From contig CAUJHF010000063.1 in NCBI GenBank assembly GCA_963204745.1, positions 49,287 through 113,286 of the forward strand: DNA of 64,000 nt, read 5' to 3'. Below the pieces are notes generated by a model, which did not search any database, was not told the origin of the DNA, and was given only the letters and a program-made list of their open reading frames with translations. This document shows, piece by piece, positions 1 through 64,000 of the stretch (positions are counted from its first letter, which is position 1; every line of letters starts with the position of its first letter). The DNA is from Pseudomonadota bacterium (GTDB taxonomy: Bacteria > Pseudomonadota > Gammaproteobacteria > Steroidobacterales > GCA-2729495). The position numbers and the translations under genes were made by a program.

Positions 1-164
1 AAGGAGTCGTTGAGGATATTGATGATCAATGAGTGATGGCCGCTGACCGTCGGGTTGTCGATGCGGATATCGTTGTCCTGCAATCGGCCAACGGTATAAC
101 GTTCCTTGCTCATGTTGAATTCGGCAAGGACCTGTGAATCCAGGCTCAGAATCAGTCGTGCCAT
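1..164 (-). CDS. FHA-domain protein, N-terminal part only
   Basis: This is the first 54 residues of a gene that runs off the left edge; it is absent from the ORF track. The minus-strand ATG at 164 gives MARLILSLDSQVLAEF, then YTVGRLQDNDIRIDNPTVSG followed by HHSL. The GR..(N)-I-I-(N)P.VSG.H pattern is the phosphothreonine-binding loop region of forkhead-associated domains. FHA domains dock on phosphothreonine peptides made by Ser/Thr kinases. The gene begins about 50 bases after the PP2C phosphatase gene, which itself overlaps the kinase gene, so all three are probably one transcript. Whatever lies behind the FHA domain (an output domain, or nothing) cannot be seen. Confidence 0.8.
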   Translation of the reverse strand, partial: MARLILSLDSQVLAEFNMSKERYTVGRLQDNDIRIDNPTVSGHHSLIINILNDS

Positions 165-214
165 ATCAGTGTTGTCCTGTGGGCCGTGACATGAAAGCGT
201 GAGCCACGACAAGC

Positions 215-1039
215 CTAACTGAAGATGCTGCGGATCTGCTGGAGCAGACCGACCCGCGCCGGGAATGGTTCGACCACCTGTGCCAGTATGACTGAGACAT
301 TGTCCTTCCCCCCGTGGTCATTGCTGAGCCGGATCAGCTGTTGACCTGCCATTTCAAGATTAGCATTAAAAGTGCTGATCGTTAAGTGAATATCCTCGTC
401 TTCGACCATGTCGGGAAGACCGTCAGAGCAGAGCAGGTAAATGTCTTCGGGCTGCACTTCAGCCTCCTGAAGTTCGACCTGCACCGTCGGCTCCACACCA
501 AGTGCCCGGGTTACGTAGTTGCGGTTCGTGGAGCGGGCGGCTTCCTCCTGCGAGTAGAAGCCCCGGTCAACCAGTTCCTGCAGCAGGGAGTGGTCCATGG
601 TCAGTTGTTCAAACCGGTTCCGCCGGAAGCGATAGAGGCGTGAATCGCCGACATGCGCAATCGAAATCCGGTTGTCGTAGAAGAGGCAGGCAACGATGGT
701 GGTGCCCATGCCCTCACATTGCGGTTGCATCTTCGCGGTCTGATGTATCACCTTGTTGGCCCGGGCGATGGCATCGCGCAGGATGATCGTCTGCCGCATC
801 AGGCCGGTTTCGGGATCGGTGGCGTTGCGGGTCTCCCGCTCACAGGCTGCTGGCACGAGTTCCAGTACCGTGCGTACCGCGATACCGCTCGCGACCTCAC
901 CCGCGTTGTATCCGCCCATGCCATCAGCAAGCACCAGCAGGGCGATGTCCCTGTTGCTGCCAATGGCGTCTTCATTGTGCTCCCGTACCTTGCCGGTATC
1001 CGAAAGCTGGAGCGTATTGAATTTCGGGCGCAGGTTCAT
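215..1039 (-). CDS. PP2C-family protein phosphatase
   Basis: Metal-dependent Ser/Thr phosphatase, predicted to remove phosphates placed by the neighbouring kinase. In order the 274 residues show REHNEDA near residue 20, LADGMGG near 38, VGDSR near 134, CSDGLPD near 210 and GGKDNVS near 248, the acidic metal-binding motifs of bacterial PP2C enzymes. No membrane segment is visible, so it should be cytoplasmic. The ORF-track start at 1069 lies inside the kinase gene; the ATG at 1039 (MNLRPKF) overlaps the kinase TGA by four bases (ATGA) and is the likelier start, implying translational coupling. The family is also found in type VI secretion clusters (PppA), but no T6SS gene is present here. Confidence 0.9.
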   Translation of the reverse strand: MNLRPKFNTLQLSDTGKVREHNEDAIGSNRDIALLVLADGMGGYNAGEVASGIAVRTVLELVPAACERETRNATDPETGLMRQTIILRDAIARANKVIHQTAKMQPQCEGMGTTIVACLFYDNRISIAHVGDSRLYRFRRNRFEQLTMDHSLLQELVDRGFYSQEEAARSTNRNYVTRALGVEPTVQVELQEAEVQPEDIYLLCSDGLPDMVEDEDIHLTISTFNANLEMAGQQLIRLSNDHGGKDNVSVILAQVVEPFPARVGLLQQIRSIFS

Positions 1040-3474
1040 ATGTGATCTGCCGCCAGATGGCTGGCGCATTCGCGCAGGGCATAGGCGAGGGCGCGACCAC
1101 TGGGAAAACGGTCAGCCGGGTCCTTCGCGAGCACCTGGTCGAGAATGCTGTCCGTACAGGGCGGAATATCATCGCGGATATCCGCTACCGGGCGATGCCG
1201 CTGCTTTACGATCTTGTCCATCAGGCGCGGGATCGAATCTGCCTGGAATGGCGGGGCTCCGGTAAGCAGGTGGTACATGGTTACCCCGAGTGAATACAGA
1301 TCCGACTGGCCGGTGACCTGACTGGCTGACAGCTGCTCCGGCGACATGTAGGACGGTGTACCGAGAATGATACCCGTCCGGGTCCGGCTTGAGTCGGTCA
1401 GTCTGGCGATACCGAAGTCGGTGATCTTCATGGTATCGGTAGCGGGATTGTAGAGAATATTTGCGGGCTTTACGTCCCGATGCACGACGTTCTGGGTGTG
1501 GGCATAGTGCAGTGCTTCCGCTGCCCGGGCCATCAGTTCGAATACGACTTTGGGCTGGAGCAGCCGGCCGACCTGCGCGTAGTGACTGAGCGAGCGCCCT
1601 TCGATGTACTCCATCGCGAGGTATGCGACCTGGTTGTCTTCGCCAGCATCGTAGATCGAAATGATATTGGGATGGCTGAGGCGTCCGGCTGATTCGGCTT
1701 CACGCTTGAAATTGGCCCGCGCTGTGGCGAGGTCGCTTTCTTCGAATTCCTCGGCGAGCGGCAGGGTCTTGATGGCGACGCGCCGGTTGATGGTGGGATC
1801 CCGCCCAAGATACACGGTGGCCATTGCCCCACGGCCGATCACCCGCTCCAGTTCGTAACGGCCAAGGTTGCGGGTGCCAGAGGAAGTAGCTGTCAGTACG
1901 GGTTCAGGTGCTGACGGAGTTACTGCCTGCGGAGCGCTTTTCTTTGCGACGGGTACACCACGGGCACCTGAGAGCTTCTCGAGCTTTGCGGCGACGTCGC
2001 GATATCCTGGGTCACGTGCGGCGAGATGGCGGAATACCCGCTCGGCCCGTGCGTAGTCGCGCTTGCGACCATGCTCCATGGCCAGGTCGTAGAGCTTCTC
2101 TTTGGTACGGTCCGTCGTCGGCTGTTGGCGGAGGACCGAAAAAGCCAGATCCAGTTCCTCACCCGGGCCCGCGCTGCTCACCGGACTATCGTCAGAACGG
2201 CTGCCGGCGAGTCCCAGGCCGCGCCCTGGCAGTTGGGTCAGTCCCTGAAGAATTGCCATCCCGGTAAGACAAAACAGCGCAAGACCTGCAAATTGCAGCC
2301 AGGTCCCCGCGAGCAGAAAGGCGAACTCGGCAAGGAGCAACGATGCGGCGCTGGCTGTTGCCAGCATCGCGGCATGGCTGAGAGACAGCCGGCCAAGGAG
2401 GCCGGCGCAGGCACCAATCAGCAGCGCGAGAGCAGCTTCTGCCCATGGTGCCCAGCCTGGACGAGTGATGTGCTCGCCGTCAGTGAGATTGGCAACCTCT
2501 GTGGCGAGTATGGCGGCGGGTCCCAGCTGCACATTGACCGATGCGGCAATGTTGCCCGTTGCTGCGCCCACGACTGCGATCTGATCCTTGATTGCGGTGA
2601 GTTCGGCGCCAGCAAGCACTTGCTCTGCAGAAATGACGCGGAAACCGGCGGCTTCCCCCCCTTTGTAATATCTGATCAAGCGGCCGTTATCCGGCGGAGC
2701 CCCAGTTGCGGAATCGCCAGCCATGAATGCTGCCATGCTGGCGGCCGGCAATATGCCGTGACGCGTTGACTGACTGCCGGGTGCCTGGCGCAGTACGCCA
2801 TCCCGGTCCGGGGTGGATTGCAAATGACCTATGGCCGCAGCGGCCTCGCACAGGGCGGGGTTGCCTGGTGCAATTACTGCCAGTCGGACTCCGGCGGCTG
2901 ATTCGCCATAGCGTGACGTGTCCGCTGCAAGGCGCTCTTCACAGGGCCCTTCAGGCTGTTCTCGTCCAGGTACCGGGTCGGTAGTGCCGAGGCCCAGAAT
3001 CACATTGGCGGTCGCGGCCACAGCGGCCACGCTTTTCTGCTGCTGGCCGAATCGCTGCTCGGCTTCCCGGAGTTGGCGCTCAAGTAGACCCGGTTGTGCT
3101 GAATTCTGCAGCGCGTCTGTGCGCTTTTCCAGTGCGATCAGCGCCTGCAGGCGGGCAATATCCTGTGCGGCAATCATCGCCGGTGGCGGTGATGCCGGCA
3201 GGATCAGCCTGGCCCCGGATGCCTTTGCCCGGAGGAGCAGTTCGTCGAAGCGGGGCGCGAGCCATGGATTGGCGTCGCTCTGGCCAGTATCGATGATGAG
3301 AACCGGCGCCGCAGCCGGGCTGGCCGTCAGTTGCTGGAATACATCGTAGTATCCGCGTTCGATGCCTATCAGGCGGTCGGCACCAGCCCAGAACAGCAGG
3401 GCCAGTGCCGTACACAGCAATACGCCTGCCGCCCGGTGCGGAAAACTGGATTCGCGACTGTCACTTGGATGCAT
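1036..3474 (-). CDS. CHASE2-like sensor Ser/Thr protein kinase
   Basis: An 812-residue Hanks-type kinase. A transmembrane segment lies near residues 17-35. It is followed by a roughly 300-residue extracytoplasmic region that begins like CHASE2 domains (IERGYYDVFQQL, then a VLIIDTGQSD strand). A cluster of three hydrophobic helices follows near 345-410. A short TPR-like helical pair (GRKRDYARAERVFRHLAARD) precedes the kinase domain, from about 540 to the end. Catalytic signatures are intact: GRGAMATVY glycine loop, VAIKTL lysine, HRDVKPANIL, DFGIAR and SPEQ. It should sense something outside the inner membrane and phosphorylate cytoplasmic targets. It is divergent from radA and overlaps the phosphatase gene. 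The ligand is unknown; the CHASE2 call is by layout and motif, not alignment. Confidence 0.88.
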   Translation of the reverse strand: MHPSDSRESSFPHRAAGVLLCTALALLFWAGADRLIGIERGYYDVFQQLTASPAAAPVLIIDTGQSDANPWLAPRFDELLLRAKASGARLILPASPPPAMIAAQDIARLQALIALEKRTDALQNSAQPGLLERQLREAEQRFGQQQKSVAAVAATANVILGLGTTDPVPGREQPEGPCEERLAADTSRYGESAAGVRLAVIAPGNPALCEAAAAIGHLQSTPDRDGVLRQAPGSQSTRHGILPAASMAAFMAGDSATGAPPDNGRLIRYYKGGEAAGFRVISAEQVLAGAELTAIKDQIAVVGAATGNIAASVNVQLGPAAILATEVANLTDGEHITRPGWAPWAEAALALLIGACAGLLGRLSLSHAAMLATASAASLLLAEFAFLLAGTWLQFAGLALFCLTGMAILQGLTQLPGRGLGLAGSRSDDSPVSSAGPGEELDLAFSVLRQQPTTDRTKEKLYDLAMEHGRKRDYARAERVFRHLAARDPGYRDVAAKLEKLSGARGVPVAKKSAPQAVTPSAPEPVLTATSSGTRNLGRYELERVIGRGAMATVYLGRDPTINRRVAIKTLPLAEEFEESDLATARANFKREAESAGRLSHPNIISIYDAGEDNQVAYLAMEYIEGRSLSHYAQVGRLLQPKVVFELMARAAEALHYAHTQNVVHRDVKPANILYNPATDTMKITDFGIARLTDSSRTRTGIILGTPSYMSPEQLSASQVTGQSDLYSLGVTMYHLLTGAPPFQADSIPRLMDKIVKQRHRPVADIRDDIPPCTDSILDQVLAKDPADRFPSGRALAYALRECASHLAADHI

Positions 3475-3587
3475 TCCAAAATAGTATGCGGATCACGTTC
3501 CGCAGGTTGAGACTTGGGTTGGGGTTTCGGCTGGCAGAAGCGGTTTTACATCCCGAAATCGGCAGCTTTCAGGAGCCGGAAGTCCCA

Positions 3588-4952
3588 ATGGCCAAAGCGC
3601 AGAAAGCCTATGTCTGTGGCGACTGTGGTGCGAGTACCACGAAGTGGCAGGGGCAGTGCCCGGCCTGTGCCGCGTGGAATTCTCTTGAACCGCGCATCGT
3701 GGAGGCTGGTCGCACGGTTGCCGCTCTGCCGGAAGTCAGCGTGCAACGGCTCGCGGATGTCGGCGGTGAGACCGTGCCGAGAATCCATACCGGGCTCAGC
3801 GAACTCGATCGTGCCCTGGGTGGGGGGCTCGTCCCGGGTTCGGCGGTTCTGATTGGTGGTGATCCCGGCATCGGCAAATCGACACTGCTGCTGCAGGCCG
3901 CGGCACGGCTTGAAACGGGTGGGTCCACACTCTACGCCAGCGGTGAAGAGTCCCTGCAGCAGGTCAGCCTGCGTGGCCATCGTCTGGGCCTGCCGCTCGA
4001 AAAGGTCATTGCTATCGCGACGACGCGTGTTGAAGATGTCCTGGCGGCGGTAGAGCAGACTCGTCCGGGCTGCGTTATCGTCGATTCAATCCAGACAATG
4101 ATGACCGACCTGTTGCCATCCGCGCCTGGCTCGCCCAATCAGTTGCGCACCTGCGCCAGCCTGCTGGTGAAGCTGGCGAAACAGACCGGAATCACCGTGA
4201 TTCTTGTCGGCCACGTGACCAAGGATGGCCAGATTGCCGGGCCGCGGCTGCTTGAGCACATGGTTGATGTGGTGCTCTACTTTGAAAGCGAGATCGCGAG
4301 CCGGTTCCGGATACTGCGCGCTGTGAAGAACCGCTTTGGTGCTGCAAACGAACTCGGGATTTTTGTCATGACCGAAGGCGGGATACGCGAGGTCAAGAAT
4401 CCCTCCGCGCTGTTTGTGTCGCAGCGTACGGATCCGGTTCCAGGCAGCGTGGTGACCGCTGTCCACCAGGGCAGTCGGCCGCTGCTCGTGGAAGTACAGG
4501 CGCTTGCGGATCAGGGTGGCAGCGGGCCGCCACGTCGTGTTGCGATCGGGCTTGAGGCAAACCGGCTGACTCTGCTGCTGGCGGTGATGCACAGGCATGC
4601 CGGGATCTCTACGCATGCCAGTGATGTGTTCGTGAATGTGGTCGGTGGCGTGCGCATTGCCGAGCCGGCAGCGGACCTCGCGGCGCTGCTTGCGACCATC
4701 TCGAGCGTACGTGACCGTCCCTTGCCGCGCGATCTGGTTGTGTTTGGCGAGGTCGGGCTGGCGGGTGAGGTGCGTCCGGTTGCCTATGGGGAAGAGCGAT
4801 TGCGCGAAGCGGCGAAGGTCGGTTTTCATCGGGCGCTGGTACCCAGGGCAAACCAGCCACGGCAGGCGATTGCGGGTATGGACGTTATTGCAGTCGACTG
4901 CCTGCACGACGTCATGCGGGTGCTGCCGGCCTTGCAGGCCGCTGCCGGCTGA
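3588..4952 (+). CDS. radA: DNA repair protein RadA
   Basis: RecA-like ATPase that drives branch migration during recombinational repair. The N-terminal zinc finger reads CGDCG...CPAC, the Walker A is GGDPGIGKST, the RadA-specific KNRFG motif is present, and a C-terminal Lon-like domain follows. Starting at the ATG at 3588 (MAKAQKAYVCGDCG), after an AGGAG at 3571, gives 454 residues, the usual length. The ORF track extends 61 residues further upstream, into the divergent kinase promoter region, without family support. The gene stands alone and is convergent with the CNNM-type gene downstream. Confidence 0.96.
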   Translation: MAKAQKAYVCGDCGASTTKWQGQCPACAAWNSLEPRIVEAGRTVAALPEVSVQRLADVGGETVPRIHTGLSELDRALGGGLVPGSAVLIGGDPGIGKSTLLLQAAARLETGGSTLYASGEESLQQVSLRGHRLGLPLEKVIAIATTRVEDVLAAVEQTRPGCVIVDSIQTMMTDLLPSAPGSPNQLRTCASLLVKLAKQTGITVILVGHVTKDGQIAGPRLLEHMVDVVLYFESEIASRFRILRAVKNRFGAANELGIFVMTEGGIREVKNPSALFVSQRTDPVPGSVVTAVHQGSRPLLVEVQALADQGGSGPPRRVAIGLEANRLTLLLAVMHRHAGISTHASDVFVNVVGGVRIAEPAADLAALLATISSVRDRPLPRDLVVFGEVGLAGEVRPVAYGEERLREAAKVGFHRALVPRANQPRQAIAGMDVIAVDCLHDVMRVLPALQAAAG

Positions 4953-4961
4953 GCGCGTTGC

Positions 4962-6242
4962 TCAGGTGCCGGAAATATCACCCGGAGGTGGCGGGCGAAT
5001 CCGTACGGTACGTATCACGTTGTCGCCGGTTTCGGTAACTTCGACCGGATAGCCGTTCAGTTTCAGGGTTGTGCCGCAGACCGGAAAGGTTTCGAGCTGT
5101 TCAAGAATCAGCCCGTTCAAGGTTGTGGGTCCGTCTGTAGGCAGATGCCAGTTCATCATGCGGTTCAGTGCCCGGACATTTATGCCGGCGCTGACGAGCC
5201 ATGCATCCGACTTTTCCTCGCGACGTACCTCCTCGGGCACCTCTTCACCGTTGCTGGAAAATTCACCAAGAATTTCTTCAAGCAGGTCTTCGATGGTCAC
5301 CTGTCCCTGTATGTCGCCATACTCATCCACGACAAAGGCAGTGCGCTGCCGGCTGCGTCTGAACTGGGCGAGCAGGCTGTGCAAGGAAGTGCCCTCAGGG
5401 ATGAAAAACGGTTCATCCATCGTCGACTCAATGGTTGCCTTGTCGAGCGTATCCGCACTCGCAAGCACCAGTTTGCGGATATAGAGGATACCGATCAGGT
5501 TTTCGATACTGCCCTGAAATACCGGCAGGCGGCTGTGGCGGCTGGTGCTGATCGTGGTGGCGATTTCGTGCCATTCGCCATCCAGATCAATGCCTACCAG
5601 TTCGTTGTCTGGAATCATGATCTCATCGACGGTCATGTCTTCCAGCTCCAGTATGGACATCAGCATGCGCTGGCGCCGGCGCGGCAGTTTTGTGCCGGCA
5701 TCCGTCACGAGGGTGCGCAGTTCTTCCAGGGTCAGATGATGCTGGTTGACGTGATCCGGGCGTACGCCGAACAGCCGTAACAAGGCATTGGAAATGGCAG
5801 TGATGAACCAGACGACCGGCAAGGTTGCCTTGAGCAGAAAGTAATACACGACAGCTGCCGGCAGGCCAAAGGCCTCGGAGCGAAGCGCGCCGAGCGTCTT
5901 GGGCATGACATCCGTGAAAACCATGATGACGAACGCCAGTCCGATGCTGGCGACAGCAACGCCCGCAGGTCCACCGATTCGCAGTGCCACGAGTGTTACC
6001 AGTGCGGTGGCCAGCGTGTTGGCAATATTGCTGCCGATGAGGATGAGCGAGATCAGGCGGTCGGGACGCGCCAGCAGGCGTTCAGCCAGCCGGGCGCCCA
6101 GATGCCCCTGTCGTGCCTTGTGCCGCAGCCGGTAACGGTTGAGCGTCAGGAGTGCTGTTTCAGAGCCCGAGAAGAAGGCTGAAATCAGGAGAAGCAGGAC
6201 AAGAAGCGCGATGAGCGTACCGGCAGACAGGTCGTCGCCCAA
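4962..6242 (-). CDS. CNNM/CorB-type membrane protein (DUF21-CBS-CorC domains)
   Basis: A 426-residue inner-membrane protein. The N-terminal DUF21 transmembrane domain has about four hydrophobic segments in residues 5-155 and the characteristic SGSETALLTLNRYRLR start. It is followed by a CBS pair (MIPDNELVGIDLD; TAFVVDEYGDIQGQVTIEDL) and a C-terminal CorC/HlyC transporter-associated domain. The length and order match E. coli YfjD (CorB). The family is linked to magnesium and cobalt efflux or resistance; the hemolysin label seen in older annotation is historical. It lies divergent to ffh, whose start is about 160 bases away. Confidence 0.9.
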   Translation of the reverse strand: MGDDLSAGTLIALLVLLLLISAFFSGSETALLTLNRYRLRHKARQGHLGARLAERLLARPDRLISLILIGSNIANTLATALVTLVALRIGGPAGVAVASIGLAFVIMVFTDVMPKTLGALRSEAFGLPAAVVYYFLLKATLPVVWFITAISNALLRLFGVRPDHVNQHHLTLEELRTLVTDAGTKLPRRRQRMLMSILELEDMTVDEIMIPDNELVGIDLDGEWHEIATTISTSRHSRLPVFQGSIENLIGILYIRKLVLASADTLDKATIESTMDEPFFIPEGTSLHSLLAQFRRSRQRTAFVVDEYGDIQGQVTIEDLLEEILGEFSSNGEEVPEEVRREEKSDAWLVSAGINVRALNRMMNWHLPTDGPTTLNGLILEQLETFPVCGTTLKLNGYPVEVTETGDNVIRTVRIRPPPPGDISGT

Positions 6243-6403
6243 TGAAGTGGACCTCTAGCGGCGATAAGCGGGTATGCATGGTGACTAATGCCTTGCAAGC
6301 ATGTCAAGGAATTGGAGTTACGCACATCGATCGACCTGAATTGCATACAATTGGCCGGTCGCGCCTCGCGCGGCGGATTTCAGCAATTTTCCGGGGCTAC
6401 AGC

Positions 6404-7750
6404 ATGTTTGCCAGTCTTAGCGAGCGGTTACGCGGCGTTCTCGACCAGGTGCGCGGGCGCGGCCGGCTGACAGAAGAGAATATCGAGGACGCAGTTCGTG
6501 ATGTGCGGCGTGCATTGATCGAGGCGGATGTGGCGCTGCCGGTGATACGCGACTTCGTGGCGAGCGTACGCGAACGCGCCGTCGGTGCGGAAGTGCTGCG
6601 CAGTCTCACGCCTGGACAGGCATTCATCAAGATCCTGCATGAACAGCTGACTGCAACCCTGGGTGAGGGTGTTGCAGAGCTCAACCTGCGTCATCAGCCG
6701 CCCGCGGTCATACTGCTTGCAGGCCTGCAGGGTGCCGGCAAGACCACGACGGCCGCCAAGCTGGCGTTATATATCCGCGACCGGCTTGGTAAACGGGCTG
6801 GCCTGGCCAGCACTGACACGCAGCGGCCGGCAGCTATGCTGCAGCTGGAGCGACTCGCCACATCGATCGATGTTCCGTACCTGAGTGCGGCACCCGCGCA
6901 GAGCCCGCTTGCAATTGCTGAACAGGCCCTCAAGGCGGCCCGACTGGCCCAGCTGGACGTCCTGATTCTGGATACCGCGGGTCGTAGCCGCCTCGACAGT
7001 GAGTTGCTGGACGAAGTGCGCGAGATGAGTCAGCGCACTGATCCCATCGAGACTCTCTTTGTGATCGACAGCATGGCCGGTCAGGATGCGGTGAATGCAG
7101 CCCAGGCTTTTGCTGCCGTGTTGCCGCTCACCGGGGTGATCCTGACCAAGACGGATGGGGATGCGCGAGGCGGAGCGGCGCTTTCAGTCAAGGCGGTAAC
7201 CGGAGTACCGATCAAGTTCCTGGGTACCGGCGAGGCGGTTGACGAACTGGAGCCCTTTCATCCCGACCGGATGGCCTCGCGCATACTCGGTATGGGTGAT
7301 GTGTTGGGCCTTGTTGAAGAGGTTCAGCGGAAGGCGGATCACGCGGCCGCGGCGCAACTTGCCGAGAAGATTTCCACCGGCAAGCAGTTTGATCTCAACG
7401 ATCTGCGTGCCCAGCTTGAGCAGATCAGCGGCCTGGGCGGGGTAGAGGGCATGCTGGACAAGCTGCCGCTGCCAGCGGGCATGTCGGCGGAAAAGCTTGC
7501 CGGTCAGGTGGATCCCCGTATGCTGCGTCGCCAGATCGCGATCATCAACTCGATGACGGCCCGGGAGCGTCGCCGGCCCGGGATTATCGACGGATCGCGT
7601 CGGAAGCGCATAGCGGCGGGTTCGGGTTTGCCGGTGCAGGCGGTTAACCAGCTCATGAAGCAGCATGCGCAGATGCAGAAAATGATGAAAAAGATGGGCC
7701 AGGGTGGTCTGCGCCGCATGATGCGCGGCTTTCCCCGGTTCGGGCGGTAG
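6404..7750 (+). CDS. ffh: Signal recognition particle GTPase Ffh
   Basis: Protein subunit of the bacterial SRP, which binds signal sequences on ribosomes and hands them to FtsY; its RNA partner is also in this window (about 38.8 kb). The N domain begins MFASLSERLRGVLDQ. The G domain has GLQGAGKTTTAAKL, DTAGR and TKTDGDARGG. The C-terminal M domain is methionine-rich (MQKMMKKMGQ). Starting at 6404 gives 448 residues, the normal size; the ORF-track start adds 54 residues of 5' region that do not look coding. It is the first gene of the rpsP-rimM-trmD-rplS block. Confidence 0.97.
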   Translation: MFASLSERLRGVLDQVRGRGRLTEENIEDAVRDVRRALIEADVALPVIRDFVASVRERAVGAEVLRSLTPGQAFIKILHEQLTATLGEGVAELNLRHQPPAVILLAGLQGAGKTTTAAKLALYIRDRLGKRAGLASTDTQRPAAMLQLERLATSIDVPYLSAAPAQSPLAIAEQALKAARLAQLDVLILDTAGRSRLDSELLDEVREMSQRTDPIETLFVIDSMAGQDAVNAAQAFAAVLPLTGVILTKTDGDARGGAALSVKAVTGVPIKFLGTGEAVDELEPFHPDRMASRILGMGDVLGLVEEVQRKADHAAAAQLAEKISTGKQFDLNDLRAQLEQISGLGGVEGMLDKLPLPAGMSAEKLAGQVDPRMLRRQIAIINSMTARERRRPGIIDGSRRKRIAAGSGLPVQAVNQLMKQHAQMQKMMKKMGQGGLRRMMRGFPRFGR

Positions 7751-7849
7751 TCAAAGCCCCCCGGACCGGTGCTAATCGGTGGGATTTCAAGTAACATTCC
7801 CGGGTTACACGTTCCCGGCACTTTAGATTTAACAGGAATTTGCAGAACG

Positions 7850-8116
7850 ATGGTTACTATCCGTCTGTCCCGCGGAGGCGCCAAAGCGCGGCCGTTTTAC
7901 CATATCGTCGTGTGTGACTCGCGCCGTGCCAGAGATGGCCGGTATGTTGAGCGAGTTGGCTTTTTCAGCCCCATGGCGACGGCCAATGAAGAAAAGCTGC
8001 GTATTGATCTGGCGCGCGTCGATTACTGGATCGGCGTCGGCGCGCAGCTTTCCGATCGCGTTGCCTCGCTGTTGAAGGGTTTCCGGCGCCAGGCTGACGT
8101 CGCCAAGGCCGCCTGA
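7850..8116 (+). CDS. rpsP: 30S ribosomal protein S16
   Basis: Small-subunit protein needed for 30S assembly. [20 protein letters not shown] is a clean S16 start, and [15 protein letters not shown] is the conserved middle. The ATG at 7850 follows an AGGAA; the product is 88 residues. The ORF-track extension to 7769 is 5' untranslated sequence. It is the first gene after ffh in the conserved operon. Confidence 0.97.
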
Positions 8117-8186
8117 GCGTTTCCGGCCACCCTGGCCTCGACGCGCAGCTGCGGTGCTTGAGGCGCGCTTCGGAGTTCGGCAGCCA

Positions 8187-8699
8187 ATGACTGCGGCCAA
8201 CGATCGAAGGGTGGCGGTAGGCCGGATTGCTGGTTTATTTGGGGTTCGTGGCTGGCTAAAGGTTTATTCCTATACCGATCCCCGCGATAACGTCGTCAGC
8301 TACAGTCCCTGGTATCTGGTTCTTGATGGCCAGAGCCGGCAGGTGAAAGTGCTTTCGGGACGTGCCCACGGTGACACTGTCGTTGCCTTGATTGAGGGTG
8401 TCCAGGATAGGGACGCAGCGGCTGCGCTGGTCGGCTCTGAAATAGAAGTAGACCGGGCCGTATTCGGCAAGGCAGGCCGCGAGCAGTTTTTCTGGGCGGA
8501 CCTGCAGGGAATGAAGGTTCAGACCCTGGCAGGTGAGAGTCTCGGTGTGGTTGATCACCTGTTCGAGACCGGTGCGAATGATGTGATGGTTGTTGTCGGC
8601 GAGCGTCGGCATCTGGTGCCTTTCCTGTATGGCAGGGTGGTGACCGGGGTGGATGCAGAGCAGCGGCTGATTACGGTTGACTGGGACCCCGGCTTTTAG
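8187..8699 (+). CDS. rimM: 16S rRNA processing protein RimM
   Basis: Assembly factor that binds S19 and helps mature the 30S head. The N-terminal RimM beta-barrel has VGRIAGLFGVRGWLKVYSYT and the C-terminal PRC-like barrel has FFWADLQGMKV, GVVDHLFETGANDVM and LVPFL. The ATG at 8187 (MTAANDRRVAVGRI) gives 170 residues, the usual length. It sits in its expected place between rpsP and trmD. Confidence 0.95.
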   Translation: MTAANDRRVAVGRIAGLFGVRGWLKVYSYTDPRDNVVSYSPWYLVLDGQSRQVKVLSGRAHGDTVVALIEGVQDRDAAAALVGSEIEVDRAVFGKAGREQFFWADLQGMKVQTLAGESLGVVDHLFETGANDVMVVVGERRHLVPFLYGRVVTGVDAEQRLITVDWDPGF

Positions 8700-8735
8700 C
8701 CAGGCCCCCGGGTTGACGACGAGGATGGGCTGAGC

Positions 8736-9506
8736 GTGGATATCGCGGTTGTATCGCTGTTTCCGGAGATGCTCGTGCCCTTTGCGGAGTTTGGAGTTGT
8801 CGGGCGGGCGGTACAGCGCAAGCTGGTGCGGATGGAGACTGTCGATCCGCGCCGCTACGCGACCGACGTGCACGGTACGGTGGATGATCGGCCCTATGGC
8901 GGTGGTCCAGGCATGCTGCTGCGGGTGGAGCCGTATGCGACCGCGATAGCGGCCGCACGGACCAGGGTTCCGGACGGGAGTCCGGTGATTTTCCTGACGC
9001 CCCAGGGGCAGGTCTTCGATCAGGCAGTGGCGCGACGGCTTGCTGCACTGCCGGGGATGATTCTGGTGGCTGGCCGCTATGAGGGGTTTGACGAACGACT
9101 CATTGAGATGGCCTGCGACGAGGAGTTGTCGCTTGGCGATTTTGTGTTGAGCGGTGGCGAGGTTGCGGCGATGGCCGTTATCGATGCCACGCTGAGATTG
9201 CTGCCGGGCGTGCTGGGCGATGAACAGTCTGCGGTAGAGGATTCGTTCTCGACGGGCCTGCTCGATCATCCGCACTACACGCGGCCGGAAGTAATACATG
9301 GCCGGGCTGTACCTGATGTTCTGCTGGCGGGTGATCACGAAGCCATCCGCCGCTGGCGCAGAAAGCAGGCTCTCGGCAGGACGAGTTTGCGCAGGCCGGA
9401 GTTGCTGCGGGGAGAGAACCTCGGCAGCGAGGATCGCAGACTGCTTGACGAGTTTCTCGAGGAACGGCAACCCGGGAATGAGGACGATAACCGCCCGCTG
9501 CACTAG
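8736..9506 (+). CDS. trmD: tRNA (guanine-N1)-methyltransferase TrmD
   Basis: Methylates G37 of tRNAs using S-adenosylmethionine and so prevents +1 frameshifting. The 256-residue protein has the SPOUT trefoil-knot signatures [12 protein letters not shown] and [11 protein letters not shown]. The start is GTG at 8736, preceded by GAGGATGGG. It lies between rimM and rplS, the standard order. Confidence 0.96.
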
Positions 9507-9568
9507 GCTGGAATCCGGCCGGTGTGGACGGGCTTGAACAGACGTTTGAACAGAGTTGGATCACGATC

Positions 9569-9913
9569 ATGCGAAACATCATCGAAACACTTGAATCCGA
9601 AGCCCTCAAGACCGGGATTCCTGACTTTGTGCCCGGCGACACCGTCGTGGTGCAGGTCCGGGTCAAGGAAGGTACCCGCGAGCGTCTGCAGGCCTATGAA
9701 GGTGTGGTGATTGCCCGCCGCAACCGGGGCCTGAACTCGTCATTTACCGTGCGCAAGGTATCGCATGGCGAAGGCGTGGAACGCGTTTTCCCATTGCACA
9801 GCCCGACGGTTGCCGATATCACGGTCAAGCGCCGTGGTGCGGTGCGCAGGGCCAAGCTCTACTACCTGCGTGATCGCAGCGGCAAGTCCGCACGTATTCG
9901 CGAAAAGGTCTGA
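9569..9913 (+). CDS. rplS: 50S ribosomal protein L19
   Basis: Large-subunit protein at the 30S-50S interface. The 114 residues include [20 protein letters not shown] and the [19 protein letters not shown] core. The ATG at 9569 is preferred over the ORF-track start 15 codons upstream because L19 proteins begin MRNIIETLE-like. It is the last gene of the ribosomal block. Confidence 0.97.
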
Positions 9914-9925
9914 TCGCCCGGGTTT

Positions 9926-10843
9926 TTGCCGGTGCCTGGTCTGCCACGGTATCGCGCTGGCCCGGACCCGTCCCGGTGGTTCTCGCCTGGCCTGCGCCAG
10001 GCAGTTGCTGCCACGCTGGTCGCCCTGCTGATGTCGGGCTGTGCCAGTATGGCGAAGTCGGCAGCAGCGGATTTCGCCGGCAATCTTTCTGTGGCCATCC
10101 TGAATCAGGATGATCCGGAACTCGTCCGCGACAGTCTGCCGGCCTACCTTCTCATTCTCGACTCGCTGGCCGCCTCGCCAGAAGCGACAGGCGATATACT
10201 CGGTGCGAGCGCCAGGCTTTATGCCGCATACGCTGTGGTGTTTGTTGCCGATCCGGACCGGTCAGCAAATCTTGCCGCACATGCCCGTGCCTACGGTACG
10301 CGTGCCCTGTGTGCTGATGGCAGGGGGCATAGCTGTGGTATCGACAGCTTGCCGTATACCGACCTTGATCTGCAGCTGGAAAAGACTGATTCCGGCGATG
10401 CATCCGTGCTGCTGAGCTATGTGGTCGCTTCACTGGCCTATATCAGAACCCATGGCGAAGACTGGCAGGCACTGGCTGAACTGCCGAGAATGGAACGTGT
10501 GCTGAACCGGCTGCTGGTGCTCAGTCCAGACAGCGATGGGGCGCAAGTGAATACCTATCTCGGTGTACTTAATACGCTGCGGCCCGCGGCACTCGGTGGG
10601 CATCCGGAGCGCGGACGGGTATATTTTGAACGCGCACTGGAACTGACCGGCCGGCGCGACCTTGGTGTACTGGTTGACTATGCAAGGGGCTATGCGCGCC
10701 TCGTCTATGATCGCGAGCTGCACGATCAGCTGCTCAATGAAGCGTTGCAGGCGGACCCCCGTCAACCAGGATATACGCTGTTCAATATACTGGCCCAGCG
10801 ACAGGCTGCCGAGCTGCTGGCCTCAGCTGATGATTACTTCTAG
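9926..10843 (+). CDS. TatT-like TRAP-associated TPR lipoprotein
   Basis: Predicted lipoprotein of about 305 residues matching the T component family of tetratricopeptide-repeat-associated TRAP transporters, first described as TatT in Treponema pallidum. A hydrophobic signal ends in the lipobox LMSGC; the remainder is helical, with TPR-like pairs (SLPAYLLILDSL, RGRVYFERALEL, LLNEALQADP). In T. pallidum, TatT trimerises and binds the solute-binding protein TatP; the next gene here encodes a DctP-type solute-binding protein. No ATG precedes the lipobox at a sensible distance: TTG at 9926 or GTG at 9932 are the options. It starts 12 bases after rplS but belongs with the TRAP genes downstream. Confidence 0.82.
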   Translation: MPVPGLPRYRAGPDPSRWFSPGLRQAVAATLVALLMSGCASMAKSAAADFAGNLSVAILNQDDPELVRDSLPAYLLILDSLAASPEATGDILGASARLYAAYAVVFVADPDRSANLAAHARAYGTRALCADGRGHSCGIDSLPYTDLDLQLEKTDSGDASVLLSYVVASLAYIRTHGEDWQALAELPRMERVLNRLLVLSPDSDGAQVNTYLGVLNTLRPAALGGHPERGRVYFERALELTGRRDLGVLVDYARGYARLVYDRELHDQLLNEALQADPRQPGYTLFNILAQRQAAELLASADDYF

Positions 10844-10858
10844 AGGCGCTTTGTACTG

Positions 10859-11908
10859 ATGCTTACCTGGCTGAAACGATTCATACCGATACTGTGTACG
10901 CTGACCATTCTGGCTGGCGTTTGCCTGCCGGGGCTGCTCCATGCCGCGGACCTGAAGATTGCGACGGTAGCGCCAGAGGGGTCTTCATGGATGAAAGACC
11001 TGCGTGCTGCAGGGCTGCAGATCCGGGAGCGGACATCCGGCCGCCTCAATCTGAAGTTCTATGGTGGTGGCATACAGGGCAGTGACCGCAAGGTCCTGCG
11101 CAAGATCCGCATCGGCCAGCTGCAGGGTGGCGTCTTTACATCCAACGGCCTGCAGGAGCGCTATCCGGATATCGTGATCTACGGTTCGCCGATGCTCTTT
11201 GACACGATTGACGAAGTGGATTTTGTACGCAAGCGCATGGACAAGCGGCTGGCTGCCGGGCTTGAACAGGCCGGCTTCGTGTCTTTCGGGTTCGCGGGCG
11301 GTGGTTTTGCCTACCTGATGTCCAACAAGCCCGTAACGGGCATTGCAGACCTGCGCGGGCAGAAGATATGGGTTCCGGAAGGTGATCCGACCAGCTATGC
11401 GGCGATGGAGTCACTGGAACTCTCGCCTGTAGCACTGCCGATTACTGACGTACTTACCGGCCTGCAGACCGGCCTGCTGAATATCGTCGCAACGCCGCCG
11501 GTGGGTGCGGTCGTCCTGCAGTGGTACACCAAGACAAAATACATCACGACGCAGCCACTCAGCTACACGATCGGTCTGCTCGCCATCGACAAGAACGCAC
11601 TCAGGAACGTCAGTGCCGCCGATCAGGCTGAGCTGCGCGAAGTAATGACGAAGCTCTATGAACACTTCGATGCACAGAACCGCATCGATAATGCCAAAGC
11701 AGAGGACGCGCTGCGGGCCAACGGTATGCAGTTCCTGCAGCTGGACCCCGCCGAAGTGCCGGTATGGCGTGAATCTACAGCCCGTGCAATGGACAAGCTC
11801 GCGGCCAAAGGGGACATCTCAGCTGATCTGCTGCGTGAAGCCCGTGGCTATGTTCAGGAATTTCGTGCAGCCCGGTCAGGCGGCAAGGCGGCTGGTTCGG
11901 GCCAGTGA
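10859..11908 (+). CDS. dctP: TRAP transporter solute-binding protein, DctP family
   Basis: Periplasmic substrate-binding subunit of a sodium-driven tripartite transporter. A signal peptide (residues 1-29, ending LLHA-AD) is followed by the DctP pattern: LKIATVAPEGSSWMKD, LNLKFYGGGIQGSD, a mid-protein GFAGGGFAYLMSNKPV and the WVPEGDPTSYAAMESL ligand region. It has 349 residues. The usual DctP arginine that salt-bridges a carboxylate (R in the NLRGxKxR segment) is less obvious here (DLRGQKIWVPEG). With the TatT-like lipoprotein upstream this suggests a TPR-associated (hydrophobic ligand) subtype rather than a C4-dicarboxylate carrier. The substrate cannot be read from sequence. Confidence 0.9.
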   Translation: MLTWLKRFIPILCTLTILAGVCLPGLLHAADLKIATVAPEGSSWMKDLRAAGLQIRERTSGRLNLKFYGGGIQGSDRKVLRKIRIGQLQGGVFTSNGLQERYPDIVIYGSPMLFDTIDEVDFVRKRMDKRLAAGLEQAGFVSFGFAGGGFAYLMSNKPVTGIADLRGQKIWVPEGDPTSYAAMESLELSPVALPITDVLTGLQTGLLNIVATPPVGAVVLQWYTKTKYITTQPLSYTIGLLAIDKNALRNVSAADQAELREVMTKLYEHFDAQNRIDNAKAEDALRANGMQFLQLDPAEVPVWRESTARAMDKLAAKGDISADLLREARGYVQEFRAARSGGKAAGSGQ

Positions 11909-12447
11909 GCTGGTCGCAACAATCGCCGGAGCAGTCAGGCGAACCCGGCGGATTTCTGCAGCGCGCGGGGCGAATCGGCCGCAGCCTGGAAAATCTCCTG
12001 CTCGCCATCATCCTGTTCGCGATGATCGGTCTGGCTGCTTACCAGGTCGCATTGCGCAATATCGCCGGCAGCGGCATCAGCTGGGCAGATGAGGCCCTGA
12101 GGCTGATGGTGCTGTGGGCGGCGATCGTGGGTGCCGTGGCTGCCAGTCGGGACAACGTGCATTTGCGTATTGACTTGCTGTCGCGGTTTCTTTCGCGAAC
12201 CGGACGCATGGCGACCGCAATCGTGGTGGATGTCTTTACCGTTGCCGTGGCGGGAATACTGGCCTGGTACTCCTGGGAGTTCGTGGCGGAGTCACGCGAG
12301 TTCGGTGACCAGATTTTCGGCGATCTGCCGTTGTGGCCGTTTCAGGCGGTGCTGCCCGCCGGTTTTGCGCTGATCGCATACCGGTACCTGATCGGTGCGG
12401 TCATTCAACTGCATACGCTGCTACGTAGCGGCGGGGCACGGCCTTGA
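11905..12447 (+). CDS. dctQ: TRAP transporter small permease, DctQ
   Basis: Small membrane subunit linking solute-binding protein and DctM. The 180 residues contain four hydrophobic helices (near 30-55, 65-85, 105-130 and 145-165) and the family WADEALRLMVLWAAIVGA segment. The start is GTG at 11905, overlapping the dctP stop as GTGA, so the two are translationally coupled. Confidence 0.9.
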   Translation: MSWSQQSPEQSGEPGGFLQRAGRIGRSLENLLLAIILFAMIGLAAYQVALRNIAGSGISWADEALRLMVLWAAIVGAVAASRDNVHLRIDLLSRFLSRTGRMATAIVVDVFTVAVAGILAWYSWEFVAESREFGDQIFGDLPLWPFQAVLPAGFALIAYRYLIGAVIQLHTLLRSGGARP

Positions 12448-13703
12448 TACTGACCGGACTCCTGCTCATCCTGCTGGCCCTGATGGGTGCGCCGCTGTTT
12501 GCGGTCATCGGCGCCAGTGCGTTGCTCGGTTTTGCGCGCAGCGACATACCACTGACCGCAGTGCCGATCGAGATCTTCGGTATTGCAGAAACGCCCATCT
12601 TGCTGGCGATCCCACTGTTTACCTTTGCCGGGTACCTGTTGAGCGAAAGCCGGGCGGCCGCACGGCTGGTGCGCCTGAGTTCCGCCTTGCTTGGCTGGTT
12701 GCCGGGGGGGCTCGCGATGGTTGCGGTCGCGACCTGCTCGCTGTTTACCGCATTCACAGGCGGCTCGGGCGTAACGATCATCGCCATCGGCGCACTGCTG
12801 TACCCGGCTCTGGTGCAGTCCGGCTACAAGGAAGGATTTACGCTCGGGCTGGTGACCTCTTCAGGCAGCCTCGGCCTGCTGTTTGCGCCGTCGTTGCCGC
12901 TCATAATCTACGGAATCATCGCCGAGGTTTCGATAGACGAGCTGTTTATTGCCGGGATTCTGCCCGGTGTGCTGATGATGGTCGCTCTGGCGGCCTATTG
13001 CCTGTGGATGAACCGCGCAAACCGTCGTCCCATGTCGGAATTCTCCTGGCGTGAGGTCGGGCAGGCAGCCCGCGAATCGGTCTGGGAGCTGCCGCTGCCA
13101 GTTGTCGTGCTGGGCGGAATCTATAGCGGTCTGGTTGCGGTTTCGGAGGCCGCTGCCGTGACGGTCGTTTACGTGCTGGTTATAGAAACGTTGGTCTATC
13201 GCGAGATACCGCTACGCAAGCTGCCCGGCATCGTGCGCGATTCGATGGTCCTGGTCGGCGGCATTCTGCTGATCCTTGGCATTTCACTGGCATCGACCAA
13301 CTACATGATCGATGCGCAGGTGCCGCAGAAACTTATCGGTCTGGTTACCAGCTATATATCCAGTCAGACGAGCTTTTTGTTCCTGCTGATCGGCTTTCTG
13401 ATGGTCATCGGCTGTATCCTGCACATCTATTCGGCGCTGGTTCTGGTCGTGCCGCTGATATTGCCGGTAGCGGCCAAGTACGGGATCGACCCGGTTCACC
13501 TGGGAATCATTTTTGTTGCCACGATGGAACTCGGATATCTGTTGCCGCCCATCGGCCTGAACCTGTATATCTCCAGCTACCGGTTTGAGCAGCCGGTGCT
13601 GCGCGTCTGTGCGGCGACCTTTCCGTTTGTGCTGATACTGCTGGTCGCAGTACTGTTGATCACCTTTATCAGCCCGCTGTCACTGGCCCTGATCGGAAAG
13701 TGA
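12444..13703 (+). CDS. dctM: TRAP transporter large permease, DctM
   Basis: Membrane subunit that carries the transport path. The 419-residue protein has about twelve hydrophobic segments with typical DctM motifs: LLAIPLFTFAGYLLSE near 50, FTAFTGGSGVTIIAIGALL near 100 and GLVTSSGSLGLLFAPSLPLI near 133. It starts with TTG at 12444, overlapping the dctQ stop as TTGA. The TatT-DctP-DctQ-DctM set is therefore one tightly coupled operon. Confidence 0.93.
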   Translation: MILTGLLLILLALMGAPLFAVIGASALLGFARSDIPLTAVPIEIFGIAETPILLAIPLFTFAGYLLSESRAAARLVRLSSALLGWLPGGLAMVAVATCSLFTAFTGGSGVTIIAIGALLYPALVQSGYKEGFTLGLVTSSGSLGLLFAPSLPLIIYGIIAEVSIDELFIAGILPGVLMMVALAAYCLWMNRANRRPMSEFSWREVGQAARESVWELPLPVVVLGGIYSGLVAVSEAAAVTVVYVLVIETLVYREIPLRKLPGIVRDSMVLVGGILLILGISLASTNYMIDAQVPQKLIGLVTSYISSQTSFLFLLIGFLMVIGCILHIYSALVLVVPLILPVAAKYGIDPVHLGIIFVATMELGYLLPPIGLNLYISSYRFEQPVLRVCAATFPFVLILLVAVLLITFISPLSLALIGK

Positions 13704-13749
13704 TATCGCGGTCCTGGCAGACAGCTCATCGGTTGCAGAGGGTACTTTA

Positions 13750-14868
13750 ATGAGCCATAGCTATCGGTCGTTCTGTTGTGCTGTACTGGCACTTCTCCTG
13801 TCCGGTGCTGAAGTGCGCGCCGGCGCCCCCGCCGAATTCCTGCGCGTGCCGCCCGGATTCAAGGCAGAGATCCTGATCGCTGATGTTCCGAAGGCCCGTT
13901 CAATGGCATTGGGTACTGCAGGAACCCTGTTTGTGGGTACGCAGTTCGGCGACGGGACCGTATATGCGATTCGCGATGCACTGGGTGAGCATCCGCAGGT
14001 CACAAAACTTGTTCAGGGCCTGAAGGTACCGAACGGGGTGGCCTTTCGTGACGGGGCCCTCTACGTAGCAGAGCCGCGGCGCATACTGAAGTTTCCGCGG
14101 GCCGAAGAAACCAGCGCTGAGCCGCGCGTACCCGAAGTCCTTGTCGCAGACCTGCCCTACAAGATTGCGCTGCATGCCTGGAGGTATCTGGCTTTCGGGC
14201 CGGATGGCAAGCTCTATGTGCCGGTCGGTGCGCCCTGCAACATCTGTGACGACAAAGAGTTTGGCCTGATCCTGCGCATGAACGCTGATGGCAGTGGACG
14301 GGAAGTCATTGCCCGAGGGGTACGCAATTCGCTGGGCATGAGCTGGCATCCACAGACCGGTGAGTTGTGGTTCACTGATAATGGTCGTGACATGCTTGGT
14401 GATGATGTGCCGGCGGATGAGCTGAACCGGATGCCGGTCGCAGGCCTGGATTTCGGTTTTCCGTATTGTCATGGTGGCGATCTGGTTGATCCCGAGTTCG
14501 GTACGCTGGGCAGCTGTGCAGATGCGCAGGCGCCGGTGCAAAAGCTCGGGCCGCATGTGGCCGCGCTGGGTGTCCGCTTTTATACCGGTGCCATGTTTCC
14601 TGCCGAATACCGCAATCAGGTGTTCATTGCCGAGCATGGCTCCTGGAACCGCAGCAAGGAAGTTGCCCGGACCGGCTACCGGATCACGCTGGTGCGTCTG
14701 AAAGGGAATGCTGCTGTTGCTTATGAGGCCTTTGCGGAGGGCTGGCTGGAGGGTGACAAGGTGGAGGGCAGACCCGTAGACCTGCTCGTCGCACCTGACG
14801 GCTCGCTGCTGGTCAGTGATGACGTGCGGGGCGCGATTTACCGTATCAGTTATCAACCGGGCGCCTGA
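13750..14868 (+). CDS. Exported PQQ-dependent sugar dehydrogenase-like beta-propeller
   Basis: Periplasmic 372-residue protein of the soluble glucose/sorbosone dehydrogenase family. A signal peptide (about residues 1-24) is followed by propeller blades with PPGFKAEILIADVPKARSMA, LAFGPDGKLYVPVGAPCNIC, SLGMSWHPQTGELWFTDNGRD and IAEHGSWNRS. The last two are hallmark motifs of this family. Substrate and cofactor use are not proven by the sequence. An RBS-like GAGGG precedes the ATG. It follows dctM after 46 bases; no PQQ synthesis genes are in the window. Confidence 0.82.
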   Translation: MSHSYRSFCCAVLALLLSGAEVRAGAPAEFLRVPPGFKAEILIADVPKARSMALGTAGTLFVGTQFGDGTVYAIRDALGEHPQVTKLVQGLKVPNGVAFRDGALYVAEPRRILKFPRAEETSAEPRVPEVLVADLPYKIALHAWRYLAFGPDGKLYVPVGAPCNICDDKEFGLILRMNADGSGREVIARGVRNSLGMSWHPQTGELWFTDNGRDMLGDDVPADELNRMPVAGLDFGFPYCHGGDLVDPEFGTLGSCADAQAPVQKLGPHVAALGVRFYTGAMFPAEYRNQVFIAEHGSWNRSKEVARTGYRITLVRLKGNAAVAYEAFAEGWLEGDKVEGRPVDLLVAPDGSLLVSDDVRGAIYRISYQPGA

Positions 14869-14907
14869 CGGGGCGCGGTAACCGCAGGGATATACAGAGA
14901 GGTTTCA

Positions 14908-16773
14908 ATGTCTATTTCCGGATTCTTGGCGAAACTGGTACGGGCGATCTGGTACGGGCTCGATACCCTGCGCCGGGTACTGCATCTCATTATTCTGCTT
15001 GCCCTGTTTGTCGCGGTGCTGGCCGGGCTGGCTGGTGGTGTGGCGCCCGTTCCGTCGACCGCGGCGCTGATAGTCAATCCCGGCGGCGCGCTGGTCGAGC
15101 AGCTCGAGGGCAGCCCGCTCGATCGTGCGATCGCCCAGTTCAATAACCAGACTGAGCCACAGACGCTGGTGCGCGATATTACCGACAGTCTGGAATATGC
15201 CGTGAGCGATGACCGGATCAAGGTAATCGTCCTCAATCTCGACGGTCTGGAGTCAGGCGGGCTGGCCAAGTTGCAGACCATTGCACTGGCCGTTGACAAG
15301 CTGCGTGGCGCGGGCAAGAAGGTCATAGCCTTTGGTAACGGCTATACGCGAGATCAGTACTATCTCGCGTCGCGCGCCGATGAGGTGATCATGCATGACC
15401 TGGGCATGGTTTATCTGGAAGGCTACGAGTACTACCGGATGTTCTTCAAGAGCGCGCTCGACAAGCTCTTCATCGATGTCAATGTATTCAAAGTCGGTGA
15501 ATTCAAGTCGTTCGTCGAACCCTTTACCCGGAACGACATGTCGGCAGCAGACCGGGAGGCCAGTCAGCGATGGATTGGCTCGCTGTGGAGCTCGTGGGAA
15601 CGCGATGTTGCGGCAGCGCGCGGGATGGAAGTGAAAGCGCTCGATGACTACAGTAATGAATTTGCGGGCCACATCGAGAATGCCGGGGGGCATGCAGCGA
15701 AGGCCGCAATAGCCGCACACCTGGTGGACAGGCTCATGTCCCTGCCCGAGTTTGACGAGTACATCACCGGTATGGTCGGTCCGGACGATGCCGACGACGG
15801 CAGCTACAGCGCGATAGGTTTCAAGGAATATCTGGTGGCCACTGCGATCGAACGCAAGCTTGCGGAGCCGCACGAGCGCAATGTTGCAATTATCGTCGCA
15901 GCCGGTGAGATCGTGGATGGGGAGGCACCGCCCGGAACCGTGGGTGGGGATACGCTTGCATACCAGATCCGTGAAGCCAGACTGGATGACAGCATCGATG
16001 CCCTGGTGCTGCGGATCGACAGCCCGGGCGGCAGCATGTTTGCATCACAGGTCATCAGTGATGAGCTTGATGCGCTCAAGGCGGCTGGCAAGCCGCTGAT
16101 TGCGTCGATGAGTGCTGTTGCTGCATCGGGCGGTTACTACATCGCAATGCCGGCAGACGAGATATGGGCCAGCGATACCACGATCACCGGTTCCATCGGT
16201 GTAGGTGCGATTCTGCCAACCGTACAGCGCGGCCTGGAGCAACTTGGCGTCCATGTCGATGGCTTCGGTACTACGAAACTTGCCGGGCAGCTACGGCTTG
16301 ACCGGCCGCTGGGTGATGATGCGCGCCGCATCCTGACAGCCAGCGTTGAGGATGCCTACCGGATATTTGTCGACCACGTTGCCGCCGCACGTGACATGAC
16401 GCCCGAGCGCGCCGACAGCATCGCCCAAGGGCGCGTCTGGATAGGTGCTGATGGCAAGGAACTCGGGTTGGTCGACAGCATCGGTGGACTGGATGAGGCT
16501 GTGCAGGCGGCAGCCAGCCGCGCTGGACTTGATGCGAACAAGTATGGACGGCGTTACATCGAGCCCGAACTGTCATTCGGCCAGCGGCTGGCCGCTGAGC
16601 TGATCACACGGAGCGTCCGGGTCCTGACTGCGCTGGGCTTGCGTACACCCGAGACCGTTCCGTCCGGGCTGGTGCGTCAAGCGATGCGCGCCGTTGATCG
16701 GGAAGTGAAGGCACTGACAGCCCTCAACGACCCGCGTAGTCTCTACTATCACTGCTTCTGCAGCATCTACTAG
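14908..16773 (+). CDS. sppA: Signal peptide peptidase SppA (67K type)
   Basis: Inner-membrane serine/lysine protease that degrades left-over signal peptides. The 621-residue length is that of the two-domain (E. coli-type) enzyme. A single N-terminal transmembrane helix (residues 28-48) is followed by the first domain carrying the probable catalytic lysine (VGEFKSFVEPFTR) and the second domain with the catalytic serine (MSAVAASGGYYIAMPAD). The ATG is preceded by GAGAGG. The last four bases overlap the convergent sixA gene. Confidence 0.93.
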   Translation: MSISGFLAKLVRAIWYGLDTLRRVLHLIILLALFVAVLAGLAGGVAPVPSTAALIVNPGGALVEQLEGSPLDRAIAQFNNQTEPQTLVRDITDSLEYAVSDDRIKVIVLNLDGLESGGLAKLQTIALAVDKLRGAGKKVIAFGNGYTRDQYYLASRADEVIMHDLGMVYLEGYEYYRMFFKSALDKLFIDVNVFKVGEFKSFVEPFTRNDMSAADREASQRWIGSLWSSWERDVAAARGMEVKALDDYSNEFAGHIENAGGHAAKAAIAAHLVDRLMSLPEFDEYITGMVGPDDADDGSYSAIGFKEYLVATAIERKLAEPHERNVAIIVAAGEIVDGEAPPGTVGGDTLAYQIREARLDDSIDALVLRIDSPGGSMFASQVISDELDALKAAGKPLIASMSAVAASGGYYIAMPADEIWASDTTITGSIGVGAILPTVQRGLEQLGVHVDGFGTTKLAGQLRLDRPLGDDARRILTASVEDAYRIFVDHVAAARDMTPERADSIAQGRVWIGADGKELGLVDSIGGLDEAVQAAASRAGLDANKYGRRYIEPELSFGQRLAAELITRSVRVLTALGLRTPETVPSGLVRQAMRAVDREVKALTALNDPRSLYYHCFCSIY

Positions 16774-17264
16774 GACTTTTTCGGATAATCGAAGAGGTGC
16801 AGGCTGCCTGATGCAGTCGCAAGGGCTGCCCAGCTCTTGAGGTCGAGATCGATCACCGTCATGCCGCAGGTCGGAATATTGTCTATGCCGCGGCCGGTGA
16901 GCAGATTGGCTAGTTCGGTCAGGCCGGGGTTGTGCCCGCAGATGATGATGTCCCTGTATGAGTCAGGCTGGCGCGCAAGCACCGCAATGATCTGTTCCGG
17001 TGTAGCGAGATACAGTTCGGGCTCGCGCTGCAGGAATTCAGGCGGGTAGCCAAGTTCGCGGGCGATGATTTGCGCCGTGTGACGGGCGCGCACCGCGGAA
17101 CTGCAGAGGATCAGCGACGGTCTGGAGCCGCGTGCCAGCAGGCGGCGGCCCATCACTGGCGCATCCTGCTGACCGCGCTGGCTCAGCGGCCGGTCATGGT
17201 CGCTGGTGCCGGCTTCCTGCCAGGAAGACTTCGCGTGGCGAAGCAGGGTCAGCCGGCGGAGCAT
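16770..17264 (-). CDS. sixA: Histidine phosphatase SixA
   Basis: Phosphohistidine phosphatase of the RHG branch of the histidine phosphatase superfamily. LLRHAKSSW supplies the catalytic RH motif, and IICGHNPGLTELANLL the second histidine. The 164-residue length fits. Known SixA proteins act on phosphotransfer proteins such as ArcB or PtsN/NPr; which one applies here is not visible. It lies four bases after the SUF operon end on the same strand and may be its last gene; its 3' end overlaps sppA by four bases. Confidence 0.9.
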   Translation of the reverse strand: MLRRLTLLRHAKSSWQEAGTSDHDRPLSQRGQQDAPVMGRRLLARGSRPSLILCSSAVRARHTAQIIARELGYPPEFLQREPELYLATPEQIIAVLARQPDSYRDIIICGHNPGLTELANLLTGRGIDNIPTCGMTVIDLDLKSWAALATASGSLHLFDYPKKS

Positions 17265-17268
17265 TGAG

Positions 17269-17820
17269 TCAGTAAAGCCCTGTTTCCAGCCGCGCAGTCT
17301 CGGACATCATGTCCCGGTTCCATGGCGGATCGAAGACCAGTTCAACATTCACTTCGGCTACGGTCGGCAGCAGGCTGATCTTCTGTCGGGCTTCTTCGAG
17401 CAGGATTTCACCCATCCCGCAGCCTGGTGCGGTCACAGTCATCATGATGTTTACTACGCGATCGCCTGAGGGGCGTTTTTCGATCGAACAGCCGTAGACC
17501 AGCCCGAGGTCCACGACGTTGATCGGAATTTCCGGGTCGTAGATGGTCTTCAGCTGTTCCCAGGCGAGCGCTTCAAATTGCTCATCGGTGGCATTGTCCG
17601 GTAAAGACGGCGGGGCTGTCGGCTCCTTGCCAAGCGCATCAGCATCCGCGCCGGCCACGCGTATCAGATTGCCCTCAAAATACACGGTAAAGCTGCCACC
17701 CATCGCCTGGGTGATGTACGCCAGTGAGTCCTTGGGCAGGGTTACCGGAGTTCCGTTTGGCACCACGAGCCCTTCGACGTCGCGGCGGACGACTACCGGT
17801 TCGTTATCGATTCCGTTCAT
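17269..17820 (-). CDS. sufT: Fe-S assembly protein SufT (DUF59/MIP18)
   Basis: Auxiliary Fe-S maturation factor. The 183 residues combine an N-terminal segment typical of SufT (LVVPNGTPVTLPKDSLAYITQAMGGSFTV) with a MIP18/DUF59 domain (YDPEIPINVVDLGLVYG, MTVTAPGCGMGEIL). It starts nine bases after sufU in the same operon. In other bacteria SufT supports maturation under high Fe-S demand. Confidence 0.92.
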   Translation of the reverse strand: MNGIDNEPVVVRRDVEGLVVPNGTPVTLPKDSLAYITQAMGGSFTVYFEGNLIRVAGADADALGKEPTAPPSLPDNATDEQFEALAWEQLKTIYDPEIPINVVDLGLVYGCSIEKRPSGDRVVNIMMTVTAPGCGMGEILLEEARQKISLLPTVAEVNVELVFDPPWNRDMMSETARLETGLY

Positions 17821-17829
17821 TGCTGTTTC

Positions 17830-18282
17830 TCATTCGGTGGTTACGGTCTCCTGAACCGCATCAAGTGCTGCGCACAGCGCCTGCCAGGGCAATGTCGCGC
17901 AGCGGATTCTAGACGGATAGTCACGCACGCCGCCGAGGGCGGCGAGTTCGCCTTCCAGCTTTCCGGTTTGCGGGCTGGACAGACCGGTAAGGAAATCATC
18001 AATGGACTGGCGCGTGGCCTCGACAGTCTTGCCGGTGACTGCATCGCTCATCATGGAGGCCGATGCCAGCGAGATGGCGCAGCCACTCGCCTCATACGCA
18101 ACGTCGGCCAGCACATCATCCTGCAGGCGCAGGTAGACATGAATTTTGTCGCCGCACAGGGCATTGTGGCCCTCAGCCTCGAGGTCATATACCTGGGGTC
18201 GCCGACGGTTGTGTGGATGACGGCTGTGACTGAGAACCGTCTGCCGGTAAAGATCCGTCAACGATGTGGCCGATCCGCTCAC
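17830..18282 (-). CDS. sufU: SufU-type scaffold/zinc sulfurtransferase
   Basis: SufU/IscU-fold protein of 150 residues. The three conserved cysteine sites are present: ALCGDKI, GCAIS and RIRCATLPW. The extra segment between the second and third cysteines is that of SufU rather than IscU. SufU accepts sulfur from SufS, replacing SufE, which is not encoded here. Its start overlaps the sufS stop by four bases. Confidence 0.93.
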   Translation of the reverse strand: MSGSATSLTDLYRQTVLSHSRHPHNRRRPQVYDLEAEGHNALCGDKIHVYLRLQDDVLADVAYEASGCAISLASASMMSDAVTGKTVEATRQSIDDFLTGLSSPQTGKLEGELAALGGVRDYPSRIRCATLPWQALCAALDAVQETVTTE

Positions 18283-19553
18283 GCGAACATCCGTATCGCC
18301 AGGCGCAGCGCATCGATCATCTGATCGATTTCGGCGCGCGTGTTGTAGAACGCGAAAGAAGCGCGCGCAGTCCCGGGAATGCCAAAACGTTCCATCACCG
18401 GCATCGCGCAGTGGTGGCCCGCGCGTATTGCCACGCCGTGCTGATCGAGGACTGTGCCCACATCGTGCGGGTGAATCCCGTCCACGTTGAACGACACGAC
18501 ACCGGCCTTGTGTGCGGCCGTGCCGACCAGCTGAAGGCCGGGCAGGGCACTGAGCGCATTGCTTGCGTAGGTCAGCAGCTCGGCCTCATGGCTGGCGATA
18601 TTGTCCATGCCGACCTGTCGCAGATAGTCTACGGCGGCGCCAAGACCGGCAGCACCGGCGATATGTGGTGTACCGGCTTCGAGACGGTAGGGCAGTTCAT
18701 TGTAGGTCGTGCCGCTGAAGCTGACGGTGAGGATCATGTCGCCGCCGCCCTGATACGGTGGTAGCGTTTCCAGCAGCGCCTCGCGACCATAGAGTGCACC
18801 GATGCCCGTTGGTCCACACATCTTGTGACTCGAGAATGCGTAGAAATCGCAGTCCAGCGCCTGTACGTCGACGCTCTGGTGGGCAATCGCCTGTGCGCCA
18901 TCGATGAGTACCGGTATGCCGTGGGCATGTGCGCTGGCGATGATCTCCCGGACCGGGTTCACGCTGCCGAGTGCATTTGATACGTGGGTGATGGCTACGA
19001 GGCGCGTGCGCTTGCCAAGCAGTTTCTCGAACTCGTCGAACAGCAGTTCGCCCTGGTCGTTGATCGGAGCCACGCGGAGAATGGTGCCCTTGCGTTCGCA
19101 AAGCATCTGCCACGGAACGATATTCGAGTGGTGTTCCATTGCGCTGATCAGGATTTCATCGCCGGCGGTCAGGCGCTGCCCCAGTGTCGCAGCGACAAGA
19201 TTGATGGCCTCGGTGGTGCCGCGGGTGAATACGATTTCACGCGTCGACCGGGCGTTGATAAAGCTCCGTACCGATTCCCGTGCACCTTCATAGATATCGG
19301 TGGCGCGGTGGCTCAGCGTGTGCACACCGCGATGCACGTTGGCGTGATCGTGCGTGTAGTAGCGGGAAATCGCATCGATCACCTGTATGGGCCGCTGCGT
19401 CGATGCGGCGCTGTCCAGGTAGGCCAGCGGGTAGCCGTTGATCTGCTGATGCAGGATCGGAAAGTCACGCCGGATCGCCTCGACATCAAAGCCGGGAGGA
19501 GACAGAAGCCTGCCGGTTTCGACAGTCGCCGGGTGATTTACGCTGCTGTTCAT
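18279..19553 (-). CDS. sufS: Cysteine desulfurase SufS
   Basis: PLP enzyme that takes sulfur from cysteine and gives it to SufU. The 424-residue protein shows YLDSAASTQRP at the start, the PLP lysine in SSHKMCGPTG and the catalytic cysteine in RAGHHCAMP near the C-terminus. It overlaps sufD by one base (TGATG) and sufU by four, so sufD, sufS and sufU are coupled. Confidence 0.96.
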   Translation of the reverse strand: MNSSVNHPATVETGRLLSPPGFDVEAIRRDFPILHQQINGYPLAYLDSAASTQRPIQVIDAISRYYTHDHANVHRGVHTLSHRATDIYEGARESVRSFINARSTREIVFTRGTTEAINLVAATLGQRLTAGDEILISAMEHHSNIVPWQMLCERKGTILRVAPINDQGELLFDEFEKLLGKRTRLVAITHVSNALGSVNPVREIIASAHAHGIPVLIDGAQAIAHQSVDVQALDCDFYAFSSHKMCGPTGIGALYGREALLETLPPYQGGGDMILTVSFSGTTYNELPYRLEAGTPHIAGAAGLGAAVDYLRQVGMDNIASHEAELLTYASNALSALPGLQLVGTAAHKAGVVSFNVDGIHPHDVGTVLDQHGVAIRAGHHCAMPVMERFGIPGTARASFAFYNTRAEIDQMIDALRLAIRMFA

Positions 19554-20869
19554 CAGATCGCCGCTCCGTCGAGTGCTTCCAGGCGCGACTGAAGCCGGGC
19601 AGCCACGCGCACGCCGAGATCTTCCGGTGTGATGAGGGCCAGCGTGGCATGCAGAAAGGCCGTGATCAGGGCCTGTCGCGCTTCGTCCGGGCCGAGGCCG
19701 CGTGTGCGCAGGTAGAAAAGCGCATTCGCGTCGAGTTCGCCGGTGGTCGCACCGTGACTGCAGCGGACATCATCGGTAAAGATCTCAAGTTCGGGTTTGG
19801 TATCGATTTCGGCGGTCGTGGCCAGCAGCAGATTGCGACTGTTGAGGGCTGATGCCGTACGCACTGCGCCGGGCTGTACGACAATCCGGCCATTGAACAC
19901 TCCTCGGCCGTGGCCGGTTGCCAGGCCGTGAAACATCTCCCGACTGCCGGTGTCAGGGGCACGATGGTCGATCGTGGTGTGATTGTCGATATGCCGGTGG
20001 CCATCAACGACAAATGCGCCATTGATATTGGCCGTCGCACCGGCGCCGTTCAGTGCGACAGAAAGATCCTGGCGCACGAGCTGTCCGCCGAAATCGAGAC
20101 TGGTAGCAGAAAGCGTGGCATCCCGGTCCAGTTCGACATGCGTCGTCTCAGTCAGCAGGGCATCAGCCGGAAGATCCTGGATACGCAGCAGATCAAGGCG
20201 CGAACCGGCGCCGCAGCGGATTTGCGTGACGGCATTTGCAAGTGCGCCGGCTGCGCTTTGGTGTTCTATGATCAGGCTCAGCTGGCTACCGGGTGCCAAC
20301 TCGATGAGCAGGCGCGGTTGCGCCATCGCTGTACCGCTACTGGCCAGACGCAGGTGCAGAGGAGGGGGCGGAGTGTCGGCAGTTGCCGTGCTGCGCAGGT
20401 ATAAACCGTCGCTCAGCAGTGCCATATTGAGCGCCGCCAGTGGACGGGTATCGTCCGGTGTCTTGTGGCTGGCCAGCAGCCCGGTGGCACGGGCGCGCAA
20501 TTCAGGGCTGAGCTGGCGCAAGCTGAGTGCCTCGACGCCAGCCGGCAGCACACGAGCGCCGGAACCGGGTTCTTGCAGAAGGCCATCCAGCAATTCAAGG
20601 TGTGGCTGGCCTACGGTTTCCTCGACGGTCAGTGTGGCTGTCGCCGTATCGGCTGCCGTGACTTTGTCGGCGAGATAGGCAGCTCCGCGCTGCACATAGT
20701 CAGTGAGGCTTGTATAGCGCCATTCTTCCTGCGTGAGGTCTGGCAGCCCATGTTCAGCCAATACGCTGATTGCCGAGTCGCGCAGCTCCTTCAACCAGGC
20801 CAGTTGCGGAATGGCGTTTCTGCTGCGCTGACAGGCGTCGCGCCAGATCGGACTGAACCCGGTGTTCAT
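19553..20869 (-). CDS. sufD: Fe-S assembly protein SufD
   Basis: Part of the SufBC2D scaffold complex. The 438-residue protein has the SufB/SufD beta-helix core and the C-terminal signature DDVRCSHGATTGELDANALFYLRTRGLG, whose conserved cysteine and histidine are retained. It lies between sufC and sufS and overlaps sufC by four bases. Confidence 0.95.
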   Translation of the reverse strand: MNTGFSPIWRDACQRSRNAIPQLAWLKELRDSAISVLAEHGLPDLTQEEWRYTSLTDYVQRGAAYLADKVTAADTATATLTVEETVGQPHLELLDGLLQEPGSGARVLPAGVEALSLRQLSPELRARATGLLASHKTPDDTRPLAALNMALLSDGLYLRSTATADTPPPPLHLRLASSGTAMAQPRLLIELAPGSQLSLIIEHQSAAGALANAVTQIRCGAGSRLDLLRIQDLPADALLTETTHVELDRDATLSATSLDFGGQLVRQDLSVALNGAGATANINGAFVVDGHRHIDNHTTIDHRAPDTGSREMFHGLATGHGRGVFNGRIVVQPGAVRTASALNSRNLLLATTAEIDTKPELEIFTDDVRCSHGATTGELDANALFYLRTRGLGPDEARQALITAFLHATLALITPEDLGVRVAARLQSRLEALDGAAI

Positions 20870-21657
20870 CGCGCTGCTGTCTGTGTCTGGCTTTTCGCCG
20901 CCGCGACCGTCTGGTCGTAACCCTCAGCCTCGAGTTCCAGGGCCAGTGACCGGTCGCCGGTCCGGATGATCTGGCCACCGGCCAGCACATGCACGAAGTC
21001 GGGCCGGATGTAGTCCAGCAGGCGCTGATAGTGCGTTATGAGTACAAACGCGCGGTCCGGACCGCGCTGACTGTTCACGCCATTGGCCACCACCTTCAGC
21101 GCATCGATGTCGAGCCCTGAGTCGGTTTCATCGAGTATGCCGAGTACCGGGTCAAGTACCGCCATCTGGAATATCTCGTTGCGCTTTTTCTCGCCGCCCG
21201 AGAAACCTTCGTTGACGCCGCGATTCAGGAAGCTTTCGTTCATCTGCATCAGTTTGGCTTTCTCGCGCACCAGGCGAAGAAACTGTGCCGCGTCGATCTC
21301 CGCTTCACCACGTGCCTTGCGGCGGGCATTCAGGGCCGCTCGCAGCAGATAGACATTGCTGACACCCGGAACTTCTACCGGATACTGGAAGCCGAGAAAA
21401 AGGCCGGCCCGTGCCCTTTCTTCGGGCTCCATGGCCAGCAGGTCCTGATCGCGGAAACTCACGGAACCCGAGGTGATCGTATAGCCATCGCGTCCGGCGA
21501 GCACATGGGCGAGGGTGCTCTTGCCGGAGCCATTCGGTCCCATGATGGCGTGAACCTCGCCAGCGCGTACCACGAGGTTCATGCCGGTCAGGATTTCCTT
21601 GCCGGCGACGGTGACCCGCAGGTCAGTGATGGTCAGTAGTGGTGCTGATTGCTGCAA
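20866..21657 (-). CDS. sufC: Fe-S assembly ATPase SufC
   Basis: ABC-type ATPase of the SufBCD scaffold. Walker A GPNGSGKST, the modified signature FSGGEKKRNE and Walker B LGILDETDSGLDIDAL are clear. The ORF track starts far upstream inside sufB. The domain begins at LLTITDLRV, and the nearest in-frame start is TTG at 21657, 17 bases after the sufB stop, giving 263 residues. The start codon is inferred from family length because no strong ribosome-binding site is visible. Confidence 0.94.
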   Translation of the reverse strand: MQQSAPLLTITDLRVTVAGKEILTGMNLVVRAGEVHAIMGPNGSGKSTLAHVLAGRDGYTITSGSVSFRDQDLLAMEPEERARAGLFLGFQYPVEVPGVSNVYLLRAALNARRKARGEAEIDAAQFLRLVREKAKLMQMNESFLNRGVNEGFSGGEKKRNEIFQMAVLDPVLGILDETDSGLDIDALKVVANGVNSQRGPDRAFVLITHYQRLLDYIRPDFVHVLAGGQIIRTGDRSLALELEAEGYDQTVAAAKSQTQTAAR

Positions 21658-21674
21658 GCGATACGCGCGGCCGG

Positions 21675-23126
21675 TCAGCCGACTGCGCCCTCCAGGCTGA
21701 CGTTGAGAAGATTCTGTGCCTCTACGGCGAATTCCATCGGCAGTTCGCGGAACACCTGTTTGCAAAAGCCGTTTACGATCAGGTTGACCGCATCTTCCTG
21801 CGACAGCCCGCGCTGCCGGCAATAAAACAGCTGGTCGTCACCGATCTTCGAGGTAGTGGCTTCGTGTTCGACAATCGCGCCGGGGTTGCGTATTTCCATA
21901 TACGGATATGTATGTGCGGCAGAGCGACTGCCCATCAGCAGTGAATCGCACTGCGTGAAATTGCGCGCACCTTCGGCTGTCGGCAGCACCTTGACAAGGC
22001 CGCGATAGGCACTCTGCGAGCGTCCGGCCGCAATGCCCTTGGAAACGATGGTGCTGCGCGTATTGCGGCCGATATGGATCATCTTGGTGCCGGTGTCGGC
22101 TTGCTGCAGATTGTTGGTGACTGCAACAGAGTAAAATTCGCCGACGGAGTTGTCGCCGCGCAGAATGCAGCTCGGGTATTTCCAGGTGATGGCGGAACCG
22201 GCTTCGACCTGGGTCCATGAAATCTTCGAATTGGCCCCGCGGCAGTCACCGCGTTTGGTGACGAAATTGTAAATACCGCCGCGACCCTCCTCGTCGCCGG
22301 GGTACCAGTTTTGCACGGTGGAATACTTGATCGTTGCATCCTTGAGGGCGACCAGTTCGACGACCGCTGCATGCAGCTGGTTTTCGTCACGCTGCGGCGC
22401 TGTACAGCCCTCGAGATAGCTGACGTGACTGCCTTCCTCGGCGATGATCAGGGTGCGTTCAAACTGACCGGTCTTGGCCTGGTTGATCCGGAAATATGTG
22501 GACAGCTCCATCGGGCAGCGCACGCCCTTCGGGATATAGACGAAGGAGCCATCGGTGAACATTGCGGAGTTCAACGCGGCAAAATAGTTGTCGCGGTAGG
22601 GGACAACAGTACCGAGATATTGCCGGATCAGTTCGGGATGCTCCCGGGCTGCTTCGGAGAACGAGCAGAAGATCACGCCCGCAGCTGCGAGCTTGTCCCT
22701 GAAGGTGGTGGTGACCGAAACGCTGTCAAACACTGCATCTACAGCAACCCCGGCGAGCCGGGCGCGCTCGTGCAGGGGCACACCCAGTTTCTCGTAGGTG
22801 GCAAGAAGTTTCGGGTCTACCTCATCAATCGACTTGAGTCCCGGTGTCTTGCGCGGCGCCGAGAAATACGAGATGTCCTGGTAGTCGATCGGCGGGTAGT
22901 GCAGCCGGGCCCAGCCCGGTTCACGCATTGTCAGCCAGTGACGGTAGGCTTTCAGTCGCCACTCAAGCAAAAACGCCGGCTCATCTTTCTTCTGCGAGAT
23001 AAAGCGGATCACCTGCTCGCTGTGGCCAGGCGGTACCGTATCTGACTCGATGTCGGTGACAAAGCCATGCTGGTAGCGGCGGTTTACCAGTTCGTTGAGA
23101 CCAGGGTTCTGCAATTTACTGTCCAT
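21675..23126 (-). CDS. sufB: Fe-S assembly protein SufB
   Basis: Scaffold subunit on which the cluster is built. The 483-residue protein has the typical SufB sequence ([20 protein letters not shown]-like N-terminus, [46 protein letters not shown]). The C-terminal cysteine and glutamate used with SufD are present. It is the second gene of the operon, 18 bases after the Rrf2 regulator. Confidence 0.96.
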
Positions 23127-23144
23127 GCTTGATCTGCGGCCTGT

Positions 23145-23615
23145 TCAGCTCGACGAGCGGCGTTCCGGCGGCTTGCCGCGTCGTGCCGACAGGTCGTGCA
23201 AAGGAAATTCATGCGGCGGATGGGCGAGATCCGCCAGCGTTACGGTGTCCAGTGCGCTACGGATGGTGCGGTTGATCTTCTGCCATGCATCGCCGACCGG
23301 GCATCCATCCTCAAGCTCGCACTGGCTATCGGTCATGCTGCATTCGGTGATGCTTAGAGGGCCTTCCAGTACATCGACGATTTCTGCCGCACTGATGTCC
23401 TCCGGCGTACGGGACAATGCGTAGCCACCTTCAGCCCCGCGCAGCGAGCGCACCAGATCACCGCGCGCGAGGACCTTGAGCAGCTTCTGTACGGTAGGCA
23501 GCGCGATACGGGTGCCGTTCGCGACATCGTTGGCCGAGCAGACCTCGCTCGTCTGTGCGGCGAGGTACACGAGAATCATCGTGCCGTAGTCCGTCAATTT
23601 ACTGATGCGAAGCAT
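23145..23615 (-). CDS. Rrf2-family SUF operon regulator
   Basis: Transcription factor of 156 residues of the IscR/Rrf2 family, closest in layout to the gammaproteobacterial SUF-linked regulator group. The winged helix is MLRISKLTDYGTMILVYLA...LPTVQKLLKVLARGDLV. The three cluster-binding cysteines are in ECSMTDSQCELEDGC. It is the first gene of the SUF operon, so it probably controls its own synthesis and responds to Fe-S status. A long dyad covers its start codon (see separate entry). Confidence 0.93.
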   Translation of the reverse strand: MLRISKLTDYGTMILVYLAAQTSEVCSANDVANGTRIALPTVQKLLKVLARGDLVRSLRGAEGGYALSRTPEDISAAEIVDVLEGPLSITECSMTDSQCELEDGCPVGDAWQKINRTIRSALDTVTLADLAHPPHEFPLHDLSARRGKPPERRSSS

Positions 23616-23641
23616 ATGGGACCATCTTAGTCCAATATGCT
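23611..23641. promoter_or_regulatory. IscR-like dyad over the SUF regulator start
   Basis: Inverted repeat with 12-base arms AGCATATGGGAC and GTCCAATATGCT (11 of 12 positions symmetric) around a 7-base centre. Read on the operon strand, the inner 25 bases have the ATA...GACT...GGTC...TAT layout of IscR type 1 sites, agreeing at about 18 of 25 positions with the E. coli consensus by my count. It includes the regulator's ATG, so binding should block initiation. A hairpin in the mRNA leader is an alternative role. Confidence 0.65.
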
Positions 23642-23787
23642 TTTGAGGGGAATAGGGGGAAGCCTGCCGGCCCGGCCTGCAGCCGACATCCGGGCTCAGC
23701 CGCTGCGCAGAATTTGCTATCCTTGCGAACCTAAAAATAACGGGCTGCGGTCATTAGGCAGCTGGATCACAAGCGGAGGTTTATGTC

Positions 23788-24804
23788 ATGACTGCGCAGT
23801 CTCTGGCCGCTATCGCTCAGGCGATGGTGGCGCCAGGCAAGGGAATTCTTGCTGCTGACGAGAGCTCAGGCACTATCAAGAAGCGCTTTGACGCAATCAG
23901 GCTTGAGTCGACCGAGGAAAATCGTCGCGCCTATCGGGATCTGCTTTTCACCACGCCTGGTGCTGCAGAGTTCATCAGCGGCGTCATCCTGTATGACGAA
24001 ACCATCCGTCAGTCCACACGTGATGGTGTGCCCTTTGCGAAGTACCTCACGCAACAGGGCATTATCCCGGGCATCAAGGTCGATGCCGGTGCGAAGGCCC
24101 TGGCAGGGTTCCCGGGCGAGAAAATTACCGAGGGTCTCGACGGCTTGCGCGAGCGCCTGAAGGAGTACGCGGGTCTCGGTGCACGCTTTGCGAAGTGGCG
24201 GGCCGTCATCACGATCGGTTCCGGAATCCCATCCGCATGGTGCCTGCAGGCCAATGCCCATGCGCTGGCGCGCTACGCGGCGCTGTGTCAGGAAGCCGGT
24301 ATTGTTCCCATCGTCGAGCCGGAAGTGCTGATGGATGGTGACCATACACAGGCCCGCTGTGCGCAGGTGACCTGTGAAGCGCTGGAGAGAACCTTCATTG
24401 AGTTACGTCATCATCACGTTGATCTTTCAGGGATTGTTCTAAAGCCAAACATGATCGTGTCGGGTACGGACTGCAAGCAGCAGGCATCGGTCGCCGAGGT
24501 TGCCGAAGCGACCGTCCGCTGCCTCAAGTCGATGGTTCCAGCGACCGTGCCGGGTATCGCTTTTCTGTCGGGTGGGCAGAGTCCCGAACTGGCTACCGAG
24601 CACCTCAGTGCGATCAATGCGCTGGGTGGATTGCCCTGGCAGGTGACTTTCTCTTACGGCCGGGCGCTGCAGGCAACGGTGCTCAAGGCCTGGGGTGGCA
24701 AGGCTGACAGCGTGAAGGCAGGCCAGGCCGAGTTATACAAGCGGGCCCGCCTGAACAGCCTGGCTCATGGCGGTAAGTACAAACCTGCAATGGAAGCTGC
24801 GTGA
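23788..24804 (+). CDS. Class I fructose-bisphosphate aldolase
   Basis: Schiff-base aldolase that splits fructose 1,6-bisphosphate into two triose phosphates. The 338-residue protein starts like the eukaryote-type class I enzyme (GKGILAADESSGTIKKRF) and has the catalytic lysine region GIVLKPNMI and LSGGQSPELATEHL. GGAGG precedes the ATG. Its stop overlaps the mlaF start (GTGA), so a glycolytic gene is coupled to lipid transport genes. The 170-base gap upstream, shared with the SUF regulator, holds both promoters. Confidence 0.95.
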   Translation: MTAQSLAAIAQAMVAPGKGILAADESSGTIKKRFDAIRLESTEENRRAYRDLLFTTPGAAEFISGVILYDETIRQSTRDGVPFAKYLTQQGIIPGIKVDAGAKALAGFPGEKITEGLDGLRERLKEYAGLGARFAKWRAVITIGSGIPSAWCLQANAHALARYAALCQEAGIVPIVEPEVLMDGDHTQARCAQVTCEALERTFIELRHHHVDLSGIVLKPNMIVSGTDCKQQASVAEVAEATVRCLKSMVPATVPGIAFLSGGQSPELATEHLSAINALGGLPWQVTFSYGRALQATVLKAWGGKADSVKAGQAELYKRARLNSLAHGGKYKPAMEAA

Positions 24805-25616
24805 AAGCCGCTTTGGCCGCTGACAACCTGATCGAGATCAGTGGCCTGCGCTTTTCGCGAGGCAGCCGCCTGATCTTTGATGGCCTGGAGCTTGCGATCC
24901 CCCGCGGCAGTATCACCGCGATCATGGGTCCCAGCGGTACCGGCAAGACGACGCTGCTCCGTATGTTCACGGGGCAGCTCAAGCCGGATGCAGGCAGCGT
25001 CCTGGTTGCGGGGCAGGAAGTGCCGCGCCTGTCCAGGTCCGATCTCTATGCGCTCCGCCGCCGGATGGGCATGCTGTTTCAGAACAGTGCATTGCTGACG
25101 GACTTCAGCGTTTTCGAGAACGTTGCCTTTCCGGTGCGTGAAAATACCGACCTGCCCGAACGCCTGCTTCGTAACCTGGTGCTGACCAAATTGCAGTCGG
25201 TTGGCTTGCGTGGCGCAGCGAACCTCATGCCCTCCGAGCTTTCCGGTGGCATGTCGCGGCGCGTGGCGATGGCCCGGGCCATGGTTCTGGATCCGGAGTT
25301 GCTGCTCTACGACGAACCATTCTCGGGGCTCGACCCCATCTCGCTCGGCGTAGTCCTGCGCCTGATCCGACTCAACAATGATGCGCTGGGGCTTACCAGT
25401 ATCGTGGTTTCGCATGATGTCGCAGAGATCTCGCATATCGCGGATCATTGTTTTGTTATATCGGAAGGCAAGGTGATCGCCAGCGGTCGGCCCGACGAAC
25501 TCGCAGACAGTGAGTCTGAACTGGTGCGCCAGTTCATGACCGGTGCGGTCGACGGGCCGGTACCCTTTCACTATCCTGCGCCCGACTATCGGCAGCAGTT
25601 ACTGGGCAGTTCGTGA
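24801..25616 (+). CDS. mlaF: Mla ABC transporter ATPase MlaF
   Basis: Cytoplasmic ATPase of the MlaFEDB complex that maintains outer-membrane lipid asymmetry. Walker A GPSGTGKTT, signature LSGGMSRRVAMARA and Walker B LLLYDEPFSGLDP are present in 271 residues. The start is GTG overlapping the aldolase stop. Confidence 0.95.
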   Translation: MKAALAADNLIEISGLRFSRGSRLIFDGLELAIPRGSITAIMGPSGTGKTTLLRMFTGQLKPDAGSVLVAGQEVPRLSRSDLYALRRRMGMLFQNSALLTDFSVFENVAFPVRENTDLPERLLRNLVLTKLQSVGLRGAANLMPSELSGGMSRRVAMARAMVLDPELLLYDEPFSGLDPISLGVVLRLIRLNNDALGLTSIVVSHDVAEISHIADHCFVISEGKVIASGRPDELADSESELVRQFMTGAVDGPVPFHYPAPDYRQQLLGSS

Positions 25617-26383
25617 TGACGCTGTTCATGCAGTTGCAGGGCAGCCTGCTGGCTTCCATGCGCAAGCTTGGGGCCGTTGTGCTGTTTCTGGGTGAGATTC
25701 TTGCGCAATGCCCGGCGGCATTTACCCGGCCCAGGCTGATCTCGGCGCAGGTGCACAACGCCGGTGTGCTGTCGCTGGTGATCATCATGACCTCGGCGTT
25801 TTTTGTCGGCATGGTGATCGGTTTGCAGGGCTACGATTCGCTGGCCCGTCTCCGTCAGGAAGATATCCTAGGTGCGGGCGTCGCGCTGACGCTTATCAAG
25901 GAACTGGGGCCGGTCGTCACTGCGTTGCTGTTTGCCGGCCGTGCCGGCACCGCGCTCGCCTCTGAAATAGGCCTTATGCGCGCCACGGACCAGCTGGCTG
26001 CCATGGAAGTGATGGCTATCGACCCGATCAGGCGTATCGTTGCGCCGCGTTTTGTCGGTGGCGCCATATCGGTGCCGCTGCTGACGGCCGTATTCAACGC
26101 CATCGGCATTCTCGGTGCCTGGTTCATCGGCGTGTATATCATGGGCGTGGACGGTGGCGCTTTCTGGTCGCAGATGCAGGAGTACGTCGATCCGTCGGAT
26201 ATCGGCGAAGGCGTTTCCAAGAGCATTGTGTTCGGCATCGCCGCTAGCCTGATCGCCGTTTACGAAGGCTACAATTGTGCGCCCACGGCCGAGGGCGTCG
26301 GCATGGCGACTACGCGTACGGTAGTTACCACCTCGATCGCCGTTCTGATACTCGACTACATGATCACCGCATTTCTGATTTGA
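25616..26383 (+). CDS. mlaE: Mla transporter permease MlaE
   Basis: Inner-membrane permease with about five hydrophobic segments. MlaE motifs include FFVGMVIGLQGYDSL, LIKELGPVVTALLFAGRAGTALASEIGLM and VYEGYNC. ATG at 25616 is used; an in-frame GTG three bases earlier overlaps the mlaF stop and would add one residue (total 256). Confidence 0.95.
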   Translation: MTLFMQLQGSLLASMRKLGAVVLFLGEILAQCPAAFTRPRLISAQVHNAGVLSLVIIMTSAFFVGMVIGLQGYDSLARLRQEDILGAGVALTLIKELGPVVTALLFAGRAGTALASEIGLMRATDQLAAMEVMAIDPIRRIVAPRFVGGAISVPLLTAVFNAIGILGAWFIGVYIMGVDGGAFWSQMQEYVDPSDIGEGVSKSIVFGIAASLIAVYEGYNCAPTAEGVGMATTRTVVTTSIAVLILDYMITAFLI

Positions 26384-26395
26384 GGACGATACGGC

Positions 26396-26890
26396 ATGGA
26401 AAGCAGCAGACCACGTGAGCTCGGTACCGGGCTGTTCGTATTTCTGGGTTTTGCGGCCCTGCTATTTCTGGCGACCCAGACCACAGACCTCGATGAATAT
26501 GCCGGGGATGAGGGCTACAGGGTAACGGCGCGTTTTGAGGATGTAGCCGGCCTGAAGGTCCGTTCACAGGTGACGATGTCGGGTGTAAATATCGGCCGGG
26601 TCGAGAGCATCAAATTTGACAATGACCGGCTCGATGCCGTCGTTACGCTGCGTATTAACAGTCAGTTCAACCGCATCCCGGATGATTCTGACGCCAGCAT
26701 CCTGACGGCCGGTCTGCTGGGCAGCAAGTACGTTGGTATCGGGGCCGGTGGCGCCGATACCTATCTTGCTGAAGGCAGTGAACTGCAGATCACGCAATCA
26801 GCTGTGATACTCGAACAGCTGATCGGCAAGTTTCTGTTCAGCAAGGCTGAAGAGGGCGATTCCTCGGCATCGCCTGCGGCTACCGAATAG
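26396..26890 (+). CDS. mlaD: Mla transporter MCE-domain protein MlaD
   Basis: Single-pass membrane protein that forms the periplasmic hexameric ring of the Mla transporter. A helix at residues 13-28 is followed by one MCE domain (YRVTARFEDVAGLKVRSQVT, VNIGRVESIKFDND, LLGSKYVGIGAGG). It has 164 residues, a usual length, and follows mlaE by 12 bases. Confidence 0.95.
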   Translation: MESSRPRELGTGLFVFLGFAALLFLATQTTDLDEYAGDEGYRVTARFEDVAGLKVRSQVTMSGVNIGRVESIKFDNDRLDAVVTLRINSQFNRIPDDSDASILTAGLLGSKYVGIGAGGADTYLAEGSELQITQSAVILEQLIGKFLFSKAEEGDSSASPAATE

Positions 26891-26905
26891 GAGGATGATC
26901 GGTTC

Positions 26906-27562
26906 ATGAAGACTTTCGCGACGCTTGCTCTACTGCTTCTGTCTCTTGTTGTGCAGGCTGACAATCGCACGCCGGATCAGGTCGTGACCGAGACGGCTGA
27001 AACCCTGGCGAAGCATATCGAGGGCAAGCAGGCCTGGCTGGCAGCCAATCCAGCCGATCTCTACAAGCTGGTTGATGAAGTCTTTCTGCCGGTCTTTGAT
27101 ACTGACTATGCCGGCCGGTTGGTGCTTGGCAAAAACTGGCGCACTGCAACGCCGGAGCAGCGCAAGAAGTTCATAGATACTTTCTACGACTTTCTGCTGC
27201 ACAGCTATGCGCGTCACGTACTGCGTTTTGAGCGCGACAAGGTCCGGATACTGCCGGCCTCCAGTGCTGTACCCAATCCGAAGAATACTGTCGTAAGAAG
27301 CATCATGGAGCTGGAAGACGGCACCACTCTGCCGGTGAACTACAGCCTCCATCAGACCAAGGATGGCTGGCGTGCTTTTGATGTGCGCATCGAGGGTATT
27401 TCATACGTACAGAACTACCGTAACCAGTTCAACGCTGAGATCAGCGCCAAGGGTATCGATGCGGTCATTGCCCGCCTGGAGGCCGATGCAGCCAAGCTGG
27501 ATCCCTGCACCGGCACCAGCACGAGTACCAAACCTGCAGCACCGGGTGCCGTTGCCAAATGA
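26906..27562 (+). CDS. mlaC: Periplasmic phospholipid carrier MlaC
   Basis: Soluble shuttle between MlaA and MlaFEDB. A signal peptide (about residues 1-18, ending VVQA) precedes an MlaC/Ttg2D domain (VLGKNWRTATPEQRKKFIDTFYDFLLHSYA, WRAFDVRIEGISYVQNYRNQF). It has 218 residues. AGGAGG lies in front of the ATG; the last four bases overlap mlaB. Confidence 0.95.
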   Translation: MKTFATLALLLLSLVVQADNRTPDQVVTETAETLAKHIEGKQAWLAANPADLYKLVDEVFLPVFDTDYAGRLVLGKNWRTATPEQRKKFIDTFYDFLLHSYARHVLRFERDKVRILPASSAVPNPKNTVVRSIMELEDGTTLPVNYSLHQTKDGWRAFDVRIEGISYVQNYRNQFNAEISAKGIDAVIARLEADAAKLDPCTGTSTSTKPAAPGAVAK

Positions 27563-27870
27563 CCACGACGCCTGAGCTGCGCTCCGTGGGGCCGGGTCAA
27601 TTGGGTCTCAGTGGACCGCTGGTCTTTGCGACTGCGGGTGAACTGCTGGATGTGAGCCGCAAGATGTTTGCCGGCGACTCCGGTATTTCAATTGATCTCG
27701 GTGGCGTAACCAAAGTGGACAGTGCTGGCCTTGCCTTGTTGCTGGAATGGCTGCGCTGGGGGCAGGCAGAGCGTCGCTCGGTCAGCTTCACCCACTTGCC
27801 AGACAGACTGCTGGCAATAGCGCGGCTAAGTGGCGTTGAGGAGATGCTGGTGACGGGTAACGACGGCTAG
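27559..27870 (+). CDS. mlaB: STAS-domain protein MlaB
   Basis: Small cytoplasmic STAS protein that stabilises MlaF. The 103 residues carry ISIDLGGVTKVDSAGLALLLEWLRW, the family core with its conserved DSAG. It is the last gene of mlaFEDCB and overlaps mlaC by four bases. It ends one base before the convergent mlaA stop. Confidence 0.92.
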   Translation: MTTTPELRSVGPGQLGLSGPLVFATAGELLDVSRKMFAGDSGISIDLGGVTKVDSAGLALLLEWLRWGQAERRSVSFTHLPDRLLAIARLSGVEEMLVTGNDG

Positions 27871-27871
27871 T

Positions 27872-28633
27872 CTAGTTGTCGTCCAAGTCGTCCAAGTCGT
27901 CCAAGTCGTCCATATAGCTGTCGTCAACCGGTACGTTGCCGTCATACATGCGATAACGCCGGTTTTGCAGATAAGCGTCGCGTACAAACAGATATGGGTC
28001 GTAAGCGTCAAAAATCTGCTGGTCAGCGTCCAGCAGGCGTGATCGCTTTTCCACCTGATGCACTGACCAGAGGGCCCAGCTGATATCGACGTTGTCGTTG
28101 CTGAGATCGATCAGCGGGGTCAATGGTGAATCCGCAACATCGCCGGTCAGGCTGCGCAGCGTGCGGGGACCAAACAAGGGCAACACGATGTATGGACCTT
28201 CGCCCACGCCCCATTTGCCCAGGGTCTGGCCAAAGTCCTCGTCATTTTCCTTGAGCCCGACCCGCGTTGCCGGGTCAAAAAAACCGAACAGGCCTACCGT
28301 GGTGTTCAGCAGGAAGCGACCCGTATCGCGACCACCATCGCGAAACTTTCCTTGCAGGAAATCATTCACGATAGTGATCGGGTACTTGAGGTTGCTGAAG
28401 AAATTCTGGATCCCGCCCCGCATCCGGGCCGGCAGTCCACGTTCATAACCAACGGCAACCGGTCGCAACAGGTACCGGTCGCCGATGTCGTTTACCTTGT
28501 ACATCGCCCGGTTAAAGGGTTGGATCGGGTCGTAGGCGTCCTGGTTTTCAGCAGCCCTGCTGCTGGCACAGCCGCTGCTGATAATGAAGACCAGCACCAC
28601 CAGGGCTGAGCGCGATTTATCCCAGGTATTCAT
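27872..28633 (-). CDS. mlaA: Outer-membrane lipoprotein MlaA (VacJ)
   Basis: Lipoprotein that removes misplaced phospholipid from the outer leaflet and passes it to MlaC. The signal ends in the lipobox ISSGC. The MlaA body shows YDPIQPFNRAMYKVNDIGDRYLLRPVA, FFSNLKYPITIVNDFLQGK and GPYIVLPLFGPRTLR. It has 253 residues. The C-terminus carries an unusual acidic tail DDLDDLDDLDDN encoded by a 9-base tandem repeat. It overlaps the bepA stop by four bases and converges on mlaB. Confidence 0.94.
   Translation of the reverse strand: MNTWDKSRSALVVLVFIISSGCASSRAAENQDAYDPIQPFNRAMYKVNDIGDRYLLRPVAVGYERGLPARMRGGIQNFFSNLKYPITIVNDFLQGKFRDGGRDTGRFLLNTTVGLFGFFDPATRVGLKENDEDFGQTLGKWGVGEGPYIVLPLFGPRTLRSLTGDVADSPLTPLIDLSNDNVDISWALWSVHQVEKRSRLLDADQQIFDAYDPYLFVRDAYLQNRRYRMYDGNVPVDDSYMDDLDDLDDLDDN
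27877..27911. repeat. 9-base tandem repeat in the mlaA 3' end
   Basis: About four copies of a TCGTCCAAG unit in a row (the last diverging), encoding the repeated Asp-Asp-Leu of the MlaA tail. The period is a multiple of three, so gain or loss of a unit changes tail length without a frameshift. Confidence 0.85.
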
Positions 28634-30114
28634 TGTGCATTTCCGTTGTTTTGTCGCCGGGCTTTCTGTTCTCTATCTACCCATTCCTGGATCTGCTCAA
28701 GCCGCGCGTTGAAACGCGCCCTCTGCACGCTGTTCAGCCCGGGAATGGACAGGGCCAGCCGGAGCTGGTCGGCTGCCATCGTTGCATCACCCTTGATCAG
28801 GTGCAACTCCGCCATATAGTAATGCGCTTCCGCTGTGTCACCGGCAGCGCTTGCGGCCAGGGCAATCAAGCGTACCTGTTTGGCAGTCGGCGGAACATTG
28901 TTGAGCAGGTCCAGCAGAATGTGGTGGGCTTTCTTTGCATTTCCGTTCGCGAGCAGTGCTTCGGCGTAGTGCACTGTGAGCGGCACATTGCGCGGGAATA
29001 GCGCCGTCGCCTGGTCAAATATGGCAAACGCCTGGTCCCTGTTTCCAAGGGCGAGTTCTGCATTTGCCTGCCCGGTATGAAAGGGGATTATGCCCGGATG
29101 GGCTGCGCGCAGATTTCTGAACTGGTCGCATGCGATGTCGTATTGACTCAATTCCATACGCGCCAGCGCGATGCCGTAATCGGTGCCCAGATTGCCGATG
29201 CTCTTCGGATTCTGCTGTTCCCCGAGGAAAAATTCGAGTGCCTTTTCCGGCGTGGAGCTGGTCAGGACGCGAATCCTCGCCTTGGTCAGGGAATAGCCGG
29301 CAGCATCCTGGACTTCGGGACGCGGAAGCGAAGCGGCGCGTTCCCTCGTTTCCGCGATACGGTTTACGGTTACCGGATGCGTGCGCAGAAACTCGGGTGC
29401 CTGACTCGCGAGTGGTCCGGTCTGTCTGGCAAGAGTCTCGAAGAAGGCCGGCATGCCTTCCGGATCGAAGCCGGCCGCAGCCAGCACACCGACACCCACG
29501 CGGTCGGCTTCATATTCATTGGCGCGGGTGAAATTGATCTGCTGCTGTGCCGTTACGCCCTGTGCGGTAACAATTGCGCCCGTTATCGCATCGCTGCTTC
29601 CGCCTGCGGCGCCCAGCAGGATTGCACCGAGCATCGCGGCCATGCTGAGAATGCTGTTGCGCTGATTTGCATAGACTGCACGCGAGATATGCCGCTGTGT
29701 TACATGCGAGATTTCATGAGCCATGACACCGGCAAGTTCGCTCTCGCTGTTGCTTGCCAGAATCAGGCCGGAGTGAATACCGATATAGCCGCCGGGCAGC
29801 GCAAACGCATTAATTGCATTGTCGTTGACAATGAAGAAGTTGAACTGGAAATCGCCATCGTGGGCCTGGGTCGCCAGTTTCTGCCCGATGTCCTGAACAT
29901 ACTCCTGGATTTCCGGATCGCTCATGACGCGGTCGGTGTCGATCAGGCTGCGGTAGATGCTGCGACCTATCTGCACTTCGCGGTCGCGGGACAGAACCGA
30001 GTCGCCCGGGCTGCCAATATCGGGCAAATCGCTGTTTGTTGCCGGCAACGGCGGGATGATCAGGCAGGTCATCGCGACGGACAGGACGAGGTTTCGCAGG
30101 CATGGGCGGATCAT
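28630..30114 (-). CDS. bepA: M48 metalloprotease with TPR domain, BepA-like
   Basis: Periplasmic chaperone/protease for outer-membrane protein assembly. A signal peptide is followed by an M48 domain with the zinc motif HEISH (AGVMAHEISHVTQRH) and NEYEADRVGV as the third ligand region. The C-terminal half is TPR-like (ANAELALGNRDQAFAIFDQA, HYAEALLANGNAKKAHHIL). ATG at 30114 (MIRPCLRNLV) puts a proper signal peptide first; the ORF track adds 19 residues. In E. coli, BepA acts on LptD and the BAM complex. It is in an operon with bcp upstream and mlaA downstream. Confidence 0.92.
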   Translation of the reverse strand: MIRPCLRNLVLSVAMTCLIIPPLPATNSDLPDIGSPGDSVLSRDREVQIGRSIYRSLIDTDRVMSDPEIQEYVQDIGQKLATQAHDGDFQFNFFIVNDNAINAFALPGGYIGIHSGLILASNSESELAGVMAHEISHVTQRHISRAVYANQRNSILSMAAMLGAILLGAAGGSSDAITGAIVTAQGVTAQQQINFTRANEYEADRVGVGVLAAAGFDPEGMPAFFETLARQTGPLASQAPEFLRTHPVTVNRIAETRERAASLPRPEVQDAAGYSLTKARIRVLTSSTPEKALEFFLGEQQNPKSIGNLGTDYGIALARMELSQYDIACDQFRNLRAAHPGIIPFHTGQANAELALGNRDQAFAIFDQATALFPRNVPLTVHYAEALLANGNAKKAHHILLDLLNNVPPTAKQVRLIALAASAAGDTAEAHYYMAELHLIKGDATMAADQLRLALSIPGLNSVQRARFNARLEQIQEWVDREQKARRQNNGNAQ

Positions 30115-30190
30115 GCGGGACCATGATCCATGCCGGGAGACGGGGTCTGTACTCGATATGGTATGGGGCATGCGCCTGTCTGCGGCGGTG

Positions 30191-30658
30191 TCAGTCTGTG
30201 CTGATCGCTTCCAGGACTTCTGCGGCGTGGCCCTTGACGCTGACCTTGCGCCACTCGCGTTGCAATCTGCCTTCGGTATCGATCAAAAAGGTGCTGCGCT
30301 CGATGCCAAGCACCTTCTTTCCATACATGTTCTTTTCGCGGATCACGTCAAACAACCGGCAGAGTTTTTCATCCGCGTCGGACAGCAGATCGAAAGGGAA
30401 CTCGAATTTTGCCTTGAATTTCTCGTGTGATGCGAGGGAGTCGCGTGATACGCCAAGGATCACAGTATGCTTTTTCCTGAATTTCTCCTGCAGGGTGCCA
30501 AAGTCACAGCTTTCGGTAGTGCAGCCCGGTGTGCTGTCCTTCGGATAGAAGTACACCACCACATTCCTGCCACGCAGATCCTTGAGTTCGATGTGCTGGT
30601 CGCCGGTAGCCGGCAGCCGGAAATTCGGTACGACCTTGCCAACTGTAACGGTACTCAT
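30191..30658 (-). CDS. bcp: Thioredoxin-dependent peroxiredoxin Bcp
   Basis: Peroxidase of the BCP/PrxQ group. The 155-residue protein has peroxidatic and resolving cysteines five apart in TPGCTTESCDF and the preceding VVVYFYPKDS strand. It is 29 bases after gcvR, matching the gcvR-bcp order known in E. coli. Confidence 0.95.
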   Translation of the reverse strand: MSTVTVGKVVPNFRLPATGDQHIELKDLRGRNVVVYFYPKDSTPGCTTESCDFGTLQEKFRKKHTVILGVSRDSLASHEKFKAKFEFPFDLLSDADEKLCRLFDVIREKNMYGKKVLGIERSTFLIDTEGRLQREWRKVSVKGHAAEVLEAISTD

Positions 30659-30687
30659 GTGCTTTCCTGTCTGTCAGCCGGATTCGT

Positions 30688-31215
30688 TCAGCGCTGTGCC
30701 GGTTCCATCACCGCGTCCAGGTTCTGCTCGTCGCAGTACTCCATGAACTCCTCCCGCAGGGTCGCAACGTGCACTGTGCGCGGTATATTCACGGTCATCT
30801 GTACGCTGAACATCAGCGCACCGGTATGCGGTGCATTGTAGCGGCGGGTGTTGACCTCGGATATTTCGAGGTTGCGGGTGGCAAAAAAGTTCGACAAGCC
30901 GAAAACAATACCCTCATGATCGAGGGTAACCACGTCGATGGAGTAGGGAGCTGCGGCCTCGGCTGGTCGCGGCTGGGTTTCGCGCACGGTAACTGTCAGT
31001 TCGGATTGCTGCTGAAGCGCCAGCAGGCTGCTCTGCAGCTTGGCCACCGTGTGCCAGTTACCCGAGACCAGCATCATCACCGCGAATTCTGCGCCGAGAG
31101 CGATCATTCGGCTCTCGCGGATGCTGCCGCCAGCGGCATTGATGGCATGACTCAGATCGCGAACCACGCCGGCGCGATCCGGTCCTATTGCTGTGACCGC
31201 CAGAAGTTTTTCCAT
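30688..31215 (-). CDS. gcvR: ACT-domain regulator, GcvR-like
   Basis: Protein of 175 residues made of two ACT domains: LLAVTAIGPDRAGVVRDLS near the start and DVVTLDHEGIVFGLSNFF near residue 95. In E. coli GcvR binds glycine and inhibits GcvA at the glycine-cleavage operon; whether that applies here is inferred from similarity and the conserved neighbourhood (dapA, bcp). It is divergent from dapA. Confidence 0.85.
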   Translation of the reverse strand: MEKLLAVTAIGPDRAGVVRDLSHAINAAGGSIRESRMIALGAEFAVMMLVSGNWHTVAKLQSSLLALQQQSELTVTVRETQPRPAEAAAPYSIDVVTLDHEGIVFGLSNFFATRNLEISEVNTRRYNAPHTGALMFSVQMTVNIPRTVHVATLREEFMEYCDEQNLDAVMEPAQR

Positions 31216-31360
31216 GGATAAAGGTGCAGAAGCCCTGAAAAATGAGCGGTCAGTGTACCGGTAAATAGACCTGCATCAAGGCATTGTCCGCGGTGCCCTT
31301 GCGACCCCGCAGCAGCCTCAGTACCATCGCTGCCTCTTCCCGGTCTCCGGTTCGCTCGCA

Positions 31361-32269
31361 ATGTTCTCAGGCAGCTTCGTCGCGCTGGTTACGCCCATGA
31401 AAGATGATGGGGCGCTCGATTTCGCCTGCCTCGAACGTCTGGTTGACTGGCATATCGGGCAGGGAACGGATGGGCTGGTAATCGCCGGCACCACCGGCGA
31501 GGCCAGTACCCTGACCAAGGCCGAGCACGTCGAAGTTATCCGTATCGCTGCCCATCGTGCTGCCGGGCGGATCCCGGTCATCGCCGGTACCGGATCCAAT
31601 TCCACAGCACAGACCATCGACCTGTCACGGACCGTCGGCGGGCTTCCGGTTGATGGTTACCTTGTCGTCACGCCGTACTACAACAAGCCGACCCAGGAGG
31701 GGCTATACCGGCACTTCGTCGCGATCGCCGATGCCCTGGAGTTGCCACTGATCCTCTATAACGTACCAGGCCGCACCGGCGTCGACATGCAGACGGCCAC
31801 CGTTGCCCGCCTGGCCGCGCATCCCGGCATCATCGGCATCAAGGAAGCGACCGGGGACCTGGGCCGCTTGCAGCCATTGCGCGAAGCCTGTGGCGAGGAT
31901 TTCCTGTTGTTCAGCGGCGACGACGCGACCGGCTGTGAGTTCATGCTGCAGGGCGGGCAGGGGGTTATCTCGGTGACTTCCAATGTAGCGCCTGCACTGA
32001 TGGCTGATATGTGCAAGGCTGCGCTGAAAGGCAATCGGACCCTGGCCATCGAACTCGACGGCCGGCTCGCAGGCCTCCATCAGGAGCTGTTTGTGGAGTC
32101 AAATCCGATTCCGGTGAAGTGGGCGGTGGAACGCCTGGGTCTGATTCCCGGTGGGATGCGTTTGCCGCTGACGGCGCTCAGTGCGGGCTATCGACCTGCT
32201 GTCGAAGCAGCCATGCGTCGCGCCGGCGTGCTTGATCAGCGATCCAGCCTGGCTGAAGGGGCACGCTGA
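31361..32269 (+). CDS. dapA: 4-hydroxy-tetrahydrodipicolinate synthase DapA
   Basis: Condenses pyruvate with aspartate semialdehyde at the start of the lysine/diaminopimelate branch. The 302-residue TIM barrel has GTTGEASTL, the tyrosine in LILYNVPGRTG and the Schiff-base lysine in IIGIKEATGD. It is followed 10 bases later by a short lipoprotein, like the dapA-bamC pair in enterics. Confidence 0.96.
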   Translation: MFSGSFVALVTPMKDDGALDFACLERLVDWHIGQGTDGLVIAGTTGEASTLTKAEHVEVIRIAAHRAAGRIPVIAGTGSNSTAQTIDLSRTVGGLPVDGYLVVTPYYNKPTQEGLYRHFVAIADALELPLILYNVPGRTGVDMQTATVARLAAHPGIIGIKEATGDLGRLQPLREACGEDFLLFSGDDATGCEFMLQGGQGVISVTSNVAPALMADMCKAALKGNRTLAIELDGRLAGLHQELFVESNPIPVKWAVERLGLIPGGMRLPLTALSAGYRPAVEAAMRRAGVLDQRSSLAEGAR

Positions 32270-32279
32270 GTTGTCACCA

Positions 32280-32555
32280 ATGCTGTCAGCGAAGACGGGG
32301 TTCCTCGCACTGCTATCGATCGTCGTATTGACAGGTTGCTTTTCCTCGTCGCCGGACAAGCGCTGTGCCAAGCCGAAGGAGTATCAGCAGAGCACCAGCC
32401 TGCCCGACCTCAAGATCCCCGGGGGGTTGGAGGCACCAGACCGTTCCACGGCGATGGCCGTTCCGGCCGTGCCGCCCGGCGATCAGGCGGGCGTGATCAG
32501 CGACTGCCTGGATCGGCCACCCGACTACTTTCGCGAAGAGAAGGCGGCTGACTGA
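32280..32555 (+). CDS. Short BamC-like lipoprotein
   Basis: A 91-residue lipoprotein (ATG at 32280; the ORF track begins inside dapA). The signal ends VVLTGC. The mature part, about 72 residues, is low in predicted structure and contains EYQQSTSLPDLKIPGGLEAP followed by AMAVPAVPPG. This resembles the N-terminal extended segment of E. coli BamC (Y...L.EL..P.GM..P) that lies along BamD. The two helix-grip domains of BamC are missing. Position right after dapA, where E. coli has bamC, supports the link. Function as a BAM accessory factor is inference. Confidence 0.6.
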   Translation: MLSAKTGFLALLSIVVLTGCFSSSPDKRCAKPKEYQQSTSLPDLKIPGGLEAPDRSTAMAVPAVPPGDQAGVISDCLDRPPDYFREEKAAD

Positions 32556-32567
32556 TACAGCAGCGCA

Positions 32568-32596
32568 TTGAAGCGCAAGCCGCAACGGGCTAATCT
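32568..32596 (+). promoter_or_regulatory. Sigma-70-like promoter of tRNA-Ser
   Basis: TTGAAG and TAATCT are separated by exactly 17 bases and end about 30 bases before the tRNA. Nothing else in the 72-base gap needs a promoter. Both boxes are near consensus; no transcript data are available. Confidence 0.6.
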
Positions 32597-32627
32597 TGCC
32601 GCCCGTTTCCAGCCCAACAGACGATCC

Positions 32628-32718
32628 GGAGAGGTGGCCGAGTGGCTGAAGGCGCACGCTTGGAAAGCGTGTTTACGGTAACCCCGTAACGTGGGTTCGA
32701 ATCCCACCCTCTCCGCCA
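32628..32718 (+). tRNA. tRNA-Ser (anticodon GGA)
   Basis: A type II tRNA: acceptor GGAGAGG pairs with CCTCTCC, the D arm reads TGGCCGAGTGGCTGAAGGCG, the anticodon stem CACGC/GCGTG encloses TTGGAAA (anticodon GGA), a long variable arm follows, and the T arm is GTGGGTTCGAATCCCAC. Discriminator G and an encoded CCA end the gene. It reads UCC/UCU codons. Confidence 0.96.
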
Positions 32719-32722
32719 GCGA

Positions 32723-32757
32723 ATGAACAGGGGCCCTCGTGGCCCCTTTTTCATTCA
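32723..32757 (+). terminator. Rho-independent terminator after tRNA-Ser
   Basis: GGGGCC and GGCCCC arms around CTCGT, followed by TTTTT. The flanking GAATGAA and TTCATTC extend the symmetry. It begins a few bases after the tRNA CCA. Confidence 0.85.
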
Positions 32758-32796
32758 TCAGAGTGAGGGGCCCCGGTGAGAACCCGCCGGATCGAC

Positions 32797-32815
32797 AAAA
32801 CTGCAGAGCAGTTTT
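32797..32815. terminator. Short perfect hairpin, possible bidirectional terminator
   Basis: AAAACTGC and GCAGTTTT flank a 3-base loop. The A and T ends make it terminator-like on both strands. It sits in the 220-base gap between the tRNA terminator and the Spy-like gene; the rest of that gap shows no gene and no clear promoter. Confidence 0.4.
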
Positions 32816-32974
32816 GCACAGCGTGCAGCACTGCCCCGAGGGCGAGGGGCCGTACCCGACACCGCAGCAGGCTGCATCGTTGCAAATTTGTCGACCTGAT
32901 TGTCAACCAAGTGACCAACCCGGGCGTTGATCAAGTAGATCGTGTTACCCAGCTTTCCAACGCAGGAGTCATTC

Positions 32975-33490
32975 ATGAAAGCGTCCATTTTCAAGACCGC
33001 CGTACTTGCCGCTGTCGCCAGTACTGCCATCGCCATGCTTGCCGTCAGCGTGCCTGGCACCTCCAGTGCTGCGGATCAGGATAAGGCCGGATCCGGGCCT
33101 CGTGATCACGGTCGTGGCCATGGCCGTGGCATGCGGGGGCCGTTTACAGGCGCTCTGCGCCAGCTTGACCTGAGCGCTGAGCAGAAACAGTCGATCAAGT
33201 CAGTCATGCAGGAGGCCGGGCAGCAGGCCGCGGTTGATTGGCAGGCGAATCAGGCCAATATGGCGATCCTCGCCAATCCGGGTGATCCAGGTTATGCAGC
33301 CGCTGTGGCGCAGGCCAAGGTGAGCGCTGCTGCCATGATTCAGCGGCGCAGTGATGTAGCCGTACAGATCTACGCCATGCTCAGTCCCGAGCAGCAGGCG
33401 AAGTTACCCGCCGTGATAAGTGACATGCAGGCCAACATGCAGCAGCGCCGCGGCAAGCATCGTCCGGACGCGCCACAGACGGCTGACTGA
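32975..33490 (+). CDS. Spy/CpxP-like periplasmic protein
   Basis: Exported protein of 171 residues. A signal peptide (residues 1-33, ending TSSA) is followed by a Gly/His/Arg-rich stretch (RDHGRGHGRGMRG) and a helical region with two LTxxQ-like motifs: LDLSAEQKQSIKSVM and LSPEQQAKLPAV. This is the layout of Spy/CpxP chaperone-like stress proteins. AGGAG precedes the ATG. The histidine-rich segment could bind metal; that is inference. Confidence 0.75.
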   Translation: MKASIFKTAVLAAVASTAIAMLAVSVPGTSSAADQDKAGSGPRDHGRGHGRGMRGPFTGALRQLDLSAEQKQSIKSVMQEAGQQAAVDWQANQANMAILANPGDPGYAAAVAQAKVSAAAMIQRRSDVAVQIYAMLSPEQQAKLPAVISDMQANMQQRRGKHRPDAPQTAD

Positions 33491-33547
33491 CAGCTGTCTG
33501 TTTCGACCACAAGGATCGAGCCATCCATGCTGAATGGAGTCAGGTTT

Positions 33548-34114
33548 ATGCAGCGTCCATCCTCACTTTTCCTGGGCATCGTTCTCGCCGTGGTGACTCT
33601 GGGCGGTTGCGCGACGGCGCCGCCGCCACGCGTCAATCGCGAACCGGTGGTTGAAGCGCCGCGCCCACCGCCCGCTACGCAGGTCGTGTTCTATCCCAAC
33701 GCCGGGCAGTCGCCCGCGCAGCAGGATCGGGACCGATACGAGTGTTACCGATGGGCGGTGCAACAGACTGGCTTCGATCCGAGTGCGCCGTACGTGGCGC
33801 CGCATAAGCGCGTCGAGGTCGTTTCGACCACTCCCGCTGGCGCCAACATGGCTGCGGGTGCTGTGACCGGCGCGGTGCTTGGAGCTGCTGTGTCGCGACC
33901 GCGTGATGCGGGTGGCAACGCCATCGTTGGCGCGATCGCCGGTGCGGCGATCGGTGCGGCGGCCGACGCCAACAATCAGGCGCAGGTCGAACGCATACAG
34001 CAGCGTTACGACGAGCGTGAAGCAAGCCGCGAGGCCCAGCGTGATCAGCAGGCAGCGACATTTCGGCGCGCGATAAGCGCCTGTTTGGCCGGGCGGAATT
34101 ACACAGTTCGGTGA
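33548..34114 (+). CDS. Glycine-zipper lipoprotein with YECYxWA motif
   Basis: Lipoprotein of 188 residues (ATG at 33548; an ATG 21 bases upstream is also possible). The lipobox is LGGC. A conserved block RDRYECYRWAVQQTGFDPS precedes a glycine-zipper membrane segment (GAVTGAVLGAAVS...GAIAGAAIGAAAD), then a charged helix. The end reads ISACLAGRNYTVR. Glycine-zipper lipoproteins of this type are common in Proteobacteria and poorly understood; an outer-membrane role is likely. The next gene shares two of its motifs. It overlaps that ORF only if the latter starts at GTG 34111. Confidence 0.75.
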   Translation: MQRPSSLFLGIVLAVVTLGGCATAPPPRVNREPVVEAPRPPPATQVVFYPNAGQSPAQQDRDRYECYRWAVQQTGFDPSAPYVAPHKRVEVVSTTPAGANMAAGAVTGAVLGAAVSRPRDAGGNAIVGAIAGAAIGAAADANNQAQVERIQQRYDEREASREAQRDQQAATFRRAISACLAGRNYTVR

Positions 34115-34125
34115 GGAGAGTAGTC

Positions 34126-34869
34126 ATGAGCAAGCAGCCAGGAATCCAGTCGAAGCAGGCACGGTCGTTAGTGGCGGCAGGCGCATTCGTGATTGCTCTG
34201 ATGGTCGCCGGCATCGCGCTGTCGAACAGCGCGTTGGCTGACAATGACCGCCGCAACGGGGCCCGCAACGATTCAGCCCGAAACGACGCGGGCCACCGCG
34301 GTCAGGTGTACGACAGCCGCTATCAGCATAATCGCTATTACCCGGCACGTGGTCGGGCGGTGCCAGTGCTGCCGCGCGATTCAGTGGCCGTGCGCTATCG
34401 GGGAACGCCGTATTACATGCACGGCGGCAGCTGGTACCGGCCCTACGGCGCGCGCTTTGTGGTAATAGCGCCGCCGATCGGCTTGAGCGTGGGTTTTTTG
34501 CCGAGCTACTACAGTACGATCTGGTTTGGCAGCGTTCCTTACTACTACGCCGACGACGTCTATTACCGCTGGTACCCGGATCGGCGCAGCTATGTGGTGG
34601 TTGAGCCGCCGCCAGATTCGGCGCTGACCACGCAATCGCCGTCGTCACCGGTATCTGATGACCTGTTTGTCTACCCGATGAAGGGTCAGAGCGAGGAGCA
34701 GCAGGCTCAGGATCGCTACGAGTGCCATAGTTGGGCCGTGCAGCAGACGCACTACGATCCTACGCAGGCCGTCAGTAGTGTGGCGGATGCACAGTCCGAC
34801 GCGGCGCGCAGCGATTATTTTCGCGCGATGTCAGCCTGTCTCGACGCACGGGGTTATAGCGTGAAGTGA
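34126..34869 (+). CDS. Exported DUF6515-like protein
   Basis: Exported protein of 247 residues. An N-terminal hydrophobic segment (residues 15-38, ending SALA) is followed by an Asn/Arg-rich linker and a Tyr/Trp/Pro-rich domain (YRGTPYYMHGGSWYRPYG, GSVPYYYADDVYYRWYPD) typical of DUF6515. The C-terminal block QDRYECHSWAVQQTHYDPTQ and ending MSACLDARGYSVK closely resemble those of the preceding lipoprotein. ATG 34126 is preferred because GAGGAGA lies in front of it. No function is known. Confidence 0.75.
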   Translation: MSKQPGIQSKQARSLVAAGAFVIALMVAGIALSNSALADNDRRNGARNDSARNDAGHRGQVYDSRYQHNRYYPARGRAVPVLPRDSVAVRYRGTPYYMHGGSWYRPYGARFVVIAPPIGLSVGFLPSYYSTIWFGSVPYYYADDVYYRWYPDRRSYVVVEPPPDSALTTQSPSSPVSDDLFVYPMKGQSEEQQAQDRYECHSWAVQQTHYDPTQAVSSVADAQSDAARSDYFRAMSACLDARGYSVK

Positions 34870-34947
34870 AGCCTCAAACGGGTGGCGGAGCAGTTTTCAG
34901 GGCGACGCATGCCGTCTGTCACCCTGCCGGCCAAGTTGCAAAAAAGC

Positions 34948-36066
34948 CTACCCCGGATACTCCGCTACGCCGGCCAGGCCAAGCCGCGGTACCACGCCTT
35001 TCGGCGTGTCTTTCACGCCGGTACCGCTGTCGATCATGCCGAGTATCTCGCCTGTCTCCATGCATACCCTGGCCATCATGCCGGTGAAGAAGTTGGTGGT
35101 GACGAACGTTTTCTGGTCTGCGCCAGGCTGGATCATGGCCCAGCCGTAGGCGGGCAGCTGGTATTCGCGCAGCACTTCGCCCGATTCGCTGAGTACCTCG
35201 ACAGTTTCACCCCGGGTCAGCAGCAGGCGGCCGTCGCGCAGATAGGCAACCGCAATGGCCCAGACGCGATCCATCTCGAACGGCTTTGTCTCACCGGGGC
35301 AGACCTTCAGGTCCGGCATCTGCTCCCCGGTGCTGATGTTGAAGCGCATCACCCGTTTGCCGGTCTCGGTGGTGTAGGTCACATACTCTTCAGACGGGTG
35401 CAGGGTCATGTGCGTGATGCCCTTGAAGCCGAAGGGCTCGGGTGCTGTCTCAGGCGTCCACTCGTTGAGCAGTTTGCCGTCGGGGCTGAAGCGGTAGAGT
35501 TTGCCCTGGCCGATCAGCCCGCCAGTGTCCGGAATTGAACGTATGCAGGTGCCTGGTGGCGGTGTGTTGCCCTTGAAGTAGTCGGCCAGCAGGATGGTGC
35601 CGTCCGAAAGAAAACAGGGGCTCGCCAGGCCCACCTCAGCGAAACGTGTCTCAGGCAGCAGGGCGCCTGACGGCCTGACCTGCACGATGTGATGCCCCTG
35701 ACAATCGCAGCCCCACAGCGTGCCATCCGGGGCAAAGCGCAGGTGTACGATCAGGTGACTGGTAAAGCCGATCCAGAGCACACCCTTGTATTGCAGGTTC
35801 CGATCGTACTGAACGATACGCCCGACCCCGGCGTGATTGTCGTGCGGATTGTTCAGATAGGTGCAACTGAGAAAGATATCGCCTTTCTCGAACGGCCTGA
35901 TGGTCGAGGTGGTGGGCGGAGTTGGCAGAGTTTCACCGTCCCATCCCGCATAAATCCTTTCGCAGATGTCCTTCGGTACCGGCTTGATTGCCGCCATGAA
36001 CCTCGGCTGGCCGGTTTCAGCGCGGTCGCCTTTTACCGTTTCAATTTTTTTTGTGTCGCTGCTCAC
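34948..36066 (-). CDS. Beta-propeller protein, SMP-30/gluconolactonase-like
   Basis: Cytoplasmic protein of 372 residues without a signal peptide. Repeated propeller-like strands include HLRFAPDGTLWGCDCQGHHI, LYRFSPDGKLLNEWTPE, HMTLHPSEEYVTYTTE and AYLRDGRLLLTRGETVEVL. The resemblance to SMP-30/strictosidine-synthase-like lactonases is at fold level only; no metal-site alignment could be made by eye. It lies 20 bases after the DUF420 gene on the same strand and is divergent from the TetR-Rieske pair, so it may act in the same catabolic pathway. Confidence 0.6.
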   Translation of the reverse strand: MSSDTKKIETVKGDRAETGQPRFMAAIKPVPKDICERIYAGWDGETLPTPPTTSTIRPFEKGDIFLSCTYLNNPHDNHAGVGRIVQYDRNLQYKGVLWIGFTSHLIVHLRFAPDGTLWGCDCQGHHIVQVRPSGALLPETRFAEVGLASPCFLSDGTILLADYFKGNTPPPGTCIRSIPDTGGLIGQGKLYRFSPDGKLLNEWTPETAPEPFGFKGITHMTLHPSEEYVTYTTETGKRVMRFNISTGEQMPDLKVCPGETKPFEMDRVWAIAVAYLRDGRLLLTRGETVEVLSESGEVLREYQLPAYGWAMIQPGADQKTFVTTNFFTGMMARVCMETGEILGMIDSGTGVKDTPKGVVPRLGLAGVAEYPG

Positions 36067-36086
36067 TTGTCAGAACCCCCTGTATC

Positions 36087-36575
36087 TCAAACCACAAAAC
36101 CGAAGTAGTAGAGCGGAGGCGATGTGACGCCGGCCATGATCATGCAGATCATGCCGGCGCGGCCGAAGATACGGTGGGTTCTGCTGAATTTGTTCGGGTG
36201 CGGCGGGTTACCGAACTTGAACAGTGAAATGATGATCAGGAACACCCAGATGATCGAGGTCAGTATCGAGAAGAAGGTGTGGATGTAGATCGTCCAGTTG
36301 AGCAGGGCAGTCCCTTCATAGATGCTGCCCTTGGTGATCTCGAAAATTCCACCGGATACCCTGAGGTCATACTCGAAAATGCTTACCACGATGAACAGGC
36401 TGATGCCGAGGTAGAGCTGGATGCGACGATGGATGACGTAGTCCTTCCGGTTGCGCGCCATGCGCCAGGAAATGATCAGGATCGGGAGAATGACGATGAA
36501 GGACAGCGTCACGATGTCGATCAGGATATCTGCGCGTGAGCCGAGAAAGCCTGGTGGGAACATGACTGTAAGCAC
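36087..36575 (-). CDS. DUF420-like membrane protein
   Basis: Integral membrane protein of 162 residues with four hydrophobic helices. The pattern YVIHRRIQLYLGISLFIV, WTIYIHTFFSILTSIIWV and THRIFGRAGMICMIMAGVTS places conserved histidines at helix ends, as in DUF420 proteins related to cytochrome oxidase assembly (CtaM-like). No oxidase genes are nearby; the role here is open. It starts the minus-strand operon divergent from the TetR gene. Confidence 0.6.
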   Translation of the reverse strand: MLTVMFPPGFLGSRADILIDIVTLSFIVILPILIISWRMARNRKDYVIHRRIQLYLGISLFIVVSIFEYDLRVSGGIFEITKGSIYEGTALLNWTIYIHTFFSILTSIIWVFLIIISLFKFGNPPHPNKFSRTHRIFGRAGMICMIMAGVTSPPLYYFGFVV

Positions 36576-36688
36576 CTCATTAAGCGTATAAATCGAACAA
36601 ACCAGTCCGAAGTAGAACCCGGAATCCGGGGGGTGTCAATCAGGTGAGCTGTTGTGAACGAATTCCATGCCCGGGTGCTTGAAAGAAA

Positions 36689-36706
36689 TAGGACTGATAT
36701 GTCCTA
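36689..36706. promoter_or_regulatory. Inverted repeat, possible TetR operator
   Basis: TAGGAC and GTCCTA arms are separated by six bases, with a further GTCCTT just downstream. It lies 12 bases before the TetR ATG in the divergent gap, the usual place for an autoregulatory operator. The gap from 36576 to 36717 holds nothing else I recognise. Confidence 0.5.
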
Positions 36707-36717
36707 ATAGTCCTTCA

Positions 36718-37314
36718 ATGAAGGAGCAGCAGCGAAAACCCGCAGTGAGTGCGGTCAGTCCCGTCATCCGCCGCCGGGTCGCCAACACCAAGGCACGCGT
36801 CTGTGAGGTTGCGGCGAGGAAGTTCAATGAGGAGAGCTATGCCGCGGTGAGCGTCGATGCGATTGTCGAGGCGGCCGGAATTGCGCGCAGCAGCTTCTAC
36901 CGCTTCTTTCGCGACAAGGACGATCTGCTTCAGCAGATCATCGATCCCGTGTTCAATCTGGCGGTCACGGAGCTGGGCCGGATATCTGCCGATCAGCCCG
37001 AAAGCATCGTCGACGGCATAGCTGAAAGCTATCTGCAGGTATGGGCAAAGCATCGTGACGGACTGGTGCTGTCGATGAAGATCGGTGCGACCCTGTTTCC
37101 GCTGGTTCAGAAATCACACGACAAATATGTCGCCGCCATCCTGGTTTTAATGGAGCGCCTGCACGAAGTGCGGATGCTGCGCCATGATGATCCACGCATG
37201 GCTGCCCGCCTTCTGGCATTGACGACGGTGCCGGTGCTCCAGGTTTGCGAGCGGCATCCGCAGTTCAGGAACGTCTTTCGAAGCACGCTCCGCGGTCTGC
37301 TCTTGAAGTGGTAG
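36718..37314 (+). CDS. TetR-family transcriptional regulator
   Basis: Regulator of 198 residues. The N-terminal helix-turn-helix is ARKFNEESYAAVSVDAIVEAAGIARSSFYRFFRDKDDLLQ; the C-terminal ligand domain is variable. ATG 36718 (MKEQQRKP) is chosen because the ORF-track start would place the dyad inside the gene. It is followed 7 bases later by the Rieske oxygenase gene, so the two are cotranscribed and it probably controls the divergent gene pair as well. Confidence 0.88.
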   Translation: MKEQQRKPAVSAVSPVIRRRVANTKARVCEVAARKFNEESYAAVSVDAIVEAAGIARSSFYRFFRDKDDLLQQIIDPVFNLAVTELGRISADQPESIVDGIAESYLQVWAKHRDGLVLSMKIGATLFPLVQKSHDKYVAAILVLMERLHEVRMLRHDDPRMAARLLALTTVPVLQVCERHPQFRNVFRSTLRGLLLKW

Positions 37315-37321
37315 GTAGCTG

Positions 37322-38437
37322 ATGTTTATCAATTTCTGGTATCCGGCCGAGCAGGCCAGCGCGATCAGTAGCAAGCCGGTCAATGTCCGCATGCTGGGCC
37401 AGAATTTCGTGCTGTTCCGGGATGTGGCAGGCACCGTGCACTGTCTCAGCAATGTCTGTCTGCACCGCTGCGGTTCGCTGAGCGATGGCTGGGTACGCGA
37501 CGACCGGGTGGTCTGTCCTTACCATGGCTGGGAGTTCAGCGGCAGCGGTCAATGTGAGCGCATTCCGTCGCTGGGGCCTGTCCAGCCGCCGATGACTGCG
37601 CGTGCGCGGGTCGATGCCTATCCGGTACAGGAGAAGTACGGCCTGGTGTTCGTGTTTCTCGGTGACCTGCCAGAGGAGCAGCGTCCACCGGTCATGGAGA
37701 TTGCCGAGTGGGAAGATCCTGGCTGGCGCTGTACGACGCTGGGGTTCTCCCTGAAAGCAAACTATGCGCGGGTGGTGGAGAACGCGCTGGACCCGGCTCA
37801 TGCCGAGTTTGTGCATTTTGTGGGGCGCAAGGGGAGGGACCCCGACTATCAGATGCCCGACTACCAGACGCAGGAGAGCCAGTGGGGTGCGGGGATGGAA
37901 GTACGCTTCAAAACCCAGGCCGGCGGCCTGTTCAGGTATTTTCGCCCCGGCGATACGGAAACAGTTGCGGGCACAACCTTTCACGGGCCTGCGCAATTCG
38001 TAACACGTATCCGCATGAATGCACGGATGTCATCGTTTCAGTATGCCTTCGATACGCCGGTGGATGAGTACGAAACACGATCCTTTCTGATCAATGCGCG
38101 TAATTTCTTCAGGAGTCCACTGCTCGACGGTACGGCTGACAAGCGTAACCGGGCAATCATCGAGGAAGATCGGGCCATCATTGAAAAGATTGAACCCGTA
38201 GCACCGCCCCGTAGCACCACTTCTGACCTGTCGGTCAGGTCTGATGCCATTCAGCTGATCTACAGGCGTTATCTGCGCGAATGGGAGTCGCGCGGCTGGC
38301 GTATCGACAGCGAAGCGATATACCGTGAGCATCCGGCATCACGACTGCACATGATTCCGAGTCCCGGGCGGCGCGAGTCACGCAACTGGGTGTTTGATAC
38401 GGTTCCGCTGGTGCCGTCTGCGGATACACGGGACTGA
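37322..38437 (+). CDS. Rieske non-heme iron oxygenase, catalytic subunit
   Basis: Oxygenase alpha subunit of 371 residues. The Rieske [2Fe-2S] site is CLHRCGSLSDGW...VVCPYHGW (C-x-H ... C-x2-H). The mononuclear iron site is NALDPAHAEFVH (D-x2-H-x4-H). The layout matches aromatic-ring and steroid oxygenases of the VanA/KshA type. No ferredoxin or reductase gene is nearby, so the electron donor must be encoded elsewhere. The substrate is unknown. Confidence 0.88.
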   Translation: MFINFWYPAEQASAISSKPVNVRMLGQNFVLFRDVAGTVHCLSNVCLHRCGSLSDGWVRDDRVVCPYHGWEFSGSGQCERIPSLGPVQPPMTARARVDAYPVQEKYGLVFVFLGDLPEEQRPPVMEIAEWEDPGWRCTTLGFSLKANYARVVENALDPAHAEFVHFVGRKGRDPDYQMPDYQTQESQWGAGMEVRFKTQAGGLFRYFRPGDTETVAGTTFHGPAQFVTRIRMNARMSSFQYAFDTPVDEYETRSFLINARNFFRSPLLDGTADKRNRAIIEEDRAIIEKIEPVAPPRSTTSDLSVRSDAIQLIYRRYLREWESRGWRIDSEAIYREHPASRLHMIPSPGRRESRNWVFDTVPLVPSADTRD

Positions 38438-38468
38438 AAGACTCGCAGCGCGCCCCGGGGTGCCGGTC

Positions 38469-38726
38469 TCAGATTCCAAGTTTGCCGAGTGCGTCAGCAA
38501 CCTGCCCGACGGTTGCGGCCAGGCGCGGATGTTCACTTTCGAAGCGCAGTACGACTTCCCGAAGGCGGCCTTCCATGCCGTCGGGCGGCTCAGGATGCTC
38601 CCCGATCCGGTCGACGTCCTGCAGCACTTTTTCGACCAGTGTGCGCGACTGCTGGTCCAGTGCCTGGGTCGCGCCCAGCTCCCGGTGCAGTTCCTTCAGC
38701 AGTTGTTGCAGCTTCTCGTTTGACAT
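38469..38726 (-). CDS. DUF4404 family protein
   Basis: Small cytoplasmic protein of 85 residues from ATG 38726 (MSNEKLQQLLKELHREL); the ORF track adds 15 residues reaching into the ffs promoter. It is mostly helical with TLVEKVLQDVDRI and HPRLAATVGQVADALGKLGI, as in DUF4404. Function unknown. Confidence 0.8.
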   Translation of the reverse strand: MSNEKLQQLLKELHRELGATQALDQQSRTLVEKVLQDVDRIGEHPEPPDGMEGRLREVVLRFESEHPRLAATVGQVADALGKLGI

Positions 38727-38747
38727 GACCGAAGTATAGCCTTCTGC

Positions 38748-38776
38748 TTGCTGAAAAGGAGTCCACCGCATACCCT
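38748..38776 (+). promoter_or_regulatory. Sigma-70-like promoter of ffs
   Basis: TTGCTG and TACCCT are 17 bases apart, and the predicted +1 (about 7 bases later) coincides with the 5' end of the SRP RNA inferred from base pairing. Confidence 0.55.
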
Positions 38777-38782
38777 GTGCCC

Positions 38783-38890
38783 GAGTCCGCGCTGGTCCCC
38801 TCGCGGCGGCTAGTCGTGAATCCCGTCAGGTCCGGAAGGAAGCAGCGGTAGCGGTGATGCCGGGCGCCGGGGTGTGGCTGGCGCGGGCTC
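38783..38890 (+). ncRNA. ffs: Signal recognition particle 4.5S RNA
   Basis: The universal SRP core GTCAGGTCCGGAAGGAAGCA is present, with the GGTGATGCCGGG segment after it. The 5' GAGTCCGCGCTGG pairs with 3' GGCTGGCGCGGGCTC, closing the long hairpin of the short bacterial RNA, about 108 bases. It partners with Ffh. It ends about 47 bases before dnaX. Confidence 0.95.
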
Positions 38891-38936
38891 ACCGAGTTCG
38901 CTTTTCCCTGATCTCCAACCTGGTCCCACAGATTTC

Positions 38937-40553
38937 ATGAGCTATCTCGCGCTGGCCCGCAAGTGGCGTCCCAAGACCTTCGCTGATGTGGCGGGTCAGG
39001 GCCATGTGGTCCGGGCGCTCGAAAATGCCCTCAGCTCCGGCCGGTTGCATCATGCATTCCTGTTTACCGGTACCCGCGGCATTGGCAAGACCACGATAGC
39101 GCGTATCTTCGTAAAAGCCCTGAATTGCGAGCAGGGTGTCAGTGCGACACCCTGTGGCCAGTGTGGCAGTTGCATTGCGATCGATGCCGGGCGCTTTGTC
39201 GATTTCCTGGAAGTGGATGCCGCTTCGACGACCGGTATCGAAAATATGCGCGAGATACTGGAAAACGCGCAATACACGCCGGCCAGCGGTCGCTTCAAGG
39301 TGTATCTGATCGACGAGGTACACATGCTCTCGAAGAGTGCCTTTAATGGCCTGCTGAAGACGCTCGAAGAGCCGCCACCTCATATGAAGTTTTTGCTTGC
39401 GACGACCGATCCGCAGAAGATTCCGGCCACGGTTCTGTCCCGTTGCCTGCAATTCAATCTGAAACGTCTCCCGCAGGCCGGAATCGTCGAGCGCCTGACC
39501 AGTATCTGTGAGAGTGAAGGCGTGAGTGCCGAGGCTGGTGCACTTCAGCGCCTGGCACGGGCAGCTGCCGGCAGCGTGCGCGATGCCTTGAGTCTGCTCG
39601 ACCAGGCGCTGGCTTTCGGCAATGGCGCTGTCAGGGACAGGGAGGTGGCTGAGATGCTCGGCAGTCTGGATCGCCAGCGGCTCACCAGTCTGCTGGAAGC
39701 ACTGGTGCAAGGTGATGCCCCCGGGCTGATGAACCAGGTTCGCCAGCTCGACGAACTGGTTCCCGACTACGAAGATGTGCTGGCTGGTCTGGCAAGCTTG
39801 CTGCAGCAGATTGCCGTGATCCAGCTGGCCGGGGCAGATGCGGTAGAGGGGGATGAGGACAAGGAACTGCTGATGCGCCTGTCCGCACAGATGCCGGCCG
39901 AAACAGTACAGCTGATGTACCAGATCGCCGTATTGGGTCGCCGCGATCTCTATCTGGCGCCTGATCCGCGTACCGGATTTGAAATGACGCTGCTGCGCGT
40001 GCTGGCCTTCGACCAGCTGGAAAGCCCCGCCGCTGCAGTGACGGTATCGACCGCAGCAGTCAGGCCGCCTGGTGCAAAAGCACCCGCACCGCTTCAGAAG
40101 TCGCCACAGGTGCGAGCTTCGGGCGGCGTTAATGGTGGCGAGATCAGCGACTGGCCCGCCTTTGTCGCCACGCTGGAACTCGATGCTGCTGCACGCCAGC
40201 TGGCGGCCAACTGTGCATTGGCGGCACAGTCACCGACCGAACTGCGGCTCAGTATTGAAAGTCGCAATGCCCACCTGCTGACCGAGAGCCTGAAAGTACG
40301 CGTGACCGCTGCCGTCCAATCTGCTCTCGGTGACGGCCGCAAGCTGGATTTCTCGCTCGACAAGGCCGTGAGTGATACGGCAGCGGCACGACAGGCCCGC
40401 AGCGAAGACGAGCAGCAGCGCAAGGCCCGGGAGGCTATCGCTGCAGACAGCAATGTTCAGGCCATGGGCGAACTGTTCGGGGCAGAAGTTGTCGCCGGGT
40501 CTGTCCGTCCCTCGCCGGCAGCCAGTTCCGGAAAACCAGGCAACAAAAAGTGA
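38937..40553 (+). CDS. dnaX: DNA polymerase III subunit tau, DnaX
   Basis: Clamp-loader ATPase that also links polymerase cores to the helicase. The 538-residue protein from ATG 38937 ([15 protein letters not shown]) has Walker [10 protein letters not shown], the zinc cysteines CGQCGSC, DEVHMLS and the SRC sensor ([12 protein letters not shown]). The C-terminal part is the tau region. I found no A-AAA-AAG slippery site as used in E. coli to make gamma, so a separate gamma form is not predicted from that signal. It is followed by ybaB and recR. Confidence 0.95.
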
Positions 40554-40560
40554 GTGCGAT

Positions 40561-40884
40561 ATGAAAGCCGATCTCGGTCAGTTGATGAAGCAGGCCCAGC
40601 GGATGCAGGAGCAGATGCAGAAGGCCCAGGAAGAGCTTGCCGGCATTGAAGTCAGCGGTGAGGCTGGTGGCGGTCTGGTGAAGATCCGCATGAGCTGCAA
40701 ACATGAAGTACGCGGCATCACGCTCGATCCGGCACTCCTGGGAGAGGATCGAGAAATGCTGGAGGATGTGCTGGTCGCTGCCTTTAATGACGCCTTGCGC
40801 AAGGTCGAGCGTACGAGTCAGGAAAAGCTCGGCGGCATGACTTCGGGGCTCGGCCTGCCGTCGGGTTTCAAGCTGCCGTTCTGA
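40561..40884 (+). CDS. ybaB: Nucleoid-associated protein YbaB/EbfC
   Basis: Small DNA-binding dimer of 107 residues. [26 protein letters not shown] is the family's N-terminal helix, and the ending PSGFKLPF is typical. It lies 7 bases after dnaX and 16 before recR, the standard order. The ORF track extends into dnaX. Confidence 0.95.
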
Positions 40885-40900
40885 GCGGGTTGCAGTTCGC

Positions 40901-41509
40901 ATGGCATTTACGCCGCTCCTCCAGGACCTGTTGACCGCGCTGCGCTGTCTGCCCGGCGTAGGGCCGAAGTCGTCACAGCGCATTGCTTTTCATCTGCTCG
41001 ACCGCGACCGCGATGGCGCAGGGCGAATCGTTTCGGCCCTGCAGGCAGCCCTGGACAAGGTAGGGCTCTGCGTACGCTGCCGCATGTTTGCCGAGGCCGA
41101 GCTGTGCATGATCTGTGGCGATCTGCGTCGCGACCATGGCCTCGTCTGCGTCGTCGAGACACCGGCTGACGTCGTGGCTGTCGAGGAGTCAGGCAGCTAT
41201 CGCGGCCGGTATTTTGTGCTGATGGGCAGGCTCTCGCCGCTGGATGGCATCGGTCCAGCAGAACTCGGCATCCCGCTGCTTGAGCAACAGCTTGCTGATG
41301 GCGCGACGCGCGAGCTGATTCTGGCCACCAGTGCCACGGTAGAGGGTGAGGCGACCGCCGGTTATCTGGCAGGCATCGCGCAGGAACGCCGGATTCGCGC
41401 CACGCGTATCGCCCACGGTGTGCCCATGGGCGGTGAACTCGAGTATGTGGATGCCGGCACCCTGTCCCACGCCATAGCGGCGCGCACGCGGATCGGCGCT
41501 GATCAGTAG
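40901..41509 (+). CDS. recR: Recombination protein RecR
   Basis: Works with RecF/RecO to load RecA at gaps. The 202 residues show the helix-hairpin-helix LRCLPGVGPKSSQRIAFHLL, the zinc finger CVRCRMFAEAELCMIC and the Toprim region VVETPADVVAVEESGSYRGRYFVL. It overlaps the convergent rsgA 3' end by seven bases. Confidence 0.96.
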   Translation: MAFTPLLQDLLTALRCLPGVGPKSSQRIAFHLLDRDRDGAGRIVSALQAALDKVGLCVRCRMFAEAELCMICGDLRRDHGLVCVVETPADVVAVEESGSYRGRYFVLMGRLSPLDGIGPAELGIPLLEQQLADGATRELILATSATVEGEATAGYLAGIAQERRIRATRIAHGVPMGGELEYVDAGTLSHAIAARTRIGADQ

Positions 41510-42420
41510 GTCTGGCCAGCCGCCTGGTTGGCGAGGTTCATCAGCCGTCGATAGCTCTCGTAGCGTCGGCTGTCTATGAGGCCTTTCAGGGCTGCTTCGC
41601 TCACCGCACAGTCCGGCTCCCGCAGGTGACTGCAGTCCGCAAAGCGACAGTCGCGGCCGGTTGCGCCGATCTCGACGAAACCATGTGCGATGTCGCGCGG
41701 ATCGGGTATGGCTGGAACGAAGTCCCGTACGCCGGGCGTGTCGATTAGGCGACCACCGTTTTCCAGCCGGTACATGATCGAGGCAGTTGTCGTGTGGCGA
41801 CCTTCGTCGCTGGCGGCTGACAGTTGGCCGGTAGCGGTATCGGAACCGGGAACCAGGCGGTTCAGGAGCGAGGACTTGCCGACGCCGGACTGGCCGACGA
41901 GCAGGCCGACGCACTGACCAGACCAGCTCAGCAGCGCGTCAAGGCCTGAGCCTGTAACTGCTGATACCGGAAACAGCCGATAGCCGAGCCTGGAATAGAC
42001 GGCCAGTTCAGCCTCCGGCAGCGCGGCAAGATCGGCCTTGTTCCAGACGATGGCGGCCTGGACACCCATCAGATGTGCGGCGCACAGGTACCGGTCGGTG
42101 ATGAACAGGTCGGGAAGCGGGAGCGCGGCCATGACCACAATCAGATGACTGATATTGGCGGCGATCGTCTCCGGCTTGCTGCCCCTGGGGGGCTGCCGGC
42201 TGAGCTGATTCCTGCGCGGGGCAATGCCACTGATAACCACGGGATCACCGTCAGCAAACGCCTGCCAGTGCACATGGTCCCCGCAGCAGACCTGCAGATG
42301 GCGGCCGCGGACGATATAAGGCAGAGCACTGCCCCCAGCCGTTTCGAGCATGCCGCGCCGGCCATGTGCCGCGATCACGAGGCCGGTTTTGCTAGAATCC
42401 CGCGCGGCGTCAGTTGCCAT
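41503..42420 (-). CDS. rsgA: Ribosome small-subunit GTPase RsgA
   Basis: Circularly permuted GTPase that checks late 30S assembly. Order: OB-fold ([13 protein letters not shown]...VCCGDHV), G4 NKAD, G1 [10 protein letters not shown]3 DTPG, then the zinc knuckle [19 protein letters not shown] 42420 gives 305 residues; the ORF-track extension would run into the orn gene on the other strand. It is divergent from orn, as in many gammaproteobacteria. Confidence 0.95.
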
Positions 42421-42445
42421 AGTTGTGTTGGGAGAATCCGGGCTG

Positions 42446-43006
42446 ATGAGTGCACCGATGCACAGACTGATCTGGATCGATCTGGAGATGACCGGTCTCG
42501 ATTGCCAGAATGATTCTATCATCGAGATCGCGACGGTCGTCACTGATGCAGATCTGTGCGTCATCGCCGAGGGACCAGTGCTGGCTATTCATCAGAGCGA
42601 CGCGGCGCTCGCGCGGATGGATGAGTGGAATACCCGGCAGCATGGCAGGTCCGGTCTGACCGACCGGGTGCGGTTGAGCGCGGTTACGGCTGCGCAGGCC
42701 GAGCAGCAGACACTGGCTTTTCTGGCTGAGCACCTGGCGCCGAAAACCTCGCCAATGTGTGGCAACAGCATCTGTCAGGATCGCCGCTTCATGGCGCGTG
42801 AGATGCCGACGCTGGAGGCCTTCTTTCATTACCGCAACCTGGATGTGTCCACGCTCAAGATCCTTGCCGGGTTGTGGGCGCCGGCGGCGCTGGAGGGTGT
42901 TGTCAAGAACACCGAGCATCTGGCGCTCGCCGACATTCACGAATCGATAGCGGAACTTCGACACTACCGGGCGCAGTTGCTGAAGCTGCCGATCGCAGCC
43001 AGCTGA
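42446..43006 (+). CDS. orn: Oligoribonuclease Orn
   Basis: DEDDh exonuclease that finishes RNA breakdown and degrades pGpG. The 186-residue protein has [11 protein letters not shown] at the start, [14 protein letters not shown] in the middle and [15 protein letters not shown] at the end. ATG 42446 follows GGAGA. Confidence 0.96.
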
Positions 43007-43032
43007 AGGCAGGGTTGGTTGCCGGAGCTGTT

Positions 43033-43407
43033 TCAGGCTGCTGCGACGAACAGGCCGATGATGCAAACCAGACTTGCGACCCAGGCCAGCGAGCGCAGGG
43101 TAGCGCGGTCGGCGATATAGAAGATGCCATAGGGGATGCGCGCGGCAACGTAGCCGAGCGCCAGCATGTCGATGGTGGGCTGAGCTGCGCCAGCCAGATG
43201 CGCGATGATCACGCCGGCAGCAAAGGGTGGGAAGCTTTCGTAAGAGTTGGCTTGCGCCCAGTTGGCACGCTGCCGCCAGCCCTGCAGGCTGGCCAGATAA
43301 TCGCGCGGCCGGGCATTGTCGAAGTTCCTGGCCCCGCCTTTCGCAATACCGGCCCAGACGATCGGCATGAGTATTGACACGAGTACGCACCAGTATGCTG
43401 TGGTCAT
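43033..43407 (-). CDS. MAPEG family membrane protein
   Basis: Integral membrane protein of 124 residues with four hydrophobic segments. RDYLASLQGWRQRANWAQANSYESFPPFAAGVIIA is the family signature (E/N-x-F-P). MAPEG proteins include glutathione transferases, but most bacterial members have no known substrate. ATG 43407 follows GGAG. It lies after ppsA on the same strand. Confidence 0.82.
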   Translation of the reverse strand: MTTAYWCVLVSILMPIVWAGIAKGGARNFDNARPRDYLASLQGWRQRANWAQANSYESFPPFAAGVIIAHLAGAAQPTIDMLALGYVAARIPYGIFYIADRATLRSLAWVASLVCIIGLFVAAA

Positions 43408-43447
43408 CTCCGGTCTCCCCATAGTCTCTGCAGCAGTGGACGAGACG

Positions 43448-45817
43448 CTATACGGTTTTCCCTGCCAGAAAAAGCCACGTCTCAATAACGGTATCCGGGT
43501 TCAGGGAAATGCTGCTGATGCCTTCCGTGATCAACCAGCGGGCGAAGTCCGGGTGATCGGATGGACCCTGTCCACAGATACCGATGTACTTGCCTTCCTG
43601 TTTGCAGGCATCGATGGCCATCTTGATCAGAATCCGGACCGATTCATCGCGTTCATCGAACAGGTCGGCGATCAGGCCTGAGTCGCGGTCCAATCCCAGC
43701 GTGAGCTGCGTGAGGTCGTTTGAGCCGATCGACATGCCGTCGAAGTACTGCAGATACTGGTGCGCCAGCAGCGCATTGGTCGGAAGCTCGCACATCATGA
43801 TCAGGCGCAGGCCGTTCTCACCGCGTCGCAACCCGTTCTCGGCCAGCAGCTCGGTGACGCGTCTGGCTTCGCTGACGCTGCGTACGAAGGGCACCATGAC
43901 TTCGACATTGGTCAGTCCCATGTCATTGCGTACACGGCGCAAGGCGCGGCATTCGAGTTCAAAGCAGGGCTTGAAGCTGTCGGATACATAACGTGAAGCG
44001 CCGCGAAAACCGAGCATCGGATTTTCTTCGTGGGGTTCGTACTGCTTGCCGCCGATCAGATTCGCGTACTCGTTCGACTTGAAGTCGGACAGGCGGACGA
44101 TCACCGGGTTGGGAGCGAAAGCGGCGGCGATGGTGCTGATGCCTTCCGTCAGGCGGGCGACGAAATACTCGACCGGATCGGCATAACCTGCCGAATGCTC
44201 CCGCACGATCTCCTTGAGGTCAGGCGGCAGGTGGGCATAGTCGAGAATGGCCTTAGGGTGTACGCCGATCATGCGGTTGACAATGAACTCAAGCCGCGCA
44301 AGACCGATGCCCTGGTTCGGGAGGCTGGAAAAATCGAAGGCGCAATCCGGATTGCCGACGTTCATCATGATCTTGACCGGCAGCTGTGGCAGGCTGGCAA
44401 GTTCGATCTTCTGCTGCTCGTAGTCGAGGATGCCATCGTAAACCAGGCCCTCGTCGCCTTCTGCGCAGGACACTGTCACCAGCGTGCCGTCCTTGATCAG
44501 GCTCGTGGCGTCGCCGCAGCCGACCACGGCGGGAATGCCGAGTTCGCGCGCAATGATCGCCGCATGACAGGTGCGTCCACCGCGGTTGGTGACGATGGCC
44601 GAGGCGCGCTTCATGACCGGTTCCCAGTCCGGATCCGTCATGTCGGCGACCAGCACGTCGCCATCCCGCACCAGGCCCATCTTTGCCGTACTCGAAATAA
44701 TGCGAGCCGGCCCGGCACCGATGCGCTGTCCGATGCTTCGTCCGCGGACGAGCACTTTTGAGTGGCCTTTCAGCCGGTAGCGCAGCAGCGTATTGCCGGA
44801 GCGACTCTGTACGGTTTCCGGGCGCGCCTGCAGCAGGTAGATCTGTCCGTCGCGTCCATCCTTGCCCCATTCGATATCCATCGGGCAGTTGTAGTGCGAT
44901 TCGATCACGAGCGCATAGCGGGCCAGCGTCTCGACGTCCTGGTCCGTGAGTGAGAAGCGGGCAGAGTCGGCCGGTGCCACGTCTTCCGTACGGACCGTTC
45001 GTCCCGGTTCCGGCTGGTCATTGAAGACCATGCGGACTTTCTTGGTACCGAGCTTGCGGCGCAGGATGGCCTGGTGGCCGCTTTTCAGCGCTGGTTTGTA
45101 GACATAGAACTCGTCGGGGTTTACCGCCCCCTGGACAACGGTCTCTCCGAGCCCCCACGCCGAGGTAATGAATACGACATCGCGGAAACCGGACTCGGTA
45201 TCAAGCGTGAACATGACGCCGCTGGAGCCAAGATCAGAGCGCACCATATGCTGTACACCGACCGAAAGCGCCACCAGCTTGTGGTCGAAGTTCTGGTGTA
45301 CGCGGTAGGCGATGGCGCGGTCGTTGTACAGCGACGCAAATACATGATGTACGGCTTCAATCAGCCTGGGCAGGCCACGGATGTTGAGAAACGTTTCTTG
45401 CTGGCCGGCAAAGGATGCCTCGGGCAGGTCTTCGGCCGTTGCCGACGAACGTACAGCAACGGCCATATCCGCCGCTTGCCCGCTGCTCATCGTCATCCAT
45501 GCGGATTCGATGGCGGTCAGCAGCGTCGGCGGCAGTGGTGTACCGAGTATCCAGTCACGAATGGTTTTCCCGCAGCGGGTCAGTTGTTCGATGTTGTCTA
45601 CATCGAGATCACTGAGCAGTTTGTCGATGCGCACATCAAGGCCGTCCTGGGCCAGGAATTCACGGTAGGCGTGTGCAGTCGTGGCAAACCCGCCAGGTAC
45701 ACGAACGTCCAGCGCCGATAGTTGGCCGATCATTTCGCCGAGCGAGGCGTTCTTGCCGCCGACACGATGGATGTCGGTGAGCCGCAGCGATTGCATGGGG
45801 ATTACGTACGGTTCCAT
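43448..45817 (-). CDS. ppsA: Phosphoenolpyruvate synthase PpsA
   Basis: Makes PEP from pyruvate and ATP for gluconeogenesis. The 789-residue protein has the N-terminal ATP-binding domain ([36 protein letters not shown]), the swivelling phosphohistidine domain ([21 protein letters not shown]) and the C-terminal PEP domain ending [29 protein letters not shown]. The conserved threonine beside the active histidine (RTCH), target of PpsR, is present. It is divergent from ppsR. Confidence 0.97.
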
Positions 45818-45878
45818 TTGCCTCCAATGTCCGGACCGTCCATGATCGGCCCACTACAGCCAACGATGTCAGTCCGTC

Positions 45879-46718
45879 ATGAACCAGAAAAGCATCAATC
45901 GACGCGTCGTATTTTTTCTGTCGGACCAGACCGGAGTGACCGCAGAAACCCTCGGCCGCAGCCTGTTGACGCAGTTCGAAGAATACGAATTCGACCAAGT
46001 GACTGTGCCATTTATCGATACTGTTGACAAGGCGGATGAAACGCTGCGGCGTATCAGCGCCGCAGTTAGCGAAACAGGCAACAGGCCTATCATTTTCAGC
46101 ACGCTGGTGCATGACCATGTCCGCGAGCGCTTCGCCGGAGTCAACGGATTGTTCCTCGATTTCTTTGCCACCTATTTGGGACCCATGGAGCGCGAGTTGC
46201 TGGTTCGTTCCTCGCATACTTCGGGTCGCGCCCATGGCATGAAAGATACCGGGAGTTACGACCGGCGCATGGAGGCCACCAACTTTGCGCTCAACAACGA
46301 TGACGGTGCGCGCACGAATGACTATGCGCGTGCAGATGTGGTCCTGCTGGGCGTCTCCCGCTCCGGCAAGACGCCGACCTGCCTGTATCTGGCGCTGACT
46401 TACGGTGTTTTTGCGGCCAACTATCCCCTGTCTGAAGACGAGTTTGAAACGGGGCGTCTGCCCAAGGTGCTCGAGCCATATCGTCACAAGCTGTTCGGGC
46501 TGAGCATCTCGCCGGAACGTCTGCAACAGATCCGTCGTGAGCGGCGTCCGGAGGGCCGTTATGCCTCATCCGAACAGGTGCGCTACGAACTTCGGGGTGC
46601 GGAGGCGTTGTACAGCCGTTATCAGATCGCCTGGGTAGATACCACCCAGTTTTCCATTGAGGAAATCGCCAGCCGGATTCTCAGCACGACGGGTATCGAG
46701 AGGCGGGCTGGTCGATAG
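45879..46718 (+). CDS. ppsR: PEP synthase regulatory kinase/phosphorylase PpsR
   Basis: ADP-dependent kinase and Pi-dependent phosphorylase that switches PpsA off and on. The 279 residues start with RRVVFFLSDQTGVTAETLGRSLL and carry the P-loop GVSRSGKTPTCLYLA. The divergent ppsA is its obvious substrate. Confidence 0.95.
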   Translation: MNQKSINRRVVFFLSDQTGVTAETLGRSLLTQFEEYEFDQVTVPFIDTVDKADETLRRISAAVSETGNRPIIFSTLVHDHVRERFAGVNGLFLDFFATYLGPMERELLVRSSHTSGRAHGMKDTGSYDRRMEATNFALNNDDGARTNDYARADVVLLGVSRSGKTPTCLYLALTYGVFAANYPLSEDEFETGRLPKVLEPYRHKLFGLSISPERLQQIRRERRPEGRYASSEQVRYELRGAEALYSRYQIAWVDTTQFSIEEIASRILSTTGIERRAGR

Positions 46719-46732
46719 TCGGCCGCACGGCT

Positions 46733-48379
46733 TCAGATCTGGCCTGTGGGCGCGTCGAGTCCGGTGAAGTGGCTGATGCGTGCCAGTTCCGCCGCAAGCC
46801 GGCCAAGCGGTTGGAGGACCTTTGCCGACGCCTGGTCGATCGTTGCCTGGTCACGGACATGGTGTTCCAGGTAAACACGCAGCGTTGCGCCGGAGGTGCC
46901 GGTGCCGGACAAGCGGTAGACGATCCTTGCACCGTTATTGAACACCAGCCGGATGCCCTGATGGGCGGACTCGCTGCCGTCGACCGGATCGTGGTAATGG
47001 AAATCGTCGGCAGTTTCTATTTGCGCACTGCCGATCTTTTTGCCGGACAAGCCGGGTAATGTGTCGCGAAGCGCCTTGACCAGTGCGTTGGCAGCTGCCG
47101 TATCGGCCGTAAAGTAATCCTGGCGTTGAAAGTGATGGCGACCATAGTGGCGCCAGTGCTCGCTGGCAATTTCCTTCAGGCTGCGGTTCTGTGCAGCGAG
47201 CAGGTTGATCCAGACCAGCACGGCCCACAGACCATCCTTTTCGCGGACATGTGCCGAGCTGGTGCCGAAACTTTCTTCTCCGCAGAGCCCGATCAGTCCT
47301 GCTTCGAGCAGATTGCAGAAGAATCGCCAGCCGGTCGGCGTTTCGTAGCAGGGGATACCGAGTTCGGCCGCAACCACATCAAGAGCCCGGCTGGTCGGCA
47401 TCGAACGTGCCGCACCAGGCACGCCGCCCCGATAGCCCGGCAGGAGCGGTAATGATGCGAGCATCATTGCCACGCTGTCCCCCGGTGACAGGAAAAAGTC
47501 CGGGCCAAGAATCATGTTCCGGTCACCGTCGCCGTCCGAAGCGGCCAGCAGGTCCGCTGAATCCGGTCTCAAGGACTCGGCAACCAGCTCCGCCGCATCG
47601 ATCGGATTCGGGTCCGGATGCAGTCCACCGAAGTCTGGCAGGGGCTCTCCGCGCAGCACGCTGTCGGGTGGACAGCCGAGCAGATCGACGAAAATCCTGT
47701 GTGCATAAGGCCCTGTGACGCCGTGCATGGCGTCAAAGCGGATGCGATGCCCTGCCTTGAGCCATGCGCGGATCGCCCGGAAATCGAACAGGGTCTGCAT
47801 CAGCGTGGCATAGGCAGCAGTCGGGTCGATCACCTCGACGTGAATTCCGCACAGGTCTGTCACGCCGATACGGTTCAGATCGGTGGCGGCCAGGCTGGCG
47901 ATGCGGTACCCACTGAGTTGCTGACTGGCCCTGAATACTGCTTCAGTCACCTGTTCAGTTGCCTGTCCGCCGGTCGGTGTATTGAACTTCAGGCCAAAGT
48001 CACCGTCCGGCCCGCCGGGGTTGTGGCTGGCGGTCAGAATGAATCCGGCCGCTGCCGAATACTTCCTGATCACCAGCGATGCCGCCGGGGTCGACAGCAG
48101 ACCGTTCTGTCCAACGATCACTTCCCGGATGCCATTGGCAGCGGCGATGCGGATGATGGTCTGTATCGCGTCGTAGTTGTGGTATCTCCCGTCACCGCCG
48201 ATTACCAGACGCGACCCATCCGGCAGCTTCAGCGTATCGAAGATGGCCTGCACGAAGCACTCAAGATAGTGCGGCTGACTGAACACGCTGACCTTTTTGC
48301 GCAGGCCGGCGGTCCCGGGCCGCTGATCCTGAAAAGGCGCGCAGCTGATATGCGTGATGTCAAGCGTGGACACGATCAC
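46733..48379 (-). CDS. pgm: Phosphoglucomutase (alpha-D-glucose-specific)
   Basis: Interconverts glucose 1- and 6-phosphate. The protein has the N-terminal FQDQRPGTAGLRKKV, the phosphoserine loop TASHNPGG, the metal loop DGDGDRNM and the sugar loop CGEESFGTSS. Its length (about 548 residues) is that of the long alpha-PGM family. The ORF-track ATG start is too long; GTG at 48379 or 48373, in front of STLDITHISCAPF, fits the family. It is divergent from the DUF1249 gene. Confidence 0.92.
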   Translation of the reverse strand: MIVSTLDITHISCAPFQDQRPGTAGLRKKVSVFSQPHYLECFVQAIFDTLKLPDGSRLVIGGDGRYHNYDAIQTIIRIAAANGIREVIVGQNGLLSTPAASLVIRKYSAAAGFILTASHNPGGPDGDFGLKFNTPTGGQATEQVTEAVFRASQQLSGYRIASLAATDLNRIGVTDLCGIHVEVIDPTAAYATLMQTLFDFRAIRAWLKAGHRIRFDAMHGVTGPYAHRIFVDLLGCPPDSVLRGEPLPDFGGLHPDPNPIDAAELVAESLRPDSADLLAASDGDGDRNMILGPDFFLSPGDSVAMMLASLPLLPGYRGGVPGAARSMPTSRALDVVAAELGIPCYETPTGWRFFCNLLEAGLIGLCGEESFGTSSAHVREKDGLWAVLVWINLLAAQNRSLKEIASEHWRHYGRHHFQRQDYFTADTAAANALVKALRDTLPGLSGKKIGSAQIETADDFHYHDPVDGSESAHQGIRLVFNNGARIVYRLSGTGTSGATLRVYLEHHVRDQATIDQASAKVLQPLGRLAAELARISHFTGLDAPTGQI

Positions 48380-48459
48380 AGACCCCGTTGAAATTTGCTT
48401 TAGTGTTGGACATGTATCCTGAAAAAAGTGTGCATGAACCACCGTGCTATAGTCAAAAC

Positions 48460-48942
48460 GTGATTACGGACAGCTACATCGTTCCACAATGTATCGTTGC
48501 GCCACGTAGCCTCGGCGCACTGATGGCCTTGTATGAAGGCAACTTCATCAAGCTGGCCGGGCTCGTGCCCGTGCTCCCCCCGGATCGGCCAGCCGTCGCA
48601 TGCACGGCGGTGTCTACATCCGTTCATGATCTGGATCTGCACCTCAGCGTCGATGCCGCAACCCGTTATACGCTGGATCTGCGTCTCAGTTACCGCTTTG
48701 ATGATCCGGGTGGTTGCGTGGCTGATCCGGATCTGCGCATGCGGGTCTATCTTGATGCGCGCATGGTTGAAGTGCTGGGCTGGATCAATGCGCCGCGACA
48801 CGAAGCGCTGCGGCAGTTGATGAAGGACAGTTCCGGTGAGCTCGACCGTCGCTGGTCGAAGAACATCATGCTCGGCAAATGGCTGGACTACCTGCACGAG
48901 ATGGGGCACCGGTTCCGGGCCTCAGCATCCGTCGCAGCTTGA
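48460..48942 (+). CDS. DUF1249 (YqiB-like) protein
   Basis: Protein of about 160 residues of the DUF1249 family. RSLGALMALYEGNFIKLAGLVP, DLRMRVYLDARMVEVLGW and LGKWLDYLHEMGHRF match the family pattern (N..L..L.P, vRlYhDA..vEV, WL.yCL.hG). Here the usual PN....Q.DEK segment is altered (EALRQLMKDSSGELDRRWSKN). The start is uncertain: GTG at 48460 lies 6 bases after a TATAGT, suggesting either a leaderless message or a longer form from 48412. Function unknown. Confidence 0.72.
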   Translation: MITDSYIVPQCIVAPRSLGALMALYEGNFIKLAGLVPVLPPDRPAVACTAVSTSVHDLDLHLSVDAATRYTLDLRLSYRFDDPGGCVADPDLRMRVYLDARMVEVLGWINAPRHEALRQLMKDSSGELDRRWSKNIMLGKWLDYLHEMGHRFRASASVAA

Positions 48943-49021
48943 GAAACTGTCGATTGCTTCACCGTCGCTACGCGCGGACTTGGTTAAATTTGAGCGTGGA
49001 TCTTCAGGTCTGCAGCGTCGA

Positions 49022-50068
49022 ATGGCATCCATTGCCCAGCAACTGCTTTTGCGCCGAAAGCCCGCCGAGGACGAGCGGCTCCTGCAGCTGTTCTGGAATC
49101 GCGCCGAGCTGAAGCGTGAATTCGCCCGCTTGCAGCGCGATCGGGACTGCCTTGCCGATCAACTGCGCCAGCAAGAAGGCTCTACCCTGCGGTGGCAGCA
49201 GCGTCTGGAGCAGCTTGAAGGTCTGCTGGCCGACCCGGAGCGAGCTGCCAACGCGGCCGTTTTTTTTCAGCTGCGTGGCGTCTGGCAGTACTGCCGGCGG
49301 CGCCTTGCCCGCCTCGCGCGAGACCTCGGGGCGCGTCAGCAGGACGCTGAACTGCGGCGGGAGACGGCACGTTTTGAAGAGCATCGCAAGATCGCCCTGG
49401 CATCCATCGAGCAGCGTCTGGTGCCGCTGATTGAACGGCGTATCTCAATTGAGGCCGAGCTGCATGGTATGCGGCTGCAACTGGTGAAACTGACCAGTTT
49501 CTGGAAGCTGCTGGCTCGTCGCCGTTGTGAGCACGCGCAGTCGGTGCTGGAGTCGGCGCTGGCCGGCGTCCAGTCGCAGATCGATCGCTATGAAAAAGCC
49601 CGACACGAGAAGCTCAACGAGTCCGTGACCCAGGCAGCTACCATCGGCACGGACAGCAAGCGGATTGTGAATCTCTCTGTTATCGCGCTGGCCCAGGAGC
49701 TGGTCGTGCAGCTGACCACCCACAACGTCGCCCAGATGGCGCGCGATGCATCGCTGCGCCAGGTCGGCGATATGCGGTATGGCGACCTGCCTGCCTGTCA
49801 CCAGACGGGGCAGCTGGTCGCAAAGGTTCTGCAGCGCCTTGATGAACTTGACGACCTGCCAGTATTCGTGCGGGCGCGGGCAGAGTACCTGCGGCGGCAG
49901 GCGGAATATTTGCGTGATGCAGATACTGTGCCGATCGCTGCCTCCTGTGCGGAGATCCCGCTGCAGCTGACAGCAGGCGACAGCCCGGCACCAGCCAGTG
50001 ATCGCAGGCTGTCAGTCAACGTGCTCGGCGAGGAGTATTGGGAGATCTATTCGGTGCTCCTGCATTAG
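49022..50068 (+). CDS. Unknown soluble coiled-coil protein
   Basis: I do not recognise this protein. From ATG 49022 it has 348 residues (the open frame extends upstream into the DUF1249 gene). Residues 10-100 and 110-220 are rich in Arg, Glu, Gln and Leu with heptad-like spacing (ELKREFARLQRDRDCLADQLRQQ; RRISIEAELHGMRLQLVKL). No signal peptide or membrane segment is seen. The C-terminal 130 residues are less charged and end EEYWEIYSVLLH. It follows the DUF1249 gene on the same strand and overlaps the convergent prc stop by four bases. A structural or partner-binding role is possible. Confidence 0.7.
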   Translation: MASIAQQLLLRRKPAEDERLLQLFWNRAELKREFARLQRDRDCLADQLRQQEGSTLRWQQRLEQLEGLLADPERAANAAVFFQLRGVWQYCRRRLARLARDLGARQQDAELRRETARFEEHRKIALASIEQRLVPLIERRISIEAELHGMRLQLVKLTSFWKLLARRRCEHAQSVLESALAGVQSQIDRYEKARHEKLNESVTQAATIGTDSKRIVNLSVIALAQELVVQLTTHNVAQMARDASLRQVGDMRYGDLPACHQTGQLVAKVLQRLDELDDLPVFVRARAEYLRRQAEYLRDADTVPIAASCAEIPLQLTAGDSPAPASDRRLSVNVLGEEYWEIYSVLLH

Positions 50069-52188
50069 GGTCCTGCCCGCGGCGTCGTGCCACCCCCCGA
50101 AGACTGGGTCAGCAGACCCTGGCTGGTGCTGCTGATCCGTGAATATTCAGATGCCACTCGTGCCGCAGTCTGCAACAGTACATCGGGTTGCTCTTCCGGC
50201 TTGATCTCGTCGAGCGACGCGACCGGCGGCAGACCCTGAGCCGAACGGCGGGTATTTTCACGGACCAGTTGCACGCGTTGTTCGCTTTCGCGTTCATTTT
50301 TCCGCGCCATCAGGTTTAGCGAGATCATTTTGCGCGCTCGCAGCTGATCGATGTCCTTGATGCTTGCCTCGAGATGGCGCATATCCGGGTCGCCGGCAAG
50401 TTCCGTGTTTTCGTAGCGGGTGAGTTCTGCGATTGCGGCATCCAGGGGCTGACTGGTCTGGAAGCGCGTCGCGGCGATCTGATCCCAGGGTAGCGCACGA
50501 TCGCGGCTGCTTTCGCCGATAGTCTCGGCATCGATTGCCGAGGGCAGGACGATGTCGGGGATTACGCCGCGATTCTGGGTGCTGCCCCCGTTGACGCGGT
50601 AGAACTTGCCGATAGTCAGCGTGAGCTGGCCGAGTCCGCGATCTGATCTGCTGTGTGAGTACTGGTCCAGTTCGTAGAGATTTTGTACGGTTCCCTTGCC
50701 GAAGGTCTGCTGGCCCATGACGATGCCGCGCCGGTAGTCCTGGATGGCAGCGGCAAAGATCTCGGACGCCGAGGCGCTGAACCGGTCGACCAGCACGACG
50801 AGCGGGCCGTTGTAGGTGACCGTGGATTCCGGATCGTCCAGAACCTCGATACGGCCGTTGGTATCGCGCAGCTGGACGACCGGCCCCTGGTTGATGAACA
50901 GGCCGGTCAGCGCCGTGGCCTCGGTCAGATGTCCGCCGCCGTTGCCGCGCAGGTCGAGTACCAGGCTGACAATCTTGTCCTTGCGCAGTTCACCGATCAG
51001 ACGTCGCACATCGCGTGTGGTGCTCACATAGTCCTTGTCGCCACGATTGCGTGCTTCAAAATCCTGATAGAAGCTGGGCACGGTGATCACGCCGACATTG
51101 ACCGGTTCACCGTCATGCTCCAGCTTGATGACCTGCTTCTTGGCTGCCTGTTCCTCCAGCTTGATCTTGTCGCGGGTCAGTTCCAGGACATATTCGGTGG
51201 CGCCTGGCGCTGCGCCGCCTGGCAGGATCTGCAGGCGAACCTTGCTGCCGCGCGGGCCACGGATTTTTTGCACGACATCGTCGAGTTCCCAGCCAACTAC
51301 ATCGATCATTTCCTTGCTGCTTTCCTGGCCGACGGCGGTGATGCGGTCGTTAGCCTTGAGTCGGCCATCTGCGGCTGCGGGGCCGCCGGGTATCACATTC
51401 ATCACCTGCACGAACTCGTCATCGAGTTGCAGGGATGCGCCGATACCTTCATAGGAAAGGCTCATCTGGATCTTGTATTCTTCGGACTGACGCGGTGACA
51501 GGTAGTTGGAGTGCGGGTCGAGCGTCATGGCAAAGGCATTCATGAAGGTCTCGAAGACATCGTCGCTGTCGAGCTTGTTTATTCGCTCGAGTACCCGTGT
51601 GTAGCGCTTGCGCAGCACTTCAGTGGTTTCTTTCCATGACTTGTCCGCAAGCATGAGGCCGAGCGCATCGTTTTTGACGCGCCGGCGCCAGAGGTCCTGC
51701 ATTTCGGCTGGCGTGGAGATCCAGGGAAGGTCTTTGCGGTCAAAGACGTAGTCTTCATTCACGCTGAAGTCCGGTTCATTCTCCAACACAGTCAGTGCAT
51801 AGGTCAGGTTCTGCTGGGTGCGCAGCCGGTACAGCCGGAATATATCGAAGACCGGGTCCATGTCACCGGAACGCAGCGAGTCATCCAGTGAGTTCCGGTA
51901 GCGGGCAAAGTAGGCGATGTCCGACTGCAAAAAATAATGACGATTGCCGTCGAGCGTTTCGAGGTATGTTTTCAGCGTCGCTTCGGACAGGGAGTCGTCG
52001 AGCGGCAGCCGCGCATAGTGAGCCCGCTCCACAAAGCGGGTGACCATGCGCGCGACCTGCCGCTCACGCGGTGTGGTGTCGAGTACCGCAGGACCTGGCG
52101 GAAGCTCTGGTTTTGCCATGCCCGGGACAGCCGGCCCCAGCAGTGCCGCGAGGCAGGTGACGAGGGCGTATTTCCAGCTATTGTTCAT
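50065..52188 (-). CDS. prc: Tail-specific protease Prc
   Basis: Periplasmic protease that cuts non-polar C-termini (such as FtsI, and MepS with its adaptor NlpI). ATG 52188 gives a signal peptide (MNNSWKYALV...GMA) and 707 residues, near the E. coli 682. The PDZ domain (FVQVMNVIPGGPAAADGRLKANDRI) is followed by the S41 domain with the Ser-Lys dyad in DRFSASASEIFAAAIQDYR and GQQTFGKGTVQ. The C-terminal DUF3340-type region follows. Confidence 0.95.
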   Translation of the reverse strand: MNNSWKYALVTCLAALLGPAVPGMAKPELPPGPAVLDTTPRERQVARMVTRFVERAHYARLPLDDSLSEATLKTYLETLDGNRHYFLQSDIAYFARYRNSLDDSLRSGDMDPVFDIFRLYRLRTQQNLTYALTVLENEPDFSVNEDYVFDRKDLPWISTPAEMQDLWRRRVKNDALGLMLADKSWKETTEVLRKRYTRVLERINKLDSDDVFETFMNAFAMTLDPHSNYLSPRQSEEYKIQMSLSYEGIGASLQLDDEFVQVMNVIPGGPAAADGRLKANDRITAVGQESSKEMIDVVGWELDDVVQKIRGPRGSKVRLQILPGGAAPGATEYVLELTRDKIKLEEQAAKKQVIKLEHDGEPVNVGVITVPSFYQDFEARNRGDKDYVSTTRDVRRLIGELRKDKIVSLVLDLRGNGGGHLTEATALTGLFINQGPVVQLRDTNGRIEVLDDPESTVTYNGPLVVLVDRFSASASEIFAAAIQDYRRGIVMGQQTFGKGTVQNLYELDQYSHSRSDRGLGQLTLTIGKFYRVNGGSTQNRGVIPDIVLPSAIDAETIGESSRDRALPWDQIAATRFQTSQPLDAAIAELTRYENTELAGDPDMRHLEASIKDIDQLRARKMISLNLMARKNERESEQRVQLVRENTRRSAQGLPPVASLDEIKPEEQPDVLLQTAARVASEYSRISSTSQGLLTQSSGGGTTPRAGP

Positions 52189-52319
52189 GCGTGACGCTTT
52201 GCAGGGTGATCTCATTGAAGGACAAGGTTCAAATGGCTCCGCTAGGCTAGACTTGGACCGTGTGTGAGGCAAGCGAATGGCCCGGAAACCGGCAAATGAC
52301 GCAATCCAGGGTGTGATCC

Positions 52320-52607
52320 ATGCAACCTTTGACCATCATTCTGGGTATCGTGTTCGGCAGCGTCGTCTCCGTGGCTTTCAGTCTGGCTATCGTTCTGCTG
52401 GTATTCGGCCTGCGCAACGCCGAAGATTCACGCTATCTGCTTGAAATCCCGGAACTGTGGCGGGCGGTGGCAATGTTCAGCTTGACCGCTGTCGCCGCTG
52501 GCCTGGCTTTCCTGGGGTCACTGCGTGTTGCGCCGTGGCGCTGGTGGTCGATGGCAGCCCTGTCTGTCGCACTGACCGGCATCGGCTTTTATTACTGGCC
52601 GAACTAG
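52320..52607 (+). CDS. Small three-helix membrane protein
   Basis: Membrane protein of 95 residues with three hydrophobic segments (near 5-30, 46-66 and 73-91). No motif is recognised. It is divergent from prc and convergent with the next small gene. The length, ATG with upstream AGGGTG and hydrophobic profile support a real gene. Confidence 0.6.
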   Translation: MQPLTIILGIVFGSVVSVAFSLAIVLLVFGLRNAEDSRYLLEIPELWRAVAMFSLTAVAAGLAFLGSLRVAPWRWWSMAALSVALTGIGFYYWPN

Positions 52608-52636
52608 GGCTGCTGACTGAAAAAAGCCGCGGTCAC

Positions 52637-52921
52637 TCATCCGGCTGCTGTGAACAGTCGGCGCTGCAAACGCAGGATCAGGTACCAGACGAGCCAGACG
52701 AGTGCTGGCGACAGCAGGATCAGCCAGGCCAGTACTTCACCGCGGCTGGCGGCAGCATAGATGCTGTCCGCATAATCGATGAAGCCCAGCTTGCCCTCAT
52801 AGGTGCCGATCAGGCGCTTGCCGGCGACGTATGCAACTGCGGGGACCAGCAGTGCACCGGCCAGAACGAGTACGGTGAACAACAGCAGCCAGCGAAGGAT
52901 CGTCGTGAGCAGTTTGCGCAT
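52637..52921 (-). CDS. Small two-helix membrane protein
   Basis: Protein of 94 residues with an N-terminal helix (LLLFTVLVLAGALLVPAVAYVAG) and a C-terminal helix (VLAWLILLSPALVWLVWYLIL) around a soluble loop. No family is recognised. ATG 52921 is preferred over the ORF-track start five codons earlier. It follows another small membrane protein gene by 29 bases. Confidence 0.55.
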   Translation of the reverse strand: MRKLLTTILRWLLLFTVLVLAGALLVPAVAYVAGKRLIGTYEGKLGFIDYADSIYAAASRGEVLAWLILLSPALVWLVWYLILRLQRRLFTAAG

Positions 52922-52950
52922 GGCGCATTGTCCCACTTATGCGTGATCTG

Positions 52951-53280
52951 TCATAACCCGGCTGGTGATCTGGTTATCGCGGTTCCGGACGGGCGCTGTG
53001 CCCGGATCCGGCGCAAGCGGGCGTGCCGGCGACGCCGCCGCAACACCATCAACCATATGCCGCCATGCAGGCAGATTGCGCTGATTAGCAGCAGGTAGCT
53101 GATGATCCAGCCCGGGTCGGGGATATAGATGCCCGAGGCCAGGGCACCGGCACCGAGCAGCAGATAAAGGAAGGGCAGGGCCGCATAGAGCGTTCCGGGG
53201 AGCCACAGGCGCCGCGAGAGGAAGCGCCGCAGGGGTCCTTTCGGAGATGACTGCCGGAGTGTTGCTGGTCTGTTCCGCAT
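52951..53280 (-). CDS. Small membrane protein with basic tail
   Basis: Protein of about 109 residues with two hydrophobic segments (LPGTLYAALPFLYLLLGAGALASGIY and WIISYLLLISAICLHGGIWLMVL), followed by a very basic stretch RRRRRHARLRRIRAQR. No function is recognised. It is probably cotranscribed with the gene after it. Confidence 0.55.
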   Translation of the reverse strand: MRNRPATLRQSSPKGPLRRFLSRRLWLPGTLYAALPFLYLLLGAGALASGIYIPDPGWIISYLLLISAICLHGGIWLMVLRRRRRHARLRRIRAQRPSGTAITRSPAGL

Positions 53281-53354
53281 GCTGCCGCCTGACCAGTACA
53301 AGTATTGCTGGCAGGCAGATTTCTGTCTGTGTGCAGACTCACACGACAGACGGC

Positions 53355-54623
53355 TCAGTCAAAGCCGGGTACGGCGGCAGGAGCGAGTGAGCGTGGTGCG
53401 TGGCCGATAAGTAGCTGCGCCCGGCCGCGCAGGCTCCGCAGCTCAGCCAGGTTCCCTCCGGATTTCAGTTCACGAATCAGGCCGGCCAGGCCGGTCCGGT
53501 TGTCAGTGGCTCGGCGCAATTCCTCATCGAGGTCATGAAAAATGGTCACGCCGCGTGCGCTGACTGGTCCGGTAGAGGCTGTCGTGCGCAGGCTTGTCAC
53601 CCCGGCGCCCCATTTCCGCAGGCTGCCGATGGTTTGTACATAACGTGCCTCCGGAATCGTGCCCGAATCGAGCAGCGCGCGGAGTGAAAAGTATTCCGCG
53701 AGACCTTCATCGATCCAGTCCTGGTCGGCGGGAGTCTCGAGGTCGGCAAGCAGTACATGCACCATCTCATGCACGATCGTACTGGTGCCGTTCTCGCTGA
53801 TCAGTGGCCGGCGAGCGTTGACGAAAATGGAATTCGGCGCGGACAGCGCGCCGAGCCACATGGGTTCGCCCGTAGCGACAATATTCAGGTAGGCGGGTGG
53901 CTTGCCGAGCGCGGAAGTGAGCTGTGGCAGCGTCCAGCGCAGCAGGGCCAGCATGGCGATCCGCTCCATGCGAATCCCGCGCGGTGCCGATACCGTGATT
54001 TCCGTGCCTGCGATCACATCGCGTCGCGTGCCGATGTCGCCGGCGATGATCCAGCCGAGCGGGCGGGCTCGGCGGTTGCCGGGGTTACTGATCCGCATCT
54101 GTCCAGCTGAATCGGGCAGATAGGGTGTCACGACTGACCAGCTTTCCGGAGCGCTTACTGCCAGCTCGCCCTGCAGTACGCTGCCTTTCTTGATCCGCCA
54201 GCTGCTGACCGGAAATGCTTTCTCTCCGCGGAATATTGCCAGTTTTCTGCCGACCCAGGCATCGTGGCTGGATGCATCCCGCGCCGAGCGGCGATGTGTG
54301 ATCCGGACCTGGTAGCGAAGTTCGCCGCCGTTCGCCGGGGGATTCCAGATCAGCTTGCCGGCGCTGAGCCTGATGCGTCCGTCACCATCGGGTTTGCCCA
54401 GCATCGCGTCGGCAGACAGTTGCAGCTCACGCAGTTCTCCTTTGTCCTGGCCGAGGACGATACGAGCCCTGGCGCTGGCGGTATCGGCGGCAAGCTGCAG
54501 CTGATAATGCATGTTGATCGCGGCCGCTTGCGCGGCAAGCGCAGGCAGCGAGCAGCCCAGCAGAAGGAGGAGGGCCGCAGCGAGACCGGCACGTGAGCGG
54601 TGGAAAACCGCCGCCGGGATCAG
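53355..54623 (-). CDS. HExxH metalloprotease lipoprotein (peptidase MA-like)
   Basis: The ORF track gives 385 residues from ATG 54512, but the frame is open upstream and encodes a signal-like stretch: AALLLLLGC, then SLPALAAQ. In that frame CTG at 54623 lies 7 bases after AGGAGG and overlaps the previous gene's TGA (CTGA), giving 422 residues. The catalytic site is intact: HEMVH, then DEGLAEYFSLRA with the third ligand glutamate about 26 residues on, as in gluzincins. Predicted to be exported, lipid-anchored or cleaved after ALA. It ends a run of three overlapping envelope genes. Confidence 0.75.
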   Translation of the reverse strand: MIPAAVFHRSRAGLAAALLLLLGCSLPALAAQAAAINMHYQLQLAADTASARARIVLGQDKGELRELQLSADAMLGKPDGDGRIRLSAGKLIWNPPANGGELRYQVRITHRRSARDASSHDAWVGRKLAIFRGEKAFPVSSWRIKKGSVLQGELAVSAPESWSVVTPYLPDSAGQMRISNPGNRRARPLGWIIAGDIGTRRDVIAGTEITVSAPRGIRMERIAMLALLRWTLPQLTSALGKPPAYLNIVATGEPMWLGALSAPNSIFVNARRPLISENGTSTIVHEMVHVLLADLETPADQDWIDEGLAEYFSLRALLDSGTIPEARYVQTIGSLRKWGAGVTSLRTTASTGPVSARGVTIFHDLDEELRRATDNRTGLAGLIRELKSGGNLAELRSLRGRAQLLIGHAPRSLAPAAVPGFD

Positions 54624-55315
54624 GACAGGTCCTCCTGGACTATAAACTCGCGCAGCTCACCTGCCAGTTCCTTGCAGGCAGCCGTCTCGGTGCGTGCAAT
54701 GAACGGCAGTGGTAGGATCAGCGCGGGCATCATCGAGCTGCCATGGACATCGGCACTTACTTTGCCTGCAGAGCTTGAGGCCTTCAGGTCCCATACTCTG
54801 GCAGTGTAGGTGCCGTCGTCCTCCCACCAGACCAGACCGAAGCAACCGCCACCGGCCGCGCTGGCTGCGCAGCTCATGCCACCGCCATCCGAAGTCTTCT
54901 TTGTGCTGCCATTGACCCAGACCAGATAACGCACGCCGCTGGCGCTGATCCGTTCACTGACACCTGGCCGGGCCAGTAGTTCCGGCAGATCCTTGATCTC
55001 CTGCGGCATGGTGCGCGGTTCGAGCCAGGGAAAGAGTTCGTCGAGAAATTTCTCGCGCGGGTAGACCTTAAGCGCCTTTGCGCCCCCATCCAGCTCTTCG
55101 TCCATGCACTCAAGAAAATCCGCTTCGGTGCGATTGCCCTTGTGATAACTGGCGGGAATGACCACGACCGATTCGTTTGTCGCGATGCCGGTTGCAGCGT
55201 TTTTCAGTCCTTCTACGCGGCTGGTGACGCAGCCGGCACAGATGCCGAACACCAGGGGCAACATCGGCAGGAGCCGGTTGACGGTCTGTCTAGTTGCTTG
55301 CGTCGGTGCTGGCAT
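54620..55315 (-). CDS. Unknown lipoprotein
   Basis: Lipoprotein of 231 residues from ATG 55315 (MPAPTQATRQTVNRLL); the signal ends FGICAGC. The mature part begins with a beta-strand pattern (ESVVVIPASYHKGN) and has YPREKFLDELFPWLEPR and a cysteine-rich GGMSCAASAAGGGCFGLVWWEDDG. No family is recognised. It overlaps the upstream lipoprotein gene by 26 bases and the protease gene downstream by 4. Confidence 0.65.
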   Translation of the reverse strand: MPAPTQATRQTVNRLLPMLPLVFGICAGCVTSRVEGLKNAATGIATNESVVVIPASYHKGNRTEADFLECMDEELDGGAKALKVYPREKFLDELFPWLEPRTMPQEIKDLPELLARPGVSERISASGVRYLVWVNGSTKKTSDGGGMSCAASAAGGGCFGLVWWEDDGTYTARVWDLKASSSAGKVSADVHGSSMMPALILPLPFIARTETAACKELAGELREFIVQEDLS

Positions 55316-55913
55316 CGGATTGCTCCTGCAGCAGTTTGTCGATTCCGGGTTGAACGGCGAACTCAAGGCTGATGGCAGCCGCCGCATCGCGCATGGCGAG
55401 GACAGTCGCCTGTTCCATCGAGCGAGCCGGTTTCAGAGTGCGCTCGCCGGCTTCGCCATAGCCACTGAGACTCCAGGCGGTGACCAGTTCACCATCGGGC
55501 CCGTACACCCTGAGAGTGTAGCGGATCCAGACTGCATACTGATCCGATGCCGAGTTTTTTGGCAAGGAAAACTCAAAGGCATCGATGACCGGTTCAATGA
55601 TGATATCGACCGCAGCCGGATTGCCAGCCGTTGGCAATCTGGCGACTTGCGCTGTATCGCGAAACATGCGAGTACCGAGCCGGTTGAAGAGACCCACATT
55701 GGCCGCTCCGAGTTCGACATCCCAGGCGGCCTGTCCCTTCTCGTGTTCGGTGTAGTGATAAGAGGAGAAGGCCGGGGTGAAATAGAGGCCGGCGCGCAGC
55801 GGCAGGGCCTGTACCAGGGGCTCCGGAATGCGGTCCGGAATGGTCAGCGACTGGCTGCAGCCCGCTGCCAACAGGAGGAAGAGAGTGGCCGCAACAATAC
55901 GACCGGTGCACAT
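55290..55913 (-). CDS. Unknown lipoprotein
   Basis: Lipoprotein of 207 residues with lipobox LLAAGC. The body has strands (DIIIEPVIDAFEFSLP, YAVWIRYTLRVYGPDGELVTAWSLSGYGEAG) and an amphipathic helix (ARSMEQATVLAMRDAAAAISLEF). The shape recalls small outer-membrane accessory lipoproteins, but no family is assigned. First of three overlapping envelope genes; it begins 9 bases after the CDF transporter gene. Confidence 0.65.
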   Translation of the reverse strand: MCTGRIVAATLFLLLAAGCSQSLTIPDRIPEPLVQALPLRAGLYFTPAFSSYHYTEHEKGQAAWDVELGAANVGLFNRLGTRMFRDTAQVARLPTAGNPAAVDIIIEPVIDAFEFSLPKNSASDQYAVWIRYTLRVYGPDGELVTAWSLSGYGEAGERTLKPARSMEQATVLAMRDAAAAISLEFAVQPGIDKLLQEQSDASTDASN

Positions 55914-55922
55914 GATGCTTTG

Positions 55923-56894
55923 CTAGCCGCCGGACCTGGCGAGGATTGCCGCCGGTTTCTCAAAGTTGTCGCGCCGTTCTGCGAAACCCAGCGGGTCAGG
56001 GTGGATGATGATCTCGCAGTCGGGAAACACCTTCCAGATTTCGGCTTCCACCTGATCGAGTATCTCGTGCGTTTCATGGAGCGAGGTGCCGGCATCAAGT
56101 TCCAGGTGGAATTGCACGATGTAGCCGGAGCCGCTGAACCTGGTACGCAGGTCGTGAAAACCAAGTACTTCAGGATGCGCTTTCGCGATATCGCGAATCC
56201 GGCGACGATCGACTTCGGGAATCTCCTTGTCCAGCAGTACGTCGAGAGAATGCATGGCGATTCCCCACGCGCCAGATACCAGGTAGAGGGCAACGGCCCC
56301 GCCAACCAGTGGGTCCAGCCAGCGCAGCCCGGTCATCGCCGTACCAGCCACCGCACCGGCTACGACCACATTGACCAGCACGTCTGTCTTGTAGTGCATT
56401 GCGTCGGCGGTGATAGCCAGTGAGCCCGTCTTGTTCTTCACGAAGTGCTGGTAGAACACAAGTCCGACGGTCGCCAGGGTTGAAACTGCCAGCACCGCTA
56501 TGCCTGCGCCAGCCTGGGCGATCGGTGCCGGGGCCAAAAGGCGCTGTATGGCTTCATAGCAGACAAATACGCCGGAGCCGCTGATGATCAGCGCCTGCAA
56601 CAGGGCAGCGAGTCCTTCCGACTTGCCATGTCCAAACCGGTGCTCGCGGTCAGGCGGTTCCAGCGAATAGCGGATGGCCCAGAAAGTCAGCAGCGAAGCC
56701 AGTACATCGAGAACCGAGTCGGCGAGGGAACTCAATATGGAGACCGAATCCGTGGCCTGCCATGCCCAGACCTTGCCGACGACCAGACTGCAGGCGACCA
56801 ACACCGACGCATAGGTTGCCGACTTGAGCAGCCAGGCGCGCTCGGCCTTGCTGAGGCGGGTTGGTGCGTCAGTGTTTTTCGAAGTGCGGGCCAC
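55923..56894 (-). CDS. Cation diffusion facilitator (FieF-like)
   Basis: Inner-membrane proton-coupled divalent metal efflux protein of 323 residues. Six hydrophobic helices lie in residues 25-225. Metal-site aspartates are in SLADSVLD and the second site is ADAMHYKTD, the FieF-like D..D/H..D arrangement. The cytoplasmic C-terminal domain (VLGFHDLRTRFSGSGYIVQFHLELD) is the dimerisation domain. Zn and Fe are the usual ions; specificity is not proven. Confidence 0.9.
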   Translation of the reverse strand: MARTSKNTDAPTRLSKAERAWLLKSATYASVLVACSLVVGKVWAWQATDSVSILSSLADSVLDVLASLLTFWAIRYSLEPPDREHRFGHGKSEGLAALLQALIISGSGVFVCYEAIQRLLAPAPIAQAGAGIAVLAVSTLATVGLVFYQHFVKNKTGSLAITADAMHYKTDVLVNVVVAGAVAGTAMTGLRWLDPLVGGAVALYLVSGAWGIAMHSLDVLLDKEIPEVDRRRIRDIAKAHPEVLGFHDLRTRFSGSGYIVQFHLELDAGTSLHETHEILDQVEAEIWKVFPDCEIIIHPDPLGFAERRDNFEKPAAILARSGG

Positions 56895-57040
56895 AGCTCA
56901 TCCGGAACAGTGAAGCGGTGCCGCCATGTTTCATGTTGGCGACGACTGTGGTCATTATGCCATGCATCGCCGCTTCGATCATGGCTCGCCGATCCGCAAC
57001 CGGCTAATATCGCCACGCCTCCCCACTGGCTGCGCGCGGC

Positions 57041-57913
57041 ATGTCGCCCACTGAACTCCTGCAGATCATCCTGATGGCTGCCGCCTGGGGCGGGTCTTTC
57101 CTGTTTCTGCGCATGACCGTCGGAGAGTTCGGTGCGGTGCCGCTGATTGCGATGCGCGTGACCATCGCTGCCCTGGTGCTGCTGCCCGGAATCCTGCTCA
57201 ATCCGGTATGGCGGGAACAGTTCAGACGGAATGTTTTGAAACTGCTGCTGCTTGGCGCATTCAACGCCGCATTGCCATTTTCGCTGTTTGCGCATGCAAC
57301 CTTGTATGTCACCGCGGGCTTTGCCTCGATCATCAATGCGACAGCACCATTGTTTACGGCATTTCTGGCCTGGTTATGGCTGCGGGAGCGTCCGACGCTG
57401 CTTCGCGTTGCCGGCCTGGTTACCGGATTTTCGGGTGTCGTATTGCTGGTCGGTGGAGTGCCCTCCACGCAGAGTGGTGCCTTGCTCGCAACTGCAGGCG
57501 CTTTTCTGGCCAGTTTTTGCTATGGGGTGGCGGCCAATTTCGTCAAGACGCAGCTGTCCGGGGTACATGCCTGGGTGACAACGGGTGGCAGCCTTGTCTT
57601 TGCAGCACTGCTGCTGTTGCCGCTGTCAGTGTGGCAGTGGCCCGAGCGAATGCCCTCAGTGCACTCATGGCTGGCGGTTGTGCTGCTCGCCGTGCTGTGT
57701 ACGAGCATCCCGAATATCTACTACTTCCGGCTGGTGATCAGTGCCGGTCCGACCCGGGCCATGGCGGTTGCTTTTCTGATCCCGGTATTCGGCATGCTGT
57801 GGGGTGCGCTCATACTTGATGAGGCCGTTACACTCGCGATGCTCGGCGGCTGCAGCGTGATTCTGCTGGGTACCGCTCTGGTGGGCGGATTTACCAGCCG
57901 GCGTCTGCGCTAG
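57041..57913 (+). CDS. EamA/DMT-family exporter
   Basis: Ten-helix membrane protein of 290 residues made of two EamA repeats (ILMAAAWGGSFLFLRMTVGEFG ... and LLATAGAFLASFCYGVAANFVKTQLSG ...). The repeat-end motif with SGVVLLVGG and the second-repeat FLIPVFGMLWGALILDEAVT are typical. The substrate is unknown. The start overlaps no other gene; it is divergent from the CDF gene. Confidence 0.88.
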   Translation: MSPTELLQIILMAAAWGGSFLFLRMTVGEFGAVPLIAMRVTIAALVLLPGILLNPVWREQFRRNVLKLLLLGAFNAALPFSLFAHATLYVTAGFASIINATAPLFTAFLAWLWLRERPTLLRVAGLVTGFSGVVLLVGGVPSTQSGALLATAGAFLASFCYGVAANFVKTQLSGVHAWVTTGGSLVFAALLLLPLSVWQWPERMPSVHSWLAVVLLAVLCTSIPNIYYFRLVISAGPTRAMAVAFLIPVFGMLWGALILDEAVTLAMLGGCSVILLGTALVGGFTSRRLR

Positions 57914-57943
57914 GCGCGAAGTTCCGCGGGAGGGTGTATTTAT

Positions 57944-58993
57944 ATGTATGACATCGTCAAGGATTACTACGGCAAGCAGCTGCAGGGTTCCGCCGATCTC
58001 AAGACCACGGCCTGCTGCGATACGAGTCAGGTGCCAGGTTGGCTGAAGCCGCTGCTGGCACGTATCCATCCTGAGGTGCTGAATCGCTATTACGGTTGCG
58101 GTCTGGTTTGTCCGCCGCTACTCGCCGGTTGCCGGATTCTCGACCTGGGCTGTGGTTCCGGGCGCGATGTTTATGCGCTGGCGCAGCTGGCCGGACCGAC
58201 AGGCAGTGTCGTTGGCGTGGACATGACTGCCGAGCAGCTGGCGATTGCTGAAGGTCATCGCGGCTGGCACGCGGAACAGTTTGGCTTTGACAACGTGCGT
58301 TTTCTGAACGGCTATATCGAGCGCCTGCACGAACTGGATCTAGGGCCCGAGAGCTTTGACGTCATCGTTTCCAACTGCGTGGTCAATCTTTCGCCCGACA
58401 AACCTGCAGTACTCGCCGGGGTGCATCGCCTGCTCAAGCCGGGCGGGGAGTTCTATTTCTCCGATGTCTACGCCGACCGCCGTGTTCCTGAAGCGGTACG
58501 CAATGATCCTGTGCTCTACGGTGAGTGCCTCGGTGGTGCCTTGTACTGGAATGATTTCCTGCGCCTGTCGCGGCAGGCCGGCTTTGCCGACCCGCGCCTG
58601 CTCACCGATCAACCGCTGGCGGTCACTGATGCGGAACTCGCCGCACGGGTGGGTAGCATCCGCTTCTGGTCGGCTACTTATCGGCTGTTCAGGATCGACG
58701 CACTGGAAGATGCCTGCGAGGATCATGGGCAGGCCGTGATCTATCGCGGAACCGTCTCCGATCAGCCCCTGCGTTTTGATCTCGACAAACATCACGCGAT
58801 CGCGACTGGTCGCGTGTTCCCGGTCTGTGGCAACACCTTCCGCATGCTGCACGATAGCCGTTTCGCACCGCACTTCGATTTCATCGGCGACGGCAGTCGT
58901 CACTTTGGCCTGTTTACCGGCTGTGGCGGTTCAGTGCCCTTTGATACCGGACCAGCAGTGGTGGCGCCAGCTGCATCCGGCGGCTGTTGCTGA
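57944..58993 (+). CDS. arsM: Arsenite S-adenosylmethionine methyltransferase ArsM
   Basis: Methylates As(III) using S-adenosylmethionine. The 349-residue protein has the SAM motif ILDLGCGSGRDVYALAQL and conserved cysteines in TTACCD, IVSNCVVNLSPDKP and YGECLGGALYW, as in characterised ArsM enzymes. A C-terminal GCC... pair (GGCC) could bind arsenic. No arsR, arsB or arsC is nearby, so it is an orphan. The last 40 bases are repeated imperfectly before the hydrolase gene 2.9 kb downstream. Confidence 0.92.
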   Translation: MYDIVKDYYGKQLQGSADLKTTACCDTSQVPGWLKPLLARIHPEVLNRYYGCGLVCPPLLAGCRILDLGCGSGRDVYALAQLAGPTGSVVGVDMTAEQLAIAEGHRGWHAEQFGFDNVRFLNGYIERLHELDLGPESFDVIVSNCVVNLSPDKPAVLAGVHRLLKPGGEFYFSDVYADRRVPEAVRNDPVLYGECLGGALYWNDFLRLSRQAGFADPRLLTDQPLAVTDAELAARVGSIRFWSATYRLFRIDALEDACEDHGQAVIYRGTVSDQPLRFDLDKHHAIATGRVFPVCGNTFRMLHDSRFAPHFDFIGDGSRHFGLFTGCGGSVPFDTGPAVVAPAASGGCC

Positions 58994-59034
58994 TAACGGC
59001 GATCCGATGAGTTCACTGGTCTTCAAGCGCACGC
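58955..59034 (+). repeat. 80-base imperfect direct repeat, copy 1
   Basis: The 3' end of arsM plus the following 41 bases. It aligns without gaps to 61870-61949, with 62 of 80 positions identical by my count (for example CCAGCTGCATC, GATCCGATG and TCAAGCGCACGC are shared). The last part encodes MSSLVFKRT, a broken version of the MRSLIVKRT start of the hydrolase at 61922; the remnant frame runs to a TAG at 59105. Confidence 0.8.
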
Positions 59035-59105
59035 TTGTTCCGCCCGGGTCGGGACTGAACTGCACTAGTTTAGGACGAATTGACGAAAGCACAGGACTTC
59101 TATAG
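59007..59105 (+). pseudogene. Remnant of a hydrolase gene start
   Basis: A 32-codon frame, MSSLVFKRT then unrelated sequence to TAG. The first nine residues match the start of the alpha/beta hydrolase at 61922 (MRSLIVKRT) at seven positions, and both sit after the same arsM-end-like sequence. Best read as a truncated copy, not a gene. Confidence 0.5.
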
Positions 59106-59106
59106 T
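59080..59106 (+). promoter_or_regulatory. Possible promoter of the TonB receptor
   Basis: TTGACG and TATAGT with a 15-base spacer (short of ideal) lie about 80 bases before the receptor's ATG. Inferred from sequence only. Confidence 0.3.
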
Positions 59107-59187
59107 TTCTAGGCTTGACCTGAGCGCCACTGATGTGGCAGCAGGTCACACAGTCTTGATTCATTCAGGGTTGAGGGGGGCTTCGAT

Positions 59188-61727
59188 ATGTTGAACGCAA
59201 CACGAGCCGTCGTGCCGTGCGCGGGCCTGACGGTGCTCGCACTGTTTGCTACTGGCGCCACCATAATGATGACCAGCCAGTCGGCCGCTGCCGATGATAT
59301 TATAGAGAGATCATCGTTACAGTCCGCCAGCGCGCAGAGTCGATCCAGGATGTTCCTGGTTCCGTGTCGGCTTTCTCATCCGCGCAAATCGAATCCCTGG
59401 GAATTCATCGGCCCGAAGATTTCATTGGCCAGACGCCGGGCGTATCGATCGTGAACTCTGCTGAAGCTGGCGACACCCAGGTAAATATCCGCGGCATCAA
59501 TGGCACTCGCGATGCCGAAACTAACTACGCGTTGATCATTGACGGCATCCTGATGACCAACCCGGCGGCCCTGAACCGGGAATACACCAACCTTCAGCAG
59601 ATCGAAGTGCTCAAAGGCCCGCAGGGCGCCGTTTACGGCCGCAACGCGGCTGCCGGTGCCATCATCATCACTACCAAGAAGCCGGCTAGTCAATGGGGTG
59701 GCGACATGAAGGCCACATTCGCCCAGGATTCAACGTATTCCCTGTCCGGTCTCGTGGGCGGCCCGGTCAGCGACACCCTGGGGGTGAGCGTCGGAGCCAA
59801 CTACCAGGATACCGACGGTTTTTATCGGAACCGGTACTACGGTGGCAGCGCTGACGTCGATTTTTTCAAGAGCTGGGATGTGAACGCACGGGCCGTGTGG
59901 GAGCCGTCGGCCAACCTGACCGTCGACAGCAAGCTGCGCGTCGGCTCGGTGGATGCCGCTTCGATCAGCTTCAACTCCGTGTTTCAGATTCCGAGTCTGG
60001 TGGGTTTCCTGGAGAACGCCTTTGGCTACACCCCTGCGGACGCAGCCTTCGCCTACGAGAATGTCAACGGCCACAAGTTTGAGTTTGACAACAACATCAA
60101 GCCCTACAATAACCAGGATTCGCTGGAAGCCTCAGTCAAGATCGACTATGACCTGAAATGGGCCGACCTCACGGCCTGGGGACTCTATAGCGACATCGAA
60201 AACGATCTCGGCGCCGACGGCACCAGTGGCGCCTTTGGTTTCTTCTTCAATGACCAGCAATGTATTGATACGACCGCAGAGCTCAATGCGGAGCAGTACA
60301 AGCTGATCCCGCCACAGATGATCGGCCCCACACCTGGCTTCTCGCTGTTCGGTGGCTACACCGCCACCGCCTGCGACGGCACGCAATACCAGAAGCGTGA
60401 TCAGAAGGATTACTCGCTGGAGGTCCGTCTCGCATCGAAAGGTGATCAGCGGCTCCGCTGGCTTACCGGCCTGTACTACCTGAATCTGGAGCGCGAGGTG
60501 GGCGTAAACACCGGCATCGATCGCGGCTACGGCGCGTTCAGGACGCTGTATACCGATGATCCGCGCAATCCCACGGAACAACTGGTCCATGACGAATTCA
60601 ACACGGATGTCTACGCCATTTTCGGCCAGTTGGCCTACGACATTACCGACACGATCGAGGCCTCGATCGCGCTGCGCTATGACCGCGAAGAGCGCGAGGT
60701 AACGAGCCGCGTGCCAGTGGACGCCACTGACCTGTATATCGATACCTGCGGCGACGGGCGCGCGAGTAACCCGATCAACCCCGGCCTCTGCGCGACGGGC
60801 AGTATCCCTGGCCAGAGCAAGACTTTTGACGAGTTGGAACCGAAGCTGTCGCTGACGTGGGACGTCACGGAGGCCACAACCCTGTATGGCACCGCTGGCG
60901 TCGGCTTCAAGAGCGGCGGCTTCAATAACCAGGGTTCCGCGGCCACGATTGACTTGTTCATCAATCAACCGTTGCTGGGACCTGGTGGGCCATTCGAGGG
61001 CAGCGGCTACGCTCCAGTCATCATCCAGGATTCCTACGACAAGGAAACCTCATGGGCCTACGAGATCGGATTGAAGTCGCGCGGCCTGGATGACCGACTG
61101 AGATACGAGTTGGCCGCTTATTATCTTGACGTCGACGACATGCAGTTCTTCGAGTTCTTTGTCGGCGGTTTCGGCCTGCTGCGCGTCGTGTCGAACATCG
61201 ACAGTGTCGACATCAAGGGTATCGAAGCCTCAGTCAGCCTCACCGCCACCGACTGGCTGACGCTGTATGCCGGCGCCAACATGAATGATACGGAGATCAA
61301 GAAGAACAGCGCGCGACCGGACAGCGTGGGTAACAAATCACCCTACACCCCGGATTACACCGCCAATGCCGGCGCGCAGGTTACCTATCCGCTGTCAGCC
61401 CGCTTTGACTTTGTTGGCAGTATCGACGTTTCCTGGGTGGGTCAAACCTGGTTCCATGTGATCCAGAACAATAGCCGGCCCACATACTTTTCACAGTTTT
61501 TCCCGCTGGATGCGGCCAACTACTCAATCACCCAACGCGATGCCTACTCGGTGGTCAATCTCCGGGCCGGTATTTCCGGCGACCGCTGGTCCCTGGTCGG
61601 CTTCATAAATAATGCACTCGATGAGGACTGGCTGCAGGAAGTCATCCCGGCTCCTGAATTCGGTGGTTCCTTCATTCATCCGGGCACAGAGCGTCGCCTT
61701 GGTGTGGAGGCTACGCTGAAGTTCTGA
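59188..61727 (+). pseudogene. TonB-dependent receptor, frameshifted near the TonB box
   Basis: Outer-membrane active-transport receptor. One frame encodes the signal peptide (MLNATRAVVPCAGL...SAAADDIIE). The next frame, from about 59310, encodes IIVTVRQRAESIQDVPGSVSAFSS, the usual TonB box and plug start. It continues through the plug (GDTQVNIRGINGTRDAETNY, LKGPQGAVYGRNAAAGAIIITTKKP) and the beta-barrel to a terminal Phe (LGVEATLKF). The frames join if one base is added in TATAGAGAGATC; a TGA at 59295 closes the second frame upstream. So the gene is broken by one base, is phase-variable, or carries a sequence error. The 787-residue ORF-track start (GTG 59364) would lack export signal and TonB box. 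Substrate unknown. Confidence 0.85.
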
Positions 61728-61749
61728 TTCAATCAGATTCTGACGACTT

Positions 61750-61778
61750 GAACGCCGGCTTTCGCCGGCGTTCTTTTT
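61750..61778 (+). terminator. Rho-independent terminator after the TonB receptor
   Basis: A perfect 10-base stem GAACGCCGGC / GCCGGCGTTC with a TTTC loop, followed by TTTTT, 23 bases after the receptor stop codon. Confidence 0.93.
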
Positions 61779-61869
61779 GAAGCGTGGAGACAGCATGGCC
61801 TTGTACGACAAGAACAGATCTTATGCCGGGCCAATCAGGCTTGAGCCGGGTCCATTGCTGCCCATTCGT

Positions 61870-61949
61870 GCAGTGATGGGTCCAGCTGCATCTGCCACCT
61901 GTTTTCGATTGCGATGATCCGATGCGTTCACTAATCGTCAAGCGCACGC
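61870..61949 (+). repeat. 80-base imperfect direct repeat, copy 2
   Basis: Partner of the repeat at 58955-59034. Its first half reads as a decayed arsM C-terminus (GPAAS...C, then a stop); its second half is the genuine start of the hydrolase gene. The two copies flank the TonB receptor. Confidence 0.8.
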
Positions 61950-62836
61950 CTGACAGGCGCTTTGATAATCTGCCTGAATACGCCTTCATGCCACGATATT
62001 GTCAGTTGCCGGACGCATGCTTCGGTCGTCTGCGCATGCACTATCTGGATGAAGGGCCGGTCGACGCGCCTGTGGTGTTGCTGATGCACGGGCAGGGCAC
62101 ATGGTCATACATGTACCGAAAGATGATCCCGCTGCTCGTCGCTGGAGGTTACCGGGTGGTGGCACCGGACTACATCGGCTTCGGCCGTTCCGACAAGCTG
62201 CCGGAAACGGAGGACTACAGCTTTCAGAAACACGTGGACTGGTTGGTGTGTTTTCTCGATATGCTGCAGATCCGGGATGCGACCGCCTATCTGTTCGATT
62301 GGGGTGGCTACTTCGGGCTGCGTATCGCGGCGCTGCGTCCGGAGTTTTTCGGCCGACTCGTGTTGAGCAATACCATGTTGCCGCAAGGGCAGGGCGGCAG
62401 CGGGCGGGAATGGTTTCTGAACTGGCGTGAGCAGCAGTTCGCACTGCCGAAGTTTCCGCAGGGCGAGATGGTCAATACAGGTGTCGTCGAGAAGCTCAGG
62501 CCCGAGATCATCGCTGCCTACGACGCGCCTTACCCGGACCAGAGCTTCAAGACCGGTCCACGACGCTGCCCCATGATCCTGCCGATCTGGCCCGACGATC
62601 CGGCCAGTATTGCCAATAGAGAAGCGTGGCAGAAGTTGGCGGGCTGGACGAAGCCGGTACTCACGCTCTTCAGTGCCAGTCTCGGTGCCGGCAGTCTGGG
62701 GCCGGATGCGATCAAGGCGCATATCCCCGGGGCCAGGGGGCAGCCGCATGCGCTGCTGGATCCGGCCGGGTTCTATATCGTTGAGGACCGGTATCGGGAG
62801 ATTGCGACGCGGATTGCCGAGTTCGCCGCCTATTAG
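61922..62836 (+). CDS. Haloalkane dehalogenase-like alpha/beta hydrolase, triad degenerate
   Basis: Protein of 304 residues clearly of the haloalkane dehalogenase fold: HGQGTWSYMYRKMIPLL (family HGEPTWSYLYRKM), PDYIGFGRSDKP-like strand, and the nucleophile elbow FDWGG (family QDWGG) with Asp and Trp kept. The late catalytic residues differ: where the family has AGHFLQED this has AGFYIVED, and where DhlA has MKDKLLGPD this has LGAGSLGPD. Both the general-base His and the acid Asp therefore appear to be missing. It may be an inactive paralogue or use other chemistry. It is convergent with the DUF1838 gene. Confidence 0.8.
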   Translation: MRSLIVKRTPDRRFDNLPEYAFMPRYCQLPDACFGRLRMHYLDEGPVDAPVVLLMHGQGTWSYMYRKMIPLLVAGGYRVVAPDYIGFGRSDKLPETEDYSFQKHVDWLVCFLDMLQIRDATAYLFDWGGYFGLRIAALRPEFFGRLVLSNTMLPQGQGGSGREWFLNWREQQFALPKFPQGEMVNTGVVEKLRPEIIAAYDAPYPDQSFKTGPRRCPMILPIWPDDPASIANREAWQKLAGWTKPVLTLFSASLGAGSLGPDAIKAHIPGARGQPHALLDPAGFYIVEDRYREIATRIAEFAAY

Positions 62837-62870
62837 CACCGTATTTCGTGGCGCCTATAGACAGTCGTGG

Positions 62871-63746
62871 CTACCTGGTACCGGCGCGCTCGCGCAGATA
62901 CTCGGTGTCTTCAAACATGAATTCTTTCCAGTTTTTCGTGTCGAGTATCTCTGGCACGAAGCGGCGTACACCGGCCATCACGTCTGCAGGCAGGGCATCA
63001 AGGCTGGAGATCTTGGTGCCGAAGCCACGCGCGACTGTTCCGCCCGGGCGATCCCCCATGCCCATCCACGGCTGCCAGCGGTTCTTGTTCTGCAGTTGGG
63101 CATGTATGGGTGCGGAGTTGACCTGGGGATTAGCGACGTCTGTGAACAGGGCCGAGATGGTCATGAATGAATTCACATAGTTGGTCTCTCCGGGCCGCAC
63201 CATGTCGGGCATTTTCTCGATGGACTGCGTGGCGAGAAATATACGGTCACCGATCAACTCGAGCGGCAGCGCCTTCGGCGTGTAGCCCATCGCGGTAATG
63301 CCCTCCGGCGTGTAAATGCGCGGTACAGGGCCGAGCCGGAAGTGATGGATATTGTGCCGCTTTCCGGTCAGCGGATTGTCGAAGTATTCAAGTGGTTCAT
63401 GGCTGTCGATCTTCGTGTAAAAACCCACCTCGTACTTGCGCATTTCGTATCGGTCGTCGCCCTTCGCTTCCCAGTAGTCGACCAGGATATTGTTCATCGT
63501 GAACAGCGGCACGAAGTTGCCTGTGCCCATGTCGCCATAGAGATTTAGCCGGAAGAAACTGTGTACGGTCTCCGTGCCCAGACTGCCGACCATCTTGACG
63601 TGAGTGCGTAATGCGGTCAGCGGATCAGCCAGATTGAAGTCTTGCGGGACGCCAGCCGCAGCCTTCTGTGCGACTGCCGGAGCCAGGGCCAGTGTGCCGA
63701 GACTTGCGACGCCGCCAAGTGCAGTTCGCCGTGTCATTGAGTGCAT
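62871..63746 (-). CDS. Tat-exported DUF1838 protein
   Basis: Protein of 291 residues with a twin-arginine signal (MTRRTALGGVASLGTLALAPAVA) and a DUF1838 body (VKMVGSLGTETVHSFFRLNLYGD, PLFTMNNILVDYW, FLATQSIEKMPDMVRPGETNYVNSFMT, NKNRWQPWMGMGDRPGG). Tat export suggests the protein folds, perhaps with a cofactor, before crossing the membrane. The family has no known function but recurs near TonB receptors and catabolic genes. Confidence 0.82.
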   Translation of the reverse strand: MHSMTRRTALGGVASLGTLALAPAVAQKAAAGVPQDFNLADPLTALRTHVKMVGSLGTETVHSFFRLNLYGDMGTGNFVPLFTMNNILVDYWEAKGDDRYEMRKYEVGFYTKIDSHEPLEYFDNPLTGKRHNIHHFRLGPVPRIYTPEGITAMGYTPKALPLELIGDRIFLATQSIEKMPDMVRPGETNYVNSFMTISALFTDVANPQVNSAPIHAQLQNKNRWQPWMGMGDRPGGTVARGFGTKISSLDALPADVMAGVRRFVPEILDTKNWKEFMFEDTEYLRERAGTR

Positions 63747-63859
63747 GCGAGTCTCCTCTGCCGCGGTCTATAAAGTGCTCATCGTGCCCGGGCCGGGTTG
63801 TGTTGTTTGCACCAGACCTGATTGTTCAACGTCGCGTACGAAAGACCGGCTTACCGGCA

Positions 63860-63880
63860 CGGGGGTGCGGACAGAACCTT
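63860..63880. mobile_element. Probable inverted-repeat end of an IS3-family element
   Basis: GGGGGTGCGGACAGAACC lies about 10 bases outside the transposase stop codon, where IS3-family terminal repeats fall. The matching left end is beyond the window, so the boundary is approximate. Confidence 0.4.
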
Positions 63881-63888
63881 GGACTGGT

Positions 63889-64000
63889 TTAGGTTGCATA
63901 TCCGAGGTTCGCGCGGTACTCCATTGGACTGCGTGAACCCAGTGAGATTTTGATCCGCTCTTCGTTGTACCAGCGAATGTACGAGTCAACCTCAGCGATG
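63889..64000 (-). CDS. IS3-family transposase, C-terminal end
   Basis: The last 37 residues of an integrase-type transposase, cut by the window edge: IAEVDSYIRWYNEERIKISL, then GSRSPMEYRANLGYAT and a TAA. The YI.WYN..R.K.SLG..SP.EYR pattern is the end of the IS3-family DDE domain. Not in the ORF track as such. It marks the right side of the accessory region as mobile-element associated. Confidence 0.85.
   Translation of the reverse strand, partial: IAEVDSYIRWYNEERIKISLGSRSPMEYRANLGYAT

Follow-up and report, generated by a model that had tools for sequence, protein, structure and literature searches.

A dapA-linked, BamC-like lipoprotein limited to the lasso segment in an order of Gammaproteobacteria

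BamC has been called the most mysterious of the BAM lipoproteins, its deletion in E. coli being mild and its folded domains mobile (PMC13067283). Residues 32-85 of E. coli BamC form a 'lasso' that contacts BamD (PMC5056442), and this lasso binds BamD and fills its putative substrate pocket (PMC5056442, PMC4890855). The importance of this segment is left unexplained by the E. coli data because deletion of bamC has little phenotype there (PMC10300371). In a published survey BamC was placed in all beta- and gammaproteobacteria, with the survey's HMM counting 187 BamC hits in 293 gammaproteobacterial genomes (PMC3359395). This count fits the possibility that lineages like the one described here were missed. 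Another described system that comes close is BamF of the Alphaproteobacteria (DUF3035), likewise a small lipoprotein of the BAM complex whose N-terminal motif resembles that of BamC and whose hosts have no full BamC; it differs in being a 17.5 kDa protein with its own C-terminal region, in adjoining lspA and in being exclusively alphaproteobacterial (PMC3359395). A literature search, from whose coverage subscription papers were mostly absent, found no description of a lasso-only BamC or of the cysteine pair reported below.

The window analysed here is a stretch of 64,000 nucleotides, and the gene of interest, which we call mini-bamC, was read in the initial annotation as lying right after dapA and encoding a lipobox and about 72 residues. 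Both points hold, as its ATG is 10 nt past the dapA stop (32269), its lipobox is LTGC and the mature protein has 72 residues. The features of the locus are as follows.

30191..30658, minus strand: bcp-like peroxiredoxin gene (PF00578), placed as in E. coli
30688..31215, minus strand: gcvR-like ACT-domain gene (PF13740), divergent, placed as in E. coli
31361..32269, plus strand: dapA (TIGR00674, 357 bits; PF00701), directly upstream of mini-bamC
32280..32555, plus strand: mini-bamC, a 91-residue lasso-only BamC-like lipoprotein, 72 residues when mature (sequence and profile matches)
32280..32339, plus strand: signal peptide with lipobox LTGC, the codon of the lipidated Cys20 at 32337-32339 (from sequence; Cys20 invariant in 47/47)
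32364..32366, plus strand: codon of the invariant Cys29, which flanks the lasso N-terminally (47/47 in alignment A2; 97/97 in the order)
32382..32522, plus strand: lasso core Tyr35-Pro81, aligned to Tyr41-Pro85 of E. coli BamC
32505..32507, plus strand: codon of the invariant Cys76, within CLxxPP at the C-terminal lasso end (47/47; 97/97 in the order)
32628..32718, plus strand: tRNA-Ser(GGA), directly downstream of mini-bamC

The open reading frame was kept from the ATG at 32280 to the TGA ending at 32555, the coordinates of the initial annotation, and its translation is MLSAKTGFLALLSIVVLTGC|FSSSPDKRCAKPKEYQQSTSLPDLKIPGGLEAPDRSTAMAVPAVPPGDQAGVISDCLDRPPDYFREEKAAD, where the bar follows the lipidated Cys20. 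The GTG start further upstream in the mechanical list of open reading frames is unnecessary, as translation from the ATG at 32280 already yields a normal lipoprotein signal peptide with its lipobox cysteine, as in BamC. E. coli K-12 has the same arrangement, bcp-gcvR-dapA-bamC, and in the order dapA adjoins 82 of 85 mini genes, the other three having no detected dapA on the available stretch. Like the Gammaproteobacteria that carry BamC (NlpB/DapX; PF06804, Lipoprotein_18) directly after dapA with gcvR and bcp divergent, the host has the remaining BAM components, its BamA, BamB, BamD and BamE scoring 760, 411, 248 and 78 bits, respectively. Mini-BamC is not BamF, since it has no DUF3035 match at E<=1 and its gene follows dapA, whereas BamF lies downstream of lspA in Alphaproteobacteria. 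Also in the neighbourhood is a gene for an M48 protease with TPR repeats, BepA-like (28630-30171, minus strand); in E. coli, BepA forms cross-links with BamA, BamC and BamD (PMC13067283). Past the tRNA, at 32942-34869 on the plus strand, lie genes for an LTXXQ (Spy/CpxP-like) periplasmic protein, a glycine-zipper lipoprotein and a DUF6515 protein.

The resemblance of mini-BamC to the N-terminal region of BamC, also proposed in the initial annotation, was borne out by profile searches. Mini-BamC matched positions 1-49 of the 323 in PF06804 (E=5e-4) with 19.5 bits, which is below the Pfam gathering score of 25 bits, as expected when only 15% of the profile is covered, and it matched positions 14-85 of the NCBIfam BamC model (E=1.3e-4). 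When its homologues were searched singly, 20 of 47 matched PF06804. The single sequence had three BamCs as its sole PDB matches up to E=1, and with the profile BamC came first (E=3.6e-6). Mini-BamC and full BamC share the lipobox and the lasso motif Y-x11-P-x5-P-x8-P ... L-x-x-(x)-PP; the near or fully invariant residues other than cysteine, Tyr35, Pro47, Pro53, Pro62, Leu77, Pro80 and Pro81, are identical to Tyr41, Pro53, Pro59, Pro68, Leu80, Pro84 and Pro85 of E. coli BamC, respectively. In class-wide searches the mini profile landed on the N-terminus of full BamCs. The AF2 model is an extended chain without a globular domain, most confident at residues 41-60 (pLDDT 89-91), and in Foldseek it gave just five PDB matches, all of them BamC chains and all weak (E 4-9, not significant). 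Judged from sequence, mini-BamC is the BamC orthologue, by its locus and by the one conserved segment of BamC that it has. It differs from full BamC in having no helix-grip domains, its C-terminus lying about 10 residues beyond the lasso end, in the extra invariant Cys29 and Cys76 and in the downstream tRNA-Ser. As it has neither the two helix-grip domains nor a score over the Pfam cut-off, we class it with lasso-only variants and not as a full BamC.

Beyond the initial annotation, the analysis brought out a pair of invariant cysteines, linkage to a tRNA-Ser gene, fusions of the lasso to NTF2-like domains and lasso-only forms in other orders. Cys29 and Cys76, which are additional to the lipobox cysteine, bracket the lasso, and both were present in all distinct sequences sampled from the order (85 short and 12 extended), but such a pair was found in none of 24 full-length BamCs. 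No conserved partner cysteine was seen among 30 BamDs of the order, which argues against an intermolecular disulfide between mini-BamC and BamD and favours a bond within mini-BamC. The simplest and most likely reading is thus an intramolecular Cys29-Cys76 disulfide. We consider it quite probable that mini-BamC is a BamC orthologue with the BamD-binding lasso alone, which would lie extended in the TPR groove of BamD and be closed by the Cys29-Cys76 disulfide. By analogy with the E. coli lasso, the proline-rich Tyr35-Pro81 segment would occupy the groove as an extended chain, and once docked it may stabilise BamD in the BAM complex, or gate the substrate pocket of BamD, or both, with an effect on OMP assembly. 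The disulfide would close the lasso to a loop and stand in for the missing helix-grip domains. If the lasso is covalently closed, as its fixed cysteines suggest, the design of stapled peptides that bind BamD could start from it.

A lasso docked on BamD could also do a job that is not that of BamC, either as an anchor for another factor or as a reporter of the periplasmic redox state through its cysteine pair, in which case relatives with an NTF2 fusion would act as effectors docked on BamD. The invariance of the pair would suit such a role, as would the dispensability of E. coli BamC for OMP assembly in vitro and the longer C-terminal part in 12 sampled members of the order, which was NTF2-like Cds6_C in the two tested. 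However, most members carry no additional domain and nothing points to redox cycling, so that we regard this alternative as rather unlikely, and a lasso with a role in BAM as the better reading.

The initial annotation had further stated that the two helix-grip domains are absent, and had named a full-length bamC elsewhere in the genome as the finding that would overturn its reading. Such a gene was sought and was absent, there being no PF06804 match over the cut-off in the host's own genome (88% complete), among 60 relatives or in any of 198 genomes of the order (each at least 90% complete). The weak matches in these searches fell on the lasso of the short genes, and a few on that of the NTF2-fused relatives. 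Split or displaced helix-grip domains were rejected, as no second PF06804 match was found in the genome or the order. There is also no room for these domains behind mini-bamC, whose frame ends at residue 91, because the tRNA-Ser begins about 70 nt after its stop. As far as can be searched, therefore, the rest of BamC appears to be truly missing. Full BamC was found in 172 of 276 genomes of the class at large, and distribution surveys stand to be corrected, since a full-length model scores genomes like these as having no BamC.

The lasso protein itself was present in 188 of 198 genomes and in 56 of 59 genera of the order, and its gene was under purifying selection with dN/dS of 0.05-0.19, so the suggestion that this segment alone is conserved in the lineage stands, and it is kept under selection. 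A whole order that keeps the lasso without the folded domains amounts to a natural experiment and suggests that selection acts on the lasso; mini-BamC is a clean 72-residue test object for its role. That mini-bamC is instead a decaying bamC, its 3' part lost and the remnant drifting without function, would account for a short frame that stops where the BamC domains would start, but this is very improbable in view of this spread, the strength of the selection, the invariant residues, the few stops inside the lasso and a fixed cysteine pair that full-length BamC does not have. Among named relatives the closest is from a MAG of the Gammaproteobacteria (JAHDYM010000018.1), and a search for related loci with the single mini-BamC protein gave one named relative, L072.

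To guard against misleading matches through the lipoprotein signal peptide, it was taken off the profile. BamC still came first in PDB (E about 0.1), and in hhalign the signal-free profile matched the mature lasso of nine full-length BamCs with 96.5% probability (E=9.7e-10). The mature-only mini profile matched 27 of 27 full-length BamC records within their first 40 mature residues, with 13.8-31 bits, and no shuffled sequence among 5,400 reached 10 bits. At the level of sequence, then, the likeness to the BamC N-terminus exceeds chance. It is scarcely credible that mini-BamC belongs to a different system, as a small LptM-like outer-membrane lipoprotein of LPS assembly, and resembles BamC through its signal peptide only, because although the A2 profile matched 9leg_D, a lipoprotein of 67 residues (E=9e-4), and 5 of 47 members matched NCBIfam LptM, the likeness to LptM-type lipoproteins is one of size and signal peptide, the mature sequences are unrelated in the profile search, the signal-free profile lost the 9leg_D match while keeping BamC first, and the dapA synteny is that of bamC.

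In 67 of the 82 order members with enough sequence, the mini gene has a tRNA-Ser(GGA) in the same orientation no more than 260 nt behind it. Outside the order 7 of 18 lasso-only genes had a tRNA-Ser so placed (4 GGA and 3 CGA), and none of 24 full-length bamC genes did. The idea that one simple deletion brought bamC next to a tRNA-Ser lying downstream is unsupported, because a tRNA-Ser was within about 7 kb of just 1 of 17 full-length bamC loci, and its anticodon was CGA. About 19 sampled genomes outside the order had lasso-only genes without a PF06804 match, most of them without the cysteine pair; one outside gene, L127 (G320), was discounted as it is cut by the contig end. Three of these loci that were examined further kept purC downstream and had no tRNA, and this, together with the mostly missing cysteine pair, suggests that the lasso-only state arose more than once. 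On a tree of dapA there were 11 changes between full and reduced BamC, a count that is just indicative because this is a weakly supported single-gene tree. Other orders have lasso-only genes that lack the cysteine pair (L113, L114, L118-L120, L122, L126 and L129-L132); almost all of them come right after dapA, and these are likely separate origins.

Mini-BamC is either a remnant of BamC or its first form, and 'reduced' is a putative direction of change, as the ancestor may have been lasso-only. A broader and tentative idea, which we hold to be somewhat improbable, is that the lasso of BamC is a portable module for docking to BamD, independent of the rest of the protein, and occurs alone as a disulfide-closed ring in a whole order, alone in several other lineages and fused to unrelated, NTF2-like domains elsewhere. 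On this view the helix-grip domains of textbook BamC would have been added in particular lineages, and the lasso-only form would possibly be the older one. Some families have about 110 further residues fused to the Cys-flanked lasso, and in the two members tested in Pfam the fused domain was NTF2-like Cds6_C, over the cut-off in L025 and below it in L028. Longer lipoproteins that start with the Cys-flanked lasso were seen at L025, L027, L028, L144, L149, L151, L172-L175, L184 and L185, some of them away from dapA.
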